A DNA stretch of 64,000 bases, taken from positions 4,112,501 through 4,176,500 of the forward strand of contig NC_019748.1 in assembly GCF_000317575.1 (NCBI RefSeq), given 5' to 3'. The position numbers were made by a program, and so were the translations under genes. The first letter of the stretch is position 1, and each line of letters starts with the position of its first letter. This DNA is from Stanieria cyanosphaera PCC 7437. GTDB taxonomy: Bacteria; Cyanobacteriota; Cyanobacteriia; Cyanobacteriales; Xenococcaceae. The notes under the pieces were generated by a model. It did no database searches, was not told where the DNA came from, and worked only from the letters and a program-made list of their open reading frames with translations. Positions 1 through 64,000 of the stretch are shown here, piece after piece.

Positions 1-1
1 T

Positions 2-337
2 GGTTTAGGTAGTTATTCTACTCCTTCTTTAATTAATTTAATTGTTAAAGCTGGTCATGGTTCTTTATTCGATTTAATTAATCAGTTAAATAATGGCATC
101 ATTGTCGATCAAATTCTCGGTGGTGGTGCGGATATTTCTGGAGACTTTTCTATTAATATTGATTTGGGCTATCGTGTGAAAAATGGAGAGATAATAGGAA
201 GGATTAAAGATACGATGATCGCAGGTAATGTATACACTGTTTTGAAGCAAGTCGTTGCTTTAGGTGAAGATTTAACTTGGAATGGTTCTTGTTATACTCC
301 TTCAATGATTGTGTCAGGCTTATCGATAGTGGGTTAG
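2..337 (+). CDS. TldD/PmbA-family metalloprotease, C-terminal fragment
   Basis: The window opens inside this gene; only the last 111 codons are visible, ending at TAG 335-337. The translated tail has the features of the TldD/PmbA C-terminal domain: a glycine-rich GGGADISGDFSINIDLGY stretch, then KNGEI, then TMIAGNVYTVLKQVVALGED. In this family such a segment forms the core of a peptidase that works as a TldD-TldE heterodimer on small peptides. The pattern looks closer to the PmbA/TldE branch than to TldD, but without the N-terminal half (where TldD carries HExxxH) this cannot be decided. Confidence 0.85.
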   Translation, partial: GLGSYSTPSLINLIVKAGHGSLFDLINQLNNGIIVDQILGGGADISGDFSINIDLGYRVKNGEIIGRIKDTMIAGNVYTVLKQVVALGEDLTWNGSCYTPSMIVSGLSIVG

Positions 338-544
338 GTCTAAAAGAACACTAAAAAACAACATTGCATTTAAAGTGGAAGAAAAGGGGCAAAGAAAAAC
401 CTATTATTAATAAATTCTCTGTTGCACCTCTGCGAAAATATCTTCTAATTTTTGACGATAACTGATAGCAGTTTTTACTTTCATAGATTACAGCAAACAT
501 TTAGATTTTTTAGATTGTTCATGGTTGATAGTTAACTAATAATT

Positions 545-572
545 GTAGAGGCAATTCATGAATTGCCTCTAC
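545..572. repeat. 28-bp perfect palindrome, dispersed repeat family
   Basis: The half-arm GTAGAGGCAATTCA is followed immediately by its exact reverse complement. Related 28-bp palindromes lie at 23050-23077 and 42121-42148. It sits in the 283-bp gap between the protease tail and the first glycosyltransferase. I see no gene in that gap. Confidence 0.8.
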
Positions 573-620
573 TGGTAACTGCTTTATGTTTGCACATAAG
601 ATAGAATTGCTATAGCATGC

Positions 621-1466
621 TTACTGAAAAATTAAACCGCTTTGAGAAAATTGTTCAATTAAAAATTCTTTGTGGAGAAAAATATTTTGCTCTTCGGGCG
701 GTTTAGGTGCATTACTAGGAGCATCCTGAAGTAAATTGGAACTATATTGATTCAATTCTTTTAATAATTGAGTATCTCCTTTAGCATCTTTAGTTGCAGC
801 AAAAGCTCTAATAATAGTATTTCCTGTTCTACCAATATAAGGATGAGTTAAATTAATTAATTTTATAGTAGATTGATGATTGATTTTTTCATAAGCTTTC
901 CATAAAGTTAATTGATCGATATATTTGCTATCTTGGGGTTGTTCTAATAAATTCCAAAGTTGTAAAACCCATTCCTGAGTTAAAGCTTTAGCTGCCATAG
1001 TATTAGATAAACCGATAATATTCATAGTTAATCTTAAGGCTTCATGCTTCATTTTTGGTCTAGCAAAAATACAAAGATCGCCTTGTTCAAATAATTTGCC
1101 AAATTTGTTTAAATCTTTTCTAATAATTGTATCAGCATCTAATTGAAGTAAATTTTCTATATTGGGATTAGACCGCAGTTCATTAATAAAAAAGATTCGC
1201 CTAGCAATTGAATATAATCTTTGTTCATAGGCATGAGTAAATTCTTTATTTTCATGAATTATTTCTATATTTTTGAATTCCTGATATTCTTGTAAATTTT
1301 CTTCCTCAATATTAATAGCTAAAACTTTAACTTGAACTTGAGGAGAATTTTTAAGTAAAGAATTTAATAAAATTTTGCCATAATGAAGATATTTATCATC
1401 AAAACTAGTACTGACAGTAAGATGAGCATCTTGTGTCTTGAAGATATTCAATAAAGAATTAAACAT
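621..1466 (-). CDS. Putative glycosyltransferase, GT8-like
   Basis: A 281-residue cytoplasmic protein with no membrane segment. The N-terminus (HLTVSTSFDDKYLHYGKILL) resembles the nucleotide-sugar-binding start of GT-A fold enzymes, and LLQLDADTII puts a DxD-type metal/nucleotide-sugar motif at residues 110-112. A conserved-looking HPYIGRTG segment lies near residue 208. It is the last gene of a four-gene minus-strand operon (acyltransferase, GT2, GT4, this gene), starting 1 bp after the stop of the preceding GT4 gene, which suggests translational coupling. The sugar and acceptor cannot be read from the sequence; a role in surface polysaccharide or glycan assembly is inferred from context. 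Confidence 0.65.
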   Translation of the reverse strand: MFNSLLNIFKTQDAHLTVSTSFDDKYLHYGKILLNSLLKNSPQVQVKVLAINIEEENLQEYQEFKNIEIIHENKEFTHAYEQRLYSIARRIFFINELRSNPNIENLLQLDADTIIRKDLNKFGKLFEQGDLCIFARPKMKHEALRLTMNIIGLSNTMAAKALTQEWVLQLWNLLEQPQDSKYIDQLTLWKAYEKINHQSTIKLINLTHPYIGRTGNTIIRAFAATKDAKGDTQLLKELNQYSSNLLQDAPSNAPKPPEEQNIFLHKEFLIEQFSQSGLIFQ

Positions 1467-1467
1467 A

Positions 1468-2637
1468 TTAGGTTAATAATTGTTGATAAAATTCTAATTG
1501 TTGTTTTGCTAAAGCTGTATTAGTGTATTTAGTAATTACTCTTTGATATCCCATTTGAGAAAAGCGATCGCATAAATCTGGTTGCTCGATTAATTGTTTT
1601 AAATTGTGGGCTAAAGCTGTGGCATCTCCTTCTGGAAAAATTAAACCCGCATCACCAATTACATGAGGAATTTCTCCAGAATTAGAACCAATTACAGGAA
1701 CTTGACAAGCCATTGCTTCGATTAAAACATGACCAAATTGTTCTTTCCAACCAGCAGCAGTTAAAGTTTTAAATTGATAAGTTGTTTCTGATGGTAAAAC
1801 CAACACATTCATCAAATTAATATAATCAGGTACGCAGTCGTGAGGTACACTTTCAATGATAATTAATCTATCTTGTATTCCTGCTTCTCTAGCTTGCTGT
1901 TCAATTGTTTCTTTTAGTTCACCGCGACCTAGTAATAATAATTTCCAAGGCAAATAAGTAAGTGATGTTAAAGCTTTAATTAAAGTTAAAATTCCTTTTT
2001 CAGGTACAAATCTTCCCACAAATCCTATTACAAATTCGTGAGATTGAATCTTTAATTTTGCTGCTAATTCTGGTTGAGTACGAGCAGAAAATAATCGTTC
2101 ATTTACTCCTAATTGAGGCATAATTTCTACTTGATTTTTATAACCATGTTCTCTCAAAATATCTGCTCCATCTTGATTACCTGCAATTAACCCATGTGTA
2201 TGTTGAAGATTATATTTTTCTAGCCAATCAATTGGAAATTTGTTTTGATAAGGAAGATTCCACCAAGTAAAAAGAACATTTTTTGCTTTAAGTTTTAATA
2301 ATTTGTTTAGAGTAATTAATTGAGCATAGCCTAAAGATTTTGCTCCTTGTTCAACCTGAATAATATTCGGTCGAAATTCTTTTAAAAGTTTGCTAATTCC
2401 TTTTCCAAAAGTAAGTAAGCCTTGATTATTTTGACTAAAATTTTGAAGAGGAACTACTCTAAAATTTTTATCTATTTTGGGCTTGGTTTCAATTAGTTTG
2501 TTTTGAACGCCTCCTGGTTGCCAAAACTTAGGTACAATTACTGTGACCTGAATTTCTGGCTTTAGTTTAGCAAGTTCTTTGAGTTTCTCACAATTAAGAT
2601 CGACTATATAAGTATGGCTGGCAACTAAAATTTTCAT
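1468..2637 (-). CDS. Glycosyltransferase family 4 (GT-B fold)
   Basis: 389 residues, normal length for GT4. The C-terminal Rossmann domain is clear: FVIGFVGRFVPEKGILTLI near residue 205, then LLLLGRGE, then the donor-binding segment FGHVLIEAMACQVPVIGS with the usual E-x7-E arrangement near residues 302-325. The N-terminal acceptor domain begins MKILVASHTY and contains NIIQVEQ and FTWWNLP. It is third in the minus-strand operon, 17 bp after the GT2 gene and 1 bp before the GT8-like gene. It probably adds one sugar from an NDP-donor to a membrane- or lipid-linked glycan; specificity is unknown. Confidence 0.9.
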   Translation of the reverse strand: MKILVASHTYIVDLNCEKLKELAKLKPEIQVTVIVPKFWQPGGVQNKLIETKPKIDKNFRVVPLQNFSQNNQGLLTFGKGISKLLKEFRPNIIQVEQGAKSLGYAQLITLNKLLKLKAKNVLFTWWNLPYQNKFPIDWLEKYNLQHTHGLIAGNQDGADILREHGYKNQVEIMPQLGVNERLFSARTQPELAAKLKIQSHEFVIGFVGRFVPEKGILTLIKALTSLTYLPWKLLLLGRGELKETIEQQAREAGIQDRLIIIESVPHDCVPDYINLMNVLVLPSETTYQFKTLTAAGWKEQFGHVLIEAMACQVPVIGSNSGEIPHVIGDAGLIFPEGDATALAHNLKQLIEQPDLCDRFSQMGYQRVITKYTNTALAKQQLEFYQQLLT

Positions 2638-2654
2638 AGATTTATTTATGATTT

Positions 2655-3665
2655 TTATAATTTTAGATCTGATGTTTTTAAGTCTCTTTTTGTATAAATT
2701 TGTCCGTCATCCCAAATCCCTTTAATTTGAGATGAAAGAGCATTTAAAAAACCTAACAAGAAAAAAAGACCACGAGTTAAAATTTTGAAGGAAGAACCAC
2801 TTTTATTACAGGGAGGATGACCTAAAACATGACAATCAAATAACTTAATATATAAACGCAATTGCTCACCTAAAGTAAGATTTTTAAGTGCCATTAAAAA
2901 ATGATTGTGATAAAAAGTAAATTGATATTCAAGCGATCGCGTGCTAATATCATGACAACCTCCTGTTTCTTCTCCTAGATGAACTAAATTCGCTTCGGGG
3001 TCATACCAAATCTGATAACCTGTTTTTCTTAATCGCAAACAAAAATCGGATTCTTCTCTGACTGCACTACCACGAAATCTTTCATCAAACCAAATATTAT
3101 ATTTAGTGAAAATTTCTTTTCTAAAAGACATATTACAACCCCTAACAGAAATAACTTGTTGAGGTTTAGTAGTATGAACCAAATCGATATGATACCAAGC
3201 AATACCTGGATCCATCGCTTCTGGTGGTAAATAATCAATCGTATAAGTAGAATGTTTTTGATTTTCCTGACAGGAATCAGCCAATTTCATGCGGTCAAAA
3301 ACTCTTCCTGCTACCGCACCAATTGCTGGATTTTCTTGATAATTTTTAGCATGGGCTTTTAAATAGTTGGGCGGAAGTTCGATATCATCATCAATAAAAA
3401 GAATAATGTCTCCCTTTGCTCTTCTAATTCCATAATTTCTTGCTCCTGGTAGACTTGCCCAATCTAATTTTAACCACTGGATTTTGCCACTTTGATGAAG
3501 TTGTTCCAGATAATTATTAATTTCTGGTTCATGATTTTTGGTTTGATCGATCACTAAAACTTCAAAGTTATAATAATCTTGTTTTAAAACATCATCAATA
3601 CTTTTTTTAAGAGGTTCTTCTCTACCATAAGTTGGAATAATAACAGAAATTTTAGCCGAATTCAT
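2655..3665 (-). CDS. Glycosyltransferase family 2
   Basis: 336 residues. It opens with the GT2 signature KISVIIPTYGREEPLKKSID, has the metal-binding IDDDIELP at residues 91-98, and a later ED-type region (VREESDFCLRLRKTGYQIWY) typical of GT2 catalytic domains. Near residue 298 a hydrophobic stretch (GLFFLLGFLNALS) may anchor the C-terminus to the membrane. It lies 42 bp downstream of the acyltransferase and 17 bp upstream of the GT4 gene on the same strand, so one transcript is likely. Substrate unknown. Confidence 0.9.
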   Translation of the reverse strand: MNSAKISVIIPTYGREEPLKKSIDDVLKQDYYNFEVLVIDQTKNHEPEINNYLEQLHQSGKIQWLKLDWASLPGARNYGIRRAKGDIILFIDDDIELPPNYLKAHAKNYQENPAIGAVAGRVFDRMKLADSCQENQKHSTYTIDYLPPEAMDPGIAWYHIDLVHTTKPQQVISVRGCNMSFRKEIFTKYNIWFDERFRGSAVREESDFCLRLRKTGYQIWYDPEANLVHLGEETGGCHDISTRSLEYQFTFYHNHFLMALKNLTLGEQLRLYIKLFDCHVLGHPPCNKSGSSFKILTRGLFFLLGFLNALSSQIKGIWDDGQIYTKRDLKTSDLKL

Positions 3666-3707
3666 AGTTACTCGTCTTTTTGTTTAATTATCAGTACTTA
3701 CACTAAT

Positions 3708-4799
3708 CTAAGCATTTTTATAAATATTCCCCATTAGTTTTCTAAACACAACATCTGTTTGAGTAAATAAATATACGTATAAACTTAAAATAATCATAAC
3801 AATGCTGATTGTTATAACTAAAGATTGATAAGAATTTAAGTCGAATCGGTTAGCTACAAAATTTAATAAAACAAAAAATAATGGTTGATGAATTAAGTAA
3901 ATTTGATAAGAATACAAACCGATTAATTGAAGCTTTTTCTCTACTAAAAATAATTTACTAGTTAATTGCTCACAAAAGTAGAACAATAATAAAAAAATTA
4001 AAGGAGTATAAAATAAATCTAAGCCTAATTTATAAAGAAAATCAAAATCTATTAGAGCAGCGTTTATTTGAATTATTAAACCTAAAAGACAAGCTATAAT
4101 TGCTACTTGCCAATCTAAATTCCGAAAACTGTGATAGTTACTATAAATAAATCCCCAATAAATTCCTAGGCACAAAGGAAATATATAACTACTTAAAAAA
4201 TTGTTTTGTAAAAAAAACCAATATAATTCCTGATTATCTGTAGCTCCTGCCCACCAACAAACTATTTTATTTAAAATACCTAAACTAATCCCTAGTAATA
4301 ATATTTTCTTTGGTTTATTTTGAGTGATATATAGAAGTAATGGCATAACTAAATATGCTTGAATAATTACCGAAACAAACCAAAAACCAGGATTGATTAA
4401 TTTAAATCTTTCATACCCAGGAAACCCAGATAAAATTAAAATCCAGTCACTAAAATTAATTGATTTTAAGGGATAACTAGCAATTAAATAAATAAAAATA
4501 CTAAAGATTATAGCTAACCAATAAGTTGGATAAATTCTAATCACTCTTTGATTCAACCAAGTCAACCAAGAATAATTATTGAAATTAATTAATTTAGTTC
4601 CAATATGAAACCCCGATAATAAAAAAAATATATCTACTGCTGCAAATCCTACCTTGGCACCATGAACAGCCAGAAACTCTATTAAAGGAATGGATTTAGG
4701 ATAATTTTGAAAAAAGTGAAAAAAAACAATTCCCAAAATAGCTAATCCTTTAATTTGATCAAGCCAAATTAATCTTTTTTTAGAAAGATTTTTATTCAT
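3708..4799 (-). CDS. Acyltransferase 3 (OafA/YrhL-type) membrane protein
   Basis: 363 residues with about ten hydrophobic segments. The family signature is present: RLIWLDQIKGLAILGIVFFH with the essential histidine in TM1, and DIFFLLSGFHIG in TM2. A second histidine is in IYLIHQPLFFVLLN near the C-terminus. Family members transfer acetyl or other acyl groups onto sugars of O-antigens and exopolysaccharides at the inner membrane. As first gene of the minus-strand operon with three glycosyltransferases, it probably modifies the glycan they build. The N-terminus is short and basic (MNKNLSKKR). There is no fused SGNH domain, unlike some OafA proteins. Confidence 0.9.
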   Translation of the reverse strand: MNKNLSKKRLIWLDQIKGLAILGIVFFHFFQNYPKSIPLIEFLAVHGAKVGFAAVDIFFLLSGFHIGTKLINFNNYSWLTWLNQRVIRIYPTYWLAIIFSIFIYLIASYPLKSINFSDWILILSGFPGYERFKLINPGFWFVSVIIQAYLVMPLLLYITQNKPKKILLLGISLGILNKIVCWWAGATDNQELYWFFLQNNFLSSYIFPLCLGIYWGFIYSNYHSFRNLDWQVAIIACLLGLIIQINAALIDFDFLYKLGLDLFYTPLIFLLLFYFCEQLTSKLFLVEKKLQLIGLYSYQIYLIHQPLFFVLLNFVANRFDLNSYQSLVITISIVMIILSLYVYLFTQTDVVFRKLMGNIYKNA

Positions 4800-4834
4800 G
4801 TTATTTAAAACTTTTTAAATTAAACAATTACTTA

Positions 4835-4963
4835 TTAATCTTTAACCTCAACTAAACCGTGTCGACCATTATAGCCTTGGTAATTTAATTTGACAGTTAA
4901 ACAACTACTAAGAAATTTATTAAATTTTGTAATAACATCTAATATTTCTAATCTAGTTTTCAA
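4835..4963 (-). pseudogene. Possible gene remnant (about 42 codons)
   Basis: An open stretch upstream of the acyltransferase on the same strand could start at TTG 4963 and end at TAA 4835; the open frame runs up to a stop just beyond about 4981. It encodes LKTRLEILDVITKFNKFL then SSCLTVKLNYQGYNGRHG. The peptide looks like the tail of a protein rather than random translation, but it has no ATG and no clear ribosome-binding site. The rest of the 336-bp gap (4800-5135) holds no other recognisable element apart from one HIP1 octamer. Confidence 0.3.
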
Positions 4964-5135
4964 GCGATCGCTGTAAACTTATCGCTCAATAATTATTTTT
5001 TTTGTAAATTAGCAATTACCTCTTTACAATTTAGACAAGAAAGTTTATCGAAATATTCACATAAAAAAATATTAAATCCATGTATTGTTTTTGTTAAGCT
5101 TAAAATCTGATTATTAATTAACTAAATTATTTATT

Positions 5136-6134
5136 ATGAAAACTCCTGTTTCTTTATGGATTCTTGTGGCAAGAACTGATGTGCCATATATGCTAAAAAC
5201 TATTCCTCATCAAATTAGAGCTTGTAATTATCCTTTTGTAGAAAAAGTTTTAGCAATTGATACTGCTCCTTTGATAGGAGATAAACGTTACCGATATAAC
5301 ACAGGAAGTCAAGAACAATTAGAAACTGCTTGTCAAACTTTAGTAGAACAGGGAATAATTGATCGCATCGTTAAAATTGACTACAATCAAGCCTTAATCA
5401 AACAAATTTATACAAAATATTTTGGTCAACAGCAAGCTTTACAAATGCTAGACCATACTCATAATTGGAAAGGCTCGACAGTGTATGCTTCTCTTTATTG
5501 TTTAGAAGCTTCTGCTAGCAATTATTACTTACATTTTGATGCCGATATGCTGCTTTATCAAAACCCTAATTACGATTGGATTAGTGAAGCAATTAAACTA
5601 ACAGAATCAGTTCCAACTATTGCAGCAATTCGACCTCGTTGTGGTCCTCCACATTTAGAAGGAAAAGCTTTTCATCCTCACACATTTAGTCAAGACGAAA
5701 GAGGTTTTTTAGCTCACAAGTTTTTTAGTATGCGAGCTTATCTACTCAATCGTAATCGTTTTGCCGAACTTTCTCCTATTCCTTTAATGTGGAAACATCG
5801 CCCTTTACTGTCTCGATACTTACCCCAACCATTACAATCAGTTGCTGCTAAATTAGAACGTCAATTAACTAGAAAAAAAGGGCCAGTCAAAGGAGCAATT
5901 GAATCTTTTGAACCCATGACTAGCAAAAAACTAGAAAAAACTGATTATATCAGGGCAGATTTGCTTAGTGACCAAGCTTGGACAATTCATCCTGCCAAAC
6001 ATACTCCTGAATTTATCGGTGCTTTATCTAATTTAATCGATGCGATCGAGCAAGGCAAATATCCTTCAGCACAAGCAGGACATTACGATCTTTTACTAAA
6101 TGAATGGTTGAATTTTTTAGTCCTATCAAAATAA
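5136..6134 (+). CDS. Putative glycosyltransferase-like protein with DxD motif
   Basis: 332 residues. The N-terminus (SLWILVARTDVPYMLKTIPH) and YLHFDADMLL at residues 131-140 fit a GT-A fold with a DxD-type motif. The middle part, RPRCGPPHLEGKAFHPHTFS, is rich in His/Pro and may shape the active site. There are no membrane helices. I do not recognise a named subfamily. It is transcribed away from the acyltransferase operon. It stands alone, so its role in the same polysaccharide is inferred only from position. Confidence 0.55.
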   Translation: MKTPVSLWILVARTDVPYMLKTIPHQIRACNYPFVEKVLAIDTAPLIGDKRYRYNTGSQEQLETACQTLVEQGIIDRIVKIDYNQALIKQIYTKYFGQQQALQMLDHTHNWKGSTVYASLYCLEASASNYYLHFDADMLLYQNPNYDWISEAIKLTESVPTIAAIRPRCGPPHLEGKAFHPHTFSQDERGFLAHKFFSMRAYLLNRNRFAELSPIPLMWKHRPLLSRYLPQPLQSVAAKLERQLTRKKGPVKGAIESFEPMTSKKLEKTDYIRADLLSDQAWTIHPAKHTPEFIGALSNLIDAIEQGKYPSAQAGHYDLLLNEWLNFLVLSK

Positions 6135-6257
6135 TCAAATTAATCCCTAGTAAAAATAGTAGAACTGGTTGAGGATAAACCACCCGAAACCAATCGGGAA
6201 TGGGACGAGTTTATGAAAGTTTGGGAAAATAGATCGATAAGGAGTTGAGGACAAACA

Positions 6258-6365
6258 ATGAATGACGATCTAATTCCCTTTTTAGCTGGCGTAGCTTTTC
6301 TGATTCTTTATCTAGTATTTTCAGCTTGGACGGAGATGGGTACGAAGTTGCCTTGGAAGAAGTGA
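6258..6365 (+). CDS. Small single-helix membrane protein (35 aa)
   Basis: A short ORF too small for routine gene calling. ATG 6258 follows AAGGAG and GAGG at about 8-20 bp, a good ribosome-binding context. The product has an acidic start (MNDDL), one hydrophobic helix (PFLAGVAFLILYLVFSAW) and a basic tail (KLPWKK), the usual topology of small cyanobacterial membrane proteins. It does not match the small photosystem or cytochrome subunits I can recall. The preceding frame, ending at TGA 6246-6248, encodes about 27 residues (DKPPETNREWDEFMKVWE) without an ATG and may be the tail of a decayed gene. The rest of the 6135-6509 gap shows nothing else. Confidence 0.45.
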   Translation: MNDDLIPFLAGVAFLILYLVFSAWTEMGTKLPWKK

Positions 6366-6509
6366 GATTCCACCTATCATCTGAGATGATTTAAAAGAGC
6401 TAGAGCAAAGTATTGAAGCATATACAAACTAACTGAATGAAAACTTAATTTTGCCGAATTGTTTGGCAGAAAGCTATAAATATATGAACACGACAGCTTG
6501 TTTGTATTT

Positions 6510-7469
6510 ATGCTTCGTTACTTATTATTAAGCTTGATTATAGCTATAACTTTTATTGCTTTTTTTAGTTCTTATTTTGTCTGGAAATTAGTTTTAGAAA
6601 TTTTCTCTCATTTTCAAGTTCAATATTTAATTATTTCGTTTATTTTATTTGCTTTCCTGATAATAATTAGTTCGTCATGGAAACTAATTACCATTGCTCT
6701 GTTCTGTATAGCAATAACATCTACGCAAATTTTATCTTTTTATATTCCTGCTTCTGCTCTATCGACTAATTCAGCTTCTAATCTAAAAATAATTAGCTCA
6801 AATGTTAATACACAGAACCACGAGTACGATAAATTAATATCTCTTGTAAGACAGACAAAACCAGACTTGGCTTTATTTATGGAAGTCGATAAAAACTGGA
6901 CTGACAAATTAGATTCACTAAAAGATATACTGCCCTATTCTTTTGGAAGAGCTAATCCTTTTAATCTTGGTATAGTTATCTATAGTAAAATACCTTTGAA
7001 TAATCCAACAATCAATCTATTTGGCACTTCTAAAAATTATACGATTTTGACAGATTTAAAGATAAATAAAAAAGTTATATCTTTAATAGCAACTCATCCA
7101 TTACCACCTCTCAAACCATCATTTTTTCATTCTCGTAACTTGCAACTTAGTAAAATAAGTCAATACATAAAAAATCTACATAATCCAGTTATCGTGCTTG
7201 GGGATTTAAATACTACTATGTGGTCGCCTTATTATAAAAAGTTTATTAGAGATACAAAATTAATTAATGCTCGTAAAGGTTTTGGTATCTTACCTTCATG
7301 GCCGACAAGGACTACTTATAAAAATATTATTCCCGATTGGATGCAGCTAATGTTATCTATACCTATAGACCATTGTTTGGTAAGTCCAAAAATTAAAGTG
7401 GTTGATATTTATACTGGTTCTGCTATCGGCTCAGACCATTTACCTTTGATAGTTAAACTAACTATCTAG
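6510..7469 (+). CDS. Endonuclease/exonuclease/phosphatase (EEP) family protein, membrane-anchored
   Basis: About 319 residues from ATG 6510; an in-frame TTG at 6498 is a weaker start. Two or three hydrophobic helices fill the first ~90 residues. The EEP catalytic domain follows: KIISSNVNTQNHEYDKL, then DLALFMEVDKNW (metal-binding Glu), VLGDLNTT (Asp-x-Asn), PIDHCLVS, and the terminal SDHLPLIVKL (catalytic Asp-His). All key residues are present. This architecture is common in bacterial proteins of uncertain substrate; phosphodiester cleavage is known for the family. A hairpin with a T-run lies 36 bp downstream, so the gene is probably monocistronic. Confidence 0.85.
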   Translation: MLRYLLLSLIIAITFIAFFSSYFVWKLVLEIFSHFQVQYLIISFILFAFLIIISSSWKLITIALFCIAITSTQILSFYIPASALSTNSASNLKIISSNVNTQNHEYDKLISLVRQTKPDLALFMEVDKNWTDKLDSLKDILPYSFGRANPFNLGIVIYSKIPLNNPTINLFGTSKNYTILTDLKINKKVISLIATHPLPPLKPSFFHSRNLQLSKISQYIKNLHNPVIVLGDLNTTMWSPYYKKFIRDTKLINARKGFGILPSWPTRTTYKNIIPDWMQLMLSIPIDHCLVSPKIKVVDIYTGSAIGSDHLPLIVKLTI

Positions 7470-7504
7470 CGATCGCGTCTCCAATAAAAAAACCCAGTTA
7501 TAGT

Positions 7505-7532
7505 TGTTTCAAATAAGAATGAAACATTTTTT
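7505..7532 (+). terminator. Intrinsic terminator after the EEP gene
   Basis: Arms TGTTTCA (7505-7511) and TGAAACA (7520-7526) enclose an 8-nt loop and are followed directly by a run of six T. It lies just beyond the EEP stop codon. Confidence 0.6.
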
Positions 7533-7753
7533 CGGCTGAAAGCCTTTCATAGCGAGAAGAGGTTGTCTCACTCTAAATTGAAATGACTATACTATTTGTA
7601 GCAACAAATAAATAACTCAATCTAATTGAACCAAGTCAAAAAAAGTCTTCACAATTGATTCAAATTCTTTTGCTAGTTTAAAGTTAAGAGAAATCATAGA
7701 TGCCCCTGTCTCAAGGAGGTTTGGGTCACTCCCAGAAAGGTAGGTGTAAGAGT

Positions 7754-7832
7754 ATGAAAAACAGCTTTTTTTAGTCGTGTAATCCCTTATGTAATTAGTA
7801 CGCTTGCAGCTTTAACCATTGGGGAATATTGG
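7754..7832 (+). other. Frameshifted signal-sequence segment of the L,D-transpeptidase gene
   Basis: ATG 7754 reads MKNSFF and then hits TAG directly after a tract of seven T (7766-7772). If one T is skipped, the frame continues as SRVIPYVISTLAALTIGEYW and runs straight into the L,D-transpeptidase frame. That gives a basic start, a hydrophobic core and an Ala-containing end, as expected of a signal peptide or membrane anchor. This indicates a one-base insertion, a sequencing error, or slippage at the homopolymer. Confidence 0.6.
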
Positions 7833-8270
7833 TTGCTTTCTAGTAGAGTATGGGCTAATACTAATACAACTCTAGAAAATATGATTGTCCAAAAAATGGA
7901 CAACCTCAAGCATTCGGATCAAAATTGGATAGAAATCGATCTTTCCGACCAGCATTTATTTGCTTGGAAAGGTACAAATCAAATCTTTACGGCTATTATT
8001 TCTTCAGGTAAAGCGACAACACCAACTCATCCAGGAATTTACACTATTCAAAGAAAATATCCTCACGATAGAATGCGTGGTGTCGACTACGATCTTGCTG
8101 ACGTTCCCAACGTACTTTACTTTGATCGCGGTTATGCTCTTCATGGTTCATACTGGCACAACAATTTTGGTACGCCTGTTAGCCATGGTTGCATTAATCT
8201 TCCCGTTAATAATGCTCAATGGTTATTTGATTGGACGACAGTAGGTACAGTTGTAATTATTCATCAATAG
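7833..8270 (+). CDS. L,D-transpeptidase (YkuD domain)
   Basis: 145 residues from TTG 7833, but the natural N-terminus probably begins at ATG 7754 across a one-base frameshift. The catalytic block is complete: YALHGSYWHNNFGTPVSHGC with His104, His118 and nucleophile Cys120, then INLP. In this family the cysteine attacks a tetrapeptide stem to form 3-3 crosslinks in peptidoglycan or to attach proteins to it, in the periplasm. The enzyme therefore needs an export signal, which supports the idea that the upstream out-of-frame segment belongs to it. It converges with the O-antigen ligase-like gene, with ends overlapping by 14 bp. Confidence 0.85.
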   Translation: MLSSRVWANTNTTLENMIVQKMDNLKHSDQNWIEIDLSDQHLFAWKGTNQIFTAIISSGKATTPTHPGIYTIQRKYPHDRMRGVDYDLADVPNVLYFDRGYALHGSYWHNNFGTPVSHGCINLPVNNAQWLFDWTTVGTVVIIHQ

Positions 8271-10020
8271 ATGTGCTTGGTGAAGGCTCACCTTCACTTT
8301 TTTTTCGCTTGATTTTGTGACCTTGTTTAGAGTTTGCCTCGTTATCAATTTTTAATAAGGCTTGTTCTTGTTGATCGATCACAGGTAATTTTAAAAGTAT
8401 CCCTGCAAACAACCAATAATAAACTGAAACTGGATCAGTATCTAACGGATACCAATAAGGAAAATAACTAATAATTAACAAAAATACCCAAAACCCTGCT
8501 GCAAAACTCCGAACACTTGGTGTTTTAACAGAGCGATAACTTTTAAAAGTAACAATAATTAAATGAGTCACAAAAATCATAAAAGTTAATAAACCAACAT
8601 AGCCTGTTTCATATAAAACTTTGGGATGGTAGGTTTCGATTAAAGAAACAGAACCAAAAGAACGAGCAGAATTAGTTGCTGAACCTAAACCTCTACCCAA
8701 AAAACTTTTTTGTTGCCTAACTGCATAGTCAAATTGTTGTTGAATAAAAAGATGAGGAGGAGAAGTATTCCAACGACTGACAAAACTATCAACCCTTTGT
8801 TGAACTATGTCTGGATTAGAAGTAGCTACAATTCCTAAAATTAAAGCAAGTCCTATCCCAATCGGAATAAATCTTTTGAAATTGACTATTTGTCCTGTCA
8901 AAATCGATAAAATCACCACAGCAACTGGAACAATAGCCAAAGCTATTCTTTGTCCAGAAATAACTGCGTTAATAAATACTAGTGCCAAACCTGCCAAACC
9001 AGTAGTTCGCCACAAAAAAGATGTATCAGTAAAAGCAACCGTAAAAGTGATAAAACTATTGCCAATCAAAAACCAAGCCCAGTGCCAAGGTGAAACAAAT
9101 GTTCCAGGTAAACGAATTTGTCCTTGAGAAGGACTGTATAGCAAAGAGCCACCAACAAAACATTTAGCATCGATACTAGCTTTAAACAAATCCGAAGCTA
9201 CAGCATTTCTAGTTCCAGCACAGATACCTGTAGCTAACATAGAATACTGAATTAAACCTAAAGTACAGCAGATAATAGCCAAGACAACTAATAATCTGCC
9301 CAGGAAAAAAAGTTGTTTTTTAGTGTCAATTAAATAATAGGCACAGAAAATTAAAGGAATGTAACCTAGAAAAACTTTTAACCCTAAAATACCTTGCAAA
9401 AAAGGAATTCCTTCTTTACAAGGAGTTCTAATCACAAGACCTGTTTTTGGATTGAGAAGTAAAGAACCATCTGGAGCGCGAAGCAGTTTCTCATATTCAC
9501 TCAAATCACTACAATAGGGCAAGAATTGTTGACTTCCATTGACTAAAAATAAAGTCATTAAAGCAAAAGCCAACAGAATAGCTAAAGTAATAATTAATTG
9601 CTTTTTGACGATAATTGGTTTACGCCTACGTCTACACTCTTGAATTAGAGCAAGCAGAGCAGGAAAATAAAATAAGTCTTTACTCAACTGAAATAAAGCA
9701 TTTCCACCACCAATCCAATATGTAACTGTGCCACTAAAAGGCATATAAATTAGAAAAAACCAAAGAGATTGTCGAGGATAGCAATAAGAAAGAATTAAAC
9801 TGGGGATAATTAAAGTAACAATTAAACCAATTTTAAGATCAACTATAAATGCTAAAGGTAAACCAATTACACAGCCAATTAAAATACAAATAACAGATAA
9901 ATTGATTAATTTTTGTCTTGCTTGTCTTGCTTTACGTTTCTGAATTAATCTTTCTTTAAGACTTAAGCTAGGTTTGATAGTCTGGGATTTTTGTTTTCCT
10001 CGACGTTTTGTTTTGACCAT
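8257..10020 (-). CDS. O-antigen ligase/polymerase-like membrane protein
   Basis: 587 residues from ATG 10020; a TTG at 10050 would add ten residues but is less likely. The N-terminus is strongly basic (MVKTKRRGKQK). At least ten hydrophobic segments follow, and a long loop with LRAPDGSLLLNPKTGL sits around residues 180-210. The Wzy/WaaL-type region GQRIALAIVPVAVVI and a later GRGLGSATNSARSF loop fit the O-antigen ligase superfamily. The C-terminal 40 residues are charged and cytoplasmic. A role in polymerising or ligating surface polysaccharide is inferred from family and neighbourhood; the substrate is unknown. Confidence 0.75.
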   Translation of the reverse strand: MVKTKRRGKQKSQTIKPSLSLKERLIQKRKARQARQKLINLSVICILIGCVIGLPLAFIVDLKIGLIVTLIIPSLILSYCYPRQSLWFFLIYMPFSGTVTYWIGGGNALFQLSKDLFYFPALLALIQECRRRRKPIIVKKQLIITLAILLAFALMTLFLVNGSQQFLPYCSDLSEYEKLLRAPDGSLLLNPKTGLVIRTPCKEGIPFLQGILGLKVFLGYIPLIFCAYYLIDTKKQLFFLGRLLVVLAIICCTLGLIQYSMLATGICAGTRNAVASDLFKASIDAKCFVGGSLLYSPSQGQIRLPGTFVSPWHWAWFLIGNSFITFTVAFTDTSFLWRTTGLAGLALVFINAVISGQRIALAIVPVAVVILSILTGQIVNFKRFIPIGIGLALILGIVATSNPDIVQQRVDSFVSRWNTSPPHLFIQQQFDYAVRQQKSFLGRGLGSATNSARSFGSVSLIETYHPKVLYETGYVGLLTFMIFVTHLIIVTFKSYRSVKTPSVRSFAAGFWVFLLIISYFPYWYPLDTDPVSVYYWLFAGILLKLPVIDQQEQALLKIDNEANSKQGHKIKRKKSEGEPSPSTSIDE

Positions 10021-10111
10021 GACGGATTTAATTAATTCGGTTCTTGGCAATAAATAACAATAATTGACTTATTTTCTGAACTAGTCTTGCTCTGTTTATT
10101 TCAGACAAGGT

Positions 10112-10225
10112 ATGTTTGAGCAAGACAATGAATTAGCTTTTCCTCCAAGCAATAATCTGTATCAATCTTGTCTCATGTTTTTCTTAATGCCAACCGCACT
10201 AATCATTTATGAAAAAATATTATGA
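10112..10225 (+). CDS. Possible 37-aa leader ORF overlapping the sugar-kinase start
   Basis: ATG 10112 opens a 37-codon frame (MFEQDNELAFPPSNNLYQSC, then a hydrophobic MFFLMPTALIIYEKIL end). Its TGA (10223-10225) overlaps the ATG of the next gene (10222) as ATGA, the classic layout for translational coupling. The ribosome-binding site is weak (AAGG directly upstream). It may be a real small protein or simply an open frame; overlap geometry is the only strong support. Confidence 0.3.
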   Translation: MFEQDNELAFPPSNNLYQSCLMFFLMPTALIIYEKIL

Positions 10226-11271
10226 AGTTGTTTGTTCCAGGTCGTCTTTGTTTATTTGGTGAGCATAGTGATTGGGCCGGTGAATATCGCTTGCAAAATC
10301 CTTATTTATTACCAGGAATTGCTTTAGTTGTTGGCACAAATCAAGGCATTTATGGTGAAATTAAACCTCATCCTCAGCAATTAATTGTACGCATACCTGC
10401 TGATTTAGAAGTTACTCAGAAGATGCTGCAATTACCAATGAAGCAAGACGTTTTGGAAGCAGAAGCTAGTCGCGGAGGCTGGTTTAGTTATGTGGCAGGA
10501 GTGGCTTGTAAAGCTTTAACTAAATATCAAGTTGGAGGGCTAGAAATTGACAATTATTTAATCGATTTGCCCATTAAAAAAGGACTATCTTCTAGTGCAG
10601 CTATTTGTGTATTGGTAGCAAGAGCTTTTAATCAATTATATAATCTTAACCTAACGGTTCAAGAGGAAATGGAATTAGCTTATCGAGGAGAAAGAAGTAC
10701 CCCAAGTCAGTGCGGTAGAATGGATCAAGCTTGTGCCTATGGTCATCAACCAATTTTAATGACTTTTGATGGCAGCTTAGTTACGGTTAAGTCGATTAGT
10801 GTTGGTTGTGATTTGTATTTGGTTATAGTTGACTTAGCAGGTAGTAAAAATACTCAGCTAATTCTTCAACAACTTAATCAATGTTACCCAATCGCTCGTA
10901 ATACTATTCAAGAAAATGTGCAACAATATTTAAGTCAGATCAATACTCAAATTACTCAAGCAGCAGCGATCGCATTAGAACAGGGTGATAGCGCAGAATT
11001 GGGTAATTTAATGATACAAGCACAAAAAGCTTTTGACCGCTATGTCATGCCTGCTTGTCCATCTCAATTAACTGCTCCAATTCTTCATCAACTTTTGAAT
11101 GAGCAATCAATTCAACCTTATATTTTTGGCGGTAAAGGAGTAGGTTCTCAAGGTGATGGCACTGCACAATTTATTGCCAAAGATTACCAAACTCAACAGC
11201 AACTAATTGAGCTTATTACTAACAAATTTCCATCGATGAAATGTCTACCACTGACTCTTAAAGCGAGTTGA
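10222..11271 (+). CDS. GHMP-family sugar kinase (galactokinase-like)
   Basis: 349 residues. The three GHMP motifs are present: the N-terminal PGRLCLFGEHSDWAGEYR (sugar binding), the phosphate-binding GLSSSAAICVL at residues 121-131, and the C-terminal GGKGVGSQGDGTAQF. RMDQACAYG near residue 168 corresponds to the galactokinase MDQ region with the catalytic aspartate. The family phosphorylates the anomeric or another hydroxyl of free sugars (galactose, fucose, heptose, uronic acids) with ATP in the cytoplasm. Its place among glycosyltransferases suggests salvage of a sugar for nucleotide-sugar synthesis; the exact sugar is not determined. Confidence 0.8.
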   Translation: MKLFVPGRLCLFGEHSDWAGEYRLQNPYLLPGIALVVGTNQGIYGEIKPHPQQLIVRIPADLEVTQKMLQLPMKQDVLEAEASRGGWFSYVAGVACKALTKYQVGGLEIDNYLIDLPIKKGLSSSAAICVLVARAFNQLYNLNLTVQEEMELAYRGERSTPSQCGRMDQACAYGHQPILMTFDGSLVTVKSISVGCDLYLVIVDLAGSKNTQLILQQLNQCYPIARNTIQENVQQYLSQINTQITQAAAIALEQGDSAELGNLMIQAQKAFDRYVMPACPSQLTAPILHQLLNEQSIQPYIFGGKGVGSQGDGTAQFIAKDYQTQQQLIELITNKFPSMKCLPLTLKAS

Positions 11272-11426
11272 ATAATTAAATTCTCATTCCTAAACCAATG
11301 TTTTTCAAAGCTTATCTCTGTGTTTAGGAAGAAAACTGTTCCACTGGTAGCAGCATTTTGTTAAATTGTCATAGGCAAGTCTATTAAAGATTAAGTATAA
11401 ATTTAACTACATTTTAAGGTAAGCCT

Positions 11427-12881
11427 ATGGCATCGATACGGGAATACCATCAACAATTGGTCAGTAAAGAACGTTCTGCTGTAGAAATTGCAACAGAATA
11501 TATGCAACGCATTGAAACCTTAGAACCAAAAGTGCGAGCTTTTTTGTCTGTTACTGCCGATTTAGCTTTCTCCAAAGCTAAGCAAGTAGATGCCAAAATT
11601 GCAGCAGGGGAAGAAATTGGTTTGCTAGAAGGCATCCCGACAGCAATCAAAGATAATATGTGTACCAAAGGAATTAAAACAACCTGCGGTTCGCAGATTT
11701 TAGCTAATTTTGTGCCTCCTTATGAGTCTACTGTGACCCAAAAGTTACAACAAGCTGGAGTTGTGGTAGTAGGAAAAACTAACCTTGATGAGTTTGCGAT
11801 GGGTAGTTCTACAGAGAACTCTGGGTTTCAAGTTACTGCTAATCCTTGGGATTTAGAACGAGTTCCTGGCGGTTCTTCTGGTGGTTCGGCAGCAGCAGTA
11901 GCAGCAGCAGAATGTGTAGTTGCTTTGGGTTCGGATACAGGAGGATCGATTCGTCAACCAGCTTCTCTGTGTGGTGTGGTAGGATTAAAACCAACTTACG
12001 GTTTAGTCTCTCGGTTTGGTTTGGTTGCTTACGCTTCTTCTTTGGATCAGATTGGTCCTTTTGCTCGTACCGTCGAAGATGCAGCAATTTTACTAAGTGC
12101 GATCGCAGGATACGATCCTTCGGATTCTACCAGTCTTAAAGTAGAAATTCCTGACTATACTCAATTTTTACAACCTACTCTCAAAAAGGGTTTAAAGGTA
12201 GGAATCATCACCGAAACCTTTGGTGAAGGTTTAGATGCCACTGTAGCAGCAACTGTCAGAAATGCGATCGCTAAATTGCAAGAACTTGGTGCAGAAATCA
12301 AAGAAATTTCTTGTCCTAGATTCCGTTATGGTTTACCTGCTTATTATATTATTGCTCCTTCAGAAGCATCCGCTAATCTAGCTCGTTATGATGCTGTTAA
12401 ATATGGTTTACGTCAAGAAGCAGATAATTTGGTAGGGATGTATTCTACTACTCGTGCGACGGGTTTTGGTACAGAAGTCAAACGTAGAATCATGCTAGGT
12501 ACTTATGCTCTTTCTGCTGGTTACTATGATGCTTATTATCTCAAAGCGCAAAAAGTTCGTACTCTGATTAAGCAAGATTTTGAACAGGCATTTGAGGAAG
12601 TAGATGTGTTGGTATGTCCGACTTCACCAACTACTGCGTTTAAAGCAGGGGAAAAAACAGCCGATCCTCTTAGTATGTATTTATCTGATTTAATGACTAT
12701 TCCTGTTAACTTAGCTGGACTACCTGGAATGAGTATTCCTTGTGGTTTTGATGATCAAGGTTTACCAATTGGGATGCAGTTGATTGGAAATGTATTACGT
12801 GAAGATATTTTATTTCACGTTGCTCATGCTTACGAACAAGCGACTGAATGGCACAAACAGCAACCAAATATACTCAGCTAA
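11427..12881 (+). CDS. gatA: Glutamyl-tRNA(Gln) amidotransferase subunit A
   Basis: 484 residues, full length. The amidase signature is intact: Lys75 in GIPTAIKDN, Ser150 in [14 protein letters not shown] and Ser174 in [11 protein letters not shown] form the Ser-cisSer-Lys triad. GatA generates ammonia from glutamine and passes it to GatB, which converts Glu-tRNA(Gln) to Gln-tRNA(Gln); cyanobacteria depend on this route. gatB and gatC are not in this window, as is usual for scattered cyanobacterial gat genes. The start ATG follows AAGGTAAGCCT. A hairpin just downstream probably ends the transcript. Confidence 0.97.
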
Positions 12882-12892
12882 TTAATTAAATT

Positions 12893-12937
12893 TCAGGGGA
12901 AGCGATTTTATCTTAGTAATTTTCCCCTGACTTTTGT
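12893..12937 (+). terminator. Probable terminator after gatA
   Basis: Arms TCAGGGGAA (12893-12901) and TTCCCCTGA (12922-12930) are 9-bp perfect complements separated by a 20-nt loop, followed by CTTTTGTTT. The loop is long and the T-run is interrupted, so termination is likely rather than certain. Confidence 0.5.
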
Positions 12938-13024
12938 TTACTTATCTCAAGTCCGTTTAATTAATTAAACAAAAACTTTTGACTTCTTTTTCTTCAAAGT
13001 GTAAGTATTCAACCAAACTCGATT

Positions 13025-13225
13025 TTAAAATTCGTCGGGAATAACCCATTGAGGTGGTGCAGTAAGTTTTTTCATTCTAGCAATCTCTGCAATTTCAAGC
13101 ATTTGATCTAACGAAGTTTCGTCAATAAATTTAGAAGCTTCTTCACGGTATTCTTGATTAGGACAGCGATCGCCTAAAAGACAACCGTTAAGACAATCTA
13201 CTGCACAGTTAACATTAGTTTCCAT
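13025..13225 (-). CDS. Conserved small cysteine-motif protein (66 aa)
   Basis: The 66-residue product starts METNVNCAVDCLNGCLLGDR and has four cysteines at residues 7, 11, 15 and 21, spaced like a small metal or Fe-S site. The rest is predicted helical (EEASKFIDETSLDQMLEIAE) with a conserved-looking Pro-rich end (APPQWVIPDEF). I believe similar small proteins occur in other cyanobacteria, but I cannot name a function. It sits alone, downstream-facing towards gatA. Confidence 0.7.
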   Translation of the reverse strand: METNVNCAVDCLNGCLLGDRCPNQEYREEASKFIDETSLDQMLEIAEIARMKKLTAPPQWVIPDEF

Positions 13226-13274
13226 TGTCTCTATTTTGAGCTATTTAACAGCTATTCAATCTGTAGGCATTGTA

Positions 13275-13365
13275 ATATAGCAATTCTATTTGAGTCATGA
13301 AAATTGTTAAAGAGGAAAGGCAGGAGGCAGAAGTTATTTTCACAAATGATTTAGGACCGCTATAT
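13275..13365. repeat. MITE-like repeat with ATATAGC ends and heptamer core
   Basis: Ends ATATAGC (13275-13281) and GCTATAT (13359-13365) are inverted 7-mers. The interior holds AAGGCAGGAGGCAGAAG, the reverse form of the TGCCTTC-type heptamer seen at 16981 and 56198, and a right side (ACAAATGATTTAGGA) similar to 17017-17031. Confidence 0.4.
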
Positions 13366-13504
13366 GTTTTCTTTTTTTCAGTAGAAAGCTACACAAACGA
13401 TAGCGTTTTTCAAACAAGTGAAATACATCTAAAACAGTGATCAATCAACAATCAACAAAAATTAAGAACTTGACTGTACTTAATTAATCTGAAAATAACT
13501 ATAA

Positions 13505-13522
13505 ATGTATTTTTAAATACAT
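13505..13522. promoter_or_regulatory. 18-bp AT palindrome upstream of polysaccharide genes
   Basis: ATGTATTT and AAATACAT flank two T. It lies about 210 bp upstream of the coiled-coil gene and could be an operator, but AT-rich palindromes arise by chance. Confidence 0.25.
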
Positions 13523-13731
13523 ATTTGGAGAAAATTTTTTTGATTAATATATGTTTGCAATTATGATAAAAAAGTTTAACTAAAAGTAAACAAAAGTTGC
13601 CTTATTTTTCAAGTAATTTTGTAATTTTTAATAAATCGATTCAATCTAAATTAAAAGCCTGAACTAGACTTATGAAGGAATTGCGCCAATCAGTTTTTAG
13701 TTAACTGAATAAATACTTAAGGAGTAGAAAA

Positions 13732-14403
13732 TTGAATTTACTGCTAGGAATATCTAATTGGTTATCGGGTGGTGCTTTATATCGTTACCAAAAACAATAC
13801 GAGTCAACTCAACTTAAACTGAGAAATACTCTATCAGAGTTAGAAGTTCTCAGCGAACATTTTTATCAAACTCAACAGGAATTAGAGCAAACGAAAACTA
13901 AGTTACAAACTGTCCAATCTGAATTAGAAATTGCTCAATTAGAATGGTATAAAAATTCTGCTCAAAAACAAACAAATAATGATTGGTTAACCCACGTTAA
14001 TCAGTCTGCCAAAATTATGGCTGTAAACTATTTATCTTTAATAGATACTAACGCTTTATGGGGATTTAATCTAAGTTCACCACAAGTAGATCAGAAAATT
14101 AATGGTGGTGCAATTGTAGTCAAAGGTTGGATTTTAGGAAAAAAAGCTCAAGTTAAATGCTTAAAAATAAGTTGTAATCAACAAATTCTTGCAGAAATTC
14201 CTGTTAACCTCCCCAGTGGATGGCTAGCCAAAAAATTTCCTCGTCTTCCCGAAGCCCAAAATAGTTATTTTGAAACTGCTATTACAATTAGTGGCGCACC
14301 TGAGCAAGCTGAGTTATTAATAGAAGCGATTTTTGTAGATCGAAGTTATCTTCCCCTAGCAACTTTCCAATTTCAAAATTTAGCTTTAGTTGCTGTTGGT
14401 TAA
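13732..14403 (+). CDS. Coiled-coil protein preceding a GT4-GT2 gene
   Basis: 223 residues from TTG 13732. This start is fixed by AAGGAG at 8-bp spacing; there is no ATG nearby. Residues ~20-75 form a heptad-rich coiled coil (TLSELEVLSEHFYQTQQELE). The C-terminal ~110 residues look like a beta-rich domain (NGGAIVVKGWILGKKAQVKC) of a kind also found attached to glycosyltransferases. The stop lies 6 bp before the next gene, so the two are co-translated. It may bind glycan or scaffold the glycosyltransferase; I do not recognise a named family. Confidence 0.7.
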   Translation: MNLLLGISNWLSGGALYRYQKQYESTQLKLRNTLSELEVLSEHFYQTQQELEQTKTKLQTVQSELEIAQLEWYKNSAQKQTNNDWLTHVNQSAKIMAVNYLSLIDTNALWGFNLSSPQVDQKINGGAIVVKGWILGKKAQVKCLKISCNQQILAEIPVNLPSGWLAKKFPRLPEAQNSYFETAITISGAPEQAELLIEAIFVDRSYLPLATFQFQNLALVAVG

Positions 14404-14409
14404 AAAGTC

Positions 14410-16611
14410 ATGAAAATTAATTGGTTTTGCCCCCTCCCACCTGAAAAAACTGATATCGCTCACTATACGGCTAGGATTCTCAAAGAATTAAGTCAAAGAG
14501 CAGAAATTACTCTCTGGACTGATAAGCAAGTTTGGTTACCAGAATTAGAAGAGTATGGGCGAGTCATTCATTATCATCCTGAGCATTTATCTGATTCAGA
14601 TTTCAAGAATGCTGATGTCAATATTTATCACATTGGTAATAATCAAGAATTTCATGGTTCGATTTGGCAAGTAAGTCGTCGTTATCCAGGAATTGTGGTT
14701 ATTCACGATGTCAATTTGCATTATTTATTTACTTGTTTGTATCCTCGGTATTTAGAAGAAGGTACTGCGGATCGCAATGCTTATGTAGAATTAATGCTCA
14801 ATAGTCATGGTGTCCATTGCCAACAAGATTTAAATAAATTTTTTGCTGGTAAACTAGATTGGAGTACGATCGCAGAACGTTATCCTCTTACTTTTGCAGC
14901 CGTAGAAAATGCTTTGGGGGTAATTGTTCACACTCAAGACGCTTACAATATTTTTACCAAAGATCGTAGATGTAAATGTCCTGTACTTTATTCTCCCTTA
15001 CCTTATCCAGCTACTCCAATTCAGTCTGTCAGTAGAGATGAAACTATTTCTCGTCCTCCCTATCGTCTGATTGTGTTTGGATATTTGGGAGGGTTGTACC
15101 GTCGCGTACAGTCGGTATTAGAAGCTTTGGGAGGAATGGCAGCAAAAAATGCCTTTCATCTAGATATTTATGGACAAATTTGGGATGAAGACTATATTCG
15201 GGGACTAATCCAAAAATTTGGTTTAGAAAATGAGGTTACTCTTCATGGTTATGTGGAAGAAACAGAATTAGATCAAGCAATGGCTAACGCAGATCTGGCT
15301 TTCAATTTGCGTTATCCTACTGGAGGGGAAGCTTCTGGAAGTCAAATGCGGATTTGGAGTCATGGACTTCCTAGTTTAGTAACTCGGATTGGTTGGTACG
15401 CAGAGTTACCAGAAGATGCGGTGGTTTTTGTGAGTCATGACCGCGAAATTGCTGATTTAAAAGAACAATTACGCAATTTTTTGAACAATCCTGCTAAATT
15501 TGCTCAAATCGGTCAAAAAGGTCAACAGGTTTTAGCCAAACAACACCATCCTGATTTTTATAGCCGTAAAGTGGTGGAATTTGCTAAGGTAGTTGGTTTT
15601 TCTTGGCAAGTTAACCAATCCAGACTCAGTTTAGCTGTTGCTTCATCTCCTCAAGTTAGTGTAATTATTCCTACTTACAATTGTAGTCGTTATTTGAAAA
15701 AAGCGATCGCAAGTGTTTTGGAGCAAACCTACACTGATTATGAGTTAATTGTAGTCGATGATGGTTCGACGGATAATACTCAAGCAGTTTTACAACCACT
15801 ACGCGATCGCATACGTTATACTAGCTTCCAACATAATCAAGGAATCTCGGTAGCACGCAATCGAGGCATTGAAATTGCTAGAGGAAATTTAATTACTTTT
15901 CTTGATGCTGATAATTGGTTATTACCTCATGCTTTGGAAGTACAAGTCAATTATTTTGCCCACCGTGCCAATGTGGGGATAATTAATAGTGGATTTAATA
16001 TGATTAATAATCAAGGTGAAATCTTGAGAGAAATTAAACCTTGGTTACAATATCCTGAATTAAATTTAGCAACTTGGCTAACTCTTAAACCTATGTTAGC
16101 TAATACCATTATGGTGAGACGCGAATGGTTAGAATGGGCTGGAGGTTTAGATACAAATTTCCCTTACGCGGATGATCTTAATTTGATTTTTCGTTTGGCT
16201 TTGATGAATTGTCAAGCAGCTTGGTTACCTGAAATAACTGTATGTTGTCGTCAACCGAATAAAGATTTTATTCATCATACTCCTAAGAAAGCTAAATACA
16301 CTGAAATAGCACTTAAAAATGTATTTAACCAAGGAAATTTACCTCAACCAGTGAAATCTTGTAAAAAACAAATTTTGTATCAAAGTTTCGTTTGGTTAGC
16401 TTGGAACTTATATCAAACTGGAAACAGTCATGAAGAAGCCGAATATTTACAAAAATCTCTAGAGTTTACTGATGATAAACCTGAAGAAATCATCTTTAAT
16501 TGGGTAGAACATTTTAATAATTTTGCCTTCGATTATGGCTATGATTTTGATGCTTATGAATTTAGTAGCCAACCCGAATGGAAACAACTTTTACGTTCTA
16601 TCCTAATTTAA
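14410..16611 (+). CDS. Bifunctional glycosyltransferase, GT4-GT2 fusion
   Basis: 733 residues with two catalytic domains. Residues 1-395 are a GT-B/GT4 enzyme: MKINWFCPLPPEKTDIAHYT start, LIVFGYLGGLYRR, VTLHGYVEETELDQAMANAD, and the donor site GGEASGSQMRIWSHGLPSLV. Residues ~412-640 are a GT2 domain beginning VSVIIPTYNCSRYLKKAIAS, with VVDDGSTDNT and ITFLDADNW metal-binding motifs. The last ~100 residues are helical, TPR-like. Such fusions make a two-sugar step in one polypeptide. It is coupled to the coiled-coil gene 6 bp upstream. The glycan product is unknown. Confidence 0.9.
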   Translation: MKINWFCPLPPEKTDIAHYTARILKELSQRAEITLWTDKQVWLPELEEYGRVIHYHPEHLSDSDFKNADVNIYHIGNNQEFHGSIWQVSRRYPGIVVIHDVNLHYLFTCLYPRYLEEGTADRNAYVELMLNSHGVHCQQDLNKFFAGKLDWSTIAERYPLTFAAVENALGVIVHTQDAYNIFTKDRRCKCPVLYSPLPYPATPIQSVSRDETISRPPYRLIVFGYLGGLYRRVQSVLEALGGMAAKNAFHLDIYGQIWDEDYIRGLIQKFGLENEVTLHGYVEETELDQAMANADLAFNLRYPTGGEASGSQMRIWSHGLPSLVTRIGWYAELPEDAVVFVSHDREIADLKEQLRNFLNNPAKFAQIGQKGQQVLAKQHHPDFYSRKVVEFAKVVGFSWQVNQSRLSLAVASSPQVSVIIPTYNCSRYLKKAIASVLEQTYTDYELIVVDDGSTDNTQAVLQPLRDRIRYTSFQHNQGISVARNRGIEIARGNLITFLDADNWLLPHALEVQVNYFAHRANVGIINSGFNMINNQGEILREIKPWLQYPELNLATWLTLKPMLANTIMVRREWLEWAGGLDTNFPYADDLNLIFRLALMNCQAAWLPEITVCCRQPNKDFIHHTPKKAKYTEIALKNVFNQGNLPQPVKSCKKQILYQSFVWLAWNLYQTGNSHEEAEYLQKSLEFTDDKPEEIIFNWVEHFNNFAFDYGYDFDAYEFSSQPEWKQLLRSILI

Positions 16612-17042
16612 TAATTTCTAGCGTCCTTAGTGAAAAAATAGAAACCTAAAATGTTAAATCTGAGCAGAAGTTTTAAAAATATTCAATAAATTCCGAAGCT
16701 TTCTTCTCTTTTTAGAATATCAAGTCCGTTAACCCGTCATAATAACTTTGCTTCCTTCTAACTTCGGCCTTACCTTACCGATAACATAACTATTAAACAG
16801 GATATGATATAAGCTTTTTCGCATCTGTACAAAACTAAAAAATTTTAGTAATTAAGCTCATAACTTTTTTGTCAGTTGTAGCAATTTTCTGTTGTTTGTT
16901 TAAAGTTTAAACTTTTGAAATAATAATTGAGTTAAATAGATATACAAATTAAATTACATATAAAAAAAATAATTAACTAACTTTTGCCCTCTGCCTTCTG
17001 ACAATAACCTATGTTAACAAATCTTAGAGGATTGCTATAGTT
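16612..17042. other. 431-bp gene-free region ending in a repeat
   Basis: No gene or RNA is visible. Most of it is AT-rich sequence. The last ~60 bp are a dispersed repeat (16981-17040) that abuts the start codon at 17043 and supplies the leader of the next gene. Confidence 0.5.
16981..17040. repeat. Heptamer (TGCCTTC-type) repeat with CTATAG end
   Basis: The segment contains TGCCCTCTGCCTTCTGAC, then ACAAATCTTAGAGGATTGC and CTATAG. It resembles the interior and right end of the element at 13275-13365. TGCCTTC heptamers are a known cyanobacterial short tandem repeat type. Confidence 0.55.
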
Positions 17043-19043
17043 ATGCAAGAAAGCAAAAAAAAACTTTGTTTAATATATGCTAACTGTCAAAGAGATCTGA
17101 TCAAATCTCATTTAGAACTCTCTGAAGAAGTGCTAGCTAATTATCAGTTTGTTAGTATTCCTTATCATTTTAAGGCGATTCAGAATAACTTTGTCATCCC
17201 AGAAGAAATATTAACTAAAACTGGTTTATTTATTTATCAACCGATCGCAGATACTTACGGACAACAAAGTACAGCAAGTATTATTAGTAGATTACCAGCT
17301 AATTGTCACAAAATTTCTTTTCCTTATATTTATTTTAAAGGTTATCATCCTCAGTTTACTAAACTAGATAGTCAGAACTTACAACAAAGGTTTATTAATG
17401 ATGGTTCTAATTTAAATGATGCTAATATTATTCGTTTGGTTAAGCAAGGCTACACTAATGAAGAAATTATTCAATTAATTAGAGATAAAAATTTCTACAC
17501 TTCAGAATTTTTACAACATAATGTAAATCAGACTCTTCAAGAATTATCTCAAAGAGAACAAGTTACCGACATCAAAATTGTTGATTTTATCCGCCGTCAT
17601 TATCAACAACATTATTTATTTTATATTCCTGCTCATCCATCTAATCTGATCGGATTAAAAGTAACCAACCAAATTTTAGCTAAACTCAATTTTAATCTTT
17701 TAATTAACGCTCATCCCGAAGAACAATTAGCAACTTTTAAAATTCCAATTTATCCTAGTGTAATTAATCATTTGAATTTACATTTTATTAGTGATAGCAC
17801 TAAATATAAACCATTAGCTTTACTCAATGATGAGTTAGATTTTAATACTTGTTCGCAACAATATATAGAATCTTATCGTCGAGTTTTAGCCGAAGAAAAG
17901 CAAGCTATTACTAATAACTTATCTTTATCAACTACCTCCATAAAATCCGTGAACAATTCTCCTTTTCGTATCTCTGTGATTGGTGGCTCTAATTCTCTGA
18001 TGAGAAACGGTTACACTAAATATTTATCTGATCATCTTGCTCAAGCTATCGAACGTCCAGTTATCCTTAATTATTTTGCCTTGGGAGGAGTTACAAATCT
18101 TTTTGGAGCAATTCAAAATATCAGAAATAATGTTCCTCAAAAAAGTGATTTAATTTTGTTTGAATATTGTGTTAACGACCGTAAAGCAATTAATCAAGGT
18201 AAATATTCGATTAAATTGGCGGGTAGAGCTTTAGAAGGTTTTATTAGAAGAAGCAAAACAATTAATCCTAATTGTCGGATTATTATTTTAATTTTTGGTA
18301 CTAATAGTTCTGATTACTATGATAATTGTTGCCAGGTATCAGCTTTATATGAAGCGATCGCAAAACGGTATGAGATTCCTGTAATTAATATCTCGGAAAT
18401 TTTATTAAAAACTGAAGGAATAAAATTTATTAAATCTTTGTATGAACCTAAAGATAATGCTCATTACTCTAAAGAAAAAGGAGTACAAATAGTTTCACAA
18501 ATTATTACCCAAGAAATTATCAACAGAAGTTTGTTATCTCAACCAATTCGTAAGTTAGAAGATTGCTATCGGATTTATGCTAATAACTTACAATACTTAA
18601 AATTTACCAGGAAGTTCCAACCACAATCTTTATGTGGTAATTACGAACAATCAGTGTTCAAAAATAGTTTGTTTAATGAATCAATTTACACCTTAAAACA
18701 AGGCTCAACTCTGAGGCTAAATCTTAAAGGACAACTTTTAGGATTAATTATTAAATCTGATTGGTATGATGGTTTTTTTCAAGTTAAATTTGGTGAACAA
18801 AGTCTTGTTACTAGTTCTTTTTCAGAATGGGTTCAATCACCAGAATCAGCCAATCTTAATTTAATTACTTTACCTTACCAAAAATTTTCTTTCTCCAAAG
18901 AACCTCAATCTTTATCTATTTCTGTGTGTCCAAACCCACCAGAGAAATTTGAGTTAGATTGGCATAAAGTACTACCTCAAGTATCACCTGCTAACTGGAA
19001 ATTAAGTATAGCTGGAATTGCTTATTTAGGAGAAATAATTTAA
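17043..19043 (+). CDS. WcbI-like domain fused to SGNH hydrolase/acyltransferase domain
   Basis: 666 residues, no signal peptide or clear membrane helix. The N-terminal ~270 residues resemble the WcbI polysaccharide-biosynthesis putative acetyltransferase family: KLCLIYANCQRDLIKSHLEL carries the NCQ signature, and YFKGYHPQF and FYIPAHPSNLIGL follow. Residues ~310-490 are an SGNH/GDSL domain: VIGGSNSLMRNGY (nucleophile Ser block), LFEYCVNDRKA (Asn block) and DNAHYSKEKG (Asp/His block). The last ~140 residues look beta-rich. Both halves point to O-acyl transfer or removal on a polysaccharide. It follows the GT4-GT2 gene but is separated by 431 bp, so it has its own promoter. Confidence 0.75.
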   Translation: MQESKKKLCLIYANCQRDLIKSHLELSEEVLANYQFVSIPYHFKAIQNNFVIPEEILTKTGLFIYQPIADTYGQQSTASIISRLPANCHKISFPYIYFKGYHPQFTKLDSQNLQQRFINDGSNLNDANIIRLVKQGYTNEEIIQLIRDKNFYTSEFLQHNVNQTLQELSQREQVTDIKIVDFIRRHYQQHYLFYIPAHPSNLIGLKVTNQILAKLNFNLLINAHPEEQLATFKIPIYPSVINHLNLHFISDSTKYKPLALLNDELDFNTCSQQYIESYRRVLAEEKQAITNNLSLSTTSIKSVNNSPFRISVIGGSNSLMRNGYTKYLSDHLAQAIERPVILNYFALGGVTNLFGAIQNIRNNVPQKSDLILFEYCVNDRKAINQGKYSIKLAGRALEGFIRRSKTINPNCRIIILIFGTNSSDYYDNCCQVSALYEAIAKRYEIPVINISEILLKTEGIKFIKSLYEPKDNAHYSKEKGVQIVSQIITQEIINRSLLSQPIRKLEDCYRIYANNLQYLKFTRKFQPQSLCGNYEQSVFKNSLFNESIYTLKQGSTLRLNLKGQLLGLIIKSDWYDGFFQVKFGEQSLVTSSFSEWVQSPESANLNLITLPYQKFSFSKEPQSLSISVCPNPPEKFELDWHKVLPQVSPANWKLSIAGIAYLGEII

Positions 19044-19088
19044 TTGTTTTTGTTTAAGGTAGAAAATAAAATTTAGTTTGTTTTAAGT

Positions 19089-19171
19089 TATAGCAATACG
19101 TTTTTGGGTTAAAACATGATATTTTTTGTCTGTATGATTCATGAATCTTATTTTTGTTTAGTCTTGCTATA
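19089..19171. repeat. MITE-like element, 83 bp, TATAGCAA ends
   Basis: Inverted ends TATAGCAA (19089-19096) and TTGCTATA (19164-19171). The left side TATAGCAATACG, then GGGTTAAAACA, closely matches the left side of the 80-bp element at 39057-39136. There is no coding capacity. Confidence 0.5.
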
Positions 19172-19281
19172 TTTAAAAGATTTATAATTAAACAATATTA
19201 AACTGGGATCAATTTTTCAAATTAATCCCAAAGCTCTTGCTAAGTTTGAATTTGTCAAAAATATTAAACTTGTAGACTTGG

Positions 19282-19545
19282 TTAGCGATAATCAGTAGTT
19301 GTTGTTCTAGTAGGGTCGTTATATACTGTATTATTGTGGCGTTTATTTTTACCAGCTAGACCAGCTAGTCCAATTAGACCTAGTAATCCAAGCCAACCCC
19401 AATCAAAATTATTATCTTCCTGTACGTATCCCTCTTGAGTAGGGGGAACTTGAGTTTGAGCTTGAACAGAAACCATCGGTACAACAGCTAAACTAGTTGC
19501 GATCGCGCTAGCTGCGAGCAATTTAGATAATTTAATATTCTTCAT
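19282..19545 (-). CDS. Small secreted protein with C-terminal WGxxGxxG anchor motif
   Basis: 87 residues. A signal peptide is obvious (MKNIKLSKLLAASAIATSLA, cleavage after VQA near residue 29). After a short acidic linker comes DWGWLGLLGLIGLAGLAG, a WGxxGxxGxxG segment followed at once by the basic KNKRH, the layout of sortase-like or rhombosortase-like C-terminal sorting tails. Unlike classical cases it has ~20 extra polar residues (NNTVYNDPTRTTTTDYR) after the basic cluster. Function unknown; it is likely processed or retained at the membrane. The ribosome-binding site AAGGAG lies just upstream. Confidence 0.8.
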   Translation of the reverse strand: MKNIKLSKLLAASAIATSLAVVPMVSVQAQTQVPPTQEGYVQEDNNFDWGWLGLLGLIGLAGLAGKNKRHNNTVYNDPTRTTTTDYR

Positions 19546-19872
19546 TCTTAAGACTCCTTTTCAGACTTGTTTTATTATTTATAAGGCTAAAGAAACCTCC
19601 AAAGAATTTAATCAGTCTTTAGCCAGAAACTAGTAAATATTTTTTCAGCAATATTTTGAGTAAAAACGAAACAGAATCAGTCTTTAATTCCTAAAAACAT
19701 TTCTTTTCGTAAATCTTCACAAAAATCTTAAAACGATCCGACTAAAGATAGAGTTAGCCTCAAATTTTGCTAGCAACAATAAAGTTAGGTGCGATTATTT
19801 TCAGATCCACAAAATATTAAATAGTCGCGCCTTCACTAAGATACATTGCGTTAAAAATTAAAGAAGAAAATT
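19546..19872. other. 327-bp divergent intergenic region
   Basis: It lies between the divergently transcribed WGxxGxxG gene and the large repeat-protein gene and should hold both promoters. I see no conserved operator, RNA gene or repeat in it. Confidence 0.5.
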
Positions 19873-22800
19873 ATGTTTCACAACTTAGAAATGATGCTGG
19901 GATTATACAGCACTCACTTTTGGCTTGCTAAAGTTCGAGTTCCAACACCCCCAACAACACCTACACCAATCAATCCTCCACCAGTAACAACACTTCCTTT
20001 CCCAGTGCCTCAATTTTTCGTGGCATTGCTGGCAGGAGTAGTAATTGCTTTTGCTTTCCAGTTTCTGTTAACCAACTTTACTTTAGCAGCAGGAATTTCT
20101 GCGGGAGCTAACCCTCTAGAAGCCGAAGCTGAGGAAACTTGGGGAAGTAAGTTCCAAGAAGTCGAATCTAAAGTAGGATTTTGGGCTTTAATAACCGTTA
20201 ATATTGCTCTGTTTATCGCTTGTTTCTTGGCGATTAAACTAACCTTCATTAACAACATTAGTTTTGCAGCAATTACGAGCATTGTAATCTGGTCAATCTT
20301 TTTCTTGCTGCTGCTGTGGCTTAGTTCCAAAGCAATTGGTTCCGTTGTGAGTTCTGTAGTTGATACAGCATCTTCAGGAATGCAAGGTATAGGAGCGATC
20401 GCAACAACTGCTCTGAGTGCTAATGCGGTTAATGCTCGTGTAGTTAATACAGTAGAAGAATCTATTGGTGCAGTTCGTCGTGAATTAACTTCGGCAATTG
20501 ATCCAACCATCGTTAAGGATACAGTACAAGATTACTTAGGTAACTTGAAACCATCTCAACTAAATCTCTCGGAAATTCGGGAAAATTTCCAAGATTTACT
20601 CAAAAATTCCGATTTACAATCCATATCACCCGATAACTTAAAAAATATCGACCGCCAAACTTTTGTAAATTTAGTTAGTAGTCGTACAGATTTTTCCAAA
20701 CAGGATCTTAATCAGATTGCAGATCAACTAGAAAAAGTCTGGCAAGAAGTAATTGGTGAGCAACAGCAGAACAGTTTATTGCCAGAATTACTGAACTTTT
20801 TGCAAAAAGCTTCTCCAAACGAGTTGAAATCCGAGCAATTAAATCAAAAACTCAATCAATTGCTGGAGGAAACCAATAACCAGTCGACTTTTACAACACA
20901 AGCTATGCAGCTTGGTTTGGCTAAACTAATTGACACAGTTCTCCAACGAGTAGATCTTTCCGATGTAGATGGACAAAAAATTATCGAGCAATTACAACAG
21001 CTTAAAGACCAAGGTACAGAACAAGTAAAACAACTTACCTCGTCATCCTCTAACCCAATTCGAGGGGATGTAGAAGAATACTTGCTCAATTCCCAACCTT
21101 GGCATCTCAACCGAGAAACCATTAAGCAAGAATTTAAAGAGGTAATTTACGATCCAGAAGCAGCACCGAGTTTAGTGCGAAGTCAATTAGAACAACTCAA
21201 TCGTGATGATTTGGTAAACATCTTAAATCAAAGAGATGAGTTTAGTTCCGAGCAAATAAACGAACTGGTTGATTCCCTCGAAAGTATCCGTCAGGAAGTT
21301 TTGTCCCAGGTTGCCAATGCAGAATCAGAAGAAAAATCACAAGATCTTCATTCTCGCGTAGAAAATTATCTTCGTTCTACTAGTAAAGAAGAACTAAATC
21401 CTGAAGCAATTGAACGCAACTTTAAAACACTTCTCGAAGATACAGACGCAGGTGTAGAAGAATTAAGCAATCGCCTTTCTCAATTCGACCATGATAGTTT
21501 GAAACAACTGCTTTCCCAAACTAGAGAAGATCTAAATGAAGAAGAAATCGACCAAATCCTGAATCAGCTATTAAGTACACGCGATCGCGTTAATTCAGAA
21601 GCTCAGGAAATGCAAGAAAAAGCCCAATTTCAAGCTCAAGAACTAGGGCAAAAAGTAGAATCCTATTTGCGGGATACTAAAAAAGAAGAACTAAATCCAG
21701 AAGGTATTAAGGAAGACCTCAAAACTCTTCGAGATAAACCGCAAGCTGGAATCAAAGCCTTGCGAGAAAGACTCTCTCAATTTGACCGCGATACGGTAGT
21801 AAAATTACTTTCCGAACGAGGAGATTTAAACGAAGAGGAAATTAATCAATTTATTGATCGCTTTGAAGAAATTCGAGATAATCTCCTGCACGCACCGCAA
21901 ATGTTAGCGGGTAAGGCTCAGGAGCAATACGAAGATGTTACTAGTAAGATTGCTGATTATTTCCGTGCTACTAATTTAGAGGAACTAGACCCCGACAGCA
22001 TCAAACAAGATTTACAGCAGCTATTTGACGATCCGCAACAGGGAACTAAAGCTCTGAGAGAAAGATTTTCGCACCTGGATCGAGAAACTCTAACCAAGCT
22101 GTTGAGTCAACGAGAAGACCTCAGTGAAGAGCAGGTTAATCAGTATATCGACCGAGTTCAAGCGGCAATTCAAGGTATTGTTAAAACACCCCGACGCTTG
22201 GCAAGTCGTACTCAAAAACAAATTCAAGATTGGCAAAGTTCTTTTGAAAATTACTTACGTTCCACTAATAAAGAAGAACTAAATCCAGAAGGCATTAAAC
22301 GCGATTTACAAACCTTACTCAAAGAGCCAGGAACGGGATTAAGCCAAATTAGCGATCGCCTTTCTGAAATTGACCGTGATACGGTAGTAGCTCTTCTTTC
22401 GCAACGGGAAGATATTTCCGAAGCAGAAGCCAACGAGATTGTCGAACGAATTGACTCTGTGCGCCATCAATTACTCGAACAATTTCAGGCAATTCAACAG
22501 CAAGCCCAATCGGCGATTGAAGGAACATTTGACAAGATTCGTAATTACCTCAACTCCTTAGAGCGTCCCGAACTCAACTACGATGGAATTAAGCAAGACT
22601 TAGAAAAACTGTTTTCAGATCCAGAAGCAGGAGTTGATGCCTTACGCGATCGCGCCTCTCAATTTGACCGCGACACTATAGTTGCCCTGTTGAGTTCCCG
22701 CGAAGATATTTCTGAGCAAGATGTCAATCGAATCATTGACCAAGTTGAATCAGTACGCGATCGTTTTCTTAATCGTCTCGAACGTATTCAGCAGAAAACA

Positions 22801-22968
22801 CAAGCAAGAATCGATGAGATTAAGCATAATGCTCGCGAACAAGTCATTCAAGCCCGTAAAGCGACAGCAACTGCTGCTTGGTGGTTATTTGGTACAGCTT
22901 TGACTTCGGCTGGTGTGGCAGTGCTAGCTGGCGTTATGGCAATACGTGGTCTAGCTATATTTAGTTAG
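19873..22968 (+). CDS. Large membrane protein with about eight ~90-residue helical repeats
   Basis: 1031 residues. The N-terminus has a Pro/Thr-rich stretch (VPTPPTTPTPINPPPVTTLP) and then three hydrophobic segments up to residue ~150. From residue ~216 to ~965 there are about eight repeats. Their core reads YLR-x6-ELNPEGIKxDL, then a DP-x-AG turn, LRxRxSQFDRDTxxxLLSxR and EDxxExxxNxIIDxxxxxR; copies 4-8 are the most alike. The spacing is ~95-100 residues, and linkers are Gln/Glu-rich coiled coil. A final helix (WWLFGTALTSAGVAVLAGVM) ends the protein. Repeat copies share DNA stretches such as AAAGAAGAACTAAATCC, a sign of recent duplication. Architecture suggests a long rod tethered to a membrane at both ends; function is unknown to me. 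Confidence 0.85.
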   Translation: MFHNLEMMLGLYSTHFWLAKVRVPTPPTTPTPINPPPVTTLPFPVPQFFVALLAGVVIAFAFQFLLTNFTLAAGISAGANPLEAEAEETWGSKFQEVESKVGFWALITVNIALFIACFLAIKLTFINNISFAAITSIVIWSIFFLLLLWLSSKAIGSVVSSVVDTASSGMQGIGAIATTALSANAVNARVVNTVEESIGAVRRELTSAIDPTIVKDTVQDYLGNLKPSQLNLSEIRENFQDLLKNSDLQSISPDNLKNIDRQTFVNLVSSRTDFSKQDLNQIADQLEKVWQEVIGEQQQNSLLPELLNFLQKASPNELKSEQLNQKLNQLLEETNNQSTFTTQAMQLGLAKLIDTVLQRVDLSDVDGQKIIEQLQQLKDQGTEQVKQLTSSSSNPIRGDVEEYLLNSQPWHLNRETIKQEFKEVIYDPEAAPSLVRSQLEQLNRDDLVNILNQRDEFSSEQINELVDSLESIRQEVLSQVANAESEEKSQDLHSRVENYLRSTSKEELNPEAIERNFKTLLEDTDAGVEELSNRLSQFDHDSLKQLLSQTREDLNEEEIDQILNQLLSTRDRVNSEAQEMQEKAQFQAQELGQKVESYLRDTKKEELNPEGIKEDLKTLRDKPQAGIKALRERLSQFDRDTVVKLLSERGDLNEEEINQFIDRFEEIRDNLLHAPQMLAGKAQEQYEDVTSKIADYFRATNLEELDPDSIKQDLQQLFDDPQQGTKALRERFSHLDRETLTKLLSQREDLSEEQVNQYIDRVQAAIQGIVKTPRRLASRTQKQIQDWQSSFENYLRSTNKEELNPEGIKRDLQTLLKEPGTGLSQISDRLSEIDRDTVVALLSQREDISEAEANEIVERIDSVRHQLLEQFQAIQQQAQSAIEGTFDKIRNYLNSLERPELNYDGIKQDLEKLFSDPEAGVDALRDRASQFDRDTIVALLSSREDISEQDVNRIIDQVESVRDRFLNRLERIQQKTQARIDEIKHNAREQVIQARKATATAAWWLFGTALTSAGVAVLAGVMAIRGLAIFS

Positions 22969-23049
22969 TTATCCTCAAATAAAACCGTTTCTCACTAATA
23001 GCTGATCGAAGGTTTGTATTAGTTCAACAACAAAGGTGACACATTATTT

Positions 23050-23077
23050 GTAGGGGCAACTTGTGAGTTGCCTCTAT
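23050..23077. repeat. 28-bp palindrome family member (imperfect)
   Basis: GTAGGGGCAACTTG is followed by TGAGTTGCCTCTAT. The two halves pair over the full length with three G-T positions, i.e. wobble pairs in RNA. Same family as 545-572 and 42121-42148. It lies in the 414-bp gap before modA. Confidence 0.7.
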
Positions 23078-23265
23078 TTTAATATAAAAATCTCTGATAA
23101 CTGTTGATGTAACCTATTGGGTATTTTTATAAAAAATCAGATCAAATACAATGACTCAAAAACGTATATAAAAAACTTCCTTTATCGCCACCTCATCGCA
23201 ACGAATTCTTAAATCCTCACCTCCTTTGTATAGAAAAATCATGCTGGACTAACAGCGTTTTATCT

Positions 23266-23303
23266 ATGCAAGTATTTTTGCGTAATGTATTATATACTTG
23301 CAT
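23266..23303. promoter_or_regulatory. 10-bp inverted repeat upstream of modA
   Basis: ATGCAAGTAT (23266-23275) and ATACTTGCAT (23294-23303) are exact inverted copies 18 bp apart, 80 bp before the modA start. TATATA-type promoter-like sequence lies at the right arm. It could be the operator for the XRE-molybdate regulator at 28402, or a leader hairpin. The same arms are not repeated elsewhere in the window as far as I can see. Confidence 0.45.
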
Positions 23304-23382
23304 AAAGCCAATTTTTGTATCGATAAATATAAACAGGCTATTTACAGCAGTATTTGAATTGTTTAGTTCCGAACGATACCTA

Positions 23383-24204
23383 ATGAAAATCAAAAGACAA
23401 TATTTTTTCTTGTCCGGCTTAGTGGGACTTTTGGTTGCATTCAGTGGATTATTTCTTAACCAATCATTTTCGTCTTCAGCATCACAGATACTATTAGCTC
23501 AAAGACCAGTCACACTGACCGTATCTGCAGCAGCCGACCTCAACTATGTGTTTAAAGAAATCGGTGCTTTATGGGAGAAAGAAACAGGAAACAAAGTCAC
23601 CTTTAACTTTGGTTCTACAGGACAACTAGCGCAACAAATAGAACGTGGTGCGCCTGTAGATTTATTTGCTGCTGCTAACAAGTCATACATTGAAGACCTT
23701 GACAAAGAAGGATTAATCGTATCCGACACAAAAGCTGTGTATGGTAGAGGACGAATTACTGTCTGGACAAGAGAAGATAGTAAACTCAATCCCAAAGACA
23801 TTCGAGAGTTAACCAAACCGGAATATAAAAGAGTAGCGATCGCTAATCCCGATCATGCTCCCTACGGTATCGCTGCTAGAGAAGCATTTCAGACAGTAGG
23901 TATCTGGGATGCAATCAAGCCGAAACTGGTACTCGGTGAAAACATCGCCCAAACTCAACAATATGCGGAAACTGGCAATGTTGATGTTGGTATCGTGGCT
24001 TTATCTTTAAGCGTCAATAGACCAGGAAAATGGGAGCTAATTCCCGAAAATCTACATCAACCCATTGACCAAATGTTAGCTGTAGTCAAAAAGAGTAAGT
24101 ATCAGACACAAGCCCGAGAGTTTGCCCAATATATTAACGGGCCGACAGGCAGACCATTGATGAAGAAATATGGTTTTGTTTTACCCGAGGAGAAAGCAAA
24201 TTAA
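23383..24204 (+). CDS. modA: Molybdate ABC transporter, periplasmic binding protein
   Basis: 273 residues from ATG 23383; the open frame extends upstream to 23266 but that part lacks signal-peptide character. The start MKIKRQYFFLSGLVGLLVAF is a signal sequence. The mature protein has VTLTVSAAADLNYVFKEIGA, FNFGSTGQLAQQIERGAPVD and DLFAAANKSYI, the oxyanion-binding segments of ModA. VDVGIVALSLSV and ARGF-like REFAQYINGP follow. It captures molybdate (possibly tungstate) outside the inner membrane and delivers it to ModB. TAATG overlap with modB indicates coupled translation. Confidence 0.93.
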   Translation: MKIKRQYFFLSGLVGLLVAFSGLFLNQSFSSSASQILLAQRPVTLTVSAAADLNYVFKEIGALWEKETGNKVTFNFGSTGQLAQQIERGAPVDLFAAANKSYIEDLDKEGLIVSDTKAVYGRGRITVWTREDSKLNPKDIRELTKPEYKRVAIANPDHAPYGIAAREAFQTVGIWDAIKPKLVLGENIAQTQQYAETGNVDVGIVALSLSVNRPGKWELIPENLHQPIDQMLAVVKKSKYQTQAREFAQYINGPTGRPLMKKYGFVLPEEKAN

Positions 24205-24941
24205 TGGATTGGTTTCCTTATATATTATCATTGCAAGTCACCGCACTAGCTACAGTATTGCTGTTAGTTTTTGGACTGGGAATAGCAATTTTTTTAGCTC
24301 GTGTCCGTTTCAGAGGTGAATTAATCATATCGACAGTGCTGAACTTGCCTTTGGTACTACCTCCTAGCGTGATTGGTTTTTACCTATTGCTAGCTTTAGG
24401 TCGAGGTAGCCCGATACTGGAATGGTTTGGGATCGATATTTTATTCACATGGCAAGCAGCAGCGATCGCTAGTGCCATAGTTGCGTTGCCCCTAATTGTC
24501 GAAGCAGCCAGAGCCGCCATTTTAGATGTCAATCCGGAATTAGAAGCAGCAGCCCGTACTCTGGGAGACTCGGAAATTAAGGTGTTATGGCGAGTCACAC
24601 TACCTTTGGCTCGTTCGGGAATTTTGGCAGGCTTTATCTTAGCAGTCGCCAGAGCTTTAGGTGAATTCGGTGCAACCTTAATGGTGGCAGGAAATATCCC
24701 CGAACGCACCCAAACCTTACCCCTGGCTATTTATGATGCTGTGCAGAACCAAGAGTATGGTAAAGCCAACTTGATGGTACTGGTGATGACTTTTTGGGCA
24801 TTTCTGTTGCTGTTATGGGCGCGTAGCCTGGAACAGCGTAGACAAAAGCGTTCTACTGAGAAAATAATCAAAACTAAGAATGCAGCTTTTAGTAGACATT
24901 CACAAACAACTAGCCAGTTATCCTCTAGAAGTGAAATTTAA
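24204..24941 (+). CDS. modB: Molybdate ABC transporter permease
   Basis: 245 residues, five or six membrane helices. The binding-protein-dependent permease (EAA) loop reads EAAARTLGDSEIKVLWRVTL, followed by PLARSGILAGFILAVARALG and EFGATLMVAGN, all typical of ModB. It forms the channel through which molybdate enters. The C-terminal ~30 residues are polar and overlap the start of modC by 62 bp in another frame. In many cyanobacteria modB and modC are fused; here they remain separate genes with a long overlap. Confidence 0.93.
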   Translation: MDWFPYILSLQVTALATVLLLVFGLGIAIFLARVRFRGELIISTVLNLPLVLPPSVIGFYLLLALGRGSPILEWFGIDILFTWQAAAIASAIVALPLIVEAARAAILDVNPELEAAARTLGDSEIKVLWRVTLPLARSGILAGFILAVARALGEFGATLMVAGNIPERTQTLPLAIYDAVQNQEYGKANLMVLVMTFWAFLLLLWARSLEQRRQKRSTEKIIKTKNAAFSRHSQTTSQLSSRSEI

Positions 24942-25947
24942 TCTAGAGGGGCGAGTGCTGGGAATATTGGGTAGTTCTGGTTCTGGCAAAAGCATGACTT
25001 TACGTTGTATTGCGGGGCTTGAAACTCCTAAGCGGGGTCGCATTGTCGTTAATGGAAGGGTTTTGTTTGATTCATCCCAACGAATTAACCTGCCAATTCG
25101 CTTACGCCGTGTGGGGATTGTCTTTCAAAACTACGCCCTATTTCCCCATTTGACAGTTGCCGAAAATATTACCTATGGGTTACAAAATTTGTCGAGTGCA
25201 GAACGTCAGCACCGCTTGGCAGAACAAATAGCCAAATTACAACTGTCTGGCCTAGAGAATCGCTATCCACAGCAGCTATCTGGCGGACAACAGCAGCGCG
25301 TAGCTTTAGCAAGGGCTTTAGCAGTAGAACCAGAAGTATTACTGTTAGATGAACCCTTCTCGGCTCTCGATACTCACCTGCGACACCAACTGCAAGAACA
25401 ACTGATTGAGACATTGAGTAGCTATCAAGGGGTGACGCTATTTGTTACCCATAATTTAGAAGAAGCCTATGAGATTTGTGAACATCTGTTAGTTATTTCC
25501 CAAGGGCAGGCGATCGCTTACGAGCAAAAACAATCTATTTTCGAGCGTCCAGCTACTTACACAGTTGCCCAACTAACTGGCTGTAAAAACTTCTCTCTAG
25601 CCAAAGCAATTTCCCCCACCCAAGTAGAAGCCAAGGACTGGGGCTGTACTCTCAAAGTCATCGAACCAATTCCTCAATCATTGGCATATGTAGGAATTCG
25701 CGCCCATCATCTTACCTTTCCCAATGAACCCAACACTGAAAATACCTTCCTCTGTTGGTTGGCTCACACCAGAGAAACACCCCATAGAATGACGCTTTAT
25801 CTCAAGCTACACACTCTACCAACTCAACCAAACGATTACCACATCCAAGCCGAAGTATTTAAAGAAAAATGGTCAACTATCAAAGACCGTCCTTTTCCTT
25901 GGTATGTCAAGTTAGATCCACTCAAGCTGTGTTTAATGCAATCATAA
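24880..25947 (+). CDS. modC: Molybdate ABC transporter ATP-binding protein
   Basis: 355 residues. Walker A GSSGSGKS, the Q-loop region VGIVFQNYALFPH, ABC signature LSGGQQQRVALARAL, Walker B EVLLLDEPFSALD and the H-loop VTHNLEEA are all intact. The C-terminal ~120 residues form the regulatory mop/TOBE-like part, here divergent. It powers ModB and completes modABC. Its start lies inside modB, so stoichiometry is probably set by coupled translation. It ends 9 bp before the convergent ACR3-like gene. Confidence 0.93.
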   Translation: MQLLVDIHKQLASYPLEVKFNLEGRVLGILGSSGSGKSMTLRCIAGLETPKRGRIVVNGRVLFDSSQRINLPIRLRRVGIVFQNYALFPHLTVAENITYGLQNLSSAERQHRLAEQIAKLQLSGLENRYPQQLSGGQQQRVALARALAVEPEVLLLDEPFSALDTHLRHQLQEQLIETLSSYQGVTLFVTHNLEEAYEICEHLLVISQGQAIAYEQKQSIFERPATYTVAQLTGCKNFSLAKAISPTQVEAKDWGCTLKVIEPIPQSLAYVGIRAHHLTFPNEPNTENTFLCWLAHTRETPHRMTLYLKLHTLPTQPNDYHIQAEVFKEKWSTIKDRPFPWYVKLDPLKLCLMQS

Positions 25948-25956
25948 ACACTTAGT

Positions 25957-26904
25957 TTACTGCTGCCATTGCCCTCGCCGTCGCATCAGCAGTAGTAGCT
26001 GAGAAATTAAAACCATAACTGGTAACTCAATCAAGGGGCCAATGACTAAGACAAGCGCAATTAAAGGACGATGGGGAAATGCAGAAGCAGCAATTGCTAT
26101 GGACAGTGGGGAATTACGAGCCAAAGTGGTGCAGCTAAGACAAGCAACCTCTGGGTAGGAAAACTTTAAGTAACGTCCTATCACTTGACCTAAGACAAAA
26201 TTAACCACGAAGAACAGAACAACAGGGATAAACAGTTGAAATATGAATTCTGGATGCTGTATGACTACCTTTCCTTGTGAAGCGAAGATAGTAGCGATCG
26301 CTAAATTAAGGCAGATTACTTGAAATATTGCCATCTTTGCAACCACACCTTGCCATCTGAGGATGAATTGTCGGGAAATGGTTGCTACCAACAAAGGTAA
26401 AAATAATACCCAAAACAAACTCTCAAAAAGTTCCATTAGGTTGATTTCTACCAATGTCCCGGCAAAAATCAATAGATACACTGGTAGCAAAATAACTTGC
26501 AACACTAAATTTAGTGGCAGTAAAGCAGTTGCTAAAGCCACATCTCCACGGGCAACACCTGTAAACACAAGATACCAATCAGTACAAGGTGTAACCATCA
26601 ACATAATTAGCCCCACCCTCAAATCGGGGCTATCTGACAAAAATAGATAACCATTAATCCAAGTGAAGATGGGAGTCCAGAAAAAGTTAATGATCAGGCT
26701 TGTTGATGTCACTTTAAAATTTCGTAACCCTCGTCCCAAGCCCTTTAAAGGTATTGGTAAGAAAGTTGCATACAGCATCAAAGCCAATAACGGCACAATT
26801 ATCTTTGGGGCTATATTCGCAACCCATCCTATCTGAGCTAATGCCAATCCTACAAAAACTGAAAGCAGTACTAAAAATGGCTGTACCTTCTCAAATAATG
26901 GCAT
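25957..26904 (-). CDS. ACR3/bile-acid-symporter-family (BASS) transporter
   Basis: 315 residues, about ten helices. The BART-superfamily core VTPCTDWYLVFTGVARGDVA, with a cysteine in the helix-4 region and LPLNLVLQVILLPVYLLI after it, resembles the arsenite exporter ACR3, where that cysteine is essential. ACR3 usually has NSxxQ at this site; here it is PLNLVLQ, so substrate assignment is uncertain. It lies tail-to-tail with modC and head-to-head with the MFS gene. No arsC or arsR gene is next to it. Export of an oxyanion or uptake of an organic anion are both possible. Confidence 0.7.
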   Translation of the reverse strand: MPLFEKVQPFLVLLSVFVGLALAQIGWVANIAPKIIVPLLALMLYATFLPIPLKGLGRGLRNFKVTSTSLIINFFWTPIFTWINGYLFLSDSPDLRVGLIMLMVTPCTDWYLVFTGVARGDVALATALLPLNLVLQVILLPVYLLIFAGTLVEINLMELFESLFWVLFLPLLVATISRQFILRWQGVVAKMAIFQVICLNLAIATIFASQGKVVIQHPEFIFQLFIPVVLFFVVNFVLGQVIGRYLKFSYPEVACLSCTTLARNSPLSIAIAASAFPHRPLIALVLVIGPLIELPVMVLISQLLLLMRRRGQWQQ

Positions 26905-27003
26905 TACTTTACTATGGAGCTAATTACAGCTAATAGTAAAAACATATCACTCAATCACAGCTACAACCTCTTAAAAATAAGCACACTGAACAACGTAGTA
27001 ACT

Positions 27004-28176
27004 ATGGCACAGGGTACATCTAATAAATCTGCTCTCAAATTTGTAGTGATCTTAGGTATAGTTAGCCTCTGTGCTGATGCTACCTATGAGGGTGCAAGAA
27101 GCATTACAGGTGCGTATTTAGGAGTTTTAGGGGCTAGTGGTTTTGTCGTCGGGCTAGTAGCAGGTTTAGGAGAATTAATCGGCTATTGTTTTCGTCTTTT
27201 TATTGGCTATCTCAGCGACCAAACCCGTAAATATTGGCGAATTACCACAATTGGTTATGCGCTCAATACGGCAGTTGTACCACTCTTAGCCTTAGCAGGA
27301 AGTTGGCAAGTCGCTGCGGCATTGATGATTGGTGAACGCACTGGTAAAGCAATTCGCACTCCACCTAGAGATGTGCTACTGTCCCACGCGGCTTTGAGAC
27401 TGGGAGGCGGTTTTGGTTTTGGCTTGCACGAAGCACTTGACCAAATTGGTGCAGTGATGGGGCCACTGGCTGTGGCGACGGTGGTTTATCTTCAGGGTGA
27501 ATATCGGGGCGGTTTTGCAATTCTTATCGTACCTGCTGTAGTTGGGATGATTGTGCTTTTGGTAGGGCAGAGAATTTACCCGAATCCCCGTGATTTTGAA
27601 CACCAAATTCCTACATTAGCGGACAAAGGACTACCTCAAAGATTCTGGATTTATTTAGGGGCTGTAGCATTCCTGGCCGCAGGCTTTGCTGATTTTCCAT
27701 TAATTGCTTATCACTTTCAAACTCAAGCGATCGCCACAGGCAATACAATTCCCCTACTATATGCTTTGGCAATGGGGGTTGATGGGATTGCCGCACTGAT
27801 ATTTGGACGTTTATTTGACCGCTTTGGCATATCTATCCTAATTTTTGCGGCTGTTTTGTCTTCAATGTTTGCACCCTTAGTCTTTTTCGGCAACATCAAT
27901 TTAGCAATATTGGGAATGGTCTTGTGGGGGATAGGGATGGGAGCGCAAGAATCAATTTTGAAAGCAGCAGTGGCAGCAATGGTGCCAATTGAAAAACGTG
28001 GCTCTGCTTTTGGCATATTTAACACAGGCTATGGTGTGTCTTGGTTTTTAGGTAGTGCTTTGATGGGAATTTTATACGATAGGTCAGTGAGTACTCTAAT
28101 TCTTTTTTCAGTCATCATTCAGCTTGCTGCCATTCCGATTCTGCTGCTTGTTAATAGGAGTGGATCGAGAAATTAA
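27004..28176 (+). CDS. MFS transporter
   Basis: 390 residues from ATG 27004 (MAQGTSNKSALKFVVILGIV); the open frame starts at 26914 but would overlap the divergent promoter region. Twelve helices are predicted, with the MFS loop 2-3 motif FIGYLSDQTRKYW and a symmetric IFGRLFDRFG after TM8. AIRTPPRDVLLSHAA and GFGLHEALDQIGAVMGPLAV are characteristic of a drug/metabolite MFS subgroup. The substrate is unknown. It shares its promoter region with the ACR3-like gene and is followed by the XRE-molybdate regulator. Confidence 0.85.
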   Translation: MAQGTSNKSALKFVVILGIVSLCADATYEGARSITGAYLGVLGASGFVVGLVAGLGELIGYCFRLFIGYLSDQTRKYWRITTIGYALNTAVVPLLALAGSWQVAAALMIGERTGKAIRTPPRDVLLSHAALRLGGGFGFGLHEALDQIGAVMGPLAVATVVYLQGEYRGGFAILIVPAVVGMIVLLVGQRIYPNPRDFEHQIPTLADKGLPQRFWIYLGAVAFLAAGFADFPLIAYHFQTQAIATGNTIPLLYALAMGVDGIAALIFGRLFDRFGISILIFAAVLSSMFAPLVFFGNINLAILGMVLWGIGMGAQESILKAAVAAMVPIEKRGSAFGIFNTGYGVSWFLGSALMGILYDRSVSTLILFSVIIQLAAIPILLLVNRSGSRN

Positions 28177-28401
28177 AAGCATGGCTAGAATTTGCGTATA
28201 AAAGTTAACCATTATCTTGCTTTTTCAGCATTGCCTTTAGTACTGGTATCGCTAGTACAAATTGGGAATCAGAATCAGCGATCGCGTAGTGACTCCCCTA
28301 GAGTATTGCTTTCGTTAACTCGATTAAAAATCGAAATTTTACCTAAAATACTAGTTTGATTTACCCTGATTATATAATTTCAAAAACACAATAACCAAGA
28401 T

Positions 28402-29559
28402 GTGGTGAAACAAGAAGTTCTTCGTAATAACTTAAAACAAATCAGAACCCGCTTGGGCATGAACCAGCAAGATTTGGCTAACTTAGCTGGGGTGACTCGT
28501 CAAACTATTAGCGGTGTAGAGTCAGGACAGTATGCTCCCTCGACTACAATATCCTTACGTTTGGCGAAAGCTCTTGGTTACCAAGTAGAAGACTTGTTTT
28601 GGCTAGAGGAAGATTTACCAGAAATTGAGGCTGTGCCTGCTCAAAACTTACCAGTGGGGCAGGACTTGCGAGTAATTTTGGCACGGGTAGGCGGACAATG
28701 GGTGGCGCATCCTCTAATTGGCAAAGATGCCTTTCGGACTGAGATGATTCCTGCTGATGGTGCAGCAAATCACTTGTCTTTAATGGATACCGTTCTGGTC
28801 AAACTTTTAGATGACCCCAAAAAGTTGTACAACACCGTAGTTTTGGCTGGTTGTTCCCCTGCACTCTCTCTATGGGCAAGAGCCGCCGAACGTTGGCATC
28901 CAGAATTACGGGTACACTTCACTTTCGCTAACAGTATGATTGCCTTAGAACGCTTATACCGAGGCGAAATTCACATCGCTGGGATGCATTTATACTGTCC
29001 GCAGACAGGGGAGCATAATACGCCCTTTGTGCATCGTGTATTAAAAGATAAAGCAGCAGTTCTAATTAACCTTGGTGTTTGGGAAGAAGGACTTTTGGTA
29101 CAACAGGGGAATCCCAAGCAATTAAAAACCATTGCTGACTTAGCACAGCCTGGGGTGACGATAGTTAACCGCGAACAGGGTTCTGGTAGCAGGGAGTTAC
29201 TAGACAGGAAACTTAAAGAGCAAAAAATATCTTTTACTGCCGTACAAGGATTTGATCAAATCGTCAGTAATCATCAAGATGTAGCATTAGCTGTAGCTAC
29301 GGGAAAAGCAGATGCAGGAGTAAGTTCAGCATCTATCGCTACTGCTTTTGGGCTAGAATTTATTCCCTTACATCAGTCACGGTACGACTTGGTAATTCTC
29401 AAGCAATATTTGGAAGAAGCACCTGTACAACAACTACTCGGTACTTTGGGACATCGACAGGTGATTTCACAACTGCAAGCACTCGGTGGTTATGATACCA
29501 ACTTAACTGGCGAGGTTGTAGCCACAGTAGAAGCTGTTAGTAACGGTAAGCACAATTAG
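28402..29559 (+). CDS. XRE-family regulator fused to molybdate/PBP-like binding domain
   Basis: 385 residues from GTG 28402 (GTG 28405 is equally possible). Residues ~8-62 are an XRE helix-turn-helix: LKQIRTRLGMNQQDLANLAG, then VTRQTISGVESGQYAPS. From ~100 onwards there is a periplasmic-binding-protein-like domain (LAGCSPALSLWARAAERWHP, IAGMHLY, NREQGSGSRELLDRKLKEQ, VATGKADAGVSS), the type fused to regulators that sense molybdate. Placed after modABC, it likely acts as a ModE substitute that represses or activates modA according to oxyanion level. The dyad at 23266 is a candidate site. DNA binding and ligand are inferred. Confidence 0.85.
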   Translation: MVKQEVLRNNLKQIRTRLGMNQQDLANLAGVTRQTISGVESGQYAPSTTISLRLAKALGYQVEDLFWLEEDLPEIEAVPAQNLPVGQDLRVILARVGGQWVAHPLIGKDAFRTEMIPADGAANHLSLMDTVLVKLLDDPKKLYNTVVLAGCSPALSLWARAAERWHPELRVHFTFANSMIALERLYRGEIHIAGMHLYCPQTGEHNTPFVHRVLKDKAAVLINLGVWEEGLLVQQGNPKQLKTIADLAQPGVTIVNREQGSGSRELLDRKLKEQKISFTAVQGFDQIVSNHQDVALAVATGKADAGVSSASIATAFGLEFIPLHQSRYDLVILKQYLEEAPVQQLLGTLGHRQVISQLQALGGYDTNLTGEVVATVEAVSNGKHN

Positions 29560-29598
29560 CAAAATATATTAACTTTAACTATCGAATTCAGTCTATAC

Positions 29599-30723
<1,125 letters not shown>

Positions 30724-30750
30724 TTAGCAATTGGTTAACAATAATTCAAC

Positions 30751-31653
30751 TTAAACAAAATAAGAAATAGGAAAAAGTATATATTCTAAAAAAAATAGTT
30801 TCCAAATAAATTGATAAAATTGCGCGATCGCAGTTTTTTCTTCTAAATCAACTTTTTGACTACGCCACCACAATAGTCCTAAAAGAATGAGATGATAACC
30901 AATAAAAAAGCTACAGCTAAAATCAGTTAGCCAAAATATCCTTGCTAAAATCATTCCTAAATAACAAAAAGTAATTACTCCGAGGGAAAGATTTAGTACG
31001 GCTGGCTTACCTAGAATTAAAGTAAAAGTAGTGATATTGTATTGTTTATCTCCTTCGAGATCGGGGACATCTTTAAAAATCGCGATCGCTATCGTAAAAA
31101 AGAGAACAAATAAAGTTAATACCCAAACATAGGAATTTAACAACTCTTGACCAGTTAATTTTTGACTGTAGTGTAAAAATAAGCCAAGATTTACGACAAT
31201 ACCGCGAACTGTAAAAATACAGAATGCAGCTAAAAAAGGAAATTGTTTTAAGCGAATTGGTGGTAGAGAATAAGCTGTGCCAATAATTAAACTAATACCT
31301 ACCGTAGCTAATAACCAAATTCCCGAGCAAGCTGCAATTACTAAGGCTAAAATTCCTGTAATGGCAACAATCAATTTGCCTTTTTGAAGCGAAAATTCAC
31401 CAGCAGCAAGCGGTAATGATGGTTTATTGATGCGATCAATTGCTACATCCGATAATTGGTTTAACCCCACAATATAAATATTGCCACATAAGCAAGCAAT
31501 CCAAGCAGCCAGAAGTTGTTCTAAATTTAGCCAAGTAATTGAGCTATTAGTAGTTGCCAAGGCTAAAAAATAGATCGCAAAGACACTCAGACTAGTACCA
31601 ATAATGGTATGGGGACGAGAAAATTTCCAAAAACTAAAGAAAAAACTCATCAA
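30751..31653 (-). CDS. Homogentisate phytyltransferase
   Basis: 300 residues, UbiA prenyltransferase fold with about eight helices. The first Asp-rich site is NQLSDVAIDRINKPSLPLAA (NxxxD-x3-D) and the second is KDVPDLEGDKQYNITTF. FWKFSRPHTIIGTSLS is typical of the VTE2/slr1736 branch. The enzyme condenses homogentisate with phytyl diphosphate with loss of CO2, the committed step to tocopherol. It is the first gene of the pair with tocopherol cyclase. Upstream is the 623-bp region shared divergently with the sigma-factor gene. Confidence 0.92.
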   Translation of the reverse strand: MMSFFFSFWKFSRPHTIIGTSLSVFAIYFLALATTNSSITWLNLEQLLAAWIACLCGNIYIVGLNQLSDVAIDRINKPSLPLAAGEFSLQKGKLIVAITGILALVIAACSGIWLLATVGISLIIGTAYSLPPIRLKQFPFLAAFCIFTVRGIVVNLGLFLHYSQKLTGQELLNSYVWVLTLFVLFFTIAIAIFKDVPDLEGDKQYNITTFTLILGKPAVLNLSLGVITFCYLGMILARIFWLTDFSCSFFIGYHLILLGLLWWRSQKVDLEEKTAIAQFYQFIWKLFFLEYILFPISYFV

Positions 31654-32276
31654 TCAAGATTGTTATCTTACCAAAGTCAAATATAACGCGATCTTGGCTA
31701 ACCTTAAAAATGATTATTTAAAAAAGCTAACTAATCACTAATTTTTTGAGTGAATTAGCAAATTACTGCATGGTAATAGTTATTACATTATTGTTACAAA
31801 AATTAGATTAATAAAACTACTCGGTTGTTGAGACTAATTTTTTTTTATTTGGATTCAAAACACCAACAAGTTAAGTATACGTAGGAAATTTTACGAGCTA
31901 AAAAACACTCAAGTAATTAATTGTTCAGTATAAACAAAAAATATTGAGCAAATCACAGAAATACTTTTGATTTTTGTTAAGTTATCTGTTTCTTTGCAAG
32001 AAATTATTAAAAAAAACCAAAAACAAACTTAACTCGGGAACAATCAAGAACAAAAGAAATTCGTCTGTTGCATAAAGAAAATCAGACCCTTCCTCAGAAA
32101 AAAAGTAGTTTAATTAACAACAAAATACGTATTTATACGGAGACTAAGTTAAACTACGGAACATTTCAAAAAAAAACTGGCAGTGATGTTCTTTTTTCCT
32201 TTTAAGTTGGGCAATCTAATGAGTGAGGAGTGATCCAACCCTGATTTTCAAGCTAAGTCGTCATTGAGAAAGCAAT
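31654..32276. other. 623-bp divergent region before the sigma-factor gene
   Basis: Very AT-rich, with many A runs, and no ORF or RNA gene that I can support. It must carry promoters for the tocopherol operon and the sigma-factor gene. I see no clear repeat or operator. GAGTGAGGAG at 32221-32230 is Shine-Dalgarno-like but too far (about 47 bp) from the ATG at 32277. Confidence 0.5.
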
Positions 32277-33527
32277 ATGTTAGCTAGTTCTTTATATGTT
32301 GAGACCGAAGAAGACTATTCTATTTCTGCTTACGATCTAGAGTTAGAAGAAAGTAACTATAGCTCTGGAAAGTTAACAGATGACCTGGTAGAACTAGATT
32401 TAGAAAATATCGATCTAGACAATGGGGTTAAAAGAGGAAATAGAACTACTACTGACTTAGTCAGGCTGTATTTACAAGAGATCGGTCGCGTTCCTTTGCT
32501 AGAACGAGATGAAGAGGTTTCAGAAGCCCAAAAAGTTCAGCGTCATATTAATATCATAGAGCAGCGAGCTAAAGCTGCCAAGAAGGGAGATCAAATTTTG
32601 CAAGAGTTTGTTGAGCTAATTGATGCTCACGACCGTTTAGTCTCCCAACTAAGCCATCGTCCTTCTTTGAGAAGATGGGCTCAAACTGTGGGCATGGAAA
32701 TTCCCCTACTCAAAGAACGCTTATCAGTAGGTAAACATCGTTGGGCAGAAGTTGTTAACTGTAGTGTTAAAGAACTAGAAAGAATTCAACGAGATGGTAT
32801 TCGCGCTAAAGAACACATGATCAAAGCTAATTTACGCTTGGTTGTGTCTGTAGCCAAAAAATATCAAAATCGAGGCTTAGAATTACTCGATCTAATTCAG
32901 GAAGGAACTCTTGGTTTAGAACGGGCAGTAGAAAAATTCGATCCCACTAAAGGCTATCGCTTTAGTACTTATGCTTATTGGTGGATTCGTCAAGGAATCA
33001 CAAGAGCGATCGCAACTCAAAGTCGTACTATTCGTCTTCCAGTCCACATCACTGAAAAACTCAACAAAATCAAAAAAGCTCAACGAAAGATCTCTCAAGA
33101 AAAAGGACATACTCCTCGGATTGAAGATCTTGCTCAAGAATTAGATATGACCGCAGGACAAATTAGAGAAGTATTACTGCGTGTACCCCGTTCCGTCTCC
33201 TTAGAGATTAAAGTCGGAAAAGAAAAAGATACAGAGTTAGGAGATCTACTAGAAACAGAAAGTGCTTCTCCAGAAGAAACTTTGATGCGAGAATCTTTGC
33301 AAAAAGATTTGCAATATCTTTTGTCAGAACTAACTAGCCGTGAACGAGAAGTAATTCAGATGCGTTTTGGTTTTGGTGGCGAAAAACCTTTTTCTTTGGC
33401 AGAAATCGGTCGTTGTTTAGAACTGTCTCGCGAAAGAGTCCGCCAAATCGAAGCTAAAGCTTTACAAAAACTTAGACAGCCTAGACGCAGAAACATGATT
33501 CGCGATTATCTAGAGTCTCTTAGTTGA
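32277..33527 (+). CDS. sigC: Group 2 RNA polymerase sigma factor (SigC-like)
   Basis: 416 residues. Region 1.2 TTDLVRLYLQEIGRVPLL, region 2 (NLRLVVSVAKKYQNRGLELL, DLIQEGTLGLERAVEKFDP, YAYWWIRQGITRAI), region 3 and region 4 (SREREVIQMRFGFGG, LAEIGRCLELSRERVRQIE) are all intact. There is no long region 1.1, so it is not the principal SigA. The length and the acidic N-terminus (YSISAYDLELEES) fit cyanobacterial SigC, a stationary/stress and nitrogen-related group 2 factor; assignment to SigC rather than SigB/SigE is by length and pattern, not by alignment. A strong terminator follows. Confidence 0.85.
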   Translation: MLASSLYVETEEDYSISAYDLELEESNYSSGKLTDDLVELDLENIDLDNGVKRGNRTTTDLVRLYLQEIGRVPLLERDEEVSEAQKVQRHINIIEQRAKAAKKGDQILQEFVELIDAHDRLVSQLSHRPSLRRWAQTVGMEIPLLKERLSVGKHRWAEVVNCSVKELERIQRDGIRAKEHMIKANLRLVVSVAKKYQNRGLELLDLIQEGTLGLERAVEKFDPTKGYRFSTYAYWWIRQGITRAIATQSRTIRLPVHITEKLNKIKKAQRKISQEKGHTPRIEDLAQELDMTAGQIREVLLRVPRSVSLEIKVGKEKDTELGDLLETESASPEETLMRESLQKDLQYLLSELTSREREVIQMRFGFGGEKPFSLAEIGRCLELSRERVRQIEAKALQKLRQPRRRNMIRDYLESLS

Positions 33528-33533
33528 ATTATG

Positions 33534-33573
33534 AAGGAAGAAGGTGCAAAATTAACGCTTTCTTCCTTTTTTT
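33534..33573 (+). terminator. Intrinsic terminator after the sigma-factor gene
   Basis: AAGGAAGAA (33534-33542) pairs with TTCTTCCTT (33560-33568), and a continuous T-run carries on to 33573. It begins 6 bp past the stop codon. Confidence 0.8.
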
Positions 33574-33758
33574 ATTTAATTAATTCTAATTATTGTTGAT
33601 TATCTAGAGCTATAGCAACCTAATTATAATTTAGGACTCTTGATAATAATCTCAAGCAACTTAAATCTGTGCCTCAAGTTGATGCTGCTAAAAGCAACAA
33701 AAGCATAATAATATTTAAAATACTTGTTAGGTGAGCAGCATTTATAACTAAAGCAATA

Positions 33759-34613
33759 ATGATTAAATATCAAATAAAAATTGGAGTTTTATTAGGGCTA
33801 ATCTTATCTATACCTTTATCAGCAACCGCAGCAACTGTATTAGAAAATATTCAAAAAACTGGAGTAGTTAAAGTAGCAATCAGGGAAGATGCTGCACCTT
33901 TTGGTTACACAGATACCACAGGCAATCTTCAAGGATATTGTCTAGATTTTTTTAGTTTGCTCGAAAAAAAATTAATTAATCAACTTAAAAGAAATACACT
34001 TATTTTTAGGGTTTTAAAATCTCGAGTTGATAATCGTTTTGATTTAGTCACAGAAGGGTTTGTTCAGCTAGAATGTGGCCCTAATACTATTCGATCGCAA
34101 CTTCAAGAACAAGTTGTATTTTCTCAACCTTTTTTTATGACGGGTACTCAATTTTTAATTCGTCAATCAAATAATAATTTATTTAATTTGGATACCAATT
34201 TAAATCAATTGAGGCTCGGAGTAATAGAAGCAACGAGTACAGAAAAATATCTACGCGATCGCTATCCCCAGGCACAATTAACCTTATTTCGAGGTGTTAC
34301 TGCTAGAAGCAGAGGTGTACAAGCCCTAGCGCAAGGAAAAATTGATGCAATGGTCAGTGATGGTATTCTCTTAAGAGCAGAAGCTCAACAACAAAATTTA
34401 TCTCTTGCTAATTATTCTTTAATTCCAGAGCAGCCTTTAACTTGCGACTCTTATGGTATGCTACTTCCTCAAGGCGATCGCTCATGGCAAGATTTTGTCA
34501 ATTCTGTGATCACTTCTCCAGAATCGAAAGAACTTTTAAATAAGTGGTTTGGAGACATTATTCCCTACACTCAGATTACTGAAGCTAATTGTCAGAATAA
34601 TTCTGAATTTTGA
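33759..34613 (+). CDS. Amino-acid ABC-type substrate-binding protein (family 3)
   Basis: 284 residues. A signal peptide (YQIKIGVLLGLILSIPLSAT, cleavage after ATA) precedes the family-3 solute-binding core: KVAIREDAAPFGYTDTTGNL with the ligand-binding Arg/Asp, YCLDFFSLLEKKLI, FSQPFFMTGTQFLIR, and KIDAMVSDGILLRAE. It probably binds an amino acid or similar small ligand in the periplasm. No permease or ATPase gene lies beside it, so it is an orphan component. It ends 2 bp from the convergent FMN reductase gene. Confidence 0.85.
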   Translation: MIKYQIKIGVLLGLILSIPLSATAATVLENIQKTGVVKVAIREDAAPFGYTDTTGNLQGYCLDFFSLLEKKLINQLKRNTLIFRVLKSRVDNRFDLVTEGFVQLECGPNTIRSQLQEQVVFSQPFFMTGTQFLIRQSNNNLFNLDTNLNQLRLGVIEATSTEKYLRDRYPQAQLTLFRGVTARSRGVQALAQGKIDAMVSDGILLRAEAQQQNLSLANYSLIPEQPLTCDSYGMLLPQGDRSWQDFVNSVITSPESKELLNKWFGDIIPYTQITEANCQNNSEF

Positions 34614-34614
34614 A

Positions 34615-35157
34615 TTACACTCCTCTGAGTTTACGAGTGTGATCGACTAAACTTTGAGCGAATTGATCGAATCTTTGGGATAATTTTTCATCTAATAATT
34701 TACCTTCTCGATCAAATGCCTGCCAAGCTTGCCCAACAGCAATTTGTTCTGGAATTACCCAAGCGTGAACCCATCTCATGATAATTCTTAGATCGTTAAG
34801 AGCATTGCTATTGGATTGTCCGCCTAAAATACTGATTACTCCTGTGACTTTATCAGATAAATGCTCAAAACTCATTAAATCAAGGGCGTTTTTGATGACA
34901 CCACTAACACTGCCATGATACTCAGGTGTAGCTAAAATTAACCCATCAGCTTCTTTGACACTATCTCTAAGTTTGATGACATCAGGATAGTCAGGATAGT
35001 CGTCTCCACCATTACAAAAAGGTAAATTTAGGTTTCGTAAATCAAGCAGTTCTACTTCTGCACCTAATGCTTCTACTCTAGTAATCGCTTGTTGCAGTGC
35101 CAAAGCCGTATAAGAACCATCTCGAAGACTGCCGTTAATGCCAACAATCTTAACCAT
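34615..35157 (-). CDS. NADPH-dependent FMN reductase family protein
   Basis: 180 residues, flavodoxin-like fold. The FMN-phosphate loop is GINGSLRDGSYTALAL, and the second flavin segment is LILATPEYHGSVSGVIKNAL, both diagnostic of the FMN_red family (azoreductase, chromate/quinone reductases). It is a soluble oxidoreductase using NAD(P)H; the physiological acceptor is unknown. Its promoter lies in the 631-bp gap before the porin gene. Confidence 0.88.
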   Translation of the reverse strand: MVKIVGINGSLRDGSYTALALQQAITRVEALGAEVELLDLRNLNLPFCNGGDDYPDYPDVIKLRDSVKEADGLILATPEYHGSVSGVIKNALDLMSFEHLSDKVTGVISILGGQSNSNALNDLRIIMRWVHAWVIPEQIAVGQAWQAFDREGKLLDEKLSQRFDQFAQSLVDHTRKLRGV

Positions 35158-35340
35158 AAAATTTAACTCCTATTATTTATCTTTTGATTAATCCGTACTC
35201 GTTATGAATACGCTTTTAATCTAACAAAAAAAATTGTTTGCTGTCAAATCAACTTAAAAGTAAAACCGAGAATATGATTACATTACACAAACTTAAATCC
35301 TGGCAAAGGTCTGGTGTATACATTCTAGACAAATAATTTA

Positions 35341-35466
35341 CAGCAGTGACCAGTTTTTTACTTTGATCCTTCGCACTCACTCAGGACGCTTTTTACTGTT
35401 TACTTAATTCTGAGCATTTATTAGATGCGATCTCGGCAAAGCCGAGGCGCGGAGCGATCGCGTTTG
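35341..35466. repeat. Composite dispersed repeat (GATCAAAGTAAAA / CTCGGC hairpin type)
   Basis: It includes GTGACCAGTTTTTTACTTTG-type sequence and CTTCG; the reverse complement (GAAGGATCAAAGTAAAAAA) recurs at 63920-63938. It also includes a hairpin CTCGGC-AAA-GCCGAG (35432-35446) followed by GCGATCGC. No coding capacity. Confidence 0.6.
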
Positions 35467-35634
35467 TAGGAATTAATCCCTTGCAGACAGAATTAGAAAG
35501 CAAAACACACTTTGTCTAAAAATTTGACACAGTACTTAATGATTAACTTTTATAACAAAAACATGAAGCCTGCATAAATTCTTTAGTCATTTGCGAAGTA
35601 ACTAGTGTAAATAAATTAAGCAAGTATTTATTAA

Positions 35635-35681
35635 ACTAACTATTTAGATTTATTGACGATCTAAACAGTTAGTCTTTTTTT
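35635..35681 (+). terminator. Strong terminator-like hairpin upstream of the porin gene
   Basis: ACTAACTATTTAGAT (35635-35649) pairs with ATCTAAACAGTTAGT (35659-35673) with one mismatch in 15, a 9-nt loop, and then a run of seven T. No gene on the plus strand ends here: the upstream neighbour is transcribed the other way. It must therefore end a small RNA or attenuate the porin leader. The porin ATG is 108 bp further on. Confidence 0.7.
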
Positions 35682-35788
35682 GGTTTTAAATAACTATTAA
35701 CTGCATTAAAAAATTAAATCAGAAAGAAAAAAAATAATTTCTGTTTTATTAGGCATGGCTGAAATAATTGGGTGGATGAGGAACAAAT

Positions 35789-38020
35789 ATGAGCAACAAA
35801 CTGCCTTTTATTATTGGATTATTTGTACTACTTTTAGACCCGACAGTTGTACAAGCACAAACTAAAAATCAGCAATTTACAAGCAATAACAGTAGTTCGA
35901 GTCTTAATTATAATTCTAATTTTACTAAGTTTAAAATACCAAAGCAAAGCAATTTTGATGAGGCAAAAGACTTTTCTGTAACTAATCAATTTAATTTGAA
36001 TAGTATACTTCTTTCTAAATCACCAAATCAACCAGCATCCTCTCAAAATTTTTTAACAATTGCTCAATTACCAACTAAAAAAGCAACTACAACGCCAAAA
36101 GAAAATACAGCAAAACCGATCACTTTAGCAGAAGCAGACTTTGTTAAATATCAAACTACCAGTGAATCTCTTGATAGCGTTATCACTCCTGATAATTCCC
36201 TCACTCAAGTAACAGATGTTTCCCAATTACGAGATGTTCAAGCAGGAGATTGGGCTTATGAAGCATTGCGTGGGCTGGTAGAAAGATATGGTTGTATTGC
36301 TGGTTATCCCAATCAAACCTATCGAGGAACACAGGCTTTATCTCGTTATGAATTTGCAGCAGGATTAAATTCTTGTCTACAACAAATTGAAAGATTGATT
36401 GCTTCTTCTGAAGCAGTTGCACAAGAAGATTTAGCGACTATTAAAAGATTAACTCAAGAATTTGAAGCAGAATTAGCTGCGATTGGTGGAAGAGTTGATG
36501 ATTTAGAAAGTCGGACTGCTTTTTTAGAAGACCATCAATTTTCGACTACTACTATTCTCAATGGGGAAGTTATTTTTGCAGTAGCTGATGCTTTTGGTGG
36601 CGATCCTCCAGGAGGATGTAGTTTACCCGCAGATACAGCTACACCAGATGGTCGCAATATAGGTGCTGACTGTGTAAATAGAGGAGAACCAGAAACGAAT
36701 ACCGTCTTTACTCATTTAACTAGATTAGGATTACAAACCTCTTTTACAGGACAAGACCGTTTACGGATGTATTTAACCACAGGAAATTTTAGCGACGGTG
36801 GTTTTACCAATGTAGAATCTCTTAATACCTATATGGCACGTTTAGGTTATCAAGCAGATTATGACAATGATATTTATTTGGATATTGTAGAATACCGTTT
36901 GCCTGCTTTTGATGACAAAGTTGTTTTCTATGCTTCTACTTTTGGCTTTGCTTTAAGTAATGTTTTAACTGCTAATTCGCCTTATTTTGATATTGGTAGA
37001 GGTGCAGTTTCTCGTTTTGGACAACTCAATCCCATTTTAAGAATTGGTGGGGCGATGGATGCAGGAGTTGGGTTTGATTGGGCGATCGCAGAGCCGCTTC
37101 GTTTTCAAGTTGCTTATGGAACAAGAGATAGTGGCGATCCTGAAGCAGGTTTTTTTGGCTCAGATTATAGTGCTTTGGGTGCGCAGTTTTTGGTACAACC
37201 TACAGACAATATTGTGGCGGGGATTAATTATGTCAATGCCTATTCTAGTGATGGTAGTTTAGGAACATTTACAGGTTCTGTTAATGCAGAAACAGGCGGT
37301 TTATGGTCTGGTGCTTCTGTTCCTGCACCCGAAGAAGCTACCAATTCTCCTTTTGCTGCTTGTTGTCGATTTTTATTAGGAGATCAACCTGCCCAAATCA
37401 ATGCTGTGGGAGGTAGTTTTCAGTGGAATGTGACAGAAAAACTGAATTTTGCTGCTTGGGGTGGTTACACTTTTGCTAATTTCCTCAACGAATTGCCTGA
37501 TTTTCCTGAGACTGAGGTTGATGGTACACCACCTGAAGATGGAATTGGAGCTTCTGCTAACAAAAAACCTTTTGCTAATACAGCTACTTTTACACTTTCA
37601 CTCGGTCTAAGCGATCCTTTTGGTCGAGAAGGAGATTTGTTTGGTTTTATTTTTGGAATGCCACCTAAGCTAGTTGATGCTGGACCAGAAACAGCAGGTA
37701 CTCCTGTACCATTCTTTGAACAGGTTATTAATAATGAAGGAGAAACTGTAGTTACGGATAATAATCCTAATCTAGATACTGTTGGAGAAGTAATTGCAGC
37801 AGGAGGAGATGCACCAGGATTAGTTAATTCAGGTCAATTACCAAGAAGAGTAGGACAAAAAGACGAAGCTACTTCTTTGCACTTTGAATTCTTTTACCGT
37901 TTTAAAGTCAATGACAGCATTTCGATTACGCCAGGATTCTACTTTGTGACTAATCCAGGGCATATTGAAAATAATGACACAATTTATGTTGGTACAATTC
38001 GTACTACTTATCGTTTTTAA
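35789..38020 (+). CDS. Cyanobacterial SLH-domain outer-membrane porin (OprB-like)
   Basis: 743 residues. A signal peptide (LPFIIGLFVLLLDPTVVQAQ) is followed by a Ser/Asn-rich linker. An SLH domain begins near residue 145 (LRDVQAGDWAYEALRGLVER, YGCIAGYPNQTYRG, LSRYEFAAGLNSCLQQ), then a coiled coil to ~250 (EDLATIKRLTQEFEAELAAI). The remaining ~490 residues form a beta-barrel of the carbohydrate-selective/iron-uptake porin type and end in a terminal aromatic (TTYRF), as outer-membrane barrels do. The SLH domain is known to bind peptidoglycan-linked polysaccharide. RBS GAGGAAC is 5 bp before ATG. A terminator-like hairpin upstream suggests leader control. Confidence 0.92.
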   Translation: MSNKLPFIIGLFVLLLDPTVVQAQTKNQQFTSNNSSSSLNYNSNFTKFKIPKQSNFDEAKDFSVTNQFNLNSILLSKSPNQPASSQNFLTIAQLPTKKATTTPKENTAKPITLAEADFVKYQTTSESLDSVITPDNSLTQVTDVSQLRDVQAGDWAYEALRGLVERYGCIAGYPNQTYRGTQALSRYEFAAGLNSCLQQIERLIASSEAVAQEDLATIKRLTQEFEAELAAIGGRVDDLESRTAFLEDHQFSTTTILNGEVIFAVADAFGGDPPGGCSLPADTATPDGRNIGADCVNRGEPETNTVFTHLTRLGLQTSFTGQDRLRMYLTTGNFSDGGFTNVESLNTYMARLGYQADYDNDIYLDIVEYRLPAFDDKVVFYASTFGFALSNVLTANSPYFDIGRGAVSRFGQLNPILRIGGAMDAGVGFDWAIAEPLRFQVAYGTRDSGDPEAGFFGSDYSALGAQFLVQPTDNIVAGINYVNAYSSDGSLGTFTGSVNAETGGLWSGASVPAPEEATNSPFAACCRFLLGDQPAQINAVGGSFQWNVTEKLNFAAWGGYTFANFLNELPDFPETEVDGTPPEDGIGASANKKPFANTATFTLSLGLSDPFGREGDLFGFIFGMPPKLVDAGPETAGTPVPFFEQVINNEGETVVTDNNPNLDTVGEVIAAGGDAPGLVNSGQLPRRVGQKDEATSLHFEFFYRFKVNDSISITPGFYFVTNPGHIENNDTIYVGTIRTTYRF

Positions 38021-38039
38021 TTAAATTGCTTTCTCAGTA

Positions 38040-38073
38040 AGGGTGGATACTGTTCACCCTGATTAGGTTTTTT
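38040..38073 (+). terminator. Terminator after the porin gene
   Basis: AGGGTG (38040-38045) and CACCCT (38055-38060) enclose a 9-nt loop, and a six-T run follows at 38068-38073. It lies inside the last codons of the convergent birA gene. Confidence 0.6.
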
Positions 38074-38890
38074 CTTCGTAACCTAAACTAATTTGACCTG
38101 GTGACAAACAAACTTCTGTGGTTGCGCCAGGTGATTTTATGCGAACACGCAATTCTCCTGTGGTTGTTACTCCTGTAATAATTCCTGTACCGCCATTCAG
38201 GGTAACTTGTTGTCCTAAATTTGCAAATATTGCGAAATAATCTTTTAAAAGCTGTTCTCGATCTACTGTTAAATAATGTTGATAACCTGAAATAATTCCA
38301 CTAATAGTAATGGCAGTTAATTGTTCTAAAGAAGTAATTGCTAACTGATTTTGACAGTAAGATTGTAAATTAATTCCAATGTCAGGAACAGAATTAGTCC
38401 AGTTAATTCCTACTCCAATAACTACTTGAGTAATCCGATCTTTATGACTACGAGTTTCTAGTTTAATTCCTCCTAATTTTTTGCTCATTAATATTAGATC
38501 GTTTGGCCATTTCAGTAAAATAGGTAGATTATAATTTCTTAATGTGGTAACGATTCCCCAACCAATTATTAAAGTAAGCAAAAAACTGTCTTTTAAATTT
38601 AAATTACAGGCAATTCCTAAAGAAAGATACAATCCTCCTTGAGTAGAGAGCCATTGCCTTCCCCATTGTCCTCTTCCTGCGGTTTGTTCAAGAGCTAATG
38701 ACGCAAGAGGTAATTTTTCTCCTTGTTCGATTAATTCCCATAATTTTTGATTAGTTGAAGGGATGGTTTCCCATATTTGTAAGGGAATTTGTTTTAACTG
38801 TTCAAAGTTTGGTAGTTCAAGAATAGCTGCTTGATATTTTTGTAGATCAAAGTTCACTTTATCTCTGGATTTTTTTTCTTTTACTTTCAA
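38063..38890 (-). CDS. birA: Biotin--[acetyl-CoA-carboxylase] ligase
   Basis: 275 residues; no N-terminal winged-helix DNA-binding domain, so it is a monofunctional ligase as usual in cyanobacteria. The biotin/ATP site GRGQWGRQWLSTQGGLYLSL and LKWPNDLILMSKKLGGIKLE are conserved, with VVIGVGINW after them. The C-terminal domain is short (GTGIITGVTTTGELRVRI). It attaches biotin to the carrier subunit of acetyl-CoA carboxylase in the cytoplasm. It is the last gene of the minus-strand run, but a 403-bp gap with a MITE separates it from the kinase-like gene upstream. Confidence 0.92.
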   Translation of the reverse strand: MKVKEKKSRDKVNFDLQKYQAAILELPNFEQLKQIPLQIWETIPSTNQKLWELIEQGEKLPLASLALEQTAGRGQWGRQWLSTQGGLYLSLGIACNLNLKDSFLLTLIIGWGIVTTLRNYNLPILLKWPNDLILMSKKLGGIKLETRSHKDRITQVVIGVGINWTNSVPDIGINLQSYCQNQLAITSLEQLTAITISGIISGYQHYLTVDREQLLKDYFAIFANLGQQVTLNGGTGIITGVTTTGELRVRIKSPGATTEVCLSPGQISLGYEEKT

Positions 38891-39293
38891 ATGTAATCGA
38901 TAATGGTAGGCTACTTGCTAATTTTTCTAAACTTACTTGTTTAATTGATTACAGAAGATTAACTAAAATTTATAATAACAAGTAATCTGACCACTTCAAA
39001 TGCTTTTTTAGATGTGTTTGGTATAATTCAGGTAACATTTTTTTTGATAGGTTTGACTATAGCACTACGTCATAGGGTTAGGACACAAAAATTACGCTCG
39101 ATAATAATGTCCTGATGTTTTTTTGTACTGCTATAGCTCTAACTCAACCTATCTTTTTTTGTCCATTATCTCAAGTTTTTGTTTGATCAACTTTAAATTA
39201 TTTATTTTTCTCTTACCTATTTTCTATCTTAACTATCTAATTAATTTTGCACGAGTAATTAATACTAACCCTATGATTAAGCAATTTTATATT
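38891..39293. other. 403-bp gene-free region containing a MITE-like element
   Basis: No gene is visible. The MITE-like element occupies 39057-39136. Flanks are AT-rich. CATAGGGTTAG-like sequence recurs in reversed sense near 39260-39275 (CTAACCCTATG), hinting at an older partial copy. Confidence 0.5.
39057..39136. repeat. MITE-like element, 80 bp, CTATAGCA ends
   Basis: Terminal inverted repeats CTATAGCACTAC (39057-39068) and GTACTGCTATAG (39125-39136) match at 11 of 12 positions. The inner left part (GTCATAGGGTTAGGACA) corresponds to that of the element at 19089-19171. It has no ORF, so mobility would need a transposase elsewhere. Confidence 0.6.
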
Positions 39294-39938
39294 TCAGTTT
39301 AATGTATTTTTAAAACTAAAGTTTAATCTAATAAATTCAATAATTTGTTGATGAATTGTTTCTATACTTTTAGTTCCTTCAATCACCAATAACTTATCTT
39401 GGTAATCAGCAAAAATCTTTTGATAATTAGTTTTAACTTGAGTTAGTTTATTTTCGGTTTCATAGATTTCTTGTAAAGAACGTTCTTGTAATCTTTTTAA
39501 CGAAACTTCAATAGGTAAATCAATATAAATAACTAAATCAGGATTAGGAAATTTATAATTTAATCTACTAACGAATTCAAATTGTTCTGGAGTTTGACAA
39601 TTATAAACAAGAGAAGAAAAATAATATCTAGTACTAATAACGTGAAATCCTTGTTCGATTAGTTTGAAAACACCATCGACTTCATTGTATAAATGATCGT
39701 GACGATCAGCAGCAAACAAATATGCCATTTGTTCATCAAATAATCTGCGATCGCTTGTAAAAAAAATTCGTTTTTTTAAAGTATCTCTAATTAAATTACC
39801 AATTGGACCAGCAGAAGGTTCGGGACTAATTACTGCTTTGTCTCCTTGACTCTGAAAATACTTTTTTAATAGTTCTGCTTGAGTTGAAGTACCAGAACCA
39901 TCTATTCCTTCCAAAACAATAAAGAGTTGATTATTCAT
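39294..39938 (-). CDS. Thymidylate-kinase-like protein with altered P-loop
   Basis: 214 residues, the length of dTMP kinase. LFIVLEGIDGSGTSTQAELL occupies the Walker A position, but the invariant lysine is Thr17 (GSGTST instead of GxGKxT). The DRY-x2-S motif is TRYYFSSLVYNC, with Asp replaced by Thr. LVIYIDLPIEVSLKRLQER and a LID-like region follow. dTMP kinase phosphorylates dTMP to dTDP. A GTST-type P-loop is unusual; it may be a divergent dTMP kinase lineage or a nucleotide-binding paralogue. Whether the genome also carries a canonical tmk is not visible here. It starts 16 bp after the oxidoreductase gene. Confidence 0.7.
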   Translation of the reverse strand: MNNQLFIVLEGIDGSGTSTQAELLKKYFQSQGDKAVISPEPSAGPIGNLIRDTLKKRIFFTSDRRLFDEQMAYLFAADRHDHLYNEVDGVFKLIEQGFHVISTRYYFSSLVYNCQTPEQFEFVSRLNYKFPNPDLVIYIDLPIEVSLKRLQERSLQEIYETENKLTQVKTNYQKIFADYQDKLLVIEGTKSIETIHQQIIEFIRLNFSFKNTLN

Positions 39939-39954
39939 AAATAGATTAATTTAA

Positions 39955-41415
39955 TTATCTCCGTCGCCAATTAAACCATGTTTCTAAAAGATTTAAACTT
40001 TTTTTACTGCGAGCTAATTTTTGTTGATAAAAAGCATTGGCAGCTTGGTCAAGGATTTCAGCAAAACTAGGATAGACATAAGGTATATTAATCTGTAACA
40101 AACCACAAATACTATTATGATTTAGTTTAATTTTGTTTTTAATCATTAAAGCGATCGCATTAATTAATTCTACTGCTTGATGACCAATAATCGCACAGCC
40201 AATAATTTCTCCTTGGGGACCAACTATTAATTTTAAAAATCCAGTGGTTTCTCCTAAAAGTTGAGCTTGAGCGACACTTTTAAAGTATTGTTTAATTACA
40301 TATAGATCGTGACCATAAACTTGACGAGCTTGAATTTCTGTCATTCCAACTCTGGCTAAATTTGGTTCAGTAAAAATAGCCCAAGGCAGAGGATGATAGT
40401 TAACTTGAAACCAAGGAAAAAATAAAGCATTTTTTAAAATAATATTTGCTTCATACTGAGCGAGATTTGGTAAACTATAACCACCAATTAGATCACCACA
40501 AGCATAAATTTGATGATTAGTTGTTTGGAGATAGTTATTAACAAGAATACGGTGTGATTGATACTTAACTCCAACTCCCGCTAAGTTTAAACCGTCAATA
40601 TTAGGAATTCTTTTCCCTGCCCAGATAATTTCATCAGCTTCAATCGCATAACTACCAGCTTGCAACCATTTTTTCTGCCCAATTTTTTTTATTTGAGTAA
40701 CAGGAGAATTCGTAATAATTTTTACTTGGGCTGCTTCTAAATGAGCCTGGATTAATAAAGCTACATCTAAATCTTCTTGAGGTAAAAGACGCTCTTTTTC
40801 AATAATTAAAGTAATATTTTTGCCCAGCTTTGCTAAACTTTGAACAACTTCTAAAGTACGAAAGGAATCACCGATTACTACTAAGTCTTTGGCTAAGAAA
40901 GCTAAATCTTTTTGATTTAAAAGTTCATTAATAGTCAAGAAATTAACTTCTTCTTTTCCTTCAATTGATTTTACTTCCCAATCAGAACCAGTTGTAATTA
41001 AATAAGCACGAGATTCTAATTTTCTTTTACCAACAATTAAAGCTTGGTTTGGTAATCGACAAAACTCTCCTTGCTCAAAAATTACATCTACTCCTAAACT
41101 TGCCAACGTAGTCAAAGATTGTTCTGCAATTAAATTTTCCTCAACTTCTTCGCCCCACAGTTTAGCTGCTAAAAGACTATTTTTAGGAACAGATAAAATA
41201 TCATCGGCAATACCAAAACGATTTTCTTGACGTTGTTGTACTAAATAACTTATTTGAGTCAAACTATGACGAATAAATCTTTCTGAATCTTGACAAGATC
41301 CTGTTTTATTTTGAGTTACTAAAGCAACACGGGCTTTAAGTTTAGCAGCAGTAGCAGCAGCATAAATTCCTTCCCAACTACTACCAATTACCACCAGATC
41401 ATAATCTACTGCCAT
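39955..41415 (-). CDS. FAD-dependent oxidoreductase of the dihydrolipoamide dehydrogenase fold, lacking the redox disulfide
   Basis: 486 residues with the class I pyridine-nucleotide-disulfide reductase layout: an FAD domain (YDLVVIGSSWEGIYAAATAA), an NAD domain (LVVIGDSFRTLEVVQSLAKL), FAD site 2 (QIYACGDLIGGYSLPNLAQY), and a C-terminal dimerisation domain. The CxxxxC redox pair expected near residues 40-50 is absent (there is a lone Cys in GSCQDSERFIR), and the C-terminal catalytic His of the HPT motif is Tyr (IPYVYPSFAEIL). It therefore cannot use the usual dithiol chemistry. It probably still binds FAD and NAD(P)H. It sits between the cobD-like and kinase-like genes. Confidence 0.8.
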   Translation of the reverse strand: MAVDYDLVVIGSSWEGIYAAATAAKLKARVALVTQNKTGSCQDSERFIRHSLTQISYLVQQRQENRFGIADDILSVPKNSLLAAKLWGEEVEENLIAEQSLTTLASLGVDVIFEQGEFCRLPNQALIVGKRKLESRAYLITTGSDWEVKSIEGKEEVNFLTINELLNQKDLAFLAKDLVVIGDSFRTLEVVQSLAKLGKNITLIIEKERLLPQEDLDVALLIQAHLEAAQVKIITNSPVTQIKKIGQKKWLQAGSYAIEADEIIWAGKRIPNIDGLNLAGVGVKYQSHRILVNNYLQTTNHQIYACGDLIGGYSLPNLAQYEANIILKNALFFPWFQVNYHPLPWAIFTEPNLARVGMTEIQARQVYGHDLYVIKQYFKSVAQAQLLGETTGFLKLIVGPQGEIIGCAIIGHQAVELINAIALMIKNKIKLNHNSICGLLQINIPYVYPSFAEILDQAANAFYQQKLARSKKSLNLLETWFNWRRR

Positions 41416-41450
41416 TATCTTTCAGGAATTAAAGGTACTAAATAAATATC

Positions 41451-42566
41451 CTAATTAAAATTGGCAATTACCTGCTTTAAAGCTTGAATTAGATTTTGAT
41501 TTTCTGGTGACGAACGAACTGCAATACGAAAATAGCGATCGCGAAGTTCGGGAAAACTCAAACAGTCTCTAATTAAAATTTGATAATTTTTTAATAATTT
41601 TTCTTGCAATTGAGAACTAGGAATGTTTGTTTCTACTAGTAAAAAATTAACTGCGCTTGGTAAGGGTTGTAATTGAGGAATCTTGTTTAACCCTTCAAAT
41701 AATTCTGCCCTAGCTGCAGGTAACCAACGCCAAGTTTGTTGTTGAAAATCGACATCTTGAATAATTGCTTTGGCTGCACATTCAGCTAAAATATTGACTG
41801 ACCAAGGATCGCGCCAAGTTTGCCAGCGTTGTAATCTTTGAGGATGAGCGATCGCATAACCAATTCTTAAACCAGGTAAACTGTAAAACTTAGTTAAGGA
41901 ACGTAAAATCACTAAATTGGGATAATCCTTAACCAAACTAATTAAACTCTGATCTTTCTCTGGCGGTAAAAAATCCATAAATGCCTCATCAATTACCACC
42001 AAAGCAAATCGGTCTAATAAAGGCACAATTTCTTCCCTGCGCCACAGTTTTCCCGTTGGATTATGCGGATTGTTTAACAATAATCCTGATGGTTGATTGG
42101 TAGGGGCAAATTGCCCATTTGTAGGGGCGATTCGCGAATCGCCCCTACAGGGTAATGCGTTCGATAAATCCCCATCCCAAGAATCAAATAAACAACAAGA
42201 GAATACCTTAGTATCAAAAGCCAAAAGCGATCGCTTGTAATCCCCAAACGCAGGAGTAATTAAATAAGTAACAGATAAATCAGCTAATTCTCGACTAGCC
42301 CAAGTAAGCAACTCTGCCGAACCATTACCAGGAAGCACATAATCTGGCTCAATTTGATGATAATCAGCCAAAATTGCTCTTAATTCAGCATAATCTGGAT
42401 TGGGATAGCTTTTTAATAAATTAAGACCTTGTTGAATTGCTGCCAGCGCACTCTGAGGAGGGCCCAGAGGATTAATACTGGCAGAAAAATCTACAATGGA
42501 AAAAGCCGGACAGCCCGCGATCGCTGCTGCCCAAGCTAAATTTCCACCATGTCGAGGTCTTGCCAA
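41451..42566 (-). CDS. CobD-like PLP-dependent aminotransferase/threonine-phosphate decarboxylase
   Basis: 371 residues, class I/II aminotransferase fold. RHGGNLAWAA and DFSASINPLGPP are the N-terminal hallmarks of CobD/CobC; NNPHNPTGKL, VVIDEAFMDFLP and SLTKFYSLPGLRIGY (PLP-binding Lys) are the core motifs. CobD decarboxylates L-threonine phosphate to aminopropanol phosphate for the cobalamin side chain; histidinol-phosphate aminotransferase is the close alternative. Residues ~139-157 (PCRGDSRIAPTNGQFAPTN) are extra and are encoded by a palindromic repeat and a truncated copy at 42100-42148. The start is 19 bp after hup. Confidence 0.82.
   Translation of the reverse strand: MARPRHGGNLAWAAAIAGCPAFSIVDFSASINPLGPPQSALAAIQQGLNLLKSYPNPDYAELRAILADYHQIEPDYVLPGNGSAELLTWASRELADLSVTYLITPAFGDYKRSLLAFDTKVFSCCLFDSWDGDLSNALPCRGDSRIAPTNGQFAPTNQPSGLLLNNPHNPTGKLWRREEIVPLLDRFALVVIDEAFMDFLPPEKDQSLISLVKDYPNLVILRSLTKFYSLPGLRIGYAIAHPQRLQRWQTWRDPWSVNILAECAAKAIIQDVDFQQQTWRWLPAARAELFEGLNKIPQLQPLPSAVNFLLVETNIPSSQLQEKLLKNYQILIRDCLSFPELRDRYFRIAVRSSPENQNLIQALKQVIANFN
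42100..42148. repeat. 28-bp perfect palindrome plus truncated copy inside the cobD-like gene
   Basis: 42121-42148 consists of GTAGGGGCGATTCG and its exact reverse complement. 42100-42117 is a partial copy (GTAGGGGCAA then TTGCCC). The insertion keeps the reading frame of the host gene. Relatives: 545-572 and 23050-23077. Confidence 0.85.
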
Positions 42567-42585
42567 AATTTAAATAACTTTACAG

Positions 42586-42864
42586 TTATTTAGGGGAAAC
42601 CATATCTTTGAACAATTTGCCAGGAGAGAAAGCAGGGACGTTAGTTTCAGGGATTGACATTTTTTCGCCAGTTTTAGGATTACGTCCTTCTCTTTCTTTA
42701 CGGTGACGACGTTCAAAAGAACCAAAACCAACCAAAGTGACTTTATCGCCCTCAGAAACAGCTTCCATAATTGTTTCAATCGCAGCAGTTAAAACTGCAT
42801 CAGCTTGTTTTTTAGTAACGGTTGCTTTTTGAGAGATGCGATCGACTAATTCACCTTTATTCAT
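42586..42864 (-). CDS. hup: Histone-like DNA-binding protein HU
   Basis: 92 residues, standard HU length. MNKGELVDRISQKATVTKKQ, then VTLVGFGSFERRHRKEREGR and the arm NPKTGEKMSIPETNVPAFSP, then GKLFKDMV, are canonical. HU dimers bend and compact DNA. The ribosome-binding site AAAAGGAGA lies 6-7 bp before ATG 42864, a strong site fitting an abundant protein. The cobD-like gene begins 19 bp downstream and may be read through. Confidence 0.96.
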   Translation of the reverse strand: MNKGELVDRISQKATVTKKQADAVLTAAIETIMEAVSEGDKVTLVGFGSFERRHRKEREGRNPKTGEKMSIPETNVPAFSPGKLFKDMVSPK

Positions 42865-43267
42865 ACAAAATCTCCTTTTGATGTGTTTTTGTAGGTAATT
42901 AATTTGTGCCTGAGTTTTAATAATTCAGACTTTGACAAGAAATGAACATCTTGTATCCAAGGTCATTCTGAATTTTTGGCAGTTCCTTCGCTAAGGGCGG
43001 AAGTTAGACTTCATGAAGAATTTAAAGAATCTCTTCATTAGTTTCAGATGACAGATACAAGAACCGAGTAAAATTAACCAGCCCAAATAGTAGTATTTAA
43101 GGATACAAAACCCTACAATACCGATAGGCTGTAATTTTCACTGCCTTATTCTACGCCTTACTTGTCCAATATGGATCGCTGAAACTGTTAATTTATATAG
43201 ATTTCAACAATTTTTCCAATTTCAGTAACAAAATACTTACAATTGACAAGCAATTTCTCAAGAGAAT
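42865..43267. other. 403-bp region between hup and pilQ
   Basis: It holds the hup promoter and the pilQ 3' end region. A short hairpin ATGAAGA / TCTTCAT (about 43014-43039) is visible. I see no ORF and cannot identify an RNA gene. Confidence 0.45.
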
Positions 43268-45697
43268 TTAAGGGCTATTAGGCAGTGTAAACCCTCTCTG
43301 TTGAAGCATTTCACGCGCTTCTTGTCCTGGTCTGTAATTGTAACCAAAGCCAGCCTGTTCATCAACCACTTGGGGAGTTAGTAAAACAATTACTTCTGCC
43401 CGTTCATTAGTTTTGTTTGTACTTCTAAACAAAGAACCAAGCAAAGGGATATCTCCTAAAATAGGGACTTTAGAAACAGTAGTTCGTTCCTGGTCTTGAA
43501 TGATACCCGATAAAATCAGGGTTTGACCATCTCTGAGACGAATTAATCCAGAACTGACTTCGCGTTTACTCAATAAATTCAGTACATTAGTCGCACCACC
43601 ACCGCTATCAAATTCCTGAGTTTGCCCAACAGAAGTGACGCTAGGGCTAACCGAAAGACCAACAAAGCCATTATCATCAATTCTTTCCACATTAACAGTA
43701 AGAACTAAACCAGCTTCAGCTATTACTGGCGTAATAGTTCTTGTCCCACTCTCGGCATCTATTTCTGTTTCGACACTTTCAACCACATTTTGAGCGAGTT
43801 TAACGGTTGCTTGCTGTCCCTCTTGTACCATCAAGGTAGGATCGGTTAGTACCTTAGCATTACCACTGGTAATTTGGGCTTCTAAAGAAGCTAGGAATTT
43901 TTTGGGAAATTGGAAGAGACTAGGAAGAGAATATTCATACTCAACTGTTCCGTCTTCTATATTAGGGGTGATATCTGAAACTCCAGGTTGAAAAGGATTA
44001 TTTCTAGTACCAAAATTAGGACGAGCATAAGGGGATACACTATTAACAAAGTCATTTAAACCTGTAGTGATATTACTAAAAGGAGCATTTTGAATATCCA
44101 AGAAAGAATCTAATTCTGCTCCTGGTACTTGCAAAGGTATTACACTAGGGAAGAATTGGCTATTAGTAACCTGCGCGGTATTTGGTGGTTTAGTATCGCC
44201 AAAATTCATAATAGCTGACCCTTGATCCTGCACGAAAAAGGTGTCATTAATTCCAAAGGAAAAACTGCTATTAAATAAATCTTCGTTCAGTAAATTAACA
44301 TCAATTACTTTGACATTAACTGCTACCTGACGACGACGAGCATCTAATTGAGTTAAAAAAGCTGTAGCGGTTTCTACTTTACGAGGTTCCCCGACTATAG
44401 TGATTGAGTTAAGACGGTCATCAGTAGCAACTTGTAATCCTTTAAGTAATTGAGGAGAAGTATTATCAACTTCTGCTTCTCTACCTCCAGCTGCACCTTG
44501 TAGACTTTGTAATTGGGCTGGTTTTTCTTTTCTTTGGACGACTCTGCCTGTATCTTGGTCGATTACTTCTTCTATTTCCGTAGTTAATCTTTGTCCTTCT
44601 GCTCCTTGACTCGCTAAAAATAAAGCTGCATTTTCAGCACGAACTTGGTTTAACCTAATCGTACGACTGACAAGATTTCGTGCTTGGGCTGGCAATTTTT
44701 CACCGACATAGATAATATTGCCTTGACGATTAGCATTTAACCCAGAAATTAAGAGGACAGAATTAAATACTTCTTGAACAGGTTGATTTTCTAAATCTAG
44801 AGAAACAGTTTGTTCTTTAGTTTCTCCTTCTCCAGCAGCTTGAGCTTGTGTACCTTGAGCAAAAACTACATTTAAACCCGCCGAACGAGCGAGCAAAGAT
44901 AATACTTCCCTAACAGGTGCATCTCGTAAAACTAAACGAGGAACTAGAGCCGATGAACCTAAATCGATTAGATCGGGATTAGTATTGATATTAGACACAG
45001 CCATATCCCCGACAGGAGGAGCAACTGCTCTTGGTAAATAAGCTGGTTCTGAGGGCGAAGTAGTTTCATTTTGTTGGTTATTCTTCTCACCTTCACCGAT
45101 GATAATTTCTGGATTGGGAACTAATACATTAGGATTAGAATTAGAAGTATTAGGTGGAGGAGTATAAGTTTTTTCTTCTACATTTGTAGGTATCTGTGCA
45201 GTAATAAATTCCCTAGCATAATTAAATTTTTCTGTGACAAGTTGAGTAAGAGAATTTGATTTACTTTCTGCTTTCTTTCCTTGAGCTTCTGCTAATAGAC
45301 TAAGAATAATTTCTTGTCCTTGTTGTTGTAGTAATTGTTCTACAGGAAAATTAGGTTTTGTTGCTATAGAAATTTGGGTATGTTCCCCATCTATTTGTTT
45401 AATTTCTAAAGAGGATACTCCAGGAAATGGATTCTTTTTACTAAAACTTTTACCTTGAAGTAAGTTTAAATCAGTATTAAGGAGGTTGGCTTCTAATTTA
45501 TTTTTCTGATTAACAGTAAAAAAAGATAAGTTTTTAGTTTGTTTACCGTCAGTATGAAGTCTTAATTCGATGCCATGCTCAAGAGAATTTACTTCTACTT
45601 TAGCAATCTGATTATTAGCAGCTTGCGACGATTGTGCTGCCAAAATAGTTAAGGCTGTACCAGTTAAAAATAGAATTTGATTGTAATAATTACTCAC
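43268..45697 (-). CDS. pilQ: Type IV pilus secretin PilQ
   Basis: 809 residues from GTG 45697, which follows GAGGAG at ~6 bp. The signal-like N-terminus is followed by an AMIN domain (KVEVNSLEHGIELRLHTDGK, residues ~33-130), a Pro/Asn-rich linker, a secretin/TonB short N-terminal domain (PVREVLSLLARSAGLNVVFA), an N1 (KH-like) domain, and the C-terminal secretin barrel with VPILGDIPLLGSLFRSTNKT, the family signature. It forms the outer-membrane pore for the pilus; type IV pili drive motility and DNA uptake. A 148-bp gap separates it from pilO, so it may have its own promoter. Confidence 0.95.
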   Translation of the reverse strand: MSNYYNQILFLTGTALTILAAQSSQAANNQIAKVEVNSLEHGIELRLHTDGKQTKNLSFFTVNQKNKLEANLLNTDLNLLQGKSFSKKNPFPGVSSLEIKQIDGEHTQISIATKPNFPVEQLLQQQGQEIILSLLAEAQGKKAESKSNSLTQLVTEKFNYAREFITAQIPTNVEEKTYTPPPNTSNSNPNVLVPNPEIIIGEGEKNNQQNETTSPSEPAYLPRAVAPPVGDMAVSNINTNPDLIDLGSSALVPRLVLRDAPVREVLSLLARSAGLNVVFAQGTQAQAAGEGETKEQTVSLDLENQPVQEVFNSVLLISGLNANRQGNIIYVGEKLPAQARNLVSRTIRLNQVRAENAALFLASQGAEGQRLTTEIEEVIDQDTGRVVQRKEKPAQLQSLQGAAGGREAEVDNTSPQLLKGLQVATDDRLNSITIVGEPRKVETATAFLTQLDARRRQVAVNVKVIDVNLLNEDLFNSSFSFGINDTFFVQDQGSAIMNFGDTKPPNTAQVTNSQFFPSVIPLQVPGAELDSFLDIQNAPFSNITTGLNDFVNSVSPYARPNFGTRNNPFQPGVSDITPNIEDGTVEYEYSLPSLFQFPKKFLASLEAQITSGNAKVLTDPTLMVQEGQQATVKLAQNVVESVETEIDAESGTRTITPVIAEAGLVLTVNVERIDDNGFVGLSVSPSVTSVGQTQEFDSGGGATNVLNLLSKREVSSGLIRLRDGQTLILSGIIQDQERTTVSKVPILGDIPLLGSLFRSTNKTNERAEVIVLLTPQVVDEQAGFGYNYRPGQEAREMLQQRGFTLPNSP

Positions 45698-45845
45698 GAT
45701 TTACTCCTCACCCAATTTTGCTATTTGACATTATATTTATAAAAAATATGTCTACTGTTAATGCAAGAAAATACAAAGTTATCAGAAAAAATATCTTGAT
45801 TGTTTATTTAGAGAAACAAATGAAATTGCTAATCACTTTATTTGA

Positions 45846-46595
45846 TTAATTAGCTTCTTCAGTTTTTCCTTCTTCTGCTGGAGGTTGCATTTGTGCTAAT
45901 TCTTCAGAGCTTAAAGGTAAAATTGCATCAAGTTTAATTTCAGTTGATAAAATTGGCTGTTTTTTCTGAACTGATTCTGATTGATTAATAGAAATAAATA
46001 CACCAGGAGCTTCTTTGATTTTTGAGCTATAACTTTGCACTACTAATAAGGGTTGTAATCGTTCTAAATCTCTAAGAATTGATTTGGTTTGGTTGTAAGT
46101 TCCTTCGAGGCTTAAAGCAATACCTTGACGTTTTAATTTACCATTTACTTCATTACCTAAAGAACCATCTTGAATGGGAACAGGATCACCTTCGGGTTGA
46201 TAATTAAGTAATTTGCCTTGATTAGCAGCAATAAAACTATTAATATCTAACAACAAAGTATCCAAATCTTTTTGGTTAGTAAATAGAGAAGTAACTTGTA
46301 ATTTAACCGCTTGTTTACTCGCTAAATCTGCTTGAAGTTGGGCAATTTGCTGTTGAATATCTCCATTTTTAATTTGATCTAATTGACCTTGTTTTTCTTG
46401 ATGTTGAGTTTTAACTTGTTCGTAGCCTTCTTTAAAAGGTACAACTTTATTCATATAAATATAACCACCTCCAACAATCCCTAAAACGGCTAAAGCAACA
46501 CCACTAACTACTGGAGTAAAAGTAATTCCAAAAGCTGTCGGGTAATCTTCTTTGCCTTTTCCTTCTTCTAAAAGAAAATCATCGGTAAATGTCAT
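45846..46595 (-). CDS. pilO: Type IV pilus assembly protein PilO
   Basis: 249 residues: a cytoplasmic start, one membrane helix (ITFTPVVSGVALAVLGIVGG, residues ~25-45), a coiled coil (EQVKTQHQEKQGQLDQIKNG, to ~100) and a ferredoxin-like periplasmic domain, ending in a Glu-rich tail. With PilN it forms the inner-membrane alignment complex that connects PilM to PilQ. ATGA overlap with pilN (46592-46595) indicates coupled translation. No pilP follows, as is usual in cyanobacteria. Confidence 0.92.
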   Translation of the reverse strand: MTFTDDFLLEEGKGKEDYPTAFGITFTPVVSGVALAVLGIVGGGYIYMNKVVPFKEGYEQVKTQHQEKQGQLDQIKNGDIQQQIAQLQADLASKQAVKLQVTSLFTNQKDLDTLLLDINSFIAANQGKLLNYQPEGDPVPIQDGSLGNEVNGKLKRQGIALSLEGTYNQTKSILRDLERLQPLLVVQSYSSKIKEAPGVFISINQSESVQKKQPILSTEIKLDAILPLSSEELAQMQPPAEEGKTEEAN

Positions 46596-47341
46596 TTTAA
46601 AATAGCTCCTTTATTCTCAAGAGTTTTTAGACGAGTTACTAAACCAACAGCACCTTTATTATTAAACTCGCGGATCATTTGAGAAGCTGGTGTATTGCTT
46701 AATTGCGTAGTAATTGAATATTTAACTCCTTGAGGAAATTGAACGATCAAGTCTTCGGGAATTTCTGCTTGATTTTCAATACTGACCTCTAAATCAGCTA
46801 AATTAGCTCCTGTAAGTTTAATGTTTTTACTATTAAAAAAAGGAGAACGTTGAAGAAACAAAACGAAATCATTAACGTCGTTATAAGAACGAGCAATACC
46901 ACTAACAACTAATTGAGTATTATCAATTGAACCACTTTGTTGAATGGTATCAACTTGTACCCCTGGAGGAATGCGATCGCTTACTTCTTGTAAAATCGCT
47001 GACCAAGGTCGAATCTTTTCAAACACACTAATTAATGCTTGGGTTTCTTGTTCTACACCAGTGATTTGTTGTTGGATTTGATCTAGTTGTTGATTTTGAT
47101 TTTGAAGACTACTAATTTCTCCATCAATACTTTGAATTTGTTGCTCTAATTCCGCTTTTTGAGTCTCTAAATTTTTCAGATAACCAAAAGCTGCACCAGG
47201 GAAAGCCACTAGAGCAATTAATCCAAAAACTAAAGGTAGTTGTTTAACAAAAGATGGTTTTGCTTTTGGGGATTTAACTTCAGCTTCCGAAGTCTTATTT
47301 AAACCTCGGTCTTTCAGAAAATTAACATCTAAACTATACAT
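46592..47341 (-). CDS. pilN: Type IV pilus assembly protein PilN
   Basis: 249 residues. The extreme N-terminus MYSLDVNFLKDRGL corresponds to the INLLPWR-type peptide by which PilN binds PilM. One helix follows (FVKQLPLVFGLIALVAFPGA), then a coiled coil (ETQKAELEQQIQSIDGEISS) and the periplasmic domain (IARSYNDVNDFVLFLQRSPF). It overlaps pilO by 4 bp and lies 82 bp after pilM. Confidence 0.92.
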   Translation of the reverse strand: MYSLDVNFLKDRGLNKTSEAEVKSPKAKPSFVKQLPLVFGLIALVAFPGAAFGYLKNLETQKAELEQQIQSIDGEISSLQNQNQQLDQIQQQITGVEQETQALISVFEKIRPWSAILQEVSDRIPPGVQVDTIQQSGSIDNTQLVVSGIARSYNDVNDFVLFLQRSPFFNSKNIKLTGANLADLEVSIENQAEIPEDLIVQFPQGVKYSITTQLSNTPASQMIREFNNKGAVGLVTRLKTLENKGAILK

Positions 47342-47397
47342 AAATGATTCAACAAAATTAAATTAATTGATAAATAGAGACAATAGATAATAGTGAG

Positions 47398-47424
47398 TTG
47401 GTAACTGGTAACTGGTTAACTGAT
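47398..47424. repeat. Heptamer repeat (TAACTGG type) after pilM
   Basis: TTGGTAACTGGTAACTGG followed by TTAACTGA lies just past the pilM stop, between pilM and pilN. The same unit recurs at 56934-56965. Such heptamers are common short tandem repeats in cyanobacteria. Confidence 0.65.
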
Positions 47425-48530
47425 TACGCTTCCCTCATACCCAAACCCAAAACCACTCCTAAACCAGGACGTTTAATTAATGGAATCTCCTGATTTACTT
47501 CTAAAGCTAAAGCTGCAATTGGATCGATTTGCATAGTAGGTAAATTTAATCGCTGGGTAAAAAACTCATCAATTTCACCAATTCCAGCACCTGGTCCTGC
47601 TAAAAGAATTTGAGCAACTTCTAGTTCTTCGCTTTGATTTAAATAAAAATTGATCGAACGACCAATTTCATCAATTAATTCGCCTAAAACTTTCAGTAAA
47701 GCTGCCATTCCTGGATTCATTTGTAACATTCCCGTATCACCTCCTGTATCCATTGGCGTAGTGATCAAACTCATATCTTGCAAAACATCCATATCTCGGG
47801 TAACAGGCAAACCCATTGCTTGAGAAAGCGCAGTTCGCATCTGGTACATCCCAAGGGGTACAGTCCGAGAAAATTGTGGTATTCCCTCTACAATAATGGC
47901 GATTTCTGTACTATCAAATTCGATATCTACCAAAACAACTGCTTCTTTAGAACCAAATTGCCTTAGTTGTTCACGAATCGTTCTAATTAACGCAAAACTA
48001 TTAATTTCTAAAATATCTATTTGTAAATCTGCTTGCTGAAAAATATCAAGATAAAGATCGGTAACTTCTTTTCTCGTTGCTACCAACAAAACATTAACTT
48101 TTTCAATGCCATCTTCATCCATAAAATAGCCTAGCTTTTGATAATCTAGATCTACTTCTTCCCTTGGATAAGGTAAATACATCCCAGCTTCATGAACCAA
48201 TACCATTTCTTTTAATTCTTGTTCGTCTAGTTCAGCAGGAATAGGAATAATTCTAATAATTGCCTCGCGCATTGGTACTGCTGTGGCTATTTGTTTGGTA
48301 TTGATTTTGTGTTGTTTAAAGGTTTCTTTGATCACCTCCGACAAACTCAATGAATCAACAATTACACCATCTTCAAATATTCCTTCTGGCATCTCTGTGG
48401 AAATATTTTTAAGCAGTTTGTAGCGTTGTTTGTGTTTGGTAATTTGTGCAATATTAATTTGTTGAGGATTAATTTCTAATCCAATACCGAGAGATTTTTT
48501 GGCAAATATACTAGTTAAATTATTTAACAT
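47424..48530 (-). CDS. pilM: Type IV pilus assembly protein PilM
   Basis: 368 residues, actin-like ATPase fold. IGLEINPQQINIAQITKHKQ, AVPMREAIIRIIPIPAELDE, VVLVDIEFDSTEIAIIVEG and ILLAGPGAGIGEIDEFF are the phosphate, connect and adenosine segments. PilM is cytoplasmic and recruits PilN. It is the first gene of the pilMNO(Q) set, and its promoter lies in the ~300-bp gap shared with the divergent sugar-binding lipoprotein gene; that gap shows nothing else. Confidence 0.95.
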   Translation of the reverse strand: MLNNLTSIFAKKSLGIGLEINPQQINIAQITKHKQRYKLLKNISTEMPEGIFEDGVIVDSLSLSEVIKETFKQHKINTKQIATAVPMREAIIRIIPIPAELDEQELKEMVLVHEAGMYLPYPREEVDLDYQKLGYFMDEDGIEKVNVLLVATRKEVTDLYLDIFQQADLQIDILEINSFALIRTIREQLRQFGSKEAVVLVDIEFDSTEIAIIVEGIPQFSRTVPLGMYQMRTALSQAMGLPVTRDMDVLQDMSLITTPMDTGGDTGMLQMNPGMAALLKVLGELIDEIGRSINFYLNQSEELEVAQILLAGPGAGIGEIDEFFTQRLNLPTMQIDPIAALALEVNQEIPLIKRPGLGVVLGLGMREA

Positions 48531-48828
48531 AATTTTTGTCCAATAATTTTATTGGGATAAATTGCAAAATAACAAAATTTAAATATCATAACTACACTCT
48601 CAATTTAGTTTAAAAAATAATTAATTTTGAATAAATTACATATTTTTTTTACTTATTAGCCTTTGATTTAATGCATTTTACTTTTATGTTCGTCATTGTA
48701 GCTGCTAAAATAACTTTTACAGATAAGTGGTTTTACTGAAAAATTATTGAGTAAATTAAGTTAACCTAGTTATAATTACGCAAGTACTACTTTGGCTCAA
48801 GCAAAAATTATATTTTTACCGAAAATTA

Positions 48829-50136
48829 ATGTCGATGTTCAGTAATTTATCTACAAAAAAATTTAGTTTATGGTTAATAATCGGCTTGTTATTAAGCTGG
48901 TTGTTAAGTTGTAGTCCTAAGCCTTCAAATTCTAATGAACTAGAATTTTGGACAATGCAATTACAACCGCAGTTTACCGAGTATTTTACTCAGCTAAATA
49001 ATAAATTTGAGACTAATAATCAAACTGTAAAAGTTAATTGGGTAGATATTCCTTGGTCAGCAATGGAAAGTAAGATTTTAACTGCTATTTCTAGTAAAAC
49101 TGCCCCCGATCTAGTTAATTTAAATCCTAATTTTGCTTCGCAATTAGCAACACGTAATGCTTGGTTAAACTTAGATGAAGTAGTTCCACCGAACGTTAAG
49201 AAAAGTTACTTACCTAAAATCTGGCAAGCAAGTACAATTGAAACTTGTCAAGAAAATAATTGTAGTGAAACTTCCTTTGGTATTCCTTGGTATTTAACGA
49301 CACGAATTACTATTTATAATCAAGATTTGTTAAGTAAAGCGGGACGAAAACAACCACCGACAACCTATGAAGAATTAGCTCAAGTTGCACGACAAATCAA
49401 AGATAAAACAGGAAAATATGCTTTGTTTATGACTTTTGTGCCTGAAGATTCAGGTGAAGTTTTAGAATCTTTAGTACAGATGGGAGTAAATTTAGTAGAC
49501 GAGCAAGGTAAGGCTGCTTTTAATACGCCTGCTGGGGTAGCTGCTTTTCGTTATTGGGTAGATTTGTATCAACAAGGATTATTACCGCCAGAAGTTTTAA
49601 CTCAGGGACATCGGCACGGTATTGAACTTTATCAAGCAGGAGAAACTGCCTTATTATCTTCTGGTGCTGAATTTTTAAATGCGATCGCAACTAATGCCCC
49701 AACAATTGCCCAAGTATCTGCTGCTGCACCCCAAATTACAGGAAAAACAGGCAAAAAAAATGTTGCGGTGATGAATCTGGTTATTCCTCGCGATACTGAT
49801 AAACCAGAAGAAGCTTTAAAATATGCTTTGTATGTTACCAATACAGAAAATCAATTAGCTTTTGCCAAACAAGCCAATGTTCTTCCTTCGACAGAAGAAG
49901 CTGTGAAACAATATATTCAGGAGTTATCCTCGCAACAAACTAATAATTCCGTAGAACAAGCTAAAAAAGTTAGTGCGATGCAATTGAAAGATGCTGAAGT
50001 TCTCATTCCTGCGATGAAAAATATTAAATTATTGCAACAATCTATTTATGAAAATTTACAAGCAGCAATGTTGAAAGAAAAAACTGTTGAACAAGCGGTT
50101 GAGGATGCAGCAGCCCAATGGAATCAACAACAGTAA
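48829..50136 (+). CDS. Sugar ABC-type substrate-binding lipoprotein
   Basis: 435 residues. The N-terminus (FSLWLIIGLLLSWLLSCSPK) ends in a lipobox (LLSC), so the protein is probably lipid-anchored. The mature part is a family-1 solute-binding protein: LEFWTMQLQPQFTEYFTQLN, VNWVDIPWSAMESKILTAIS, LVNLNPNFASQLATRNAWLN and FGIPWYLTTRITIYNQDLL. It likely binds a sugar or oligosaccharide in the periplasm. No permease or ATPase genes adjoin, which is common for cyanobacterial orphan binding proteins. Confidence 0.88.
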   Translation: MSMFSNLSTKKFSLWLIIGLLLSWLLSCSPKPSNSNELEFWTMQLQPQFTEYFTQLNNKFETNNQTVKVNWVDIPWSAMESKILTAISSKTAPDLVNLNPNFASQLATRNAWLNLDEVVPPNVKKSYLPKIWQASTIETCQENNCSETSFGIPWYLTTRITIYNQDLLSKAGRKQPPTTYEELAQVARQIKDKTGKYALFMTFVPEDSGEVLESLVQMGVNLVDEQGKAAFNTPAGVAAFRYWVDLYQQGLLPPEVLTQGHRHGIELYQAGETALLSSGAEFLNAIATNAPTIAQVSAAAPQITGKTGKKNVAVMNLVIPRDTDKPEEALKYALYVTNTENQLAFAKQANVLPSTEEAVKQYIQELSSQQTNNSVEQAKKVSAMQLKDAEVLIPAMKNIKLLQQSIYENLQAAMLKEKTVEQAVEDAAAQWNQQQ

Positions 50137-50228
50137 ATTAGTTGAGAAAAATCAGAAAAAATTGTTGATAACCTAGGACTTTGCTTACAATGAAAAGGAC
50201 AAGATAATTTCATTTGTTTGCCGTGCCA

Positions 50229-50762
50229 ATGAACGATCAGAAACAGGATGTCAATTTGGGTGTAGCTTACCTTTTGTGGGGTTTATGCGTTTTTGGTGTT
50301 TGTGGAATCCATCGTTTTTACTTAGGTAGAATTGGCACAGGTCTACTTTATCTTTTTACTTTTGGTTTGTTTGGTTTTGGTCAAGTAATCGACTTATTTC
50401 TAATTCCTGACATGGCACAGGAAAGAAACCGTTTTTTATTAGAAAAATTGAGGACAGAAAGGCTATTAAAATTTGCAGACCGCGGTGAAGAAATTATCAG
50501 AAGAAAAACCGCTCAATTATTAAATCAAGTTCAAAAAAACTTAGAAACAGCCCCAAAACCTCAACCATCCGATCCAATGTTGATCTTATTAAAGGCCGCT
50601 GCTGCTCATAATAATGTTTTGTCGATGGGTCAAGCTATGATCGCTACAGAATTATCAGCCGATACAGTAGAAAGATTATTAAAACAAGCATTAAAACAAG
50701 GAATTGCTCATATTGATAACGACCCAGAAACAGGGGCTGTTCGATATCATTTCGATCTTTAA
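50229..50762 (+). CDS. TM2-domain protein with C-terminal helical domain
   Basis: 177 residues from ATG 50229 (MNDQKQDVNLGVAYLLWGLC); the open frame begins at TTG 50214. The TM2 domain spans residues ~8-60: two helices with GIHRFYLGRIGTGLLYLFTF and FGFGQVIDLFLIPDM between and after. The rest is soluble: a charged helix and a winged-helix-like end (TELSADTVERLLKQALKQGI). TM2 proteins are widespread and mostly uncharacterised. It follows the lipoprotein gene by 92 bp. Confidence 0.8.
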   Translation: MNDQKQDVNLGVAYLLWGLCVFGVCGIHRFYLGRIGTGLLYLFTFGLFGFGQVIDLFLIPDMAQERNRFLLEKLRTERLLKFADRGEEIIRRKTAQLLNQVQKNLETAPKPQPSDPMLILLKAAAAHNNVLSMGQAMIATELSADTVERLLKQALKQGIAHIDNDPETGAVRYHFDL

Positions 50763-50803
50763 AACTTGACTTAAACTTGATTAGTTACTGGAGGAAAAAT
50801 TGC

Positions 50804-51028
50804 TCAATTTTCCTTTTTTTGGTTTCTAGCAATTAATTTAGAACCGATTAAATAAATCGCGATCGCGCTTAATTGAACTCCCATTAATAAGGAGTAAATA
50901 ATCAAAATTGCACTGAGACTATGAGCAGATTTTAGAGAAATTAATAATGCTCCAAAAGTAGTATAAGGTAACAAACGAATCCAAGTACGATGGAGGGGTC
51001 TTCCTGTGTTTGATAATTTAATATTCAT
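50804..51028 (-). CDS. Small two-helix membrane protein
   Basis: 74 residues from ATG 51028 (MNIKLSNTGRPLHRTWIRLL); the longer frame to 51088 lies inside the protease gene. Two hydrophobic helices follow: TTFGALLISLKS and ILIIYSLLMGVQLSAIAIYL. A basic tail (KLIARNQKKEN) ends it. It overlaps the end of the M48 gene by 11 bp and is probably co-translated with it. I do not recognise a family. Confidence 0.6.
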   Translation of the reverse strand: MNIKLSNTGRPLHRTWIRLLPYTTFGALLISLKSAHSLSAILIIYSLLMGVQLSAIAIYLIGSKLIARNQKKEN

Positions 51029-52589
51029 CCTCACGTTGCCTTTCTTTATATTCTTCAGTTTGTTGATATTGGTGCCATAATTGAGCAACTTTTTGACTAA
51101 TTTTTTGGTGTTTGGCTACTCCTTCATAAGCATAACGATTTAAATTATTTTTGATAATCAAATTTTCCAAATCACTAATTCTATCTTTACTTTGAGGATG
51201 GGTAGATAACCAAGCAGGAGGTTCGGGTTGTTTTTCTTTAGCAACCTCTTGATCTAACTTAACCATTAAATTCCGAACTCCGTCAGCAGCGTAACCAGCA
51301 TTGACTAACATTTTTGTGCCAAAAGTATCTGCTTGTCTTTCCATATCTCGACTGTAATTAAGTACAATCAGGTTTCCTGTTAAACCACCAACATAAGGAA
51401 TGTATTGAACGACATTAGAAGTGAAACTACCGCGAGAAACTAATTGAAAACCGTGAGAAAGAACAGCATGGGCAATTTCGTGGGCAAGTAAACCAGCTAA
51501 TTCAGCTTCTGATTCAGTTTTCATGATTGTCCCTGCATTAATAAAAATTTTTCCTCCAGGCAAAGCAAAAGCATTAATTTGATCGTCCATTACGACATAA
51601 AATTCATAATCAAATTCATTTCTTCCCGAAACAGCAGCAACTTTTTGACCAACATTTCTGACATAATTTAATACTTCTTGGTCTTGAACCATTGGTAGAT
51701 ATTTTTGAGCTTGTTTAGCTGTACTCTCGCCAACAGCACTTTCACCTCTTAGTAACATAATAGTCGTTTCTAAAGCAGAAATTGGTCCAAATAAATTACC
51801 TGTTAAAGCATAACCAACTGCCCCAGTAATCAAGCTACCAATCGCATTTTCTCTCAGTTGTCCACGTAGATGACTTTGAAAATTTTCTAGATATTGATCT
51901 GCTAATTGAGTAAATTCTGCTGCTTCTGGGTGTTGTGGATTAAATAAAGCAAATTGACGGGCAGTAATTGAAGCATCTAACCAATTTTTATCAGCTAAAT
52001 CTGCTGCAATTTTAACTCTTAATAATTGAGGTTCATTAGGATATTGACTAATTGCTGCTTCTAAAACTTTTAAAGCTTCTTCTGTTTTAGCTTGTTTTTG
52101 CAAAGCTGTTGCGTAATGAATATGACCTGGAATAAATTCTGGTTGTTTTTCTACCAGTAGTTGTAAAGGCACAACAATTTTACTAACTAAATTTTGTTTT
52201 AATCCTGATTGATAAGTTCGCCAATAAACTGCACCTGCGGGACTTAATTTTTCAGTTTCATAAAATGGTTTGGCGATTTTGGTTTGACGAGTCAGATTTT
52301 TTTCGATTTCCCAAGGTTGTTTGACTTCGCGATATAATTTTTCGGCAGCAGTTTTTTTACCATCTAAATAAAGTTGATCGGCTGTAGCTAATTTTAGATA
52401 ACGGATAATTTGTTCAGAAGTAGGTTGTTTTGTTTCTGATTCTGATTGGTTTGGAGTCTTGTTAGTCTCTGATTCTGTTTCCGAAGGTTTTTTAGTAATT
52501 TCTGGAGAGTTTATTATTTGAGCAAAACTAGTCTGACTAGTAGATAAAACAATTAAGCTAATTGTCAATAAACTTGTTAACAATTTCAT
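51018..52589 (-). CDS. M48-family zinc metalloprotease with N-terminal TPR region
   Basis: 523 residues. A signal peptide (LLTSLLTISLIVLSTSQTSF) and a polar linker precede TPR-like helices (residues ~130-215). The M48 domain carries the zinc motif HEIAHAVLSH with downstream ligand region NYSRDMERQADTFG, and LPGGKIFINAG before it. This is the BepA/YfgC-like layout: a periplasmic metalloprotease involved in outer-membrane protein quality control. Here the TPR region is N-terminal to the protease, unlike E. coli BepA. It is followed by a small overlapping membrane-protein gene. Confidence 0.9.
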   Translation of the reverse strand: MKLLTSLLTISLIVLSTSQTSFAQIINSPEITKKPSETESETNKTPNQSESETKQPTSEQIIRYLKLATADQLYLDGKKTAAEKLYREVKQPWEIEKNLTRQTKIAKPFYETEKLSPAGAVYWRTYQSGLKQNLVSKIVVPLQLLVEKQPEFIPGHIHYATALQKQAKTEEALKVLEAAISQYPNEPQLLRVKIAADLADKNWLDASITARQFALFNPQHPEAAEFTQLADQYLENFQSHLRGQLRENAIGSLITGAVGYALTGNLFGPISALETTIMLLRGESAVGESTAKQAQKYLPMVQDQEVLNYVRNVGQKVAAVSGRNEFDYEFYVVMDDQINAFALPGGKIFINAGTIMKTESEAELAGLLAHEIAHAVLSHGFQLVSRGSFTSNVVQYIPYVGGLTGNLIVLNYSRDMERQADTFGTKMLVNAGYAADGVRNLMVKLDQEVAKEKQPEPPAWLSTHPQSKDRISDLENLIIKNNLNRYAYEGVAKHQKISQKVAQLWHQYQQTEEYKERQREDEY

Positions 52590-52696
52590 AAAAATAAAAA
52601 AATATTCAATAAAATATTGGAGGAAATTGACTTTACAAAAATTATGAAATAAACCATTAAAACTTGTCTGTGACTTCTTGCAGTTAAATAGGTGTA

Positions 52697-52738
52697 AATA
52701 AAAGTAATCAATAACGAGTAGTGCAACTTACTTTTATT
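52697..52738. promoter_or_regulatory. 11-bp inverted repeat before the DUF3326 pair
   Basis: AATAAAAGTAA (52697-52707) and TTACTTTTATT (52728-52738) are exact inverted copies separated by 20 bp, in the short divergent region between the M48 gene and the small gene at 52815. It could be an operator; the AT-rich arms lower confidence. Confidence 0.35.
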
Positions 52739-52814
52739 GTACAATTTGGTTTTTAGAACTATCAAAAACTTAGATTATTAATTCATAGCAAATCGCTTGA
52801 CTTTATTTTTAACC

Positions 52815-52994
52815 ATGACTACTCACTTTATTACTGCTGAAATTAACCTAGAAGAAAACCCCGTTACCTTACCACAACAAATAGAAGCCGAATTAAGTAA
52901 ACATGGTGAGCCTCTACGCTGGGCAATTACTCAAGTAGACCAACAACAACAAATAGCGCAGATTGAAGCAATTGTAACTACTGAGGAAGTCTAG
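52815..52994 (+). CDS. Small conserved protein upstream of DUF3326 gene
   Basis: 59 residues from ATG 52815 (MTTHFITAEINLEENPVTLP), six codons inside the longest frame. A ferredoxin-like beta-alpha-beta pattern is suggested by LRWAITQVDQQQQIAQIEAI. The stop TAG overlaps the GTG start of the DUF3326 gene (TAGTG), so translation is coupled and the two products may act together. Function unknown. Confidence 0.7.
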   Translation: MTTHFITAEINLEENPVTLPQQIEAELSKHGEPLRWAITQVDQQQQIAQIEAIVTTEEV

Positions 52995-54076
52995 TGAGTC
53001 ATCCCTATACAGCGGTGCTAATTGTTCCTACGGGAGTAGGGGCTGCGATTGGAGGTTATGCAGGAGATGCTTTACCTGTAGCAAGAGCTATGGCTCAAGT
53101 TTGTGATCGCGTTCTGACTCATCCTAATGTCCTGAATGGCGCACAATTGTATTGGTCGATGGACAATACTTATTATGTCGAAGGTTATGGCTTGGATCGG
53201 TTTGCTGCTTCTAATTGGGGATTGCAACCTGTCCACCAAAATCGCATAGGATTGTTGCTAGATCGAGGAATTGAGACAGAATTACGCCTGCGTCATCTTC
53301 AGGCAGCCGATGCAACTAGAGCAACTTTGGGACTAAATCTAACTGATTACGTAGTCACTGATGCGCCTCTAGAAGTTCAATTACGCACCGCTGCTTCGGG
53401 AGCAAGTTGGGGAACGATTGGCAATCCAGCCAGTTTGTTACGAGGAGCAGAAAAACTAATTCGTCAGGCAGGAGCAAATGCGATCGCAGTTGTAGCTCGA
53501 TTTCCTGATGAGCAAGAAAGTTTAGCTTTAAATAATTATCGTCATGGCGCAGGAGTAGACCCCTTAGCAGGAGCAGAAGCCGTTATTTCTCATTTATTAG
53601 TACGTCAGTTTCAAATTCCCGCAGCCCACGCACCTGCTTTAAATCCTTTACCTTTAGAACCTAATTTATCCCCCCGTGCAGCAGCCGAAGAATTGGGTTA
53701 TACTTTTCTGCCTTGTGTTTTAGTAGGATTATCACGCGCACCTCAATTTGTCACTCCTCAAAAGTCAACTTCAGCACGAACATCACCAGCCCTAGAAGTT
53801 TCTGCAACAATCTGGGCAAATCAAGTAGATACGGTAATCGTACCTGCTAGTGCTTGTGGTGGTAGTGCTATACTCAGTTTTAGTGGCACGTCAACTCAAA
53901 TTATTGCTGTAGAAGAAAATACTACTCAAATGCAAGTTCCTCCTGAACCATTGGGAATCAAAGCAATTAGAGTAAACTCTTATTTAGAGGCTTTAGGGAT
54001 TGTAGTAGCCCATCGTGCTGGTATTAATGCCGATGCCCTCCGTCCTTCGTTATCATCTCTTCGTTGTTTAGCTTAA
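52994..54076 (+). CDS. DUF3326 family protein
   Basis: 360 residues from GTG 52994. It has the family's conserved segments as I recall them: LIVPTGVGAAIGGYAGDALP, NVLNGAQLYWSMDNTYYVEG, GIETELRLRHLQAADATRAT, AIAVVARFPD and the C-terminal VVAHRAGINADALRPSLSSL. The family is found in cyanobacteria and plastid-bearing algae/plants and has no assigned function to my knowledge. The Gly-rich loops suggest nucleotide or phosphate binding. It is coupled to the small gene upstream and followed by a CPBP protease gene after 4 bp. Confidence 0.8.
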   Translation: MSHPYTAVLIVPTGVGAAIGGYAGDALPVARAMAQVCDRVLTHPNVLNGAQLYWSMDNTYYVEGYGLDRFAASNWGLQPVHQNRIGLLLDRGIETELRLRHLQAADATRATLGLNLTDYVVTDAPLEVQLRTAASGASWGTIGNPASLLRGAEKLIRQAGANAIAVVARFPDEQESLALNNYRHGAGVDPLAGAEAVISHLLVRQFQIPAAHAPALNPLPLEPNLSPRAAAEELGYTFLPCVLVGLSRAPQFVTPQKSTSARTSPALEVSATIWANQVDTVIVPASACGGSAILSFSGTSTQIIAVEENTTQMQVPPEPLGIKAIRVNSYLEALGIVVAHRAGINADALRPSLSSLRCLA

Positions 54077-54080
54077 ATCA

Positions 54081-54671
54081 GTGGCAAATTATAATAATTC
54101 AGAAATCGAACCTCTCAGCCGTACCCAGATTTTAGTAGTGATGGGTGTTACTGCGGTGATTTTGTTAGGCGTAGCTAAAATATGGCAAAGGTTGGGTTCT
54201 GTAAAACTTTTACCTGTAATCTTCGACCTCAATGCCTTAATTTGGGGTATCGGTATGGCAGCAGGTATTACTGTTGCTAGTAGTATGATTTATTGGCTTT
54301 GGCCTGCTTATCGTCAAAGTGCCGATATTTATTTGGAATTAGTCATTAAACCGTTAGTTTTACCTGATTTAATTTGGTTAGGTCTTCTTCCTGGTTTAAG
54401 TGAAGAATTATTATTTCGAGGCGTAATGTTACCTGCCTTGGGGTTAAATTTAGCTGCTGTAATTATCTCTAGTTTATTATTTGGAGTTCTTCATCTAAGT
54501 GGTGCTGGACAGTGGCCTTATGTAGTATGGGCAACAATAGTAGGTTTTGCTTTAGGCTACAGTGCCTTATTTACAGGTAATTTATTAATCCCAATTATTG
54601 CCCATATTACTACTAACTTAGTTTCCAGTGTTTTGTGGAAAATAACTCATCCTCAAACAAGCCAAGAATAG
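54081..54671 (+). CDS. CPBP-family intramembrane metalloprotease
   Basis: 196 residues from GTG 54081, about six helices. The diagnostic motifs are GLSEELLFRGVMLPALG (EExxxR), LLFGVLHLSG (FxxxH) and IPIIAHITTNLVSSVLW (HxxxN-type). CPBP/Abi proteases include CAAX prenyl proteases and bacteriocin-immunity proteins; in cyanobacteria the substrate is unknown. It follows the DUF3326 gene by 4 bp, forming a three-gene unit, and converges with the trypsin-like protease gene. Confidence 0.88.
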   Translation: MANYNNSEIEPLSRTQILVVMGVTAVILLGVAKIWQRLGSVKLLPVIFDLNALIWGIGMAAGITVASSMIYWLWPAYRQSADIYLELVIKPLVLPDLIWLGLLPGLSEELLFRGVMLPALGLNLAAVIISSLLFGVLHLSGAGQWPYVVWATIVGFALGYSALFTGNLLIPIIAHITTNLVSSVLWKITHPQTSQE

Positions 54672-54693
54672 ACAACACCTTACGTCTCTACTA

Positions 54694-56043
54694 TTATTTT
54701 TGGCAAGATTCTCCTAACAGAAGAAAACGACAGCCCGCCGAAGGTTCGTCTCTAATCATATTTTTGATCGAAAAACCTTCGTAAATATCTTCAACTACAT
54801 CTTGTTTGTCATTAAGATCGTAACTGCCAGCTAAATCTTGATTGGGGTCAAAATCTAATGTGCCACTAGCATTATTATTCGTTTTGACTGGAGTTAAAGC
54901 AGCTTTAATTGTTGCAGAAGAAGGTGGTTGATAGTTAAAAGGTAATTCTATCTCTAAAGGATTCCATAAATTTAAAAAGTTATTTAAATTCTGTCCACTA
55001 CTAAACCTAGTGTGTAGAGTTGGTGGATCGTATTTAACTGCATCTGAAACGGTTTTTGCTAAGTCTTCTGACTCAAAACTAGCCGATTCAAAATTTGAAA
55101 TCGAACAGTATTGTTGAACTATTTTACCTTTATCTGCCGAACCGCGTCCGTGAACTCCGATGACATAACCATTGCTATCAAACACAGGTCCTCCACTCAT
55201 GCCAGGACGAGTTTGATCGAAATAAAAAAGACTGTAACCATTTTCTCCTTGTTGAGGTTGAATTTTTCTGGTAATTGGAGTCCAAGCTAAACGTCTTTGT
55301 CGACGAGCAACTTTTCCTCGACATTCTCCTGTAACTGGATCTTGTTCTTTTTCTGGATCTGGCCAACCAGAAATATAAATTCGTTCTTCAATTTGAACAT
55401 TATCTACATTACCTAGTGAGGCAACAGGATAATTGCGATCGCTTCTAAAACTAACTACGGCTAAATCAGGCCCTGCTACTCTAGTAGGAATTGCTAGAGA
55501 ATAGCAACCAAAACGCAGCAACCTACTAACAGGATTGGGTTGATCGTCCAACGGACAATCTCTGCGATCGCTAATATTATCAACCTGATGTACTAGTCCA
55601 TCATTCGTCCGAATGCCGTAGACATAATTTGCGTCTAAGTCGTTTTGTTTAAAGTTGTGGGTAACGGTTAAAACGTAATAAGTATTGTCGTTTTTGGCAA
55701 TAATTACTCCAGAACCAGGATTCCAAACTCCATCAGGATTACTTTCTCTGGCTATAGGATTGTTGCGATTAGCTTCTAATTCTTTGACTAATTCAGGTGT
55801 TAATCCAGGTGCAATTAAAACTGTAGTTTGTCTAGCGATTGAGTTGATTTCTTCGAGAGATAATTCTGCTGAGGCTGGAGCAATGATTAAACTGTTTAAA
55901 AACAGTATGCCTAAAATTTGATAAATAAGATTAATTTTTTTTAATTTTACTGAAGATGAATTAAGAAATCTAAAACAAGATTTGCCTAAATTGTTTTGTG
56001 GTTTTTTGTGGTTAATCGCTTTAGATTTATTGTTGGAAAACAT
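54694..56043 (-). CDS. Secreted trypsin-like serine protease
   Basis: 449 residues. A long basic N-terminus leads into a signal sequence (INLIYQILGILFLNSLIIAP, cleavage at ASA). The S1 fold shows the triad: His in YVLTVTHNF, Asp in GPDLAVVSFRS, and Ser in RPGMSGGPVFDSNG. GYVIGVHGRG follows the Ser. The C-terminal ~120 residues (NNFLNLWNPLEIELP onwards) are not part of the protease core and have no recognisable domain. It is probably periplasmic or secreted. There is no PDZ domain, so it is not a Deg/HtrA protease. Confidence 0.85.
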   Translation of the reverse strand: MFSNNKSKAINHKKPQNNLGKSCFRFLNSSSVKLKKINLIYQILGILFLNSLIIAPASAELSLEEINSIARQTTVLIAPGLTPELVKELEANRNNPIARESNPDGVWNPGSGVIIAKNDNTYYVLTVTHNFKQNDLDANYVYGIRTNDGLVHQVDNISDRRDCPLDDQPNPVSRLLRFGCYSLAIPTRVAGPDLAVVSFRSDRNYPVASLGNVDNVQIEERIYISGWPDPEKEQDPVTGECRGKVARRQRRLAWTPITRKIQPQQGENGYSLFYFDQTRPGMSGGPVFDSNGYVIGVHGRGSADKGKIVQQYCSISNFESASFESEDLAKTVSDAVKYDPPTLHTRFSSGQNLNNFLNLWNPLEIELPFNYQPPSSATIKAALTPVKTNNNASGTLDFDPNQDLAGSYDLNDKQDVVEDIYEGFSIKNMIRDEPSAGCRFLLLGESCQK

Positions 56044-56190
56044 AGGAAAAATTTAGTTTTTTTATATTCTTTTTTGATTGATCATAACTTAAATCGTATT
56101 TTGAATTTAATATTTTTTTACAAAAACTTGAGTTTAACCAAAATTGAGAATATTTTTAAATAATAGTAATTCTCGCCACAGATAAAGAAC

Positions 56191-56793
56191 CTAATTTCTG
56201 TCTTTTACCTTCTGCCTTCTGCTTCTTGCTTTCTCTTTCCTTTGAGGTTTCTTTAGCCCAGGTGGCACACTTTTAATTTTTAATTGGTTCTTTTGACGGT
56301 TTTTCCAATGGGAATGACACCAATCACTCAAAGAATGACTCATTGCTCCTAATTCCAAACCGATCACACCAGCAATGATTTCTGCTAAATATTTGTGCAA
56401 ACTTAATTGAATTGCTTGTCTAGCTACTTGTTGCCAGTTCCACTCAAAACCCCAAATTAATTGAAGAATTGCTACTACAAAAATAGCAAGCAATAAACAA
56501 AATATTAATAAATAAATTAATCTAACAACTGTACCAATAATGAAGCCATGAGAAAAAAAACTTCGATGACGGAATAAATAGCGATAAGGTAACCAAAGCG
56601 AACGAAATAACCCCCAACGTTTAAACTGGATCGAATATATATCTAAATCTGGACCAAACATCAATCCGCTAAACAGGAATGATCCAGCAAGAATAAGCGT
56701 TAATTCACCATTGCGAGTTAAACAAAAAGAAATACCAGCAAGCCAAGGTAAACTCCAAAGAGTGATGCGATCGTGGGTCTGACCAGAAGGCAT
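56191..56793 (-). CDS. DUF2227 putative metal-binding membrane protein
   Basis: 200 residues. Histidines and aspartates typical of the family: MPSGQTHDRITLW, FGPDLDIYS, FRHRSFFSHGFIIG, and MSHSLSDWCHSHW. Two or three hydrophobic segments are present (LTLILAGSFLFSGLMF, LIYLLIFCLLLAIFVVAILQ). The family is predicted to bind metal; function is unknown. The last ~15 residues (KARSRRQKVKDRN) are encoded by a TGCCTTC-type heptamer repeat, so the natural tail may have been replaced. Confidence 0.85.
   Translation of the reverse strand: MPSGQTHDRITLWSLPWLAGISFCLTRNGELTLILAGSFLFSGLMFGPDLDIYSIQFKRWGLFRSLWLPYRYLFRHRSFFSHGFIIGTVVRLIYLLIFCLLLAIFVVAILQLIWGFEWNWQQVARQAIQLSLHKYLAEIIAGVIGLELGAMSHSLSDWCHSHWKNRQKNQLKIKSVPPGLKKPQRKEKARSRRQKVKDRN
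56198..56240. repeat. Heptamer repeat (CTGCCTT type) inside the end of the DUF2227 gene
   Basis: TTACCTTCTGCCTTCTGCTT continues into TTGCTTTCTCTTTCC. The first two units match the heptamer at 16981-16999. It covers about the last 15 codons of the DUF2227 gene on the minus strand. Confidence 0.6.
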
Positions 56794-56933
56794 AGTATGA
56801 TTAAATTAATTTTTTAATGTAGCAACCCATCGTACTAAATTTTGTTAAAACACACCATTTATAGCAGTTCTTATTTTTTTGAAATCACCCTAAGATACTG
56901 GTTGATGGTTATTAGTAAAGTAAAAAGTAAAAA

Positions 56934-56965
56934 ACTGGTAACTGGTCACTGGTAACTGATAACTG
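56934..56965. repeat. Heptamer repeat (AACTGGT type)
   Basis: ACTGGTAACTGGTCACTGG is followed by TAACTGATAACTGA, four to five units. GTAAAAAACTGGT upstream of it matches the reversed composite repeat at 35341-35370. Confidence 0.75.
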
Positions 56966-56986
56966 AAAAAATTGTTTTAGTTGCCT

Positions 56987-57016
56987 AAAAACACTAAATG
57001 CCCTCTTGACAGGGCA
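56987..57016 (-). terminator. Terminator after the 64-aa gene
   Basis: On the minus strand TGCCCT-GTCAAG-AGGGCA (57016-56999) is followed by TTTAGTGTTTTT. It lies 42 bp past the stop of the small gene. Confidence 0.5.
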
Positions 57017-57057
57017 AAATCTAGTTATGGGGATTTTTGGTTTGCGTTTCAAAATAA

Positions 57058-57252
57058 CTAATAAGCTAAGGTAGCTAAAGTTTCTTTCAAATAACGACGT
57101 ACTTGTAAATCTAAACTTTCTTGAGTTTCTACTGATTGTTCTGTTAACCAACGTTGGAAACCAGAACTTCTAGCGATCGCTTGCTTTAAACTCAACCAAA
57201 TTTCTTGGTCTTGCTCAAATTGGTTTGGCGAGGCAATTATTGAATTTCCCAT
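57058..57252 (-). CDS. Conserved small hypothetical protein (64 aa)
   Basis: 64 residues, ATG 57252 with AAAGGT upstream. It is predicted helical: FEQDQEIWLSLKQAIARSSG, then FQRWLTEQSVETQESLDLQV and RRYLKETLATLAY. No cysteines or membrane helix. It resembles small conserved cyanobacterial proteins of unknown function; I cannot name it. It stands between the DUF2227 gene and the low-complexity-tail membrane protein on the same strand. Confidence 0.65.
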   Translation of the reverse strand: MGNSIIASPNQFEQDQEIWLSLKQAIARSSGFQRWLTEQSVETQESLDLQVRRYLKETLATLAY

Positions 57253-57351
57253 TAATACCTTTTGTATTTAATTGATCTTTATATCTTTAAGATAGCTTAA
57301 CTCTCCAAGTCATGAATGATACTTATTACACCAATTAAGATTTTTTTCCTA

Positions 57352-57948
57352 CTATCCTAATTGTTCTTTCGCTAAAATTGAATCAATCCAAAAACCAGGA
57401 ATAGTAAATTCTCTGGCAATTTGATCGGAGGGTAATGGCTCTGTAGCAGCTAAAGAAGCTTGATTACTCAACAAAATTCTTAAAACACTAACTGGCACTT
57501 GTAAAAACAAATTACTAGCTAGTAAACTAACTGCAGCAATAATTAATCCAATTAAATGCCACCCTTGAGACCAGGGATTAATTGGGATGAGTAAAGGAGC
57601 AAAGCTGTCTAAAAACCACAATATCAAAATCATCATTATTGCAGTAATTATACTAACAATACGATGCGATCGAGTTTTAAATTGAGCTAAAATTTGTCTT
57701 TGTTCTGAGCTTAATTGCTCTGGTTTGACAGAAAACAATAAAATACTAAAAATATCAAAGGGACGAACTAGCTGCATCCATAGTATAGGTAAAATTCCTA
57801 CCACAGCTAGCAATAATAATTCTAACCAAAACCACAATAGGGGAGTGCCAATCGATAAGCCTAGCCAGACTATTTCAAGCCATAATGGCACAAGAACAAT
57901 ACCTGTGAGATGAATCCACAAAAAAGGTTCTGAACGAAAAGAAGACAT
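57352..57948 (-). CDS. Low-complexity-tail membrane protein family (cyanobacterial)
   Basis: 198 residues with four or five helices: FLWIHLTGIVLVPLWLEIVW, FWLELLLLAVVGILPILWMQ, IVSIITAIMMILILWFLDSF and HLIGLIIAAVSLLASNLF. The start MSSFRSEPFLWIHL is the hallmark of a cyanobacterial family that usually lies next to infB. Most members end in a low-complexity tail; here the tail is short and not repetitive. Function unknown. It lies downstream of infB on the same strand, beyond the infB terminator. Confidence 0.75.
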   Translation of the reverse strand: MSSFRSEPFLWIHLTGIVLVPLWLEIVWLGLSIGTPLLWFWLELLLLAVVGILPILWMQLVRPFDIFSILLFSVKPEQLSSEQRQILAQFKTRSHRIVSIITAIMMILILWFLDSFAPLLIPINPWSQGWHLIGLIIAAVSLLASNLFLQVPVSVLRILLSNQASLAATEPLPSDQIAREFTIPGFWIDSILAKEQLG

Positions 57949-57991
57949 TTTTTTAATTAATTAAACACACTTGAGATTAATTGCAGTTGTT

Positions 57992-58022
57992 CAAAAAATA
58001 GAGGGCGAAACTTAGTTCGCCC
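57992..58022 (-). terminator. Intrinsic terminator of the rimP-nusA-ylxR-infB operon
   Basis: On the minus strand GGGCGAA-CTAAGT-TTCGCCC (58022-58003, with short overlap at the loop) is followed by TCTATTTTTT. It lies 23 bp after the infB stop codon. Confidence 0.8.
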
Positions 58023-58044
58023 CAAAAAGTTTTGTCGATTTTAA

Positions 58045-61002
58045 TTAATTAACAGAAAGAGTACGACGCTTAAAGACCATTTCGTAAGCTTCGATAATAT
58101 CTCCTTCTTGCCAATCATTAAACTTAGATGAGCCAATACCACATTCATAACCAGCATTGACTTCTTTAGCATCCTCTTTGACTCGTTTGAGAGAGTCCAT
58201 GACACCTGTGTAAATCACCGCATTGCCACGTCTTACTCTCATTTGAGCATTACGAACCATCTTACCCGATTGGACGTAACAACCAGCAACTGTTCCGCGA
58301 CCGACAGGGAAGACGGCTCTAACTTGTGCCTGACCAAGAGGTTCTTCCACTTCTTCAGGATCGAGCAGACCTTCCATTGCGCCCTGAATATCATCAAGTA
58401 GTTTGTAAATGATATTGTACTGACGAATATCTACTCCTTCACGGTCAGCAGCTTGGCGCGAACCACTGGCTAAAGTAGTGTTAAAACCAATAATTACTGC
58501 ACCACTAGCAGCAGCTAAGTCAACATCTGTTTCGGTTACTTCTCCTGGCGCAGCTAAGAGAATCCGAAGTTGTACTTCATTTTGAGGCAACTGTTGCAGA
58601 GAACCAAGAATTGCTTCAACAGAACCATGAACGTCTGCTTTGAGAATTAAATTAAGCTCTTTAAGTTCTCCTTCTTGAGCTTGAGCCGATAAACTACTAA
58701 GAGTAATTCTTCGAGAAGACATAGCCTGCTGAAGACGAGAATCTCTTTGTTGTTCTGCCCTTGCTTCTGCTACTACCCGAGCTTCTTTTTCAGTAGGATA
58801 GACATCAAATTCGTCTCCTGCTTCTGGAACATCGTTAAGTCCTAAAACTTCTACGGCAAAAGAAGGAGTAGCTGCTTCAACTTTATTTCCGCGATCGCCG
58901 ACCATTGCCCGAATTTTGCCAAAGACAGAACCAGCGACGATATTATCTCCAACTCGGAGAGTTCCATTTTGAACTAATAAAGTAGCTACAGGACCTCTAG
59001 CACGATCAAGATTAGATTCAATCACCGTTCCTTTGGCAAGACGGTCAGGATTAGCGGATAATTCTTCGATTTCTGCAACTAACAGAATCATTTCCAAAAG
59101 ATTATCCAGATTTTCGCCTTTTAGCGCGCTAACTGGTACCATAATCGTGTCGCCACCCCAATCTTCTGCAACTAATCCTAGTTCAGTTAACTCTTGTTTA
59201 ATTCGCTCAGGATTAGATTCTGGTTTATCAATTTTGTTGATTGCGACAATAATAGGTACTTCTGCTGCTTTAGCGTGACTAATTGCCTCTCTAGTTTGAG
59301 GCTGTACCCCATCATCTGCTGCCACGACTAAAATAGCAATGTCAGTTACTCGTGTACCTCTTGCTCTCATGGCTGTGAAAGCTTCGTGTCCTGGAGTATC
59401 AAGGAAAACAATTTGCTGTTGGTTGCCGTTGTGTTCGATATCAACGTGATAGGCACCAATATGTTGGGTAATACCGCCAGCTTCTCCCTGAGCAACTTTA
59501 CTTTGTCTAATCGAATCAAGTAAAGTCGTTTTACCGTGGTCAACGTGTCCCATGATGGTAACTACAGGAGGACGAGTTTGAAGATTATCGAGGTCAGCAG
59601 CGTCTAACATTTCGGTTTCTTTGGCTGCTGCTGATTTAATCTCTGGAGTTTCTACTTTGACTCCTAATTCTTCTGCTACAGCACGAGCAGTTTCTAATTC
59701 CAAAGATTGGGTAATATTAACTGCAATTCCCTTAAAGAAAAGACTTTTAATAATATCTGTTTCTGGGGTATTGAGTAGGTCAGCTAATTCACGAACAGTA
59801 AGGTTATGAGAAAGTACGACAGATTCTGGTGGCCCTGTTACAACAGCGCGATCGCGCTTGTCTACTTTAGCAGCTTTTTCCGTTTTTTGGGTTGGTTTTT
59901 TAACTTTATTAGCTGTAGCAGCAACTGGCTGTTTTTCTAAAGATTTGGGTCTAGCAGGACGAGCCGTAGCCAAACTTACGGCTGTAGATATCAATGAGCT
60001 ATCTAATTCTGTATCAAAATCATCATCATCATCATCAACTAAAGGCTTAGGACGACGCTTGGCTTTATTGGCTGTTTTTGCTTTGCCAGCCTTAGCTGAA
60101 TCAAGACTTTCTTCCTCTTCTTCTTCTTCCCAATCGGCTGTTTTTCCTTTGCGAGGTAAATCTGGTCGTTTTAATTTGAGTTTTTTCTCTTTTTTAACAC
60201 CTGAATCCAAATCAAATTCTTCAGTTTCTTCAGCTACTTCTTCATCAACTGCTGTTACCGCAACTTCTTCTTTGATCTCATCAACTGGTTTAGGCGGTTG
60301 AGGTCGTTGTAATTTAGGTAGTGAAGGTTGCGATTTGATTTTGGCTTTAGCTTTGTTAACAGTTTTTTCTGGTGTAGCTACTTTCAACTCTGGCGAAGCT
60401 ATTTCTTCTTCTGGAGCAACAGGTTTGCTAGAGGCTTGTTTTTGGGCATCTCTAGCTGGAGCTTTAACTAACTGAGGTCTTGATGGAGGACTAACTAGTT
60501 TGGGTTTAGCTGCTGTTGGTCTTTCTACCACGGTCTTTTCTACTGATTCTGCTGGAGAGTTTGTTTCTAAAGTTGGTTTAGGAGGTTGTTTCAGTTGAGA
60601 TTGAGTAGGGTTAGATGATGATAAAGATGTTGGTGGATTAGAAGATTTAGCTTGTGGTTTAGCTAGTAATTTTGGTGGCTCTGCTAAAACAGAATTAGAT
60701 TCTTTTCTAGAGGATTGAGAGGCAGAATAAGGCAGGTTTTGCTTGTGATGAATTGCCAGAATTTGTTGTTTAAGTTTATCTTTGGCTCGTTCGTCTCCTT
60801 CATGAGCGACAGACTCATTGACTGTCTTCTCAGGAACATATTTTGTTGCAGCAGTCCTAACTCGTTCAGCTTGAGATTCCGTAATTGTACTACTATGGCT
60901 CTTAACAGCTATATTTAGCTTTTCGCAGAGGTCTTTGATATCTTTGTTATCCAAATTCAATTCTTTTGATAGTTCGTATATTCTGACTTTTCCGTTGTTC
61001 AT
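58045..61002 (-). CDS. infB: Translation initiation factor IF-2
   Basis: 985 residues, typical of cyanobacteria. The N-terminal IF2_N domain ([20 protein letters not shown]) is followed by a ~330-residue Pro/Lys/Glu-rich linker with acidic runs, then a second IF2_N-like domain ([20 protein letters not shown]). The G domain has [15 protein letters not shown] (G1, residue ~487), [12 protein letters not shown] (G2), DTPGHEAF (G3) and NKIDKP (G4). Domains II-IV follow, ending [13 protein letters not shown]. It places initiator tRNA on the 30S subunit. It is the last gene of the operon; a 364-bp gap separates it from ylxR. Confidence 0.97.
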
Positions 61003-61366
61003 CCACTACGCCCCTTAATACCTTAATATCGATTAACTGGGTTATTCCCTAATAATTTGTCTGTGTATGTGGTCTTTCATGTTGCCGTTTGGTTATTGAT
61101 AAATGTTTTATAACTACGACGGTTGGTGAGGTACTTACCCCGCCAGAGACTGATTAAGCGTTCAAGTCTACCCTTTAATTCCTGTGTTGTCTTCAGGAGT
61201 TCAGGATTTAGGCTTATCTGCTTTGTTTAATGTTATGTTGTAATTTAGTTGAAGGCTAACAATACCCCCTATCGATCTATTTTAAGGAAAAATACAGAAG
61301 TGTTTTTTAGCTTTTTAGTTTAAGTTAGAAAAATTAGTTGTCAAGGTTAGCGAGCGAACAACTCAC
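61003..61366. other. 364-bp gap between ylxR and infB
   Basis: The genes are usually close in this operon, so the gap probably holds an infB promoter or leader. I see no ORF, tRNA or terminator. TTTAAGGAAAAATACAG and other AT-rich stretches are present. Confidence 0.4.
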
Positions 61367-61630
61367 TCACTTATTTTGACATTTTGTTTTCAAGCATTGA
61401 GCTAAACTTCGATAAATTTCTTCTGGAATATTAGCTCGTAAAGAACGCCCTAAACGATTTTTGTGACGAGCTTTTAATAAACAATCCTCCTCAGGACACA
61501 AATATGCTGAACGTCCCATTCCTTCTTCTAGTTTAATTTGGTGAGAGGGATATATTCTAACAATCCGCAGAAATGAATTTTTTGGAGCTATTTTTCGACA
61601 ACTAAGACAACGTCGATAGTTTGGTTGCAT
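61367..61630 (-). CDS. ylxR: YlxR family (DUF448) RNA-binding protein
   Basis: 87 residues. RRCLSCRKIAPKNSFLRIVR is the family signature (RxCxxCRxxxP), followed by GMGRSAYLCPEEDCLLKARH and KNRLGRSLRANIPEEIY. YlxR is a small protein coded between nusA and infB in many bacteria; RNA binding and, in some species, RNase P activation have been reported. It follows nusA by 91 bp. Confidence 0.9.
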   Translation of the reverse strand: MQPNYRRCLSCRKIAPKNSFLRIVRIYPSHQIKLEEGMGRSAYLCPEEDCLLKARHKNRLGRSLRANIPEEIYRSLAQCLKTKCQNK

Positions 61631-61721
61631 GAAAAAAATGAACTAATTGATTGAGATGGAAATGGGATTGAGCTTAATTAGCAGGCAATTGATAGATTTG
61701 CCCGCCTACAAACTAAAGCTT

Positions 61722-63041
61722 TTATTCCGAATAAGATTGTGAGGAGCGGTCCCCGCCCTCGAAGGGCAAGGGGTCGTCTGGCGAATTTAGTTCGCCAGCT
61801 TGTGAACCCCGCGGAGCTTGTACGCTCCGTAATTCTTCTAATTCGGTTTCTGTTTCGGGATCGACAATTGGTTCAGATGTCATCACAACACCATCATTTT
61901 CTTCTTTATATTTAGCAAGATCTTTGATATCAATTTTCCATCCAGTTAAACGAGCAGCTAGACGAACATTTTGACCTTCTTTGCCAATTGCTAAACTAAG
62001 TTGGTCTTCGGCTACTAAGACTAAAGATTGTTTTTCCTCAGCATCAATAAGTAAAACTTTGTCAACTCTGGCAGGACTAAGAGAATTAGCAATATAAGTT
62101 GCAGGATCTGGAGACCAGCGAATTACGTCAATTTTTTCTCCTCGTAATTCATTAACTACGGCTTGGATACGAGAACCTCTAGCACCGATACAAGCTCCTA
62201 CTGGGTCTACATCTCTTTCTAGGGTATCTACCGCTATTTTGGTGCGAACACCTACATGACGAGAAGGGGGATGAGCTTCACGAGCAACTGCTACAATTCT
62301 GACGATTTCTTCTTCGATTTCTGGTACTTCGTTGCTAAATAATTCTACTACTAAGCCAGCAGCAGATCTAGAAACAATTAACTGAGGTCCTCGATGGGGA
62401 GTTTCTCGAACTTTTTTCAAATAAACTTTGAAAGTAGTATTAGAACGATAAGTATCGTTAACTAATTGTTCTCGTTTTGGTAATTCGGCTTCAACTTCAG
62501 GTTGTCCGACTCCACTGCTGACTGCCATAATAACGGACTGTCTTTCAAACCGTAGTACTCGTGCTTGCAAAAGAGTGTTTTCTAAGTCTTTAAACTCTTC
62601 CTGAACTAACTTTCGTTGTTGGTCTCTTAGTTTTTGTAGCAGTACTTGTTTTGTTTGAATTGCTGCCATGCGACCAAAGTCTTTTTGTTCAGGAGTAACA
62701 TCAACTAAAACGGTATCTCCTACCTGAAATTCTGAATCTCCTAATTGTTCTTTAACTTCTTTTAAAGGAATTTCGTGGTCGTTGCTCGAAACCTCTTCGA
62801 CAATGGTTTTGGTTGTGAGAATTCTAAAACCTTCTTCTTCAATATCTAGCTGGACGTTGAAATTATCAAAGTATTCCTCGCTAAACTGATGACGGTCTAA
62901 ACTTTGAGCGCGACGAAACCTTTCATAGCCTTTAAGGAGAGCTTCTCTCAATGCTTCTTGGACTGAGGTTTGGGGTAGATTGTGTCGTTGGCTGATTTGT
63001 TCAATCATATCCCTCAGACCAGGTAAATTTACTATGGTCAT
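61722..63041 (-). CDS. nusA: Transcription termination/antitermination factor NusA
   Basis: 439 residues. ATG 63041 is the best start because AGGAG lies 8 bp before it; GTG 63050 and ATG 63047 are too close to that site. Domains: N-terminal RNAP-binding (LPGLRDMIEQISQRHNLPQT), S1 (FQVGDTVLVDVTPEQKDFGR), KH1 (VDPVGACIGARGSRIQAVVN, residue ~275) and KH2 (LAIGKEGQNVRLAARLTGW). No C-terminal acidic repeats. The last ~35 residues (RSVQAPRGSQAGELNSPDDP onwards) are encoded by a block of palindromic repeats and are probably not conserved. Confidence 0.95.
   Translation of the reverse strand: MTIVNLPGLRDMIEQISQRHNLPQTSVQEALREALLKGYERFRRAQSLDRHQFSEEYFDNFNVQLDIEEEGFRILTTKTIVEEVSSNDHEIPLKEVKEQLGDSEFQVGDTVLVDVTPEQKDFGRMAAIQTKQVLLQKLRDQQRKLVQEEFKDLENTLLQARVLRFERQSVIMAVSSGVGQPEVEAELPKREQLVNDTYRSNTTFKVYLKKVRETPHRGPQLIVSRSAAGLVVELFSNEVPEIEEEIVRIVAVAREAHPPSRHVGVRTKIAVDTLERDVDPVGACIGARGSRIQAVVNELRGEKIDVIRWSPDPATYIANSLSPARVDKVLLIDAEEKQSLVLVAEDQLSLAIGKEGQNVRLAARLTGWKIDIKDLAKYKEENDGVVMTSEPIVDPETETELEELRSVQAPRGSQAGELNSPDDPLPFEGGDRSSQSYSE
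61743..61829. repeat. Palindromic repeat block forming the 3' end of nusA
   Basis: Three hairpins in a row: GCCCT-CGA-AGGGC (61755-61767), CTGGCGAA-TTTAG-TTCGCCAG (61778-61798) and CGGAGC-TTGTAC-GCTCCG (61812-61829). It is GC-rich in an AT-rich gene and stays open in the nusA frame. Confidence 0.75.
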
Positions 63042-63217
63042 AGGCATCACTCCTAAAATTTTGCTTAACTATATGATTAATAGAGATTGAGAACTGTTTT
63101 TTGTATTGATGAAGTTTGGCAATTACCATCAAAGGTAATGCTCACTACTCAGGAATTGTCACCTAGAATTTGATTTAGTGAATTCTGTACCGTCCTTAGA
63201 GGCAAAATACCGATGAT

Positions 63218-63679
63218 TTAATCAGTGTCATCGAGTTGAACTTTGGCAATTAAGTGGCGAGGGATAGCTAAAGCTTTTCCTTTTTGATTGATATAAACTG
63301 CTTGCTCGTCACGTCCTTGAAGTTTACCTTGCCACTCCTTACGTTCTTTATAAGGAGTAAAGGTTTTCACAATAACCGAAAATCCCTTAAAAGAGATAAA
63401 CTCTCTGTCTGTGGTTAATGTACGAGAAATACCAGGGCTAGATATTTCCAATACATAAGAACCAGGAATAATTTCTGTTGTATCGAGTGTTGCTTCTAAT
63501 GCCAAACTCATGCGTTCGCAGTCATCAAGGCTAGTATCCGCACTCAGATTGCGAACATCTATTCTCAGTACTGGTGGTTTTTTATTGGTTTGAAAAACTA
63601 TGTCTACCAATTCTAAGTTTAACTCTTGGGCAAGGGGTGTTGCCAATTCTGCTATTTGAGAAACAAGAGGATGGGTCAT
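63218..63679 (-). CDS. rimP: Ribosome maturation factor RimP
   Basis: 153 residues from ATG 63679 (MTHPLVSQIAELATPLAQEL); TTG 63688 is a less likely start. LELVDIVFQTNKKPPVLRID, DDCERMSLALEATLD and SYVLEISSPGISRTL (the GxxxPLxxxxDF-like core) mark the RimP fold. It assists 30S subunit assembly. First gene of the rimP-nusA-ylxR-infB operon, 176 bp before nusA. Confidence 0.93.
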   Translation of the reverse strand: MTHPLVSQIAELATPLAQELNLELVDIVFQTNKKPPVLRIDVRNLSADTSLDDCERMSLALEATLDTTEIIPGSYVLEISSPGISRTLTTDREFISFKGFSVIVKTFTPYKERKEWQGKLQGRDEQAVYINQKGKALAIPRHLIAKVQLDDTD

Positions 63680-64000
63680 TGTCTGCAAACAATCGTCAGT
63701 AGTTTTAATGCTTTAGCTAAGAGATTGAAAATTTTTCCAATAAAAAAAGCGGGGTAAACCCACTCTCAATCTACTTAGATGCTAAGGTAGGTGGAAAGAA
63801 GTTTTTTAGGACAATTCTTCCCAAAATTTATCTTATCAACAATTGAGGTTAATTGCCTAGGAAAGATTGGTGGGTTAATTCGCTTCGCTCGAACTGAGTC
63901 CTGAGCGAAGCGAAGGAACTGAAGGATCAAAGTAAAAAAGCACAAGGCAAGAGGTTTTAAACCTATTACCTAATTACTTCCTAACAACTGATGTAGAGAT
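63680..64000. other. rimP upstream region with dispersed repeat
   Basis: It should hold the promoter of the rimP operon. AGATTGA (near 63721) and TCAATCT (near 63767) form an inverted pair around GGGGTAAACCC. A repeat occupies 63879-63945. No gene is visible to the window end. Confidence 0.4.
63879..63945. repeat. Dispersed repeat with 12-bp inverted arms
   Basis: TTCGCTTCGCTC (63879-63890) and GAGCGAAGCGAA (63903-63914) are perfect inverted arms with a 12-bp loop. The right flank GAAGGATCAAAGTAAAAAA recurs, reversed, at 35361-35379. Confidence 0.75.

Follow-up and report, generated by a model that had tools for sequence, protein, structure and literature searches.

Short palindromic repeats that carry a GTAG tag and a palindromic stem, are dispersed over the genome and in some cases lie in frame within genes have been described as GTAG REPs, and those described from cyanobacteria belong to the families GTAG-12, GTAG-15 and GTAG-16 in the sections of the survey on that phylum (Di Nocera et al., 2013; PMC3733652). 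The same survey reports different REPs at about one site in homologous recB genes of two Xanthomonas (PMC3733652). Double-foot REPs linked to TnpA-REP subclass 2.4, a subclass abundant in Cyanobacteria, have been treated by Quentin et al. (2018; PMC6006769), with a description of insertion into transposase genes and a mention of in-gene insertion elsewhere. What is already in print thus comprises REPs inside genes, among them transposase genes, and two different REPs at about one site of homologous recB genes (PMC3733652; PMC6006769). Palindromes kept in frame in many unrelated proteins are also known as the Rickettsia palindromic elements RPE-1, RPE-4 and RPE-6, which occur in a different phylum and are either CGTC-tagged (RPE-4, RPE-6) or longer (RPE-1); for CGTC repeats this source reports no transposase association (PMC3733652).

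The locus described here, a GTAG-tagged palindrome carried in frame within the cyanobacterial vitamin B12 gene cobD, shares the tag, the palindromic stem, the dispersed occurrence and the in-frame position with the GTAG REPs. It differs from the cases set out in PMC3733652, the main text of which contains neither 'cobD' nor 'cobalamin', in that one loop of CobD has been struck again and again across many genera, by repeats of several unrelated kinds; nor do the parts of PMC6006769 concerned with insertion refer to CobD or to a shared landing loop. Heptamer and octamer arrays (TGGGGAC, GTCATTG, CCCCTACA) in other CobD loops resemble the short tandemly repeated repetitive sequences (STRR) of cyanobacteria, which, unlike the element of the window, are non-palindromic. 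STRR are known mainly as intergenic repeats; for small dispersed repeats of this phylum the main paper is that of Elhai et al. (2008). No enzyme with a recurrent repeat-capturing loop turned up in the open-licence literature on CobD and on cyanobacterial coding and dispersed repeats. We regard it as very probable that a GTAG double-foot REP of the kind linked to REP-associated tyrosine transposases (TnpA-REP, RAYT) was acquired in a length-tolerant loop of cobD that is itself a recurrent sink for repeats.

A GTAG repeat in the reading frame of cobD

The window, i.e., the entire stretch of 64,000 nucleotides of DNA analyzed, stems from Stanieria cyanosphaera PCC 7437 (genome G000); a species of the same genus is designated G001. 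Features of the window are collected in Table 1.

Table 1. Coordinates of the cobD gene, its loop and REP-related elements in the window
Feature	Position	Strand	Remarks	Basis
cobD, threonine-phosphate decarboxylase (predicted), PLP aminotransferase fold, 371 aa	41451..42566	-		ORF, TIGR01140, PF00155
cobD palindrome with flanking T/A, TGTAGGGGCGATTCGCGAATCGCCCCTACA	42120..42149		read as CRGDSRIAPT on minus strand	window sequence
Truncated second REP unit, GTAGGGGCAAATTGCCC	42100..42116		left foot kept, right foot lost	sequence
Hypervariable loop, residues 115-164	42075..42224	-	between PAFGDYKRSL and NNPHNPTG	loci comparison and model
REP of same architecture, GTAGAGGCAATTCATGAATTGCCTCTAC, perfect	545..572 (G000:C1:4113045-4113072)		outside listed ORFs; nearest ORF of at least 90 aa starts at 621	
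Decayed intergenic copy, GTAGGGGCAACTTGTGAGTTGCCTCTAT	23050..23077		between ORFs ending at 22968 and starting at 23266	

Judged by its sequence, the product encoded at 41451-42566 is predicted to be CobD. It scores 311.5 bits with TIGR01140 (cut-off 290.55), its best fold matches are structures of S. enterica CobD (1lc7, 1lkc, 1lc8, 1lc5), and a G001 gene is 91% identical to it over query residues 1-371. T225-K226-F227, which we take to be the motif holding the PLP lysine, is invariant in 52 sequences.

In agreement with the initial annotation of this DNA, the gene contains both a perfect 28-bp palindrome and a shortened second copy. The 28-mer GTAGGGGCGATTCGCGAATCGCCCCTAC (42121-42148) pairs at 14 of 14 positions, and the arms extend to 15 bp when the flanking T/A is counted; RNA folding predicts a separate small hairpin for the second unit (42100-42116). 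The two units occupy codons 140-156, in frame, and the minus-strand ORF runs uninterrupted through them, as had been stated. The palindrome can be read through in two of its three frames, the third being stopped by the TAG within GTAG. The repeat had also been described as GC-rich relative to the surrounding gene, and G+C is indeed 64% in the 28-mer vs. 39% in cobD and 36% in the window. When up to three mismatches were allowed, the cobD 28-mer had a single match in the window and none in 100 shuffles.

Double-foot REPs are recognized by GTAG at the 5' end and, at the 3' end, the complementary CTAC, by a palindromic stem and by dispersed occurrence in multiple copies. The cobD element shows all of these (GTAGGGGC...GCCCCTAC at 42121-42148) and fits a GTAG double-foot REP of the TnpA-REP subclass 2.4 type. 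Assignment to the Rickettsia palindromic elements was rejected, as the element is GTAG-tagged and 28 bp long and has neither a CGTC tag nor the greater length of the RPE-1 type. The pattern GTAGRGRCN{6,20}GYCYCTAC occurs in 36 copies in G000 and 26 in G001, vs. none in either genome for the reversed pattern used as a control; these counts comprise pattern matches and the stretches around them, and imperfect copies outside the patterns escape. A narrower pattern, TAGGGGCN{4,34}GCCCCTA, is present in 23 of 27 genomes of the family (control, 0 or 1 per genome), and among the matches listed the inner cores are variable and mostly still complementary. An occurrence of GTAGGGGC at position 53036 of the window lies inside an ORF, is not part of a palindrome and was rejected as a REP and taken as a chance match.

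Copies in other genes and the link to RAYT-like proteins

The other copies of the repeat had been described as intergenic. This applies to most but not to all of them, because six of the 36 copies in G000 are, by our judgement, internal and in frame in protein genes: besides cobD these are genes for a non-ribosomal peptide synthetase (NRPS, L139), for ileS (L242), for two polyketide synthases (PKSs, L249 and L256) and for a RAYT-like protein (L158). The count refers to exact-pattern copies in proteins with family support, and the genome search for further in-gene copies that had been suggested was thus productive. The REP in ileS (L242:1801-1828; G000:C1:78580-78607) is in frame and encodes VGTIHELSLQ in a product that scores 1034 bits with TIGR00392. 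Further copies in G000 are located at gene ends (L146, TyrA-like; L255, aminotransferase) and in short ORFs (L253, 97 aa; L263, 83 aa), and the PKS ORF L142 contains three more imperfect ones. In G001, bchH/chlH for magnesium chelatase subunit H carries an in-frame REP (L282:1801-1828; G001:C1:1981290-1981317) encoding VETRYIASLQ, and the NRPS copy of this genome (L285) sits at the same place as that of G000. Different REP types occupy one site in the acyltransferase loop of the PKSs L142 and L249 (1812-1839), and REPs of different core types share one site in the KS-AT linker of L142 and L256 (1803-1830); the acyltransferase loop and the linker are possibly another recurrent landing site. Among the in-gene copies both open frames are used (RGDSRIAPT-type and VGAIRESPL-type). 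A REP within an ORF, as in cobD, ileS, the NRPS and the PKSs, cannot on its own be taken as a sign that the gene is a pseudogene.

An imperfect REP was also observed immediately before the conserved region of pyrB (L143:2087-2117; G000:C1:2610086-2610116), where it probably belongs to a mis-extended N-terminus or to a leader of the gene.

Y1_Tnp matches number 17 in G000, and two of them fall in longer RAYT-like proteins (L158 and L159). In both genes a REP just upstream is accompanied by one with a related core that lies in frame within the coding sequence, behind the HuH motif, and that has degenerated slightly in L159. Another RAYT-like gene, L292 of G001, was met by chance beside a REP and carries REPs upstream, inside and downstream, the inner one being a 28-mer identical to the cobD palindrome and likewise in frame. 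The peptide CRGDSRIAPT is common to CobD and a RAYT-like protein. A downstream REP is visible for L159 and L292. The association with RAYT genes that characterizes REPs, i.e., copies flanking and inside the gene, is hence seen in all three (L158:1073-1713, L159:1033-1695, L292:4330-5039), the cores being related within one gene and different between genes. The GTAGGGGC core is absent from L158 and L159, a comparison that covers these two of the 17 Y1_Tnp matches. With the NCBIfam model NF047646 (REP_Tyr_transpos) the three proteins score 64.1, 66.4 and 60.9 bits, i.e., below the cut-off of 80, and E values of 1e-16 to 1e-18 nevertheless indicate that they are related. The motifs tabulated for subclass 2.4 are NH[IFV]H, WQ and YIxNNP (PMC6006769); L158 and L159 contain NHIH, WQ and YI.NNP, and in L292 the first motif reads NHLH, with one residue other than those tabulated. 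Relatives of the RAYT proteins appear in only five and one records of plasmid and phage collections, respectively. We infer that the REP would be mobilized by a RAYT. REPs inside RAYT genes are not put forward as a novelty here since they have been described before (PMC6006769, section 13).

The CobD loop and its repeats

The repeat lies in a segment that varies strongly among CobD proteins and that was parsed between PAFxDYxRxL and NNPHNPTG. Comparison of 30 loci was extended to 128 parsed of 136, and 80 named loci were added, resulting in a full set of 208 parsed of 216 loci with 192 distinct genes; sampling favored close or best matches, one batch was chosen partly for longer genes, and the rows are related by descent. 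Loop length among the 192 distinct genes has a minimum of 84, a median of 126 and a maximum of 258 nt. An AlphaFold model of the window CobD (mean pLDDT 92.4) is least certain at residues 121-160, where blocks average 59-78 (78 is also the mean for the first ten residues), and Salmonella CobD has a 13-residue gap opposite the repeat-bearing loop. Both findings agree with the proposal that a dispersed repeat is carried in frame in a surface loop. The repeat did not, however, create this loop; homologues without a recognizable repeat have loops of 84 to over 150 nt at the same place.

The predicted addition of about 19 residues depends on the reference. It is matched by L021, the locus of genus g8, in the family, whose loop is the shortest parsed there (93 nt vs. 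150 nt in the window, i.e., 19 residues), but not by the same-genus species G001, the loop of which is shorter by only 21 nt, i.e., seven residues. G001 retains a relic of the palindrome that is 22/28 identical and pairs at 8 of 14 positions, which we infer to be a decayed copy of the same cobD insertion. The objection that distant homologues might carry the same loop with unrelated DNA comes close to holding, but a good part of these unrelated loops contain other repeats.

Phase variation of cobD by slippage of 7- or 8-nt arrays was considered and found no support. The loops are read through in one frame in 208 of the 216 loci according to the parser, and inspection gave the same result for seven of the remaining eight. 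Of ten loci at which one of two parsers failed, nine (all but L131) read through the loop in one frame.

Tandem arrays detected with TRF are concentrated in the loop, with 75 arrays in 54 of the 192 genes (25,224 nt) vs. 57 in the rest of the gene (183,225 nt). At scores of at least 50 there are 32 arrays in the loop and three in the rest, which is seven times longer, all three within the last 100 nt of cobD; at scores of at least 60 the figures are 25 and one. The p value of 1e-33 for this enrichment is too small, as the rows share descent and sampling was non-random, and the figures are to be read as a pattern, not as a calibrated probability. Array periods are divisible by three in 10 of 75 cases inside the loop vs. 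32 of 57 outside it, and most loop arrays are therefore unlike ordinary coding repeats. Perfect inverted repeats (arms of at least 8, spacer of at most 8) number 17 in the loop and 23 outside, corresponding to an odds ratio of 5.4 by length, with several of the 17 located on or close to the conserved border of the loop and not representing REPs.

The 3' end of cobD is a second, weaker repeat sink; its last 100 nt hold 15 of the 57 non-loop arrays (e.g., L119, CDS 1111-1147).

Sixteen repetitive-looking, hand-picked loops were searched against their 16 genomes, and eight of these plus two more were searched again. Among the matches listed, 12 of the 16 recur elsewhere in their own genome (G175, G252, G233, G013, G048, G179, G037, G002, G051, G021, G017 and G008). 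Stretches of about 55-120 nt have many own-genome sites in G175 and G233 and three in G252, and recurrence amounts to a single match for G021 (E 1.6e-4) and G179 (1.5e-8), again among the matches listed. In G002 it is a C-rich stretch and not the palindrome that has copies. For the other four loops the matches listed contain no own-genome copy, being the self match only for G043, G081 and G197 and, within the loop, the own range only for G118. G015 and G019, whose decayed REPs were recognized by eye, likewise have no own-range match for these REPs among those listed. Of 16 loops drawn at random from the remaining 110 parsed, with G000 and G001 left out, only two (G165 and G146) recur, and most loops are therefore without a demonstrable repeat. 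None of eight control segments recurred; these were cobD segments of equal length that begin 40 codons downstream of where NNPHNP starts, taken from eight loop-positive genomes.

The best surviving alternative, which we still consider unlikely, is that the loop is a relaxed segment of drifting composition in which tandem arrays arose by local slippage and no element was inserted. Periods of 7, 8 or multiples up to 24 in 64 of the 75 loop arrays, which slippage could extend, as well as the scarcity of own-genome copies among the random loops speak for it. The palindromes, however, are complete dispersed elements present in dozens of copies, and the long stretches recurring in G175, G233 and G252 are beyond the reach of slippage, which may well have extended arrays once a seed had arrived.

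The distribution of REPs speaks for separate insertions. Within family f1, GTAG REPs occur at three points of the loop: G008 and G017 have theirs immediately behind the KI..C motif, G015 and G019 have decayed ones at a more distant point, and that of G000 lies beyond both. Within genus g8, loops with a REP, with a decayed REP, with a 34-nt tandem and without any repeat are intermixed on a tree of the loop-free protein whose internal order is weak. We take these patterns to reflect several insertion events that resist a firm count.

Possible function, probable origin and significance of the cobD repeat

A role of the palindrome as a regulatory hairpin in cobD mRNA, acting through attenuation, pausing or stability, is improbable. 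The G000 segment does fold well (-29.9 kcal/mol, z -5.7), as do those of G008 and G017 (z -5.4 each) and, moderately, that of G015 (z -3.4), and RNA roles for REPs have been proposed in the survey of GTAG repeats (PMC3733652). As a main explanation it was nevertheless rejected because the copy of the sister species no longer folds (-3.9 kcal/mol, z -0.5, only 8 of 14 pairs remaining); in addition, most homologous loops lack a long inverted repeat, and the position of the REP within the loop differs between lineages. Hardly more can be said for selection of the inserted peptide for a new CobD function, e.g., as a contact or regulatory site, which we rate slightly lower still. The occurrence of CRGDSRIAPT in both CobD and the RAYT-like protein and of the insertion relic in both species of the genus examined would fit such a function, but this peptide is simply what one of the two open frames of the palindrome encodes, the sister species has GNSPIVPT instead, the loops of other species are unrelated in sequence, and both open frames are in use among the in-gene copies. 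A mis-assembled frame or an ORF that is not a real gene is next to inconceivable, given the 91% identical G001 gene, the TIGR01140 score above the cut-off and the invariant T225-K226-F227; the only point in its favor is that the mechanically called ORF starts with TTG.

A tolerated insertion of the REP in the cobD loop is thus most likely. An ancestor of the genus would have gained the REP within the cobD coding sequence, at a loop tolerating changes in length, and the event would be old because the sister species already holds a decayed relic. Insertions that shifted the frame or brought in a stop would presumably have been lost, such that only those leaving the gene open survived. The surviving repeat would then have been translated, yielding CRGDSRIAPT and the partial second copy, with a neutral or near-neutral effect on the enzyme, and open insertions of this kind would drift and decay. 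Nor is this peculiar to the strain, for in other lineages the same loop has very probably taken up short repeats that are present elsewhere in the respective genome, i.e., REPs, other palindromes and heptamer and octamer tandems. That the CobD loop captures short repeats resident in the genome throughout the cyanobacteria, with fast turnover between congeners, is a generalization toward which we lean slightly.

If this is true, CobD would constitute a natural record of repeat invasions and would document a route from non-coding repeats to new protein segments. In-gene insertion of repeats is perhaps not scattered by chance alone, as one loop of one enzyme contains different repeats in many cyanobacteria. 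The standing question that becomes testable is whether short bacterial repeats supply new protein segments and whether such segments are neutral.
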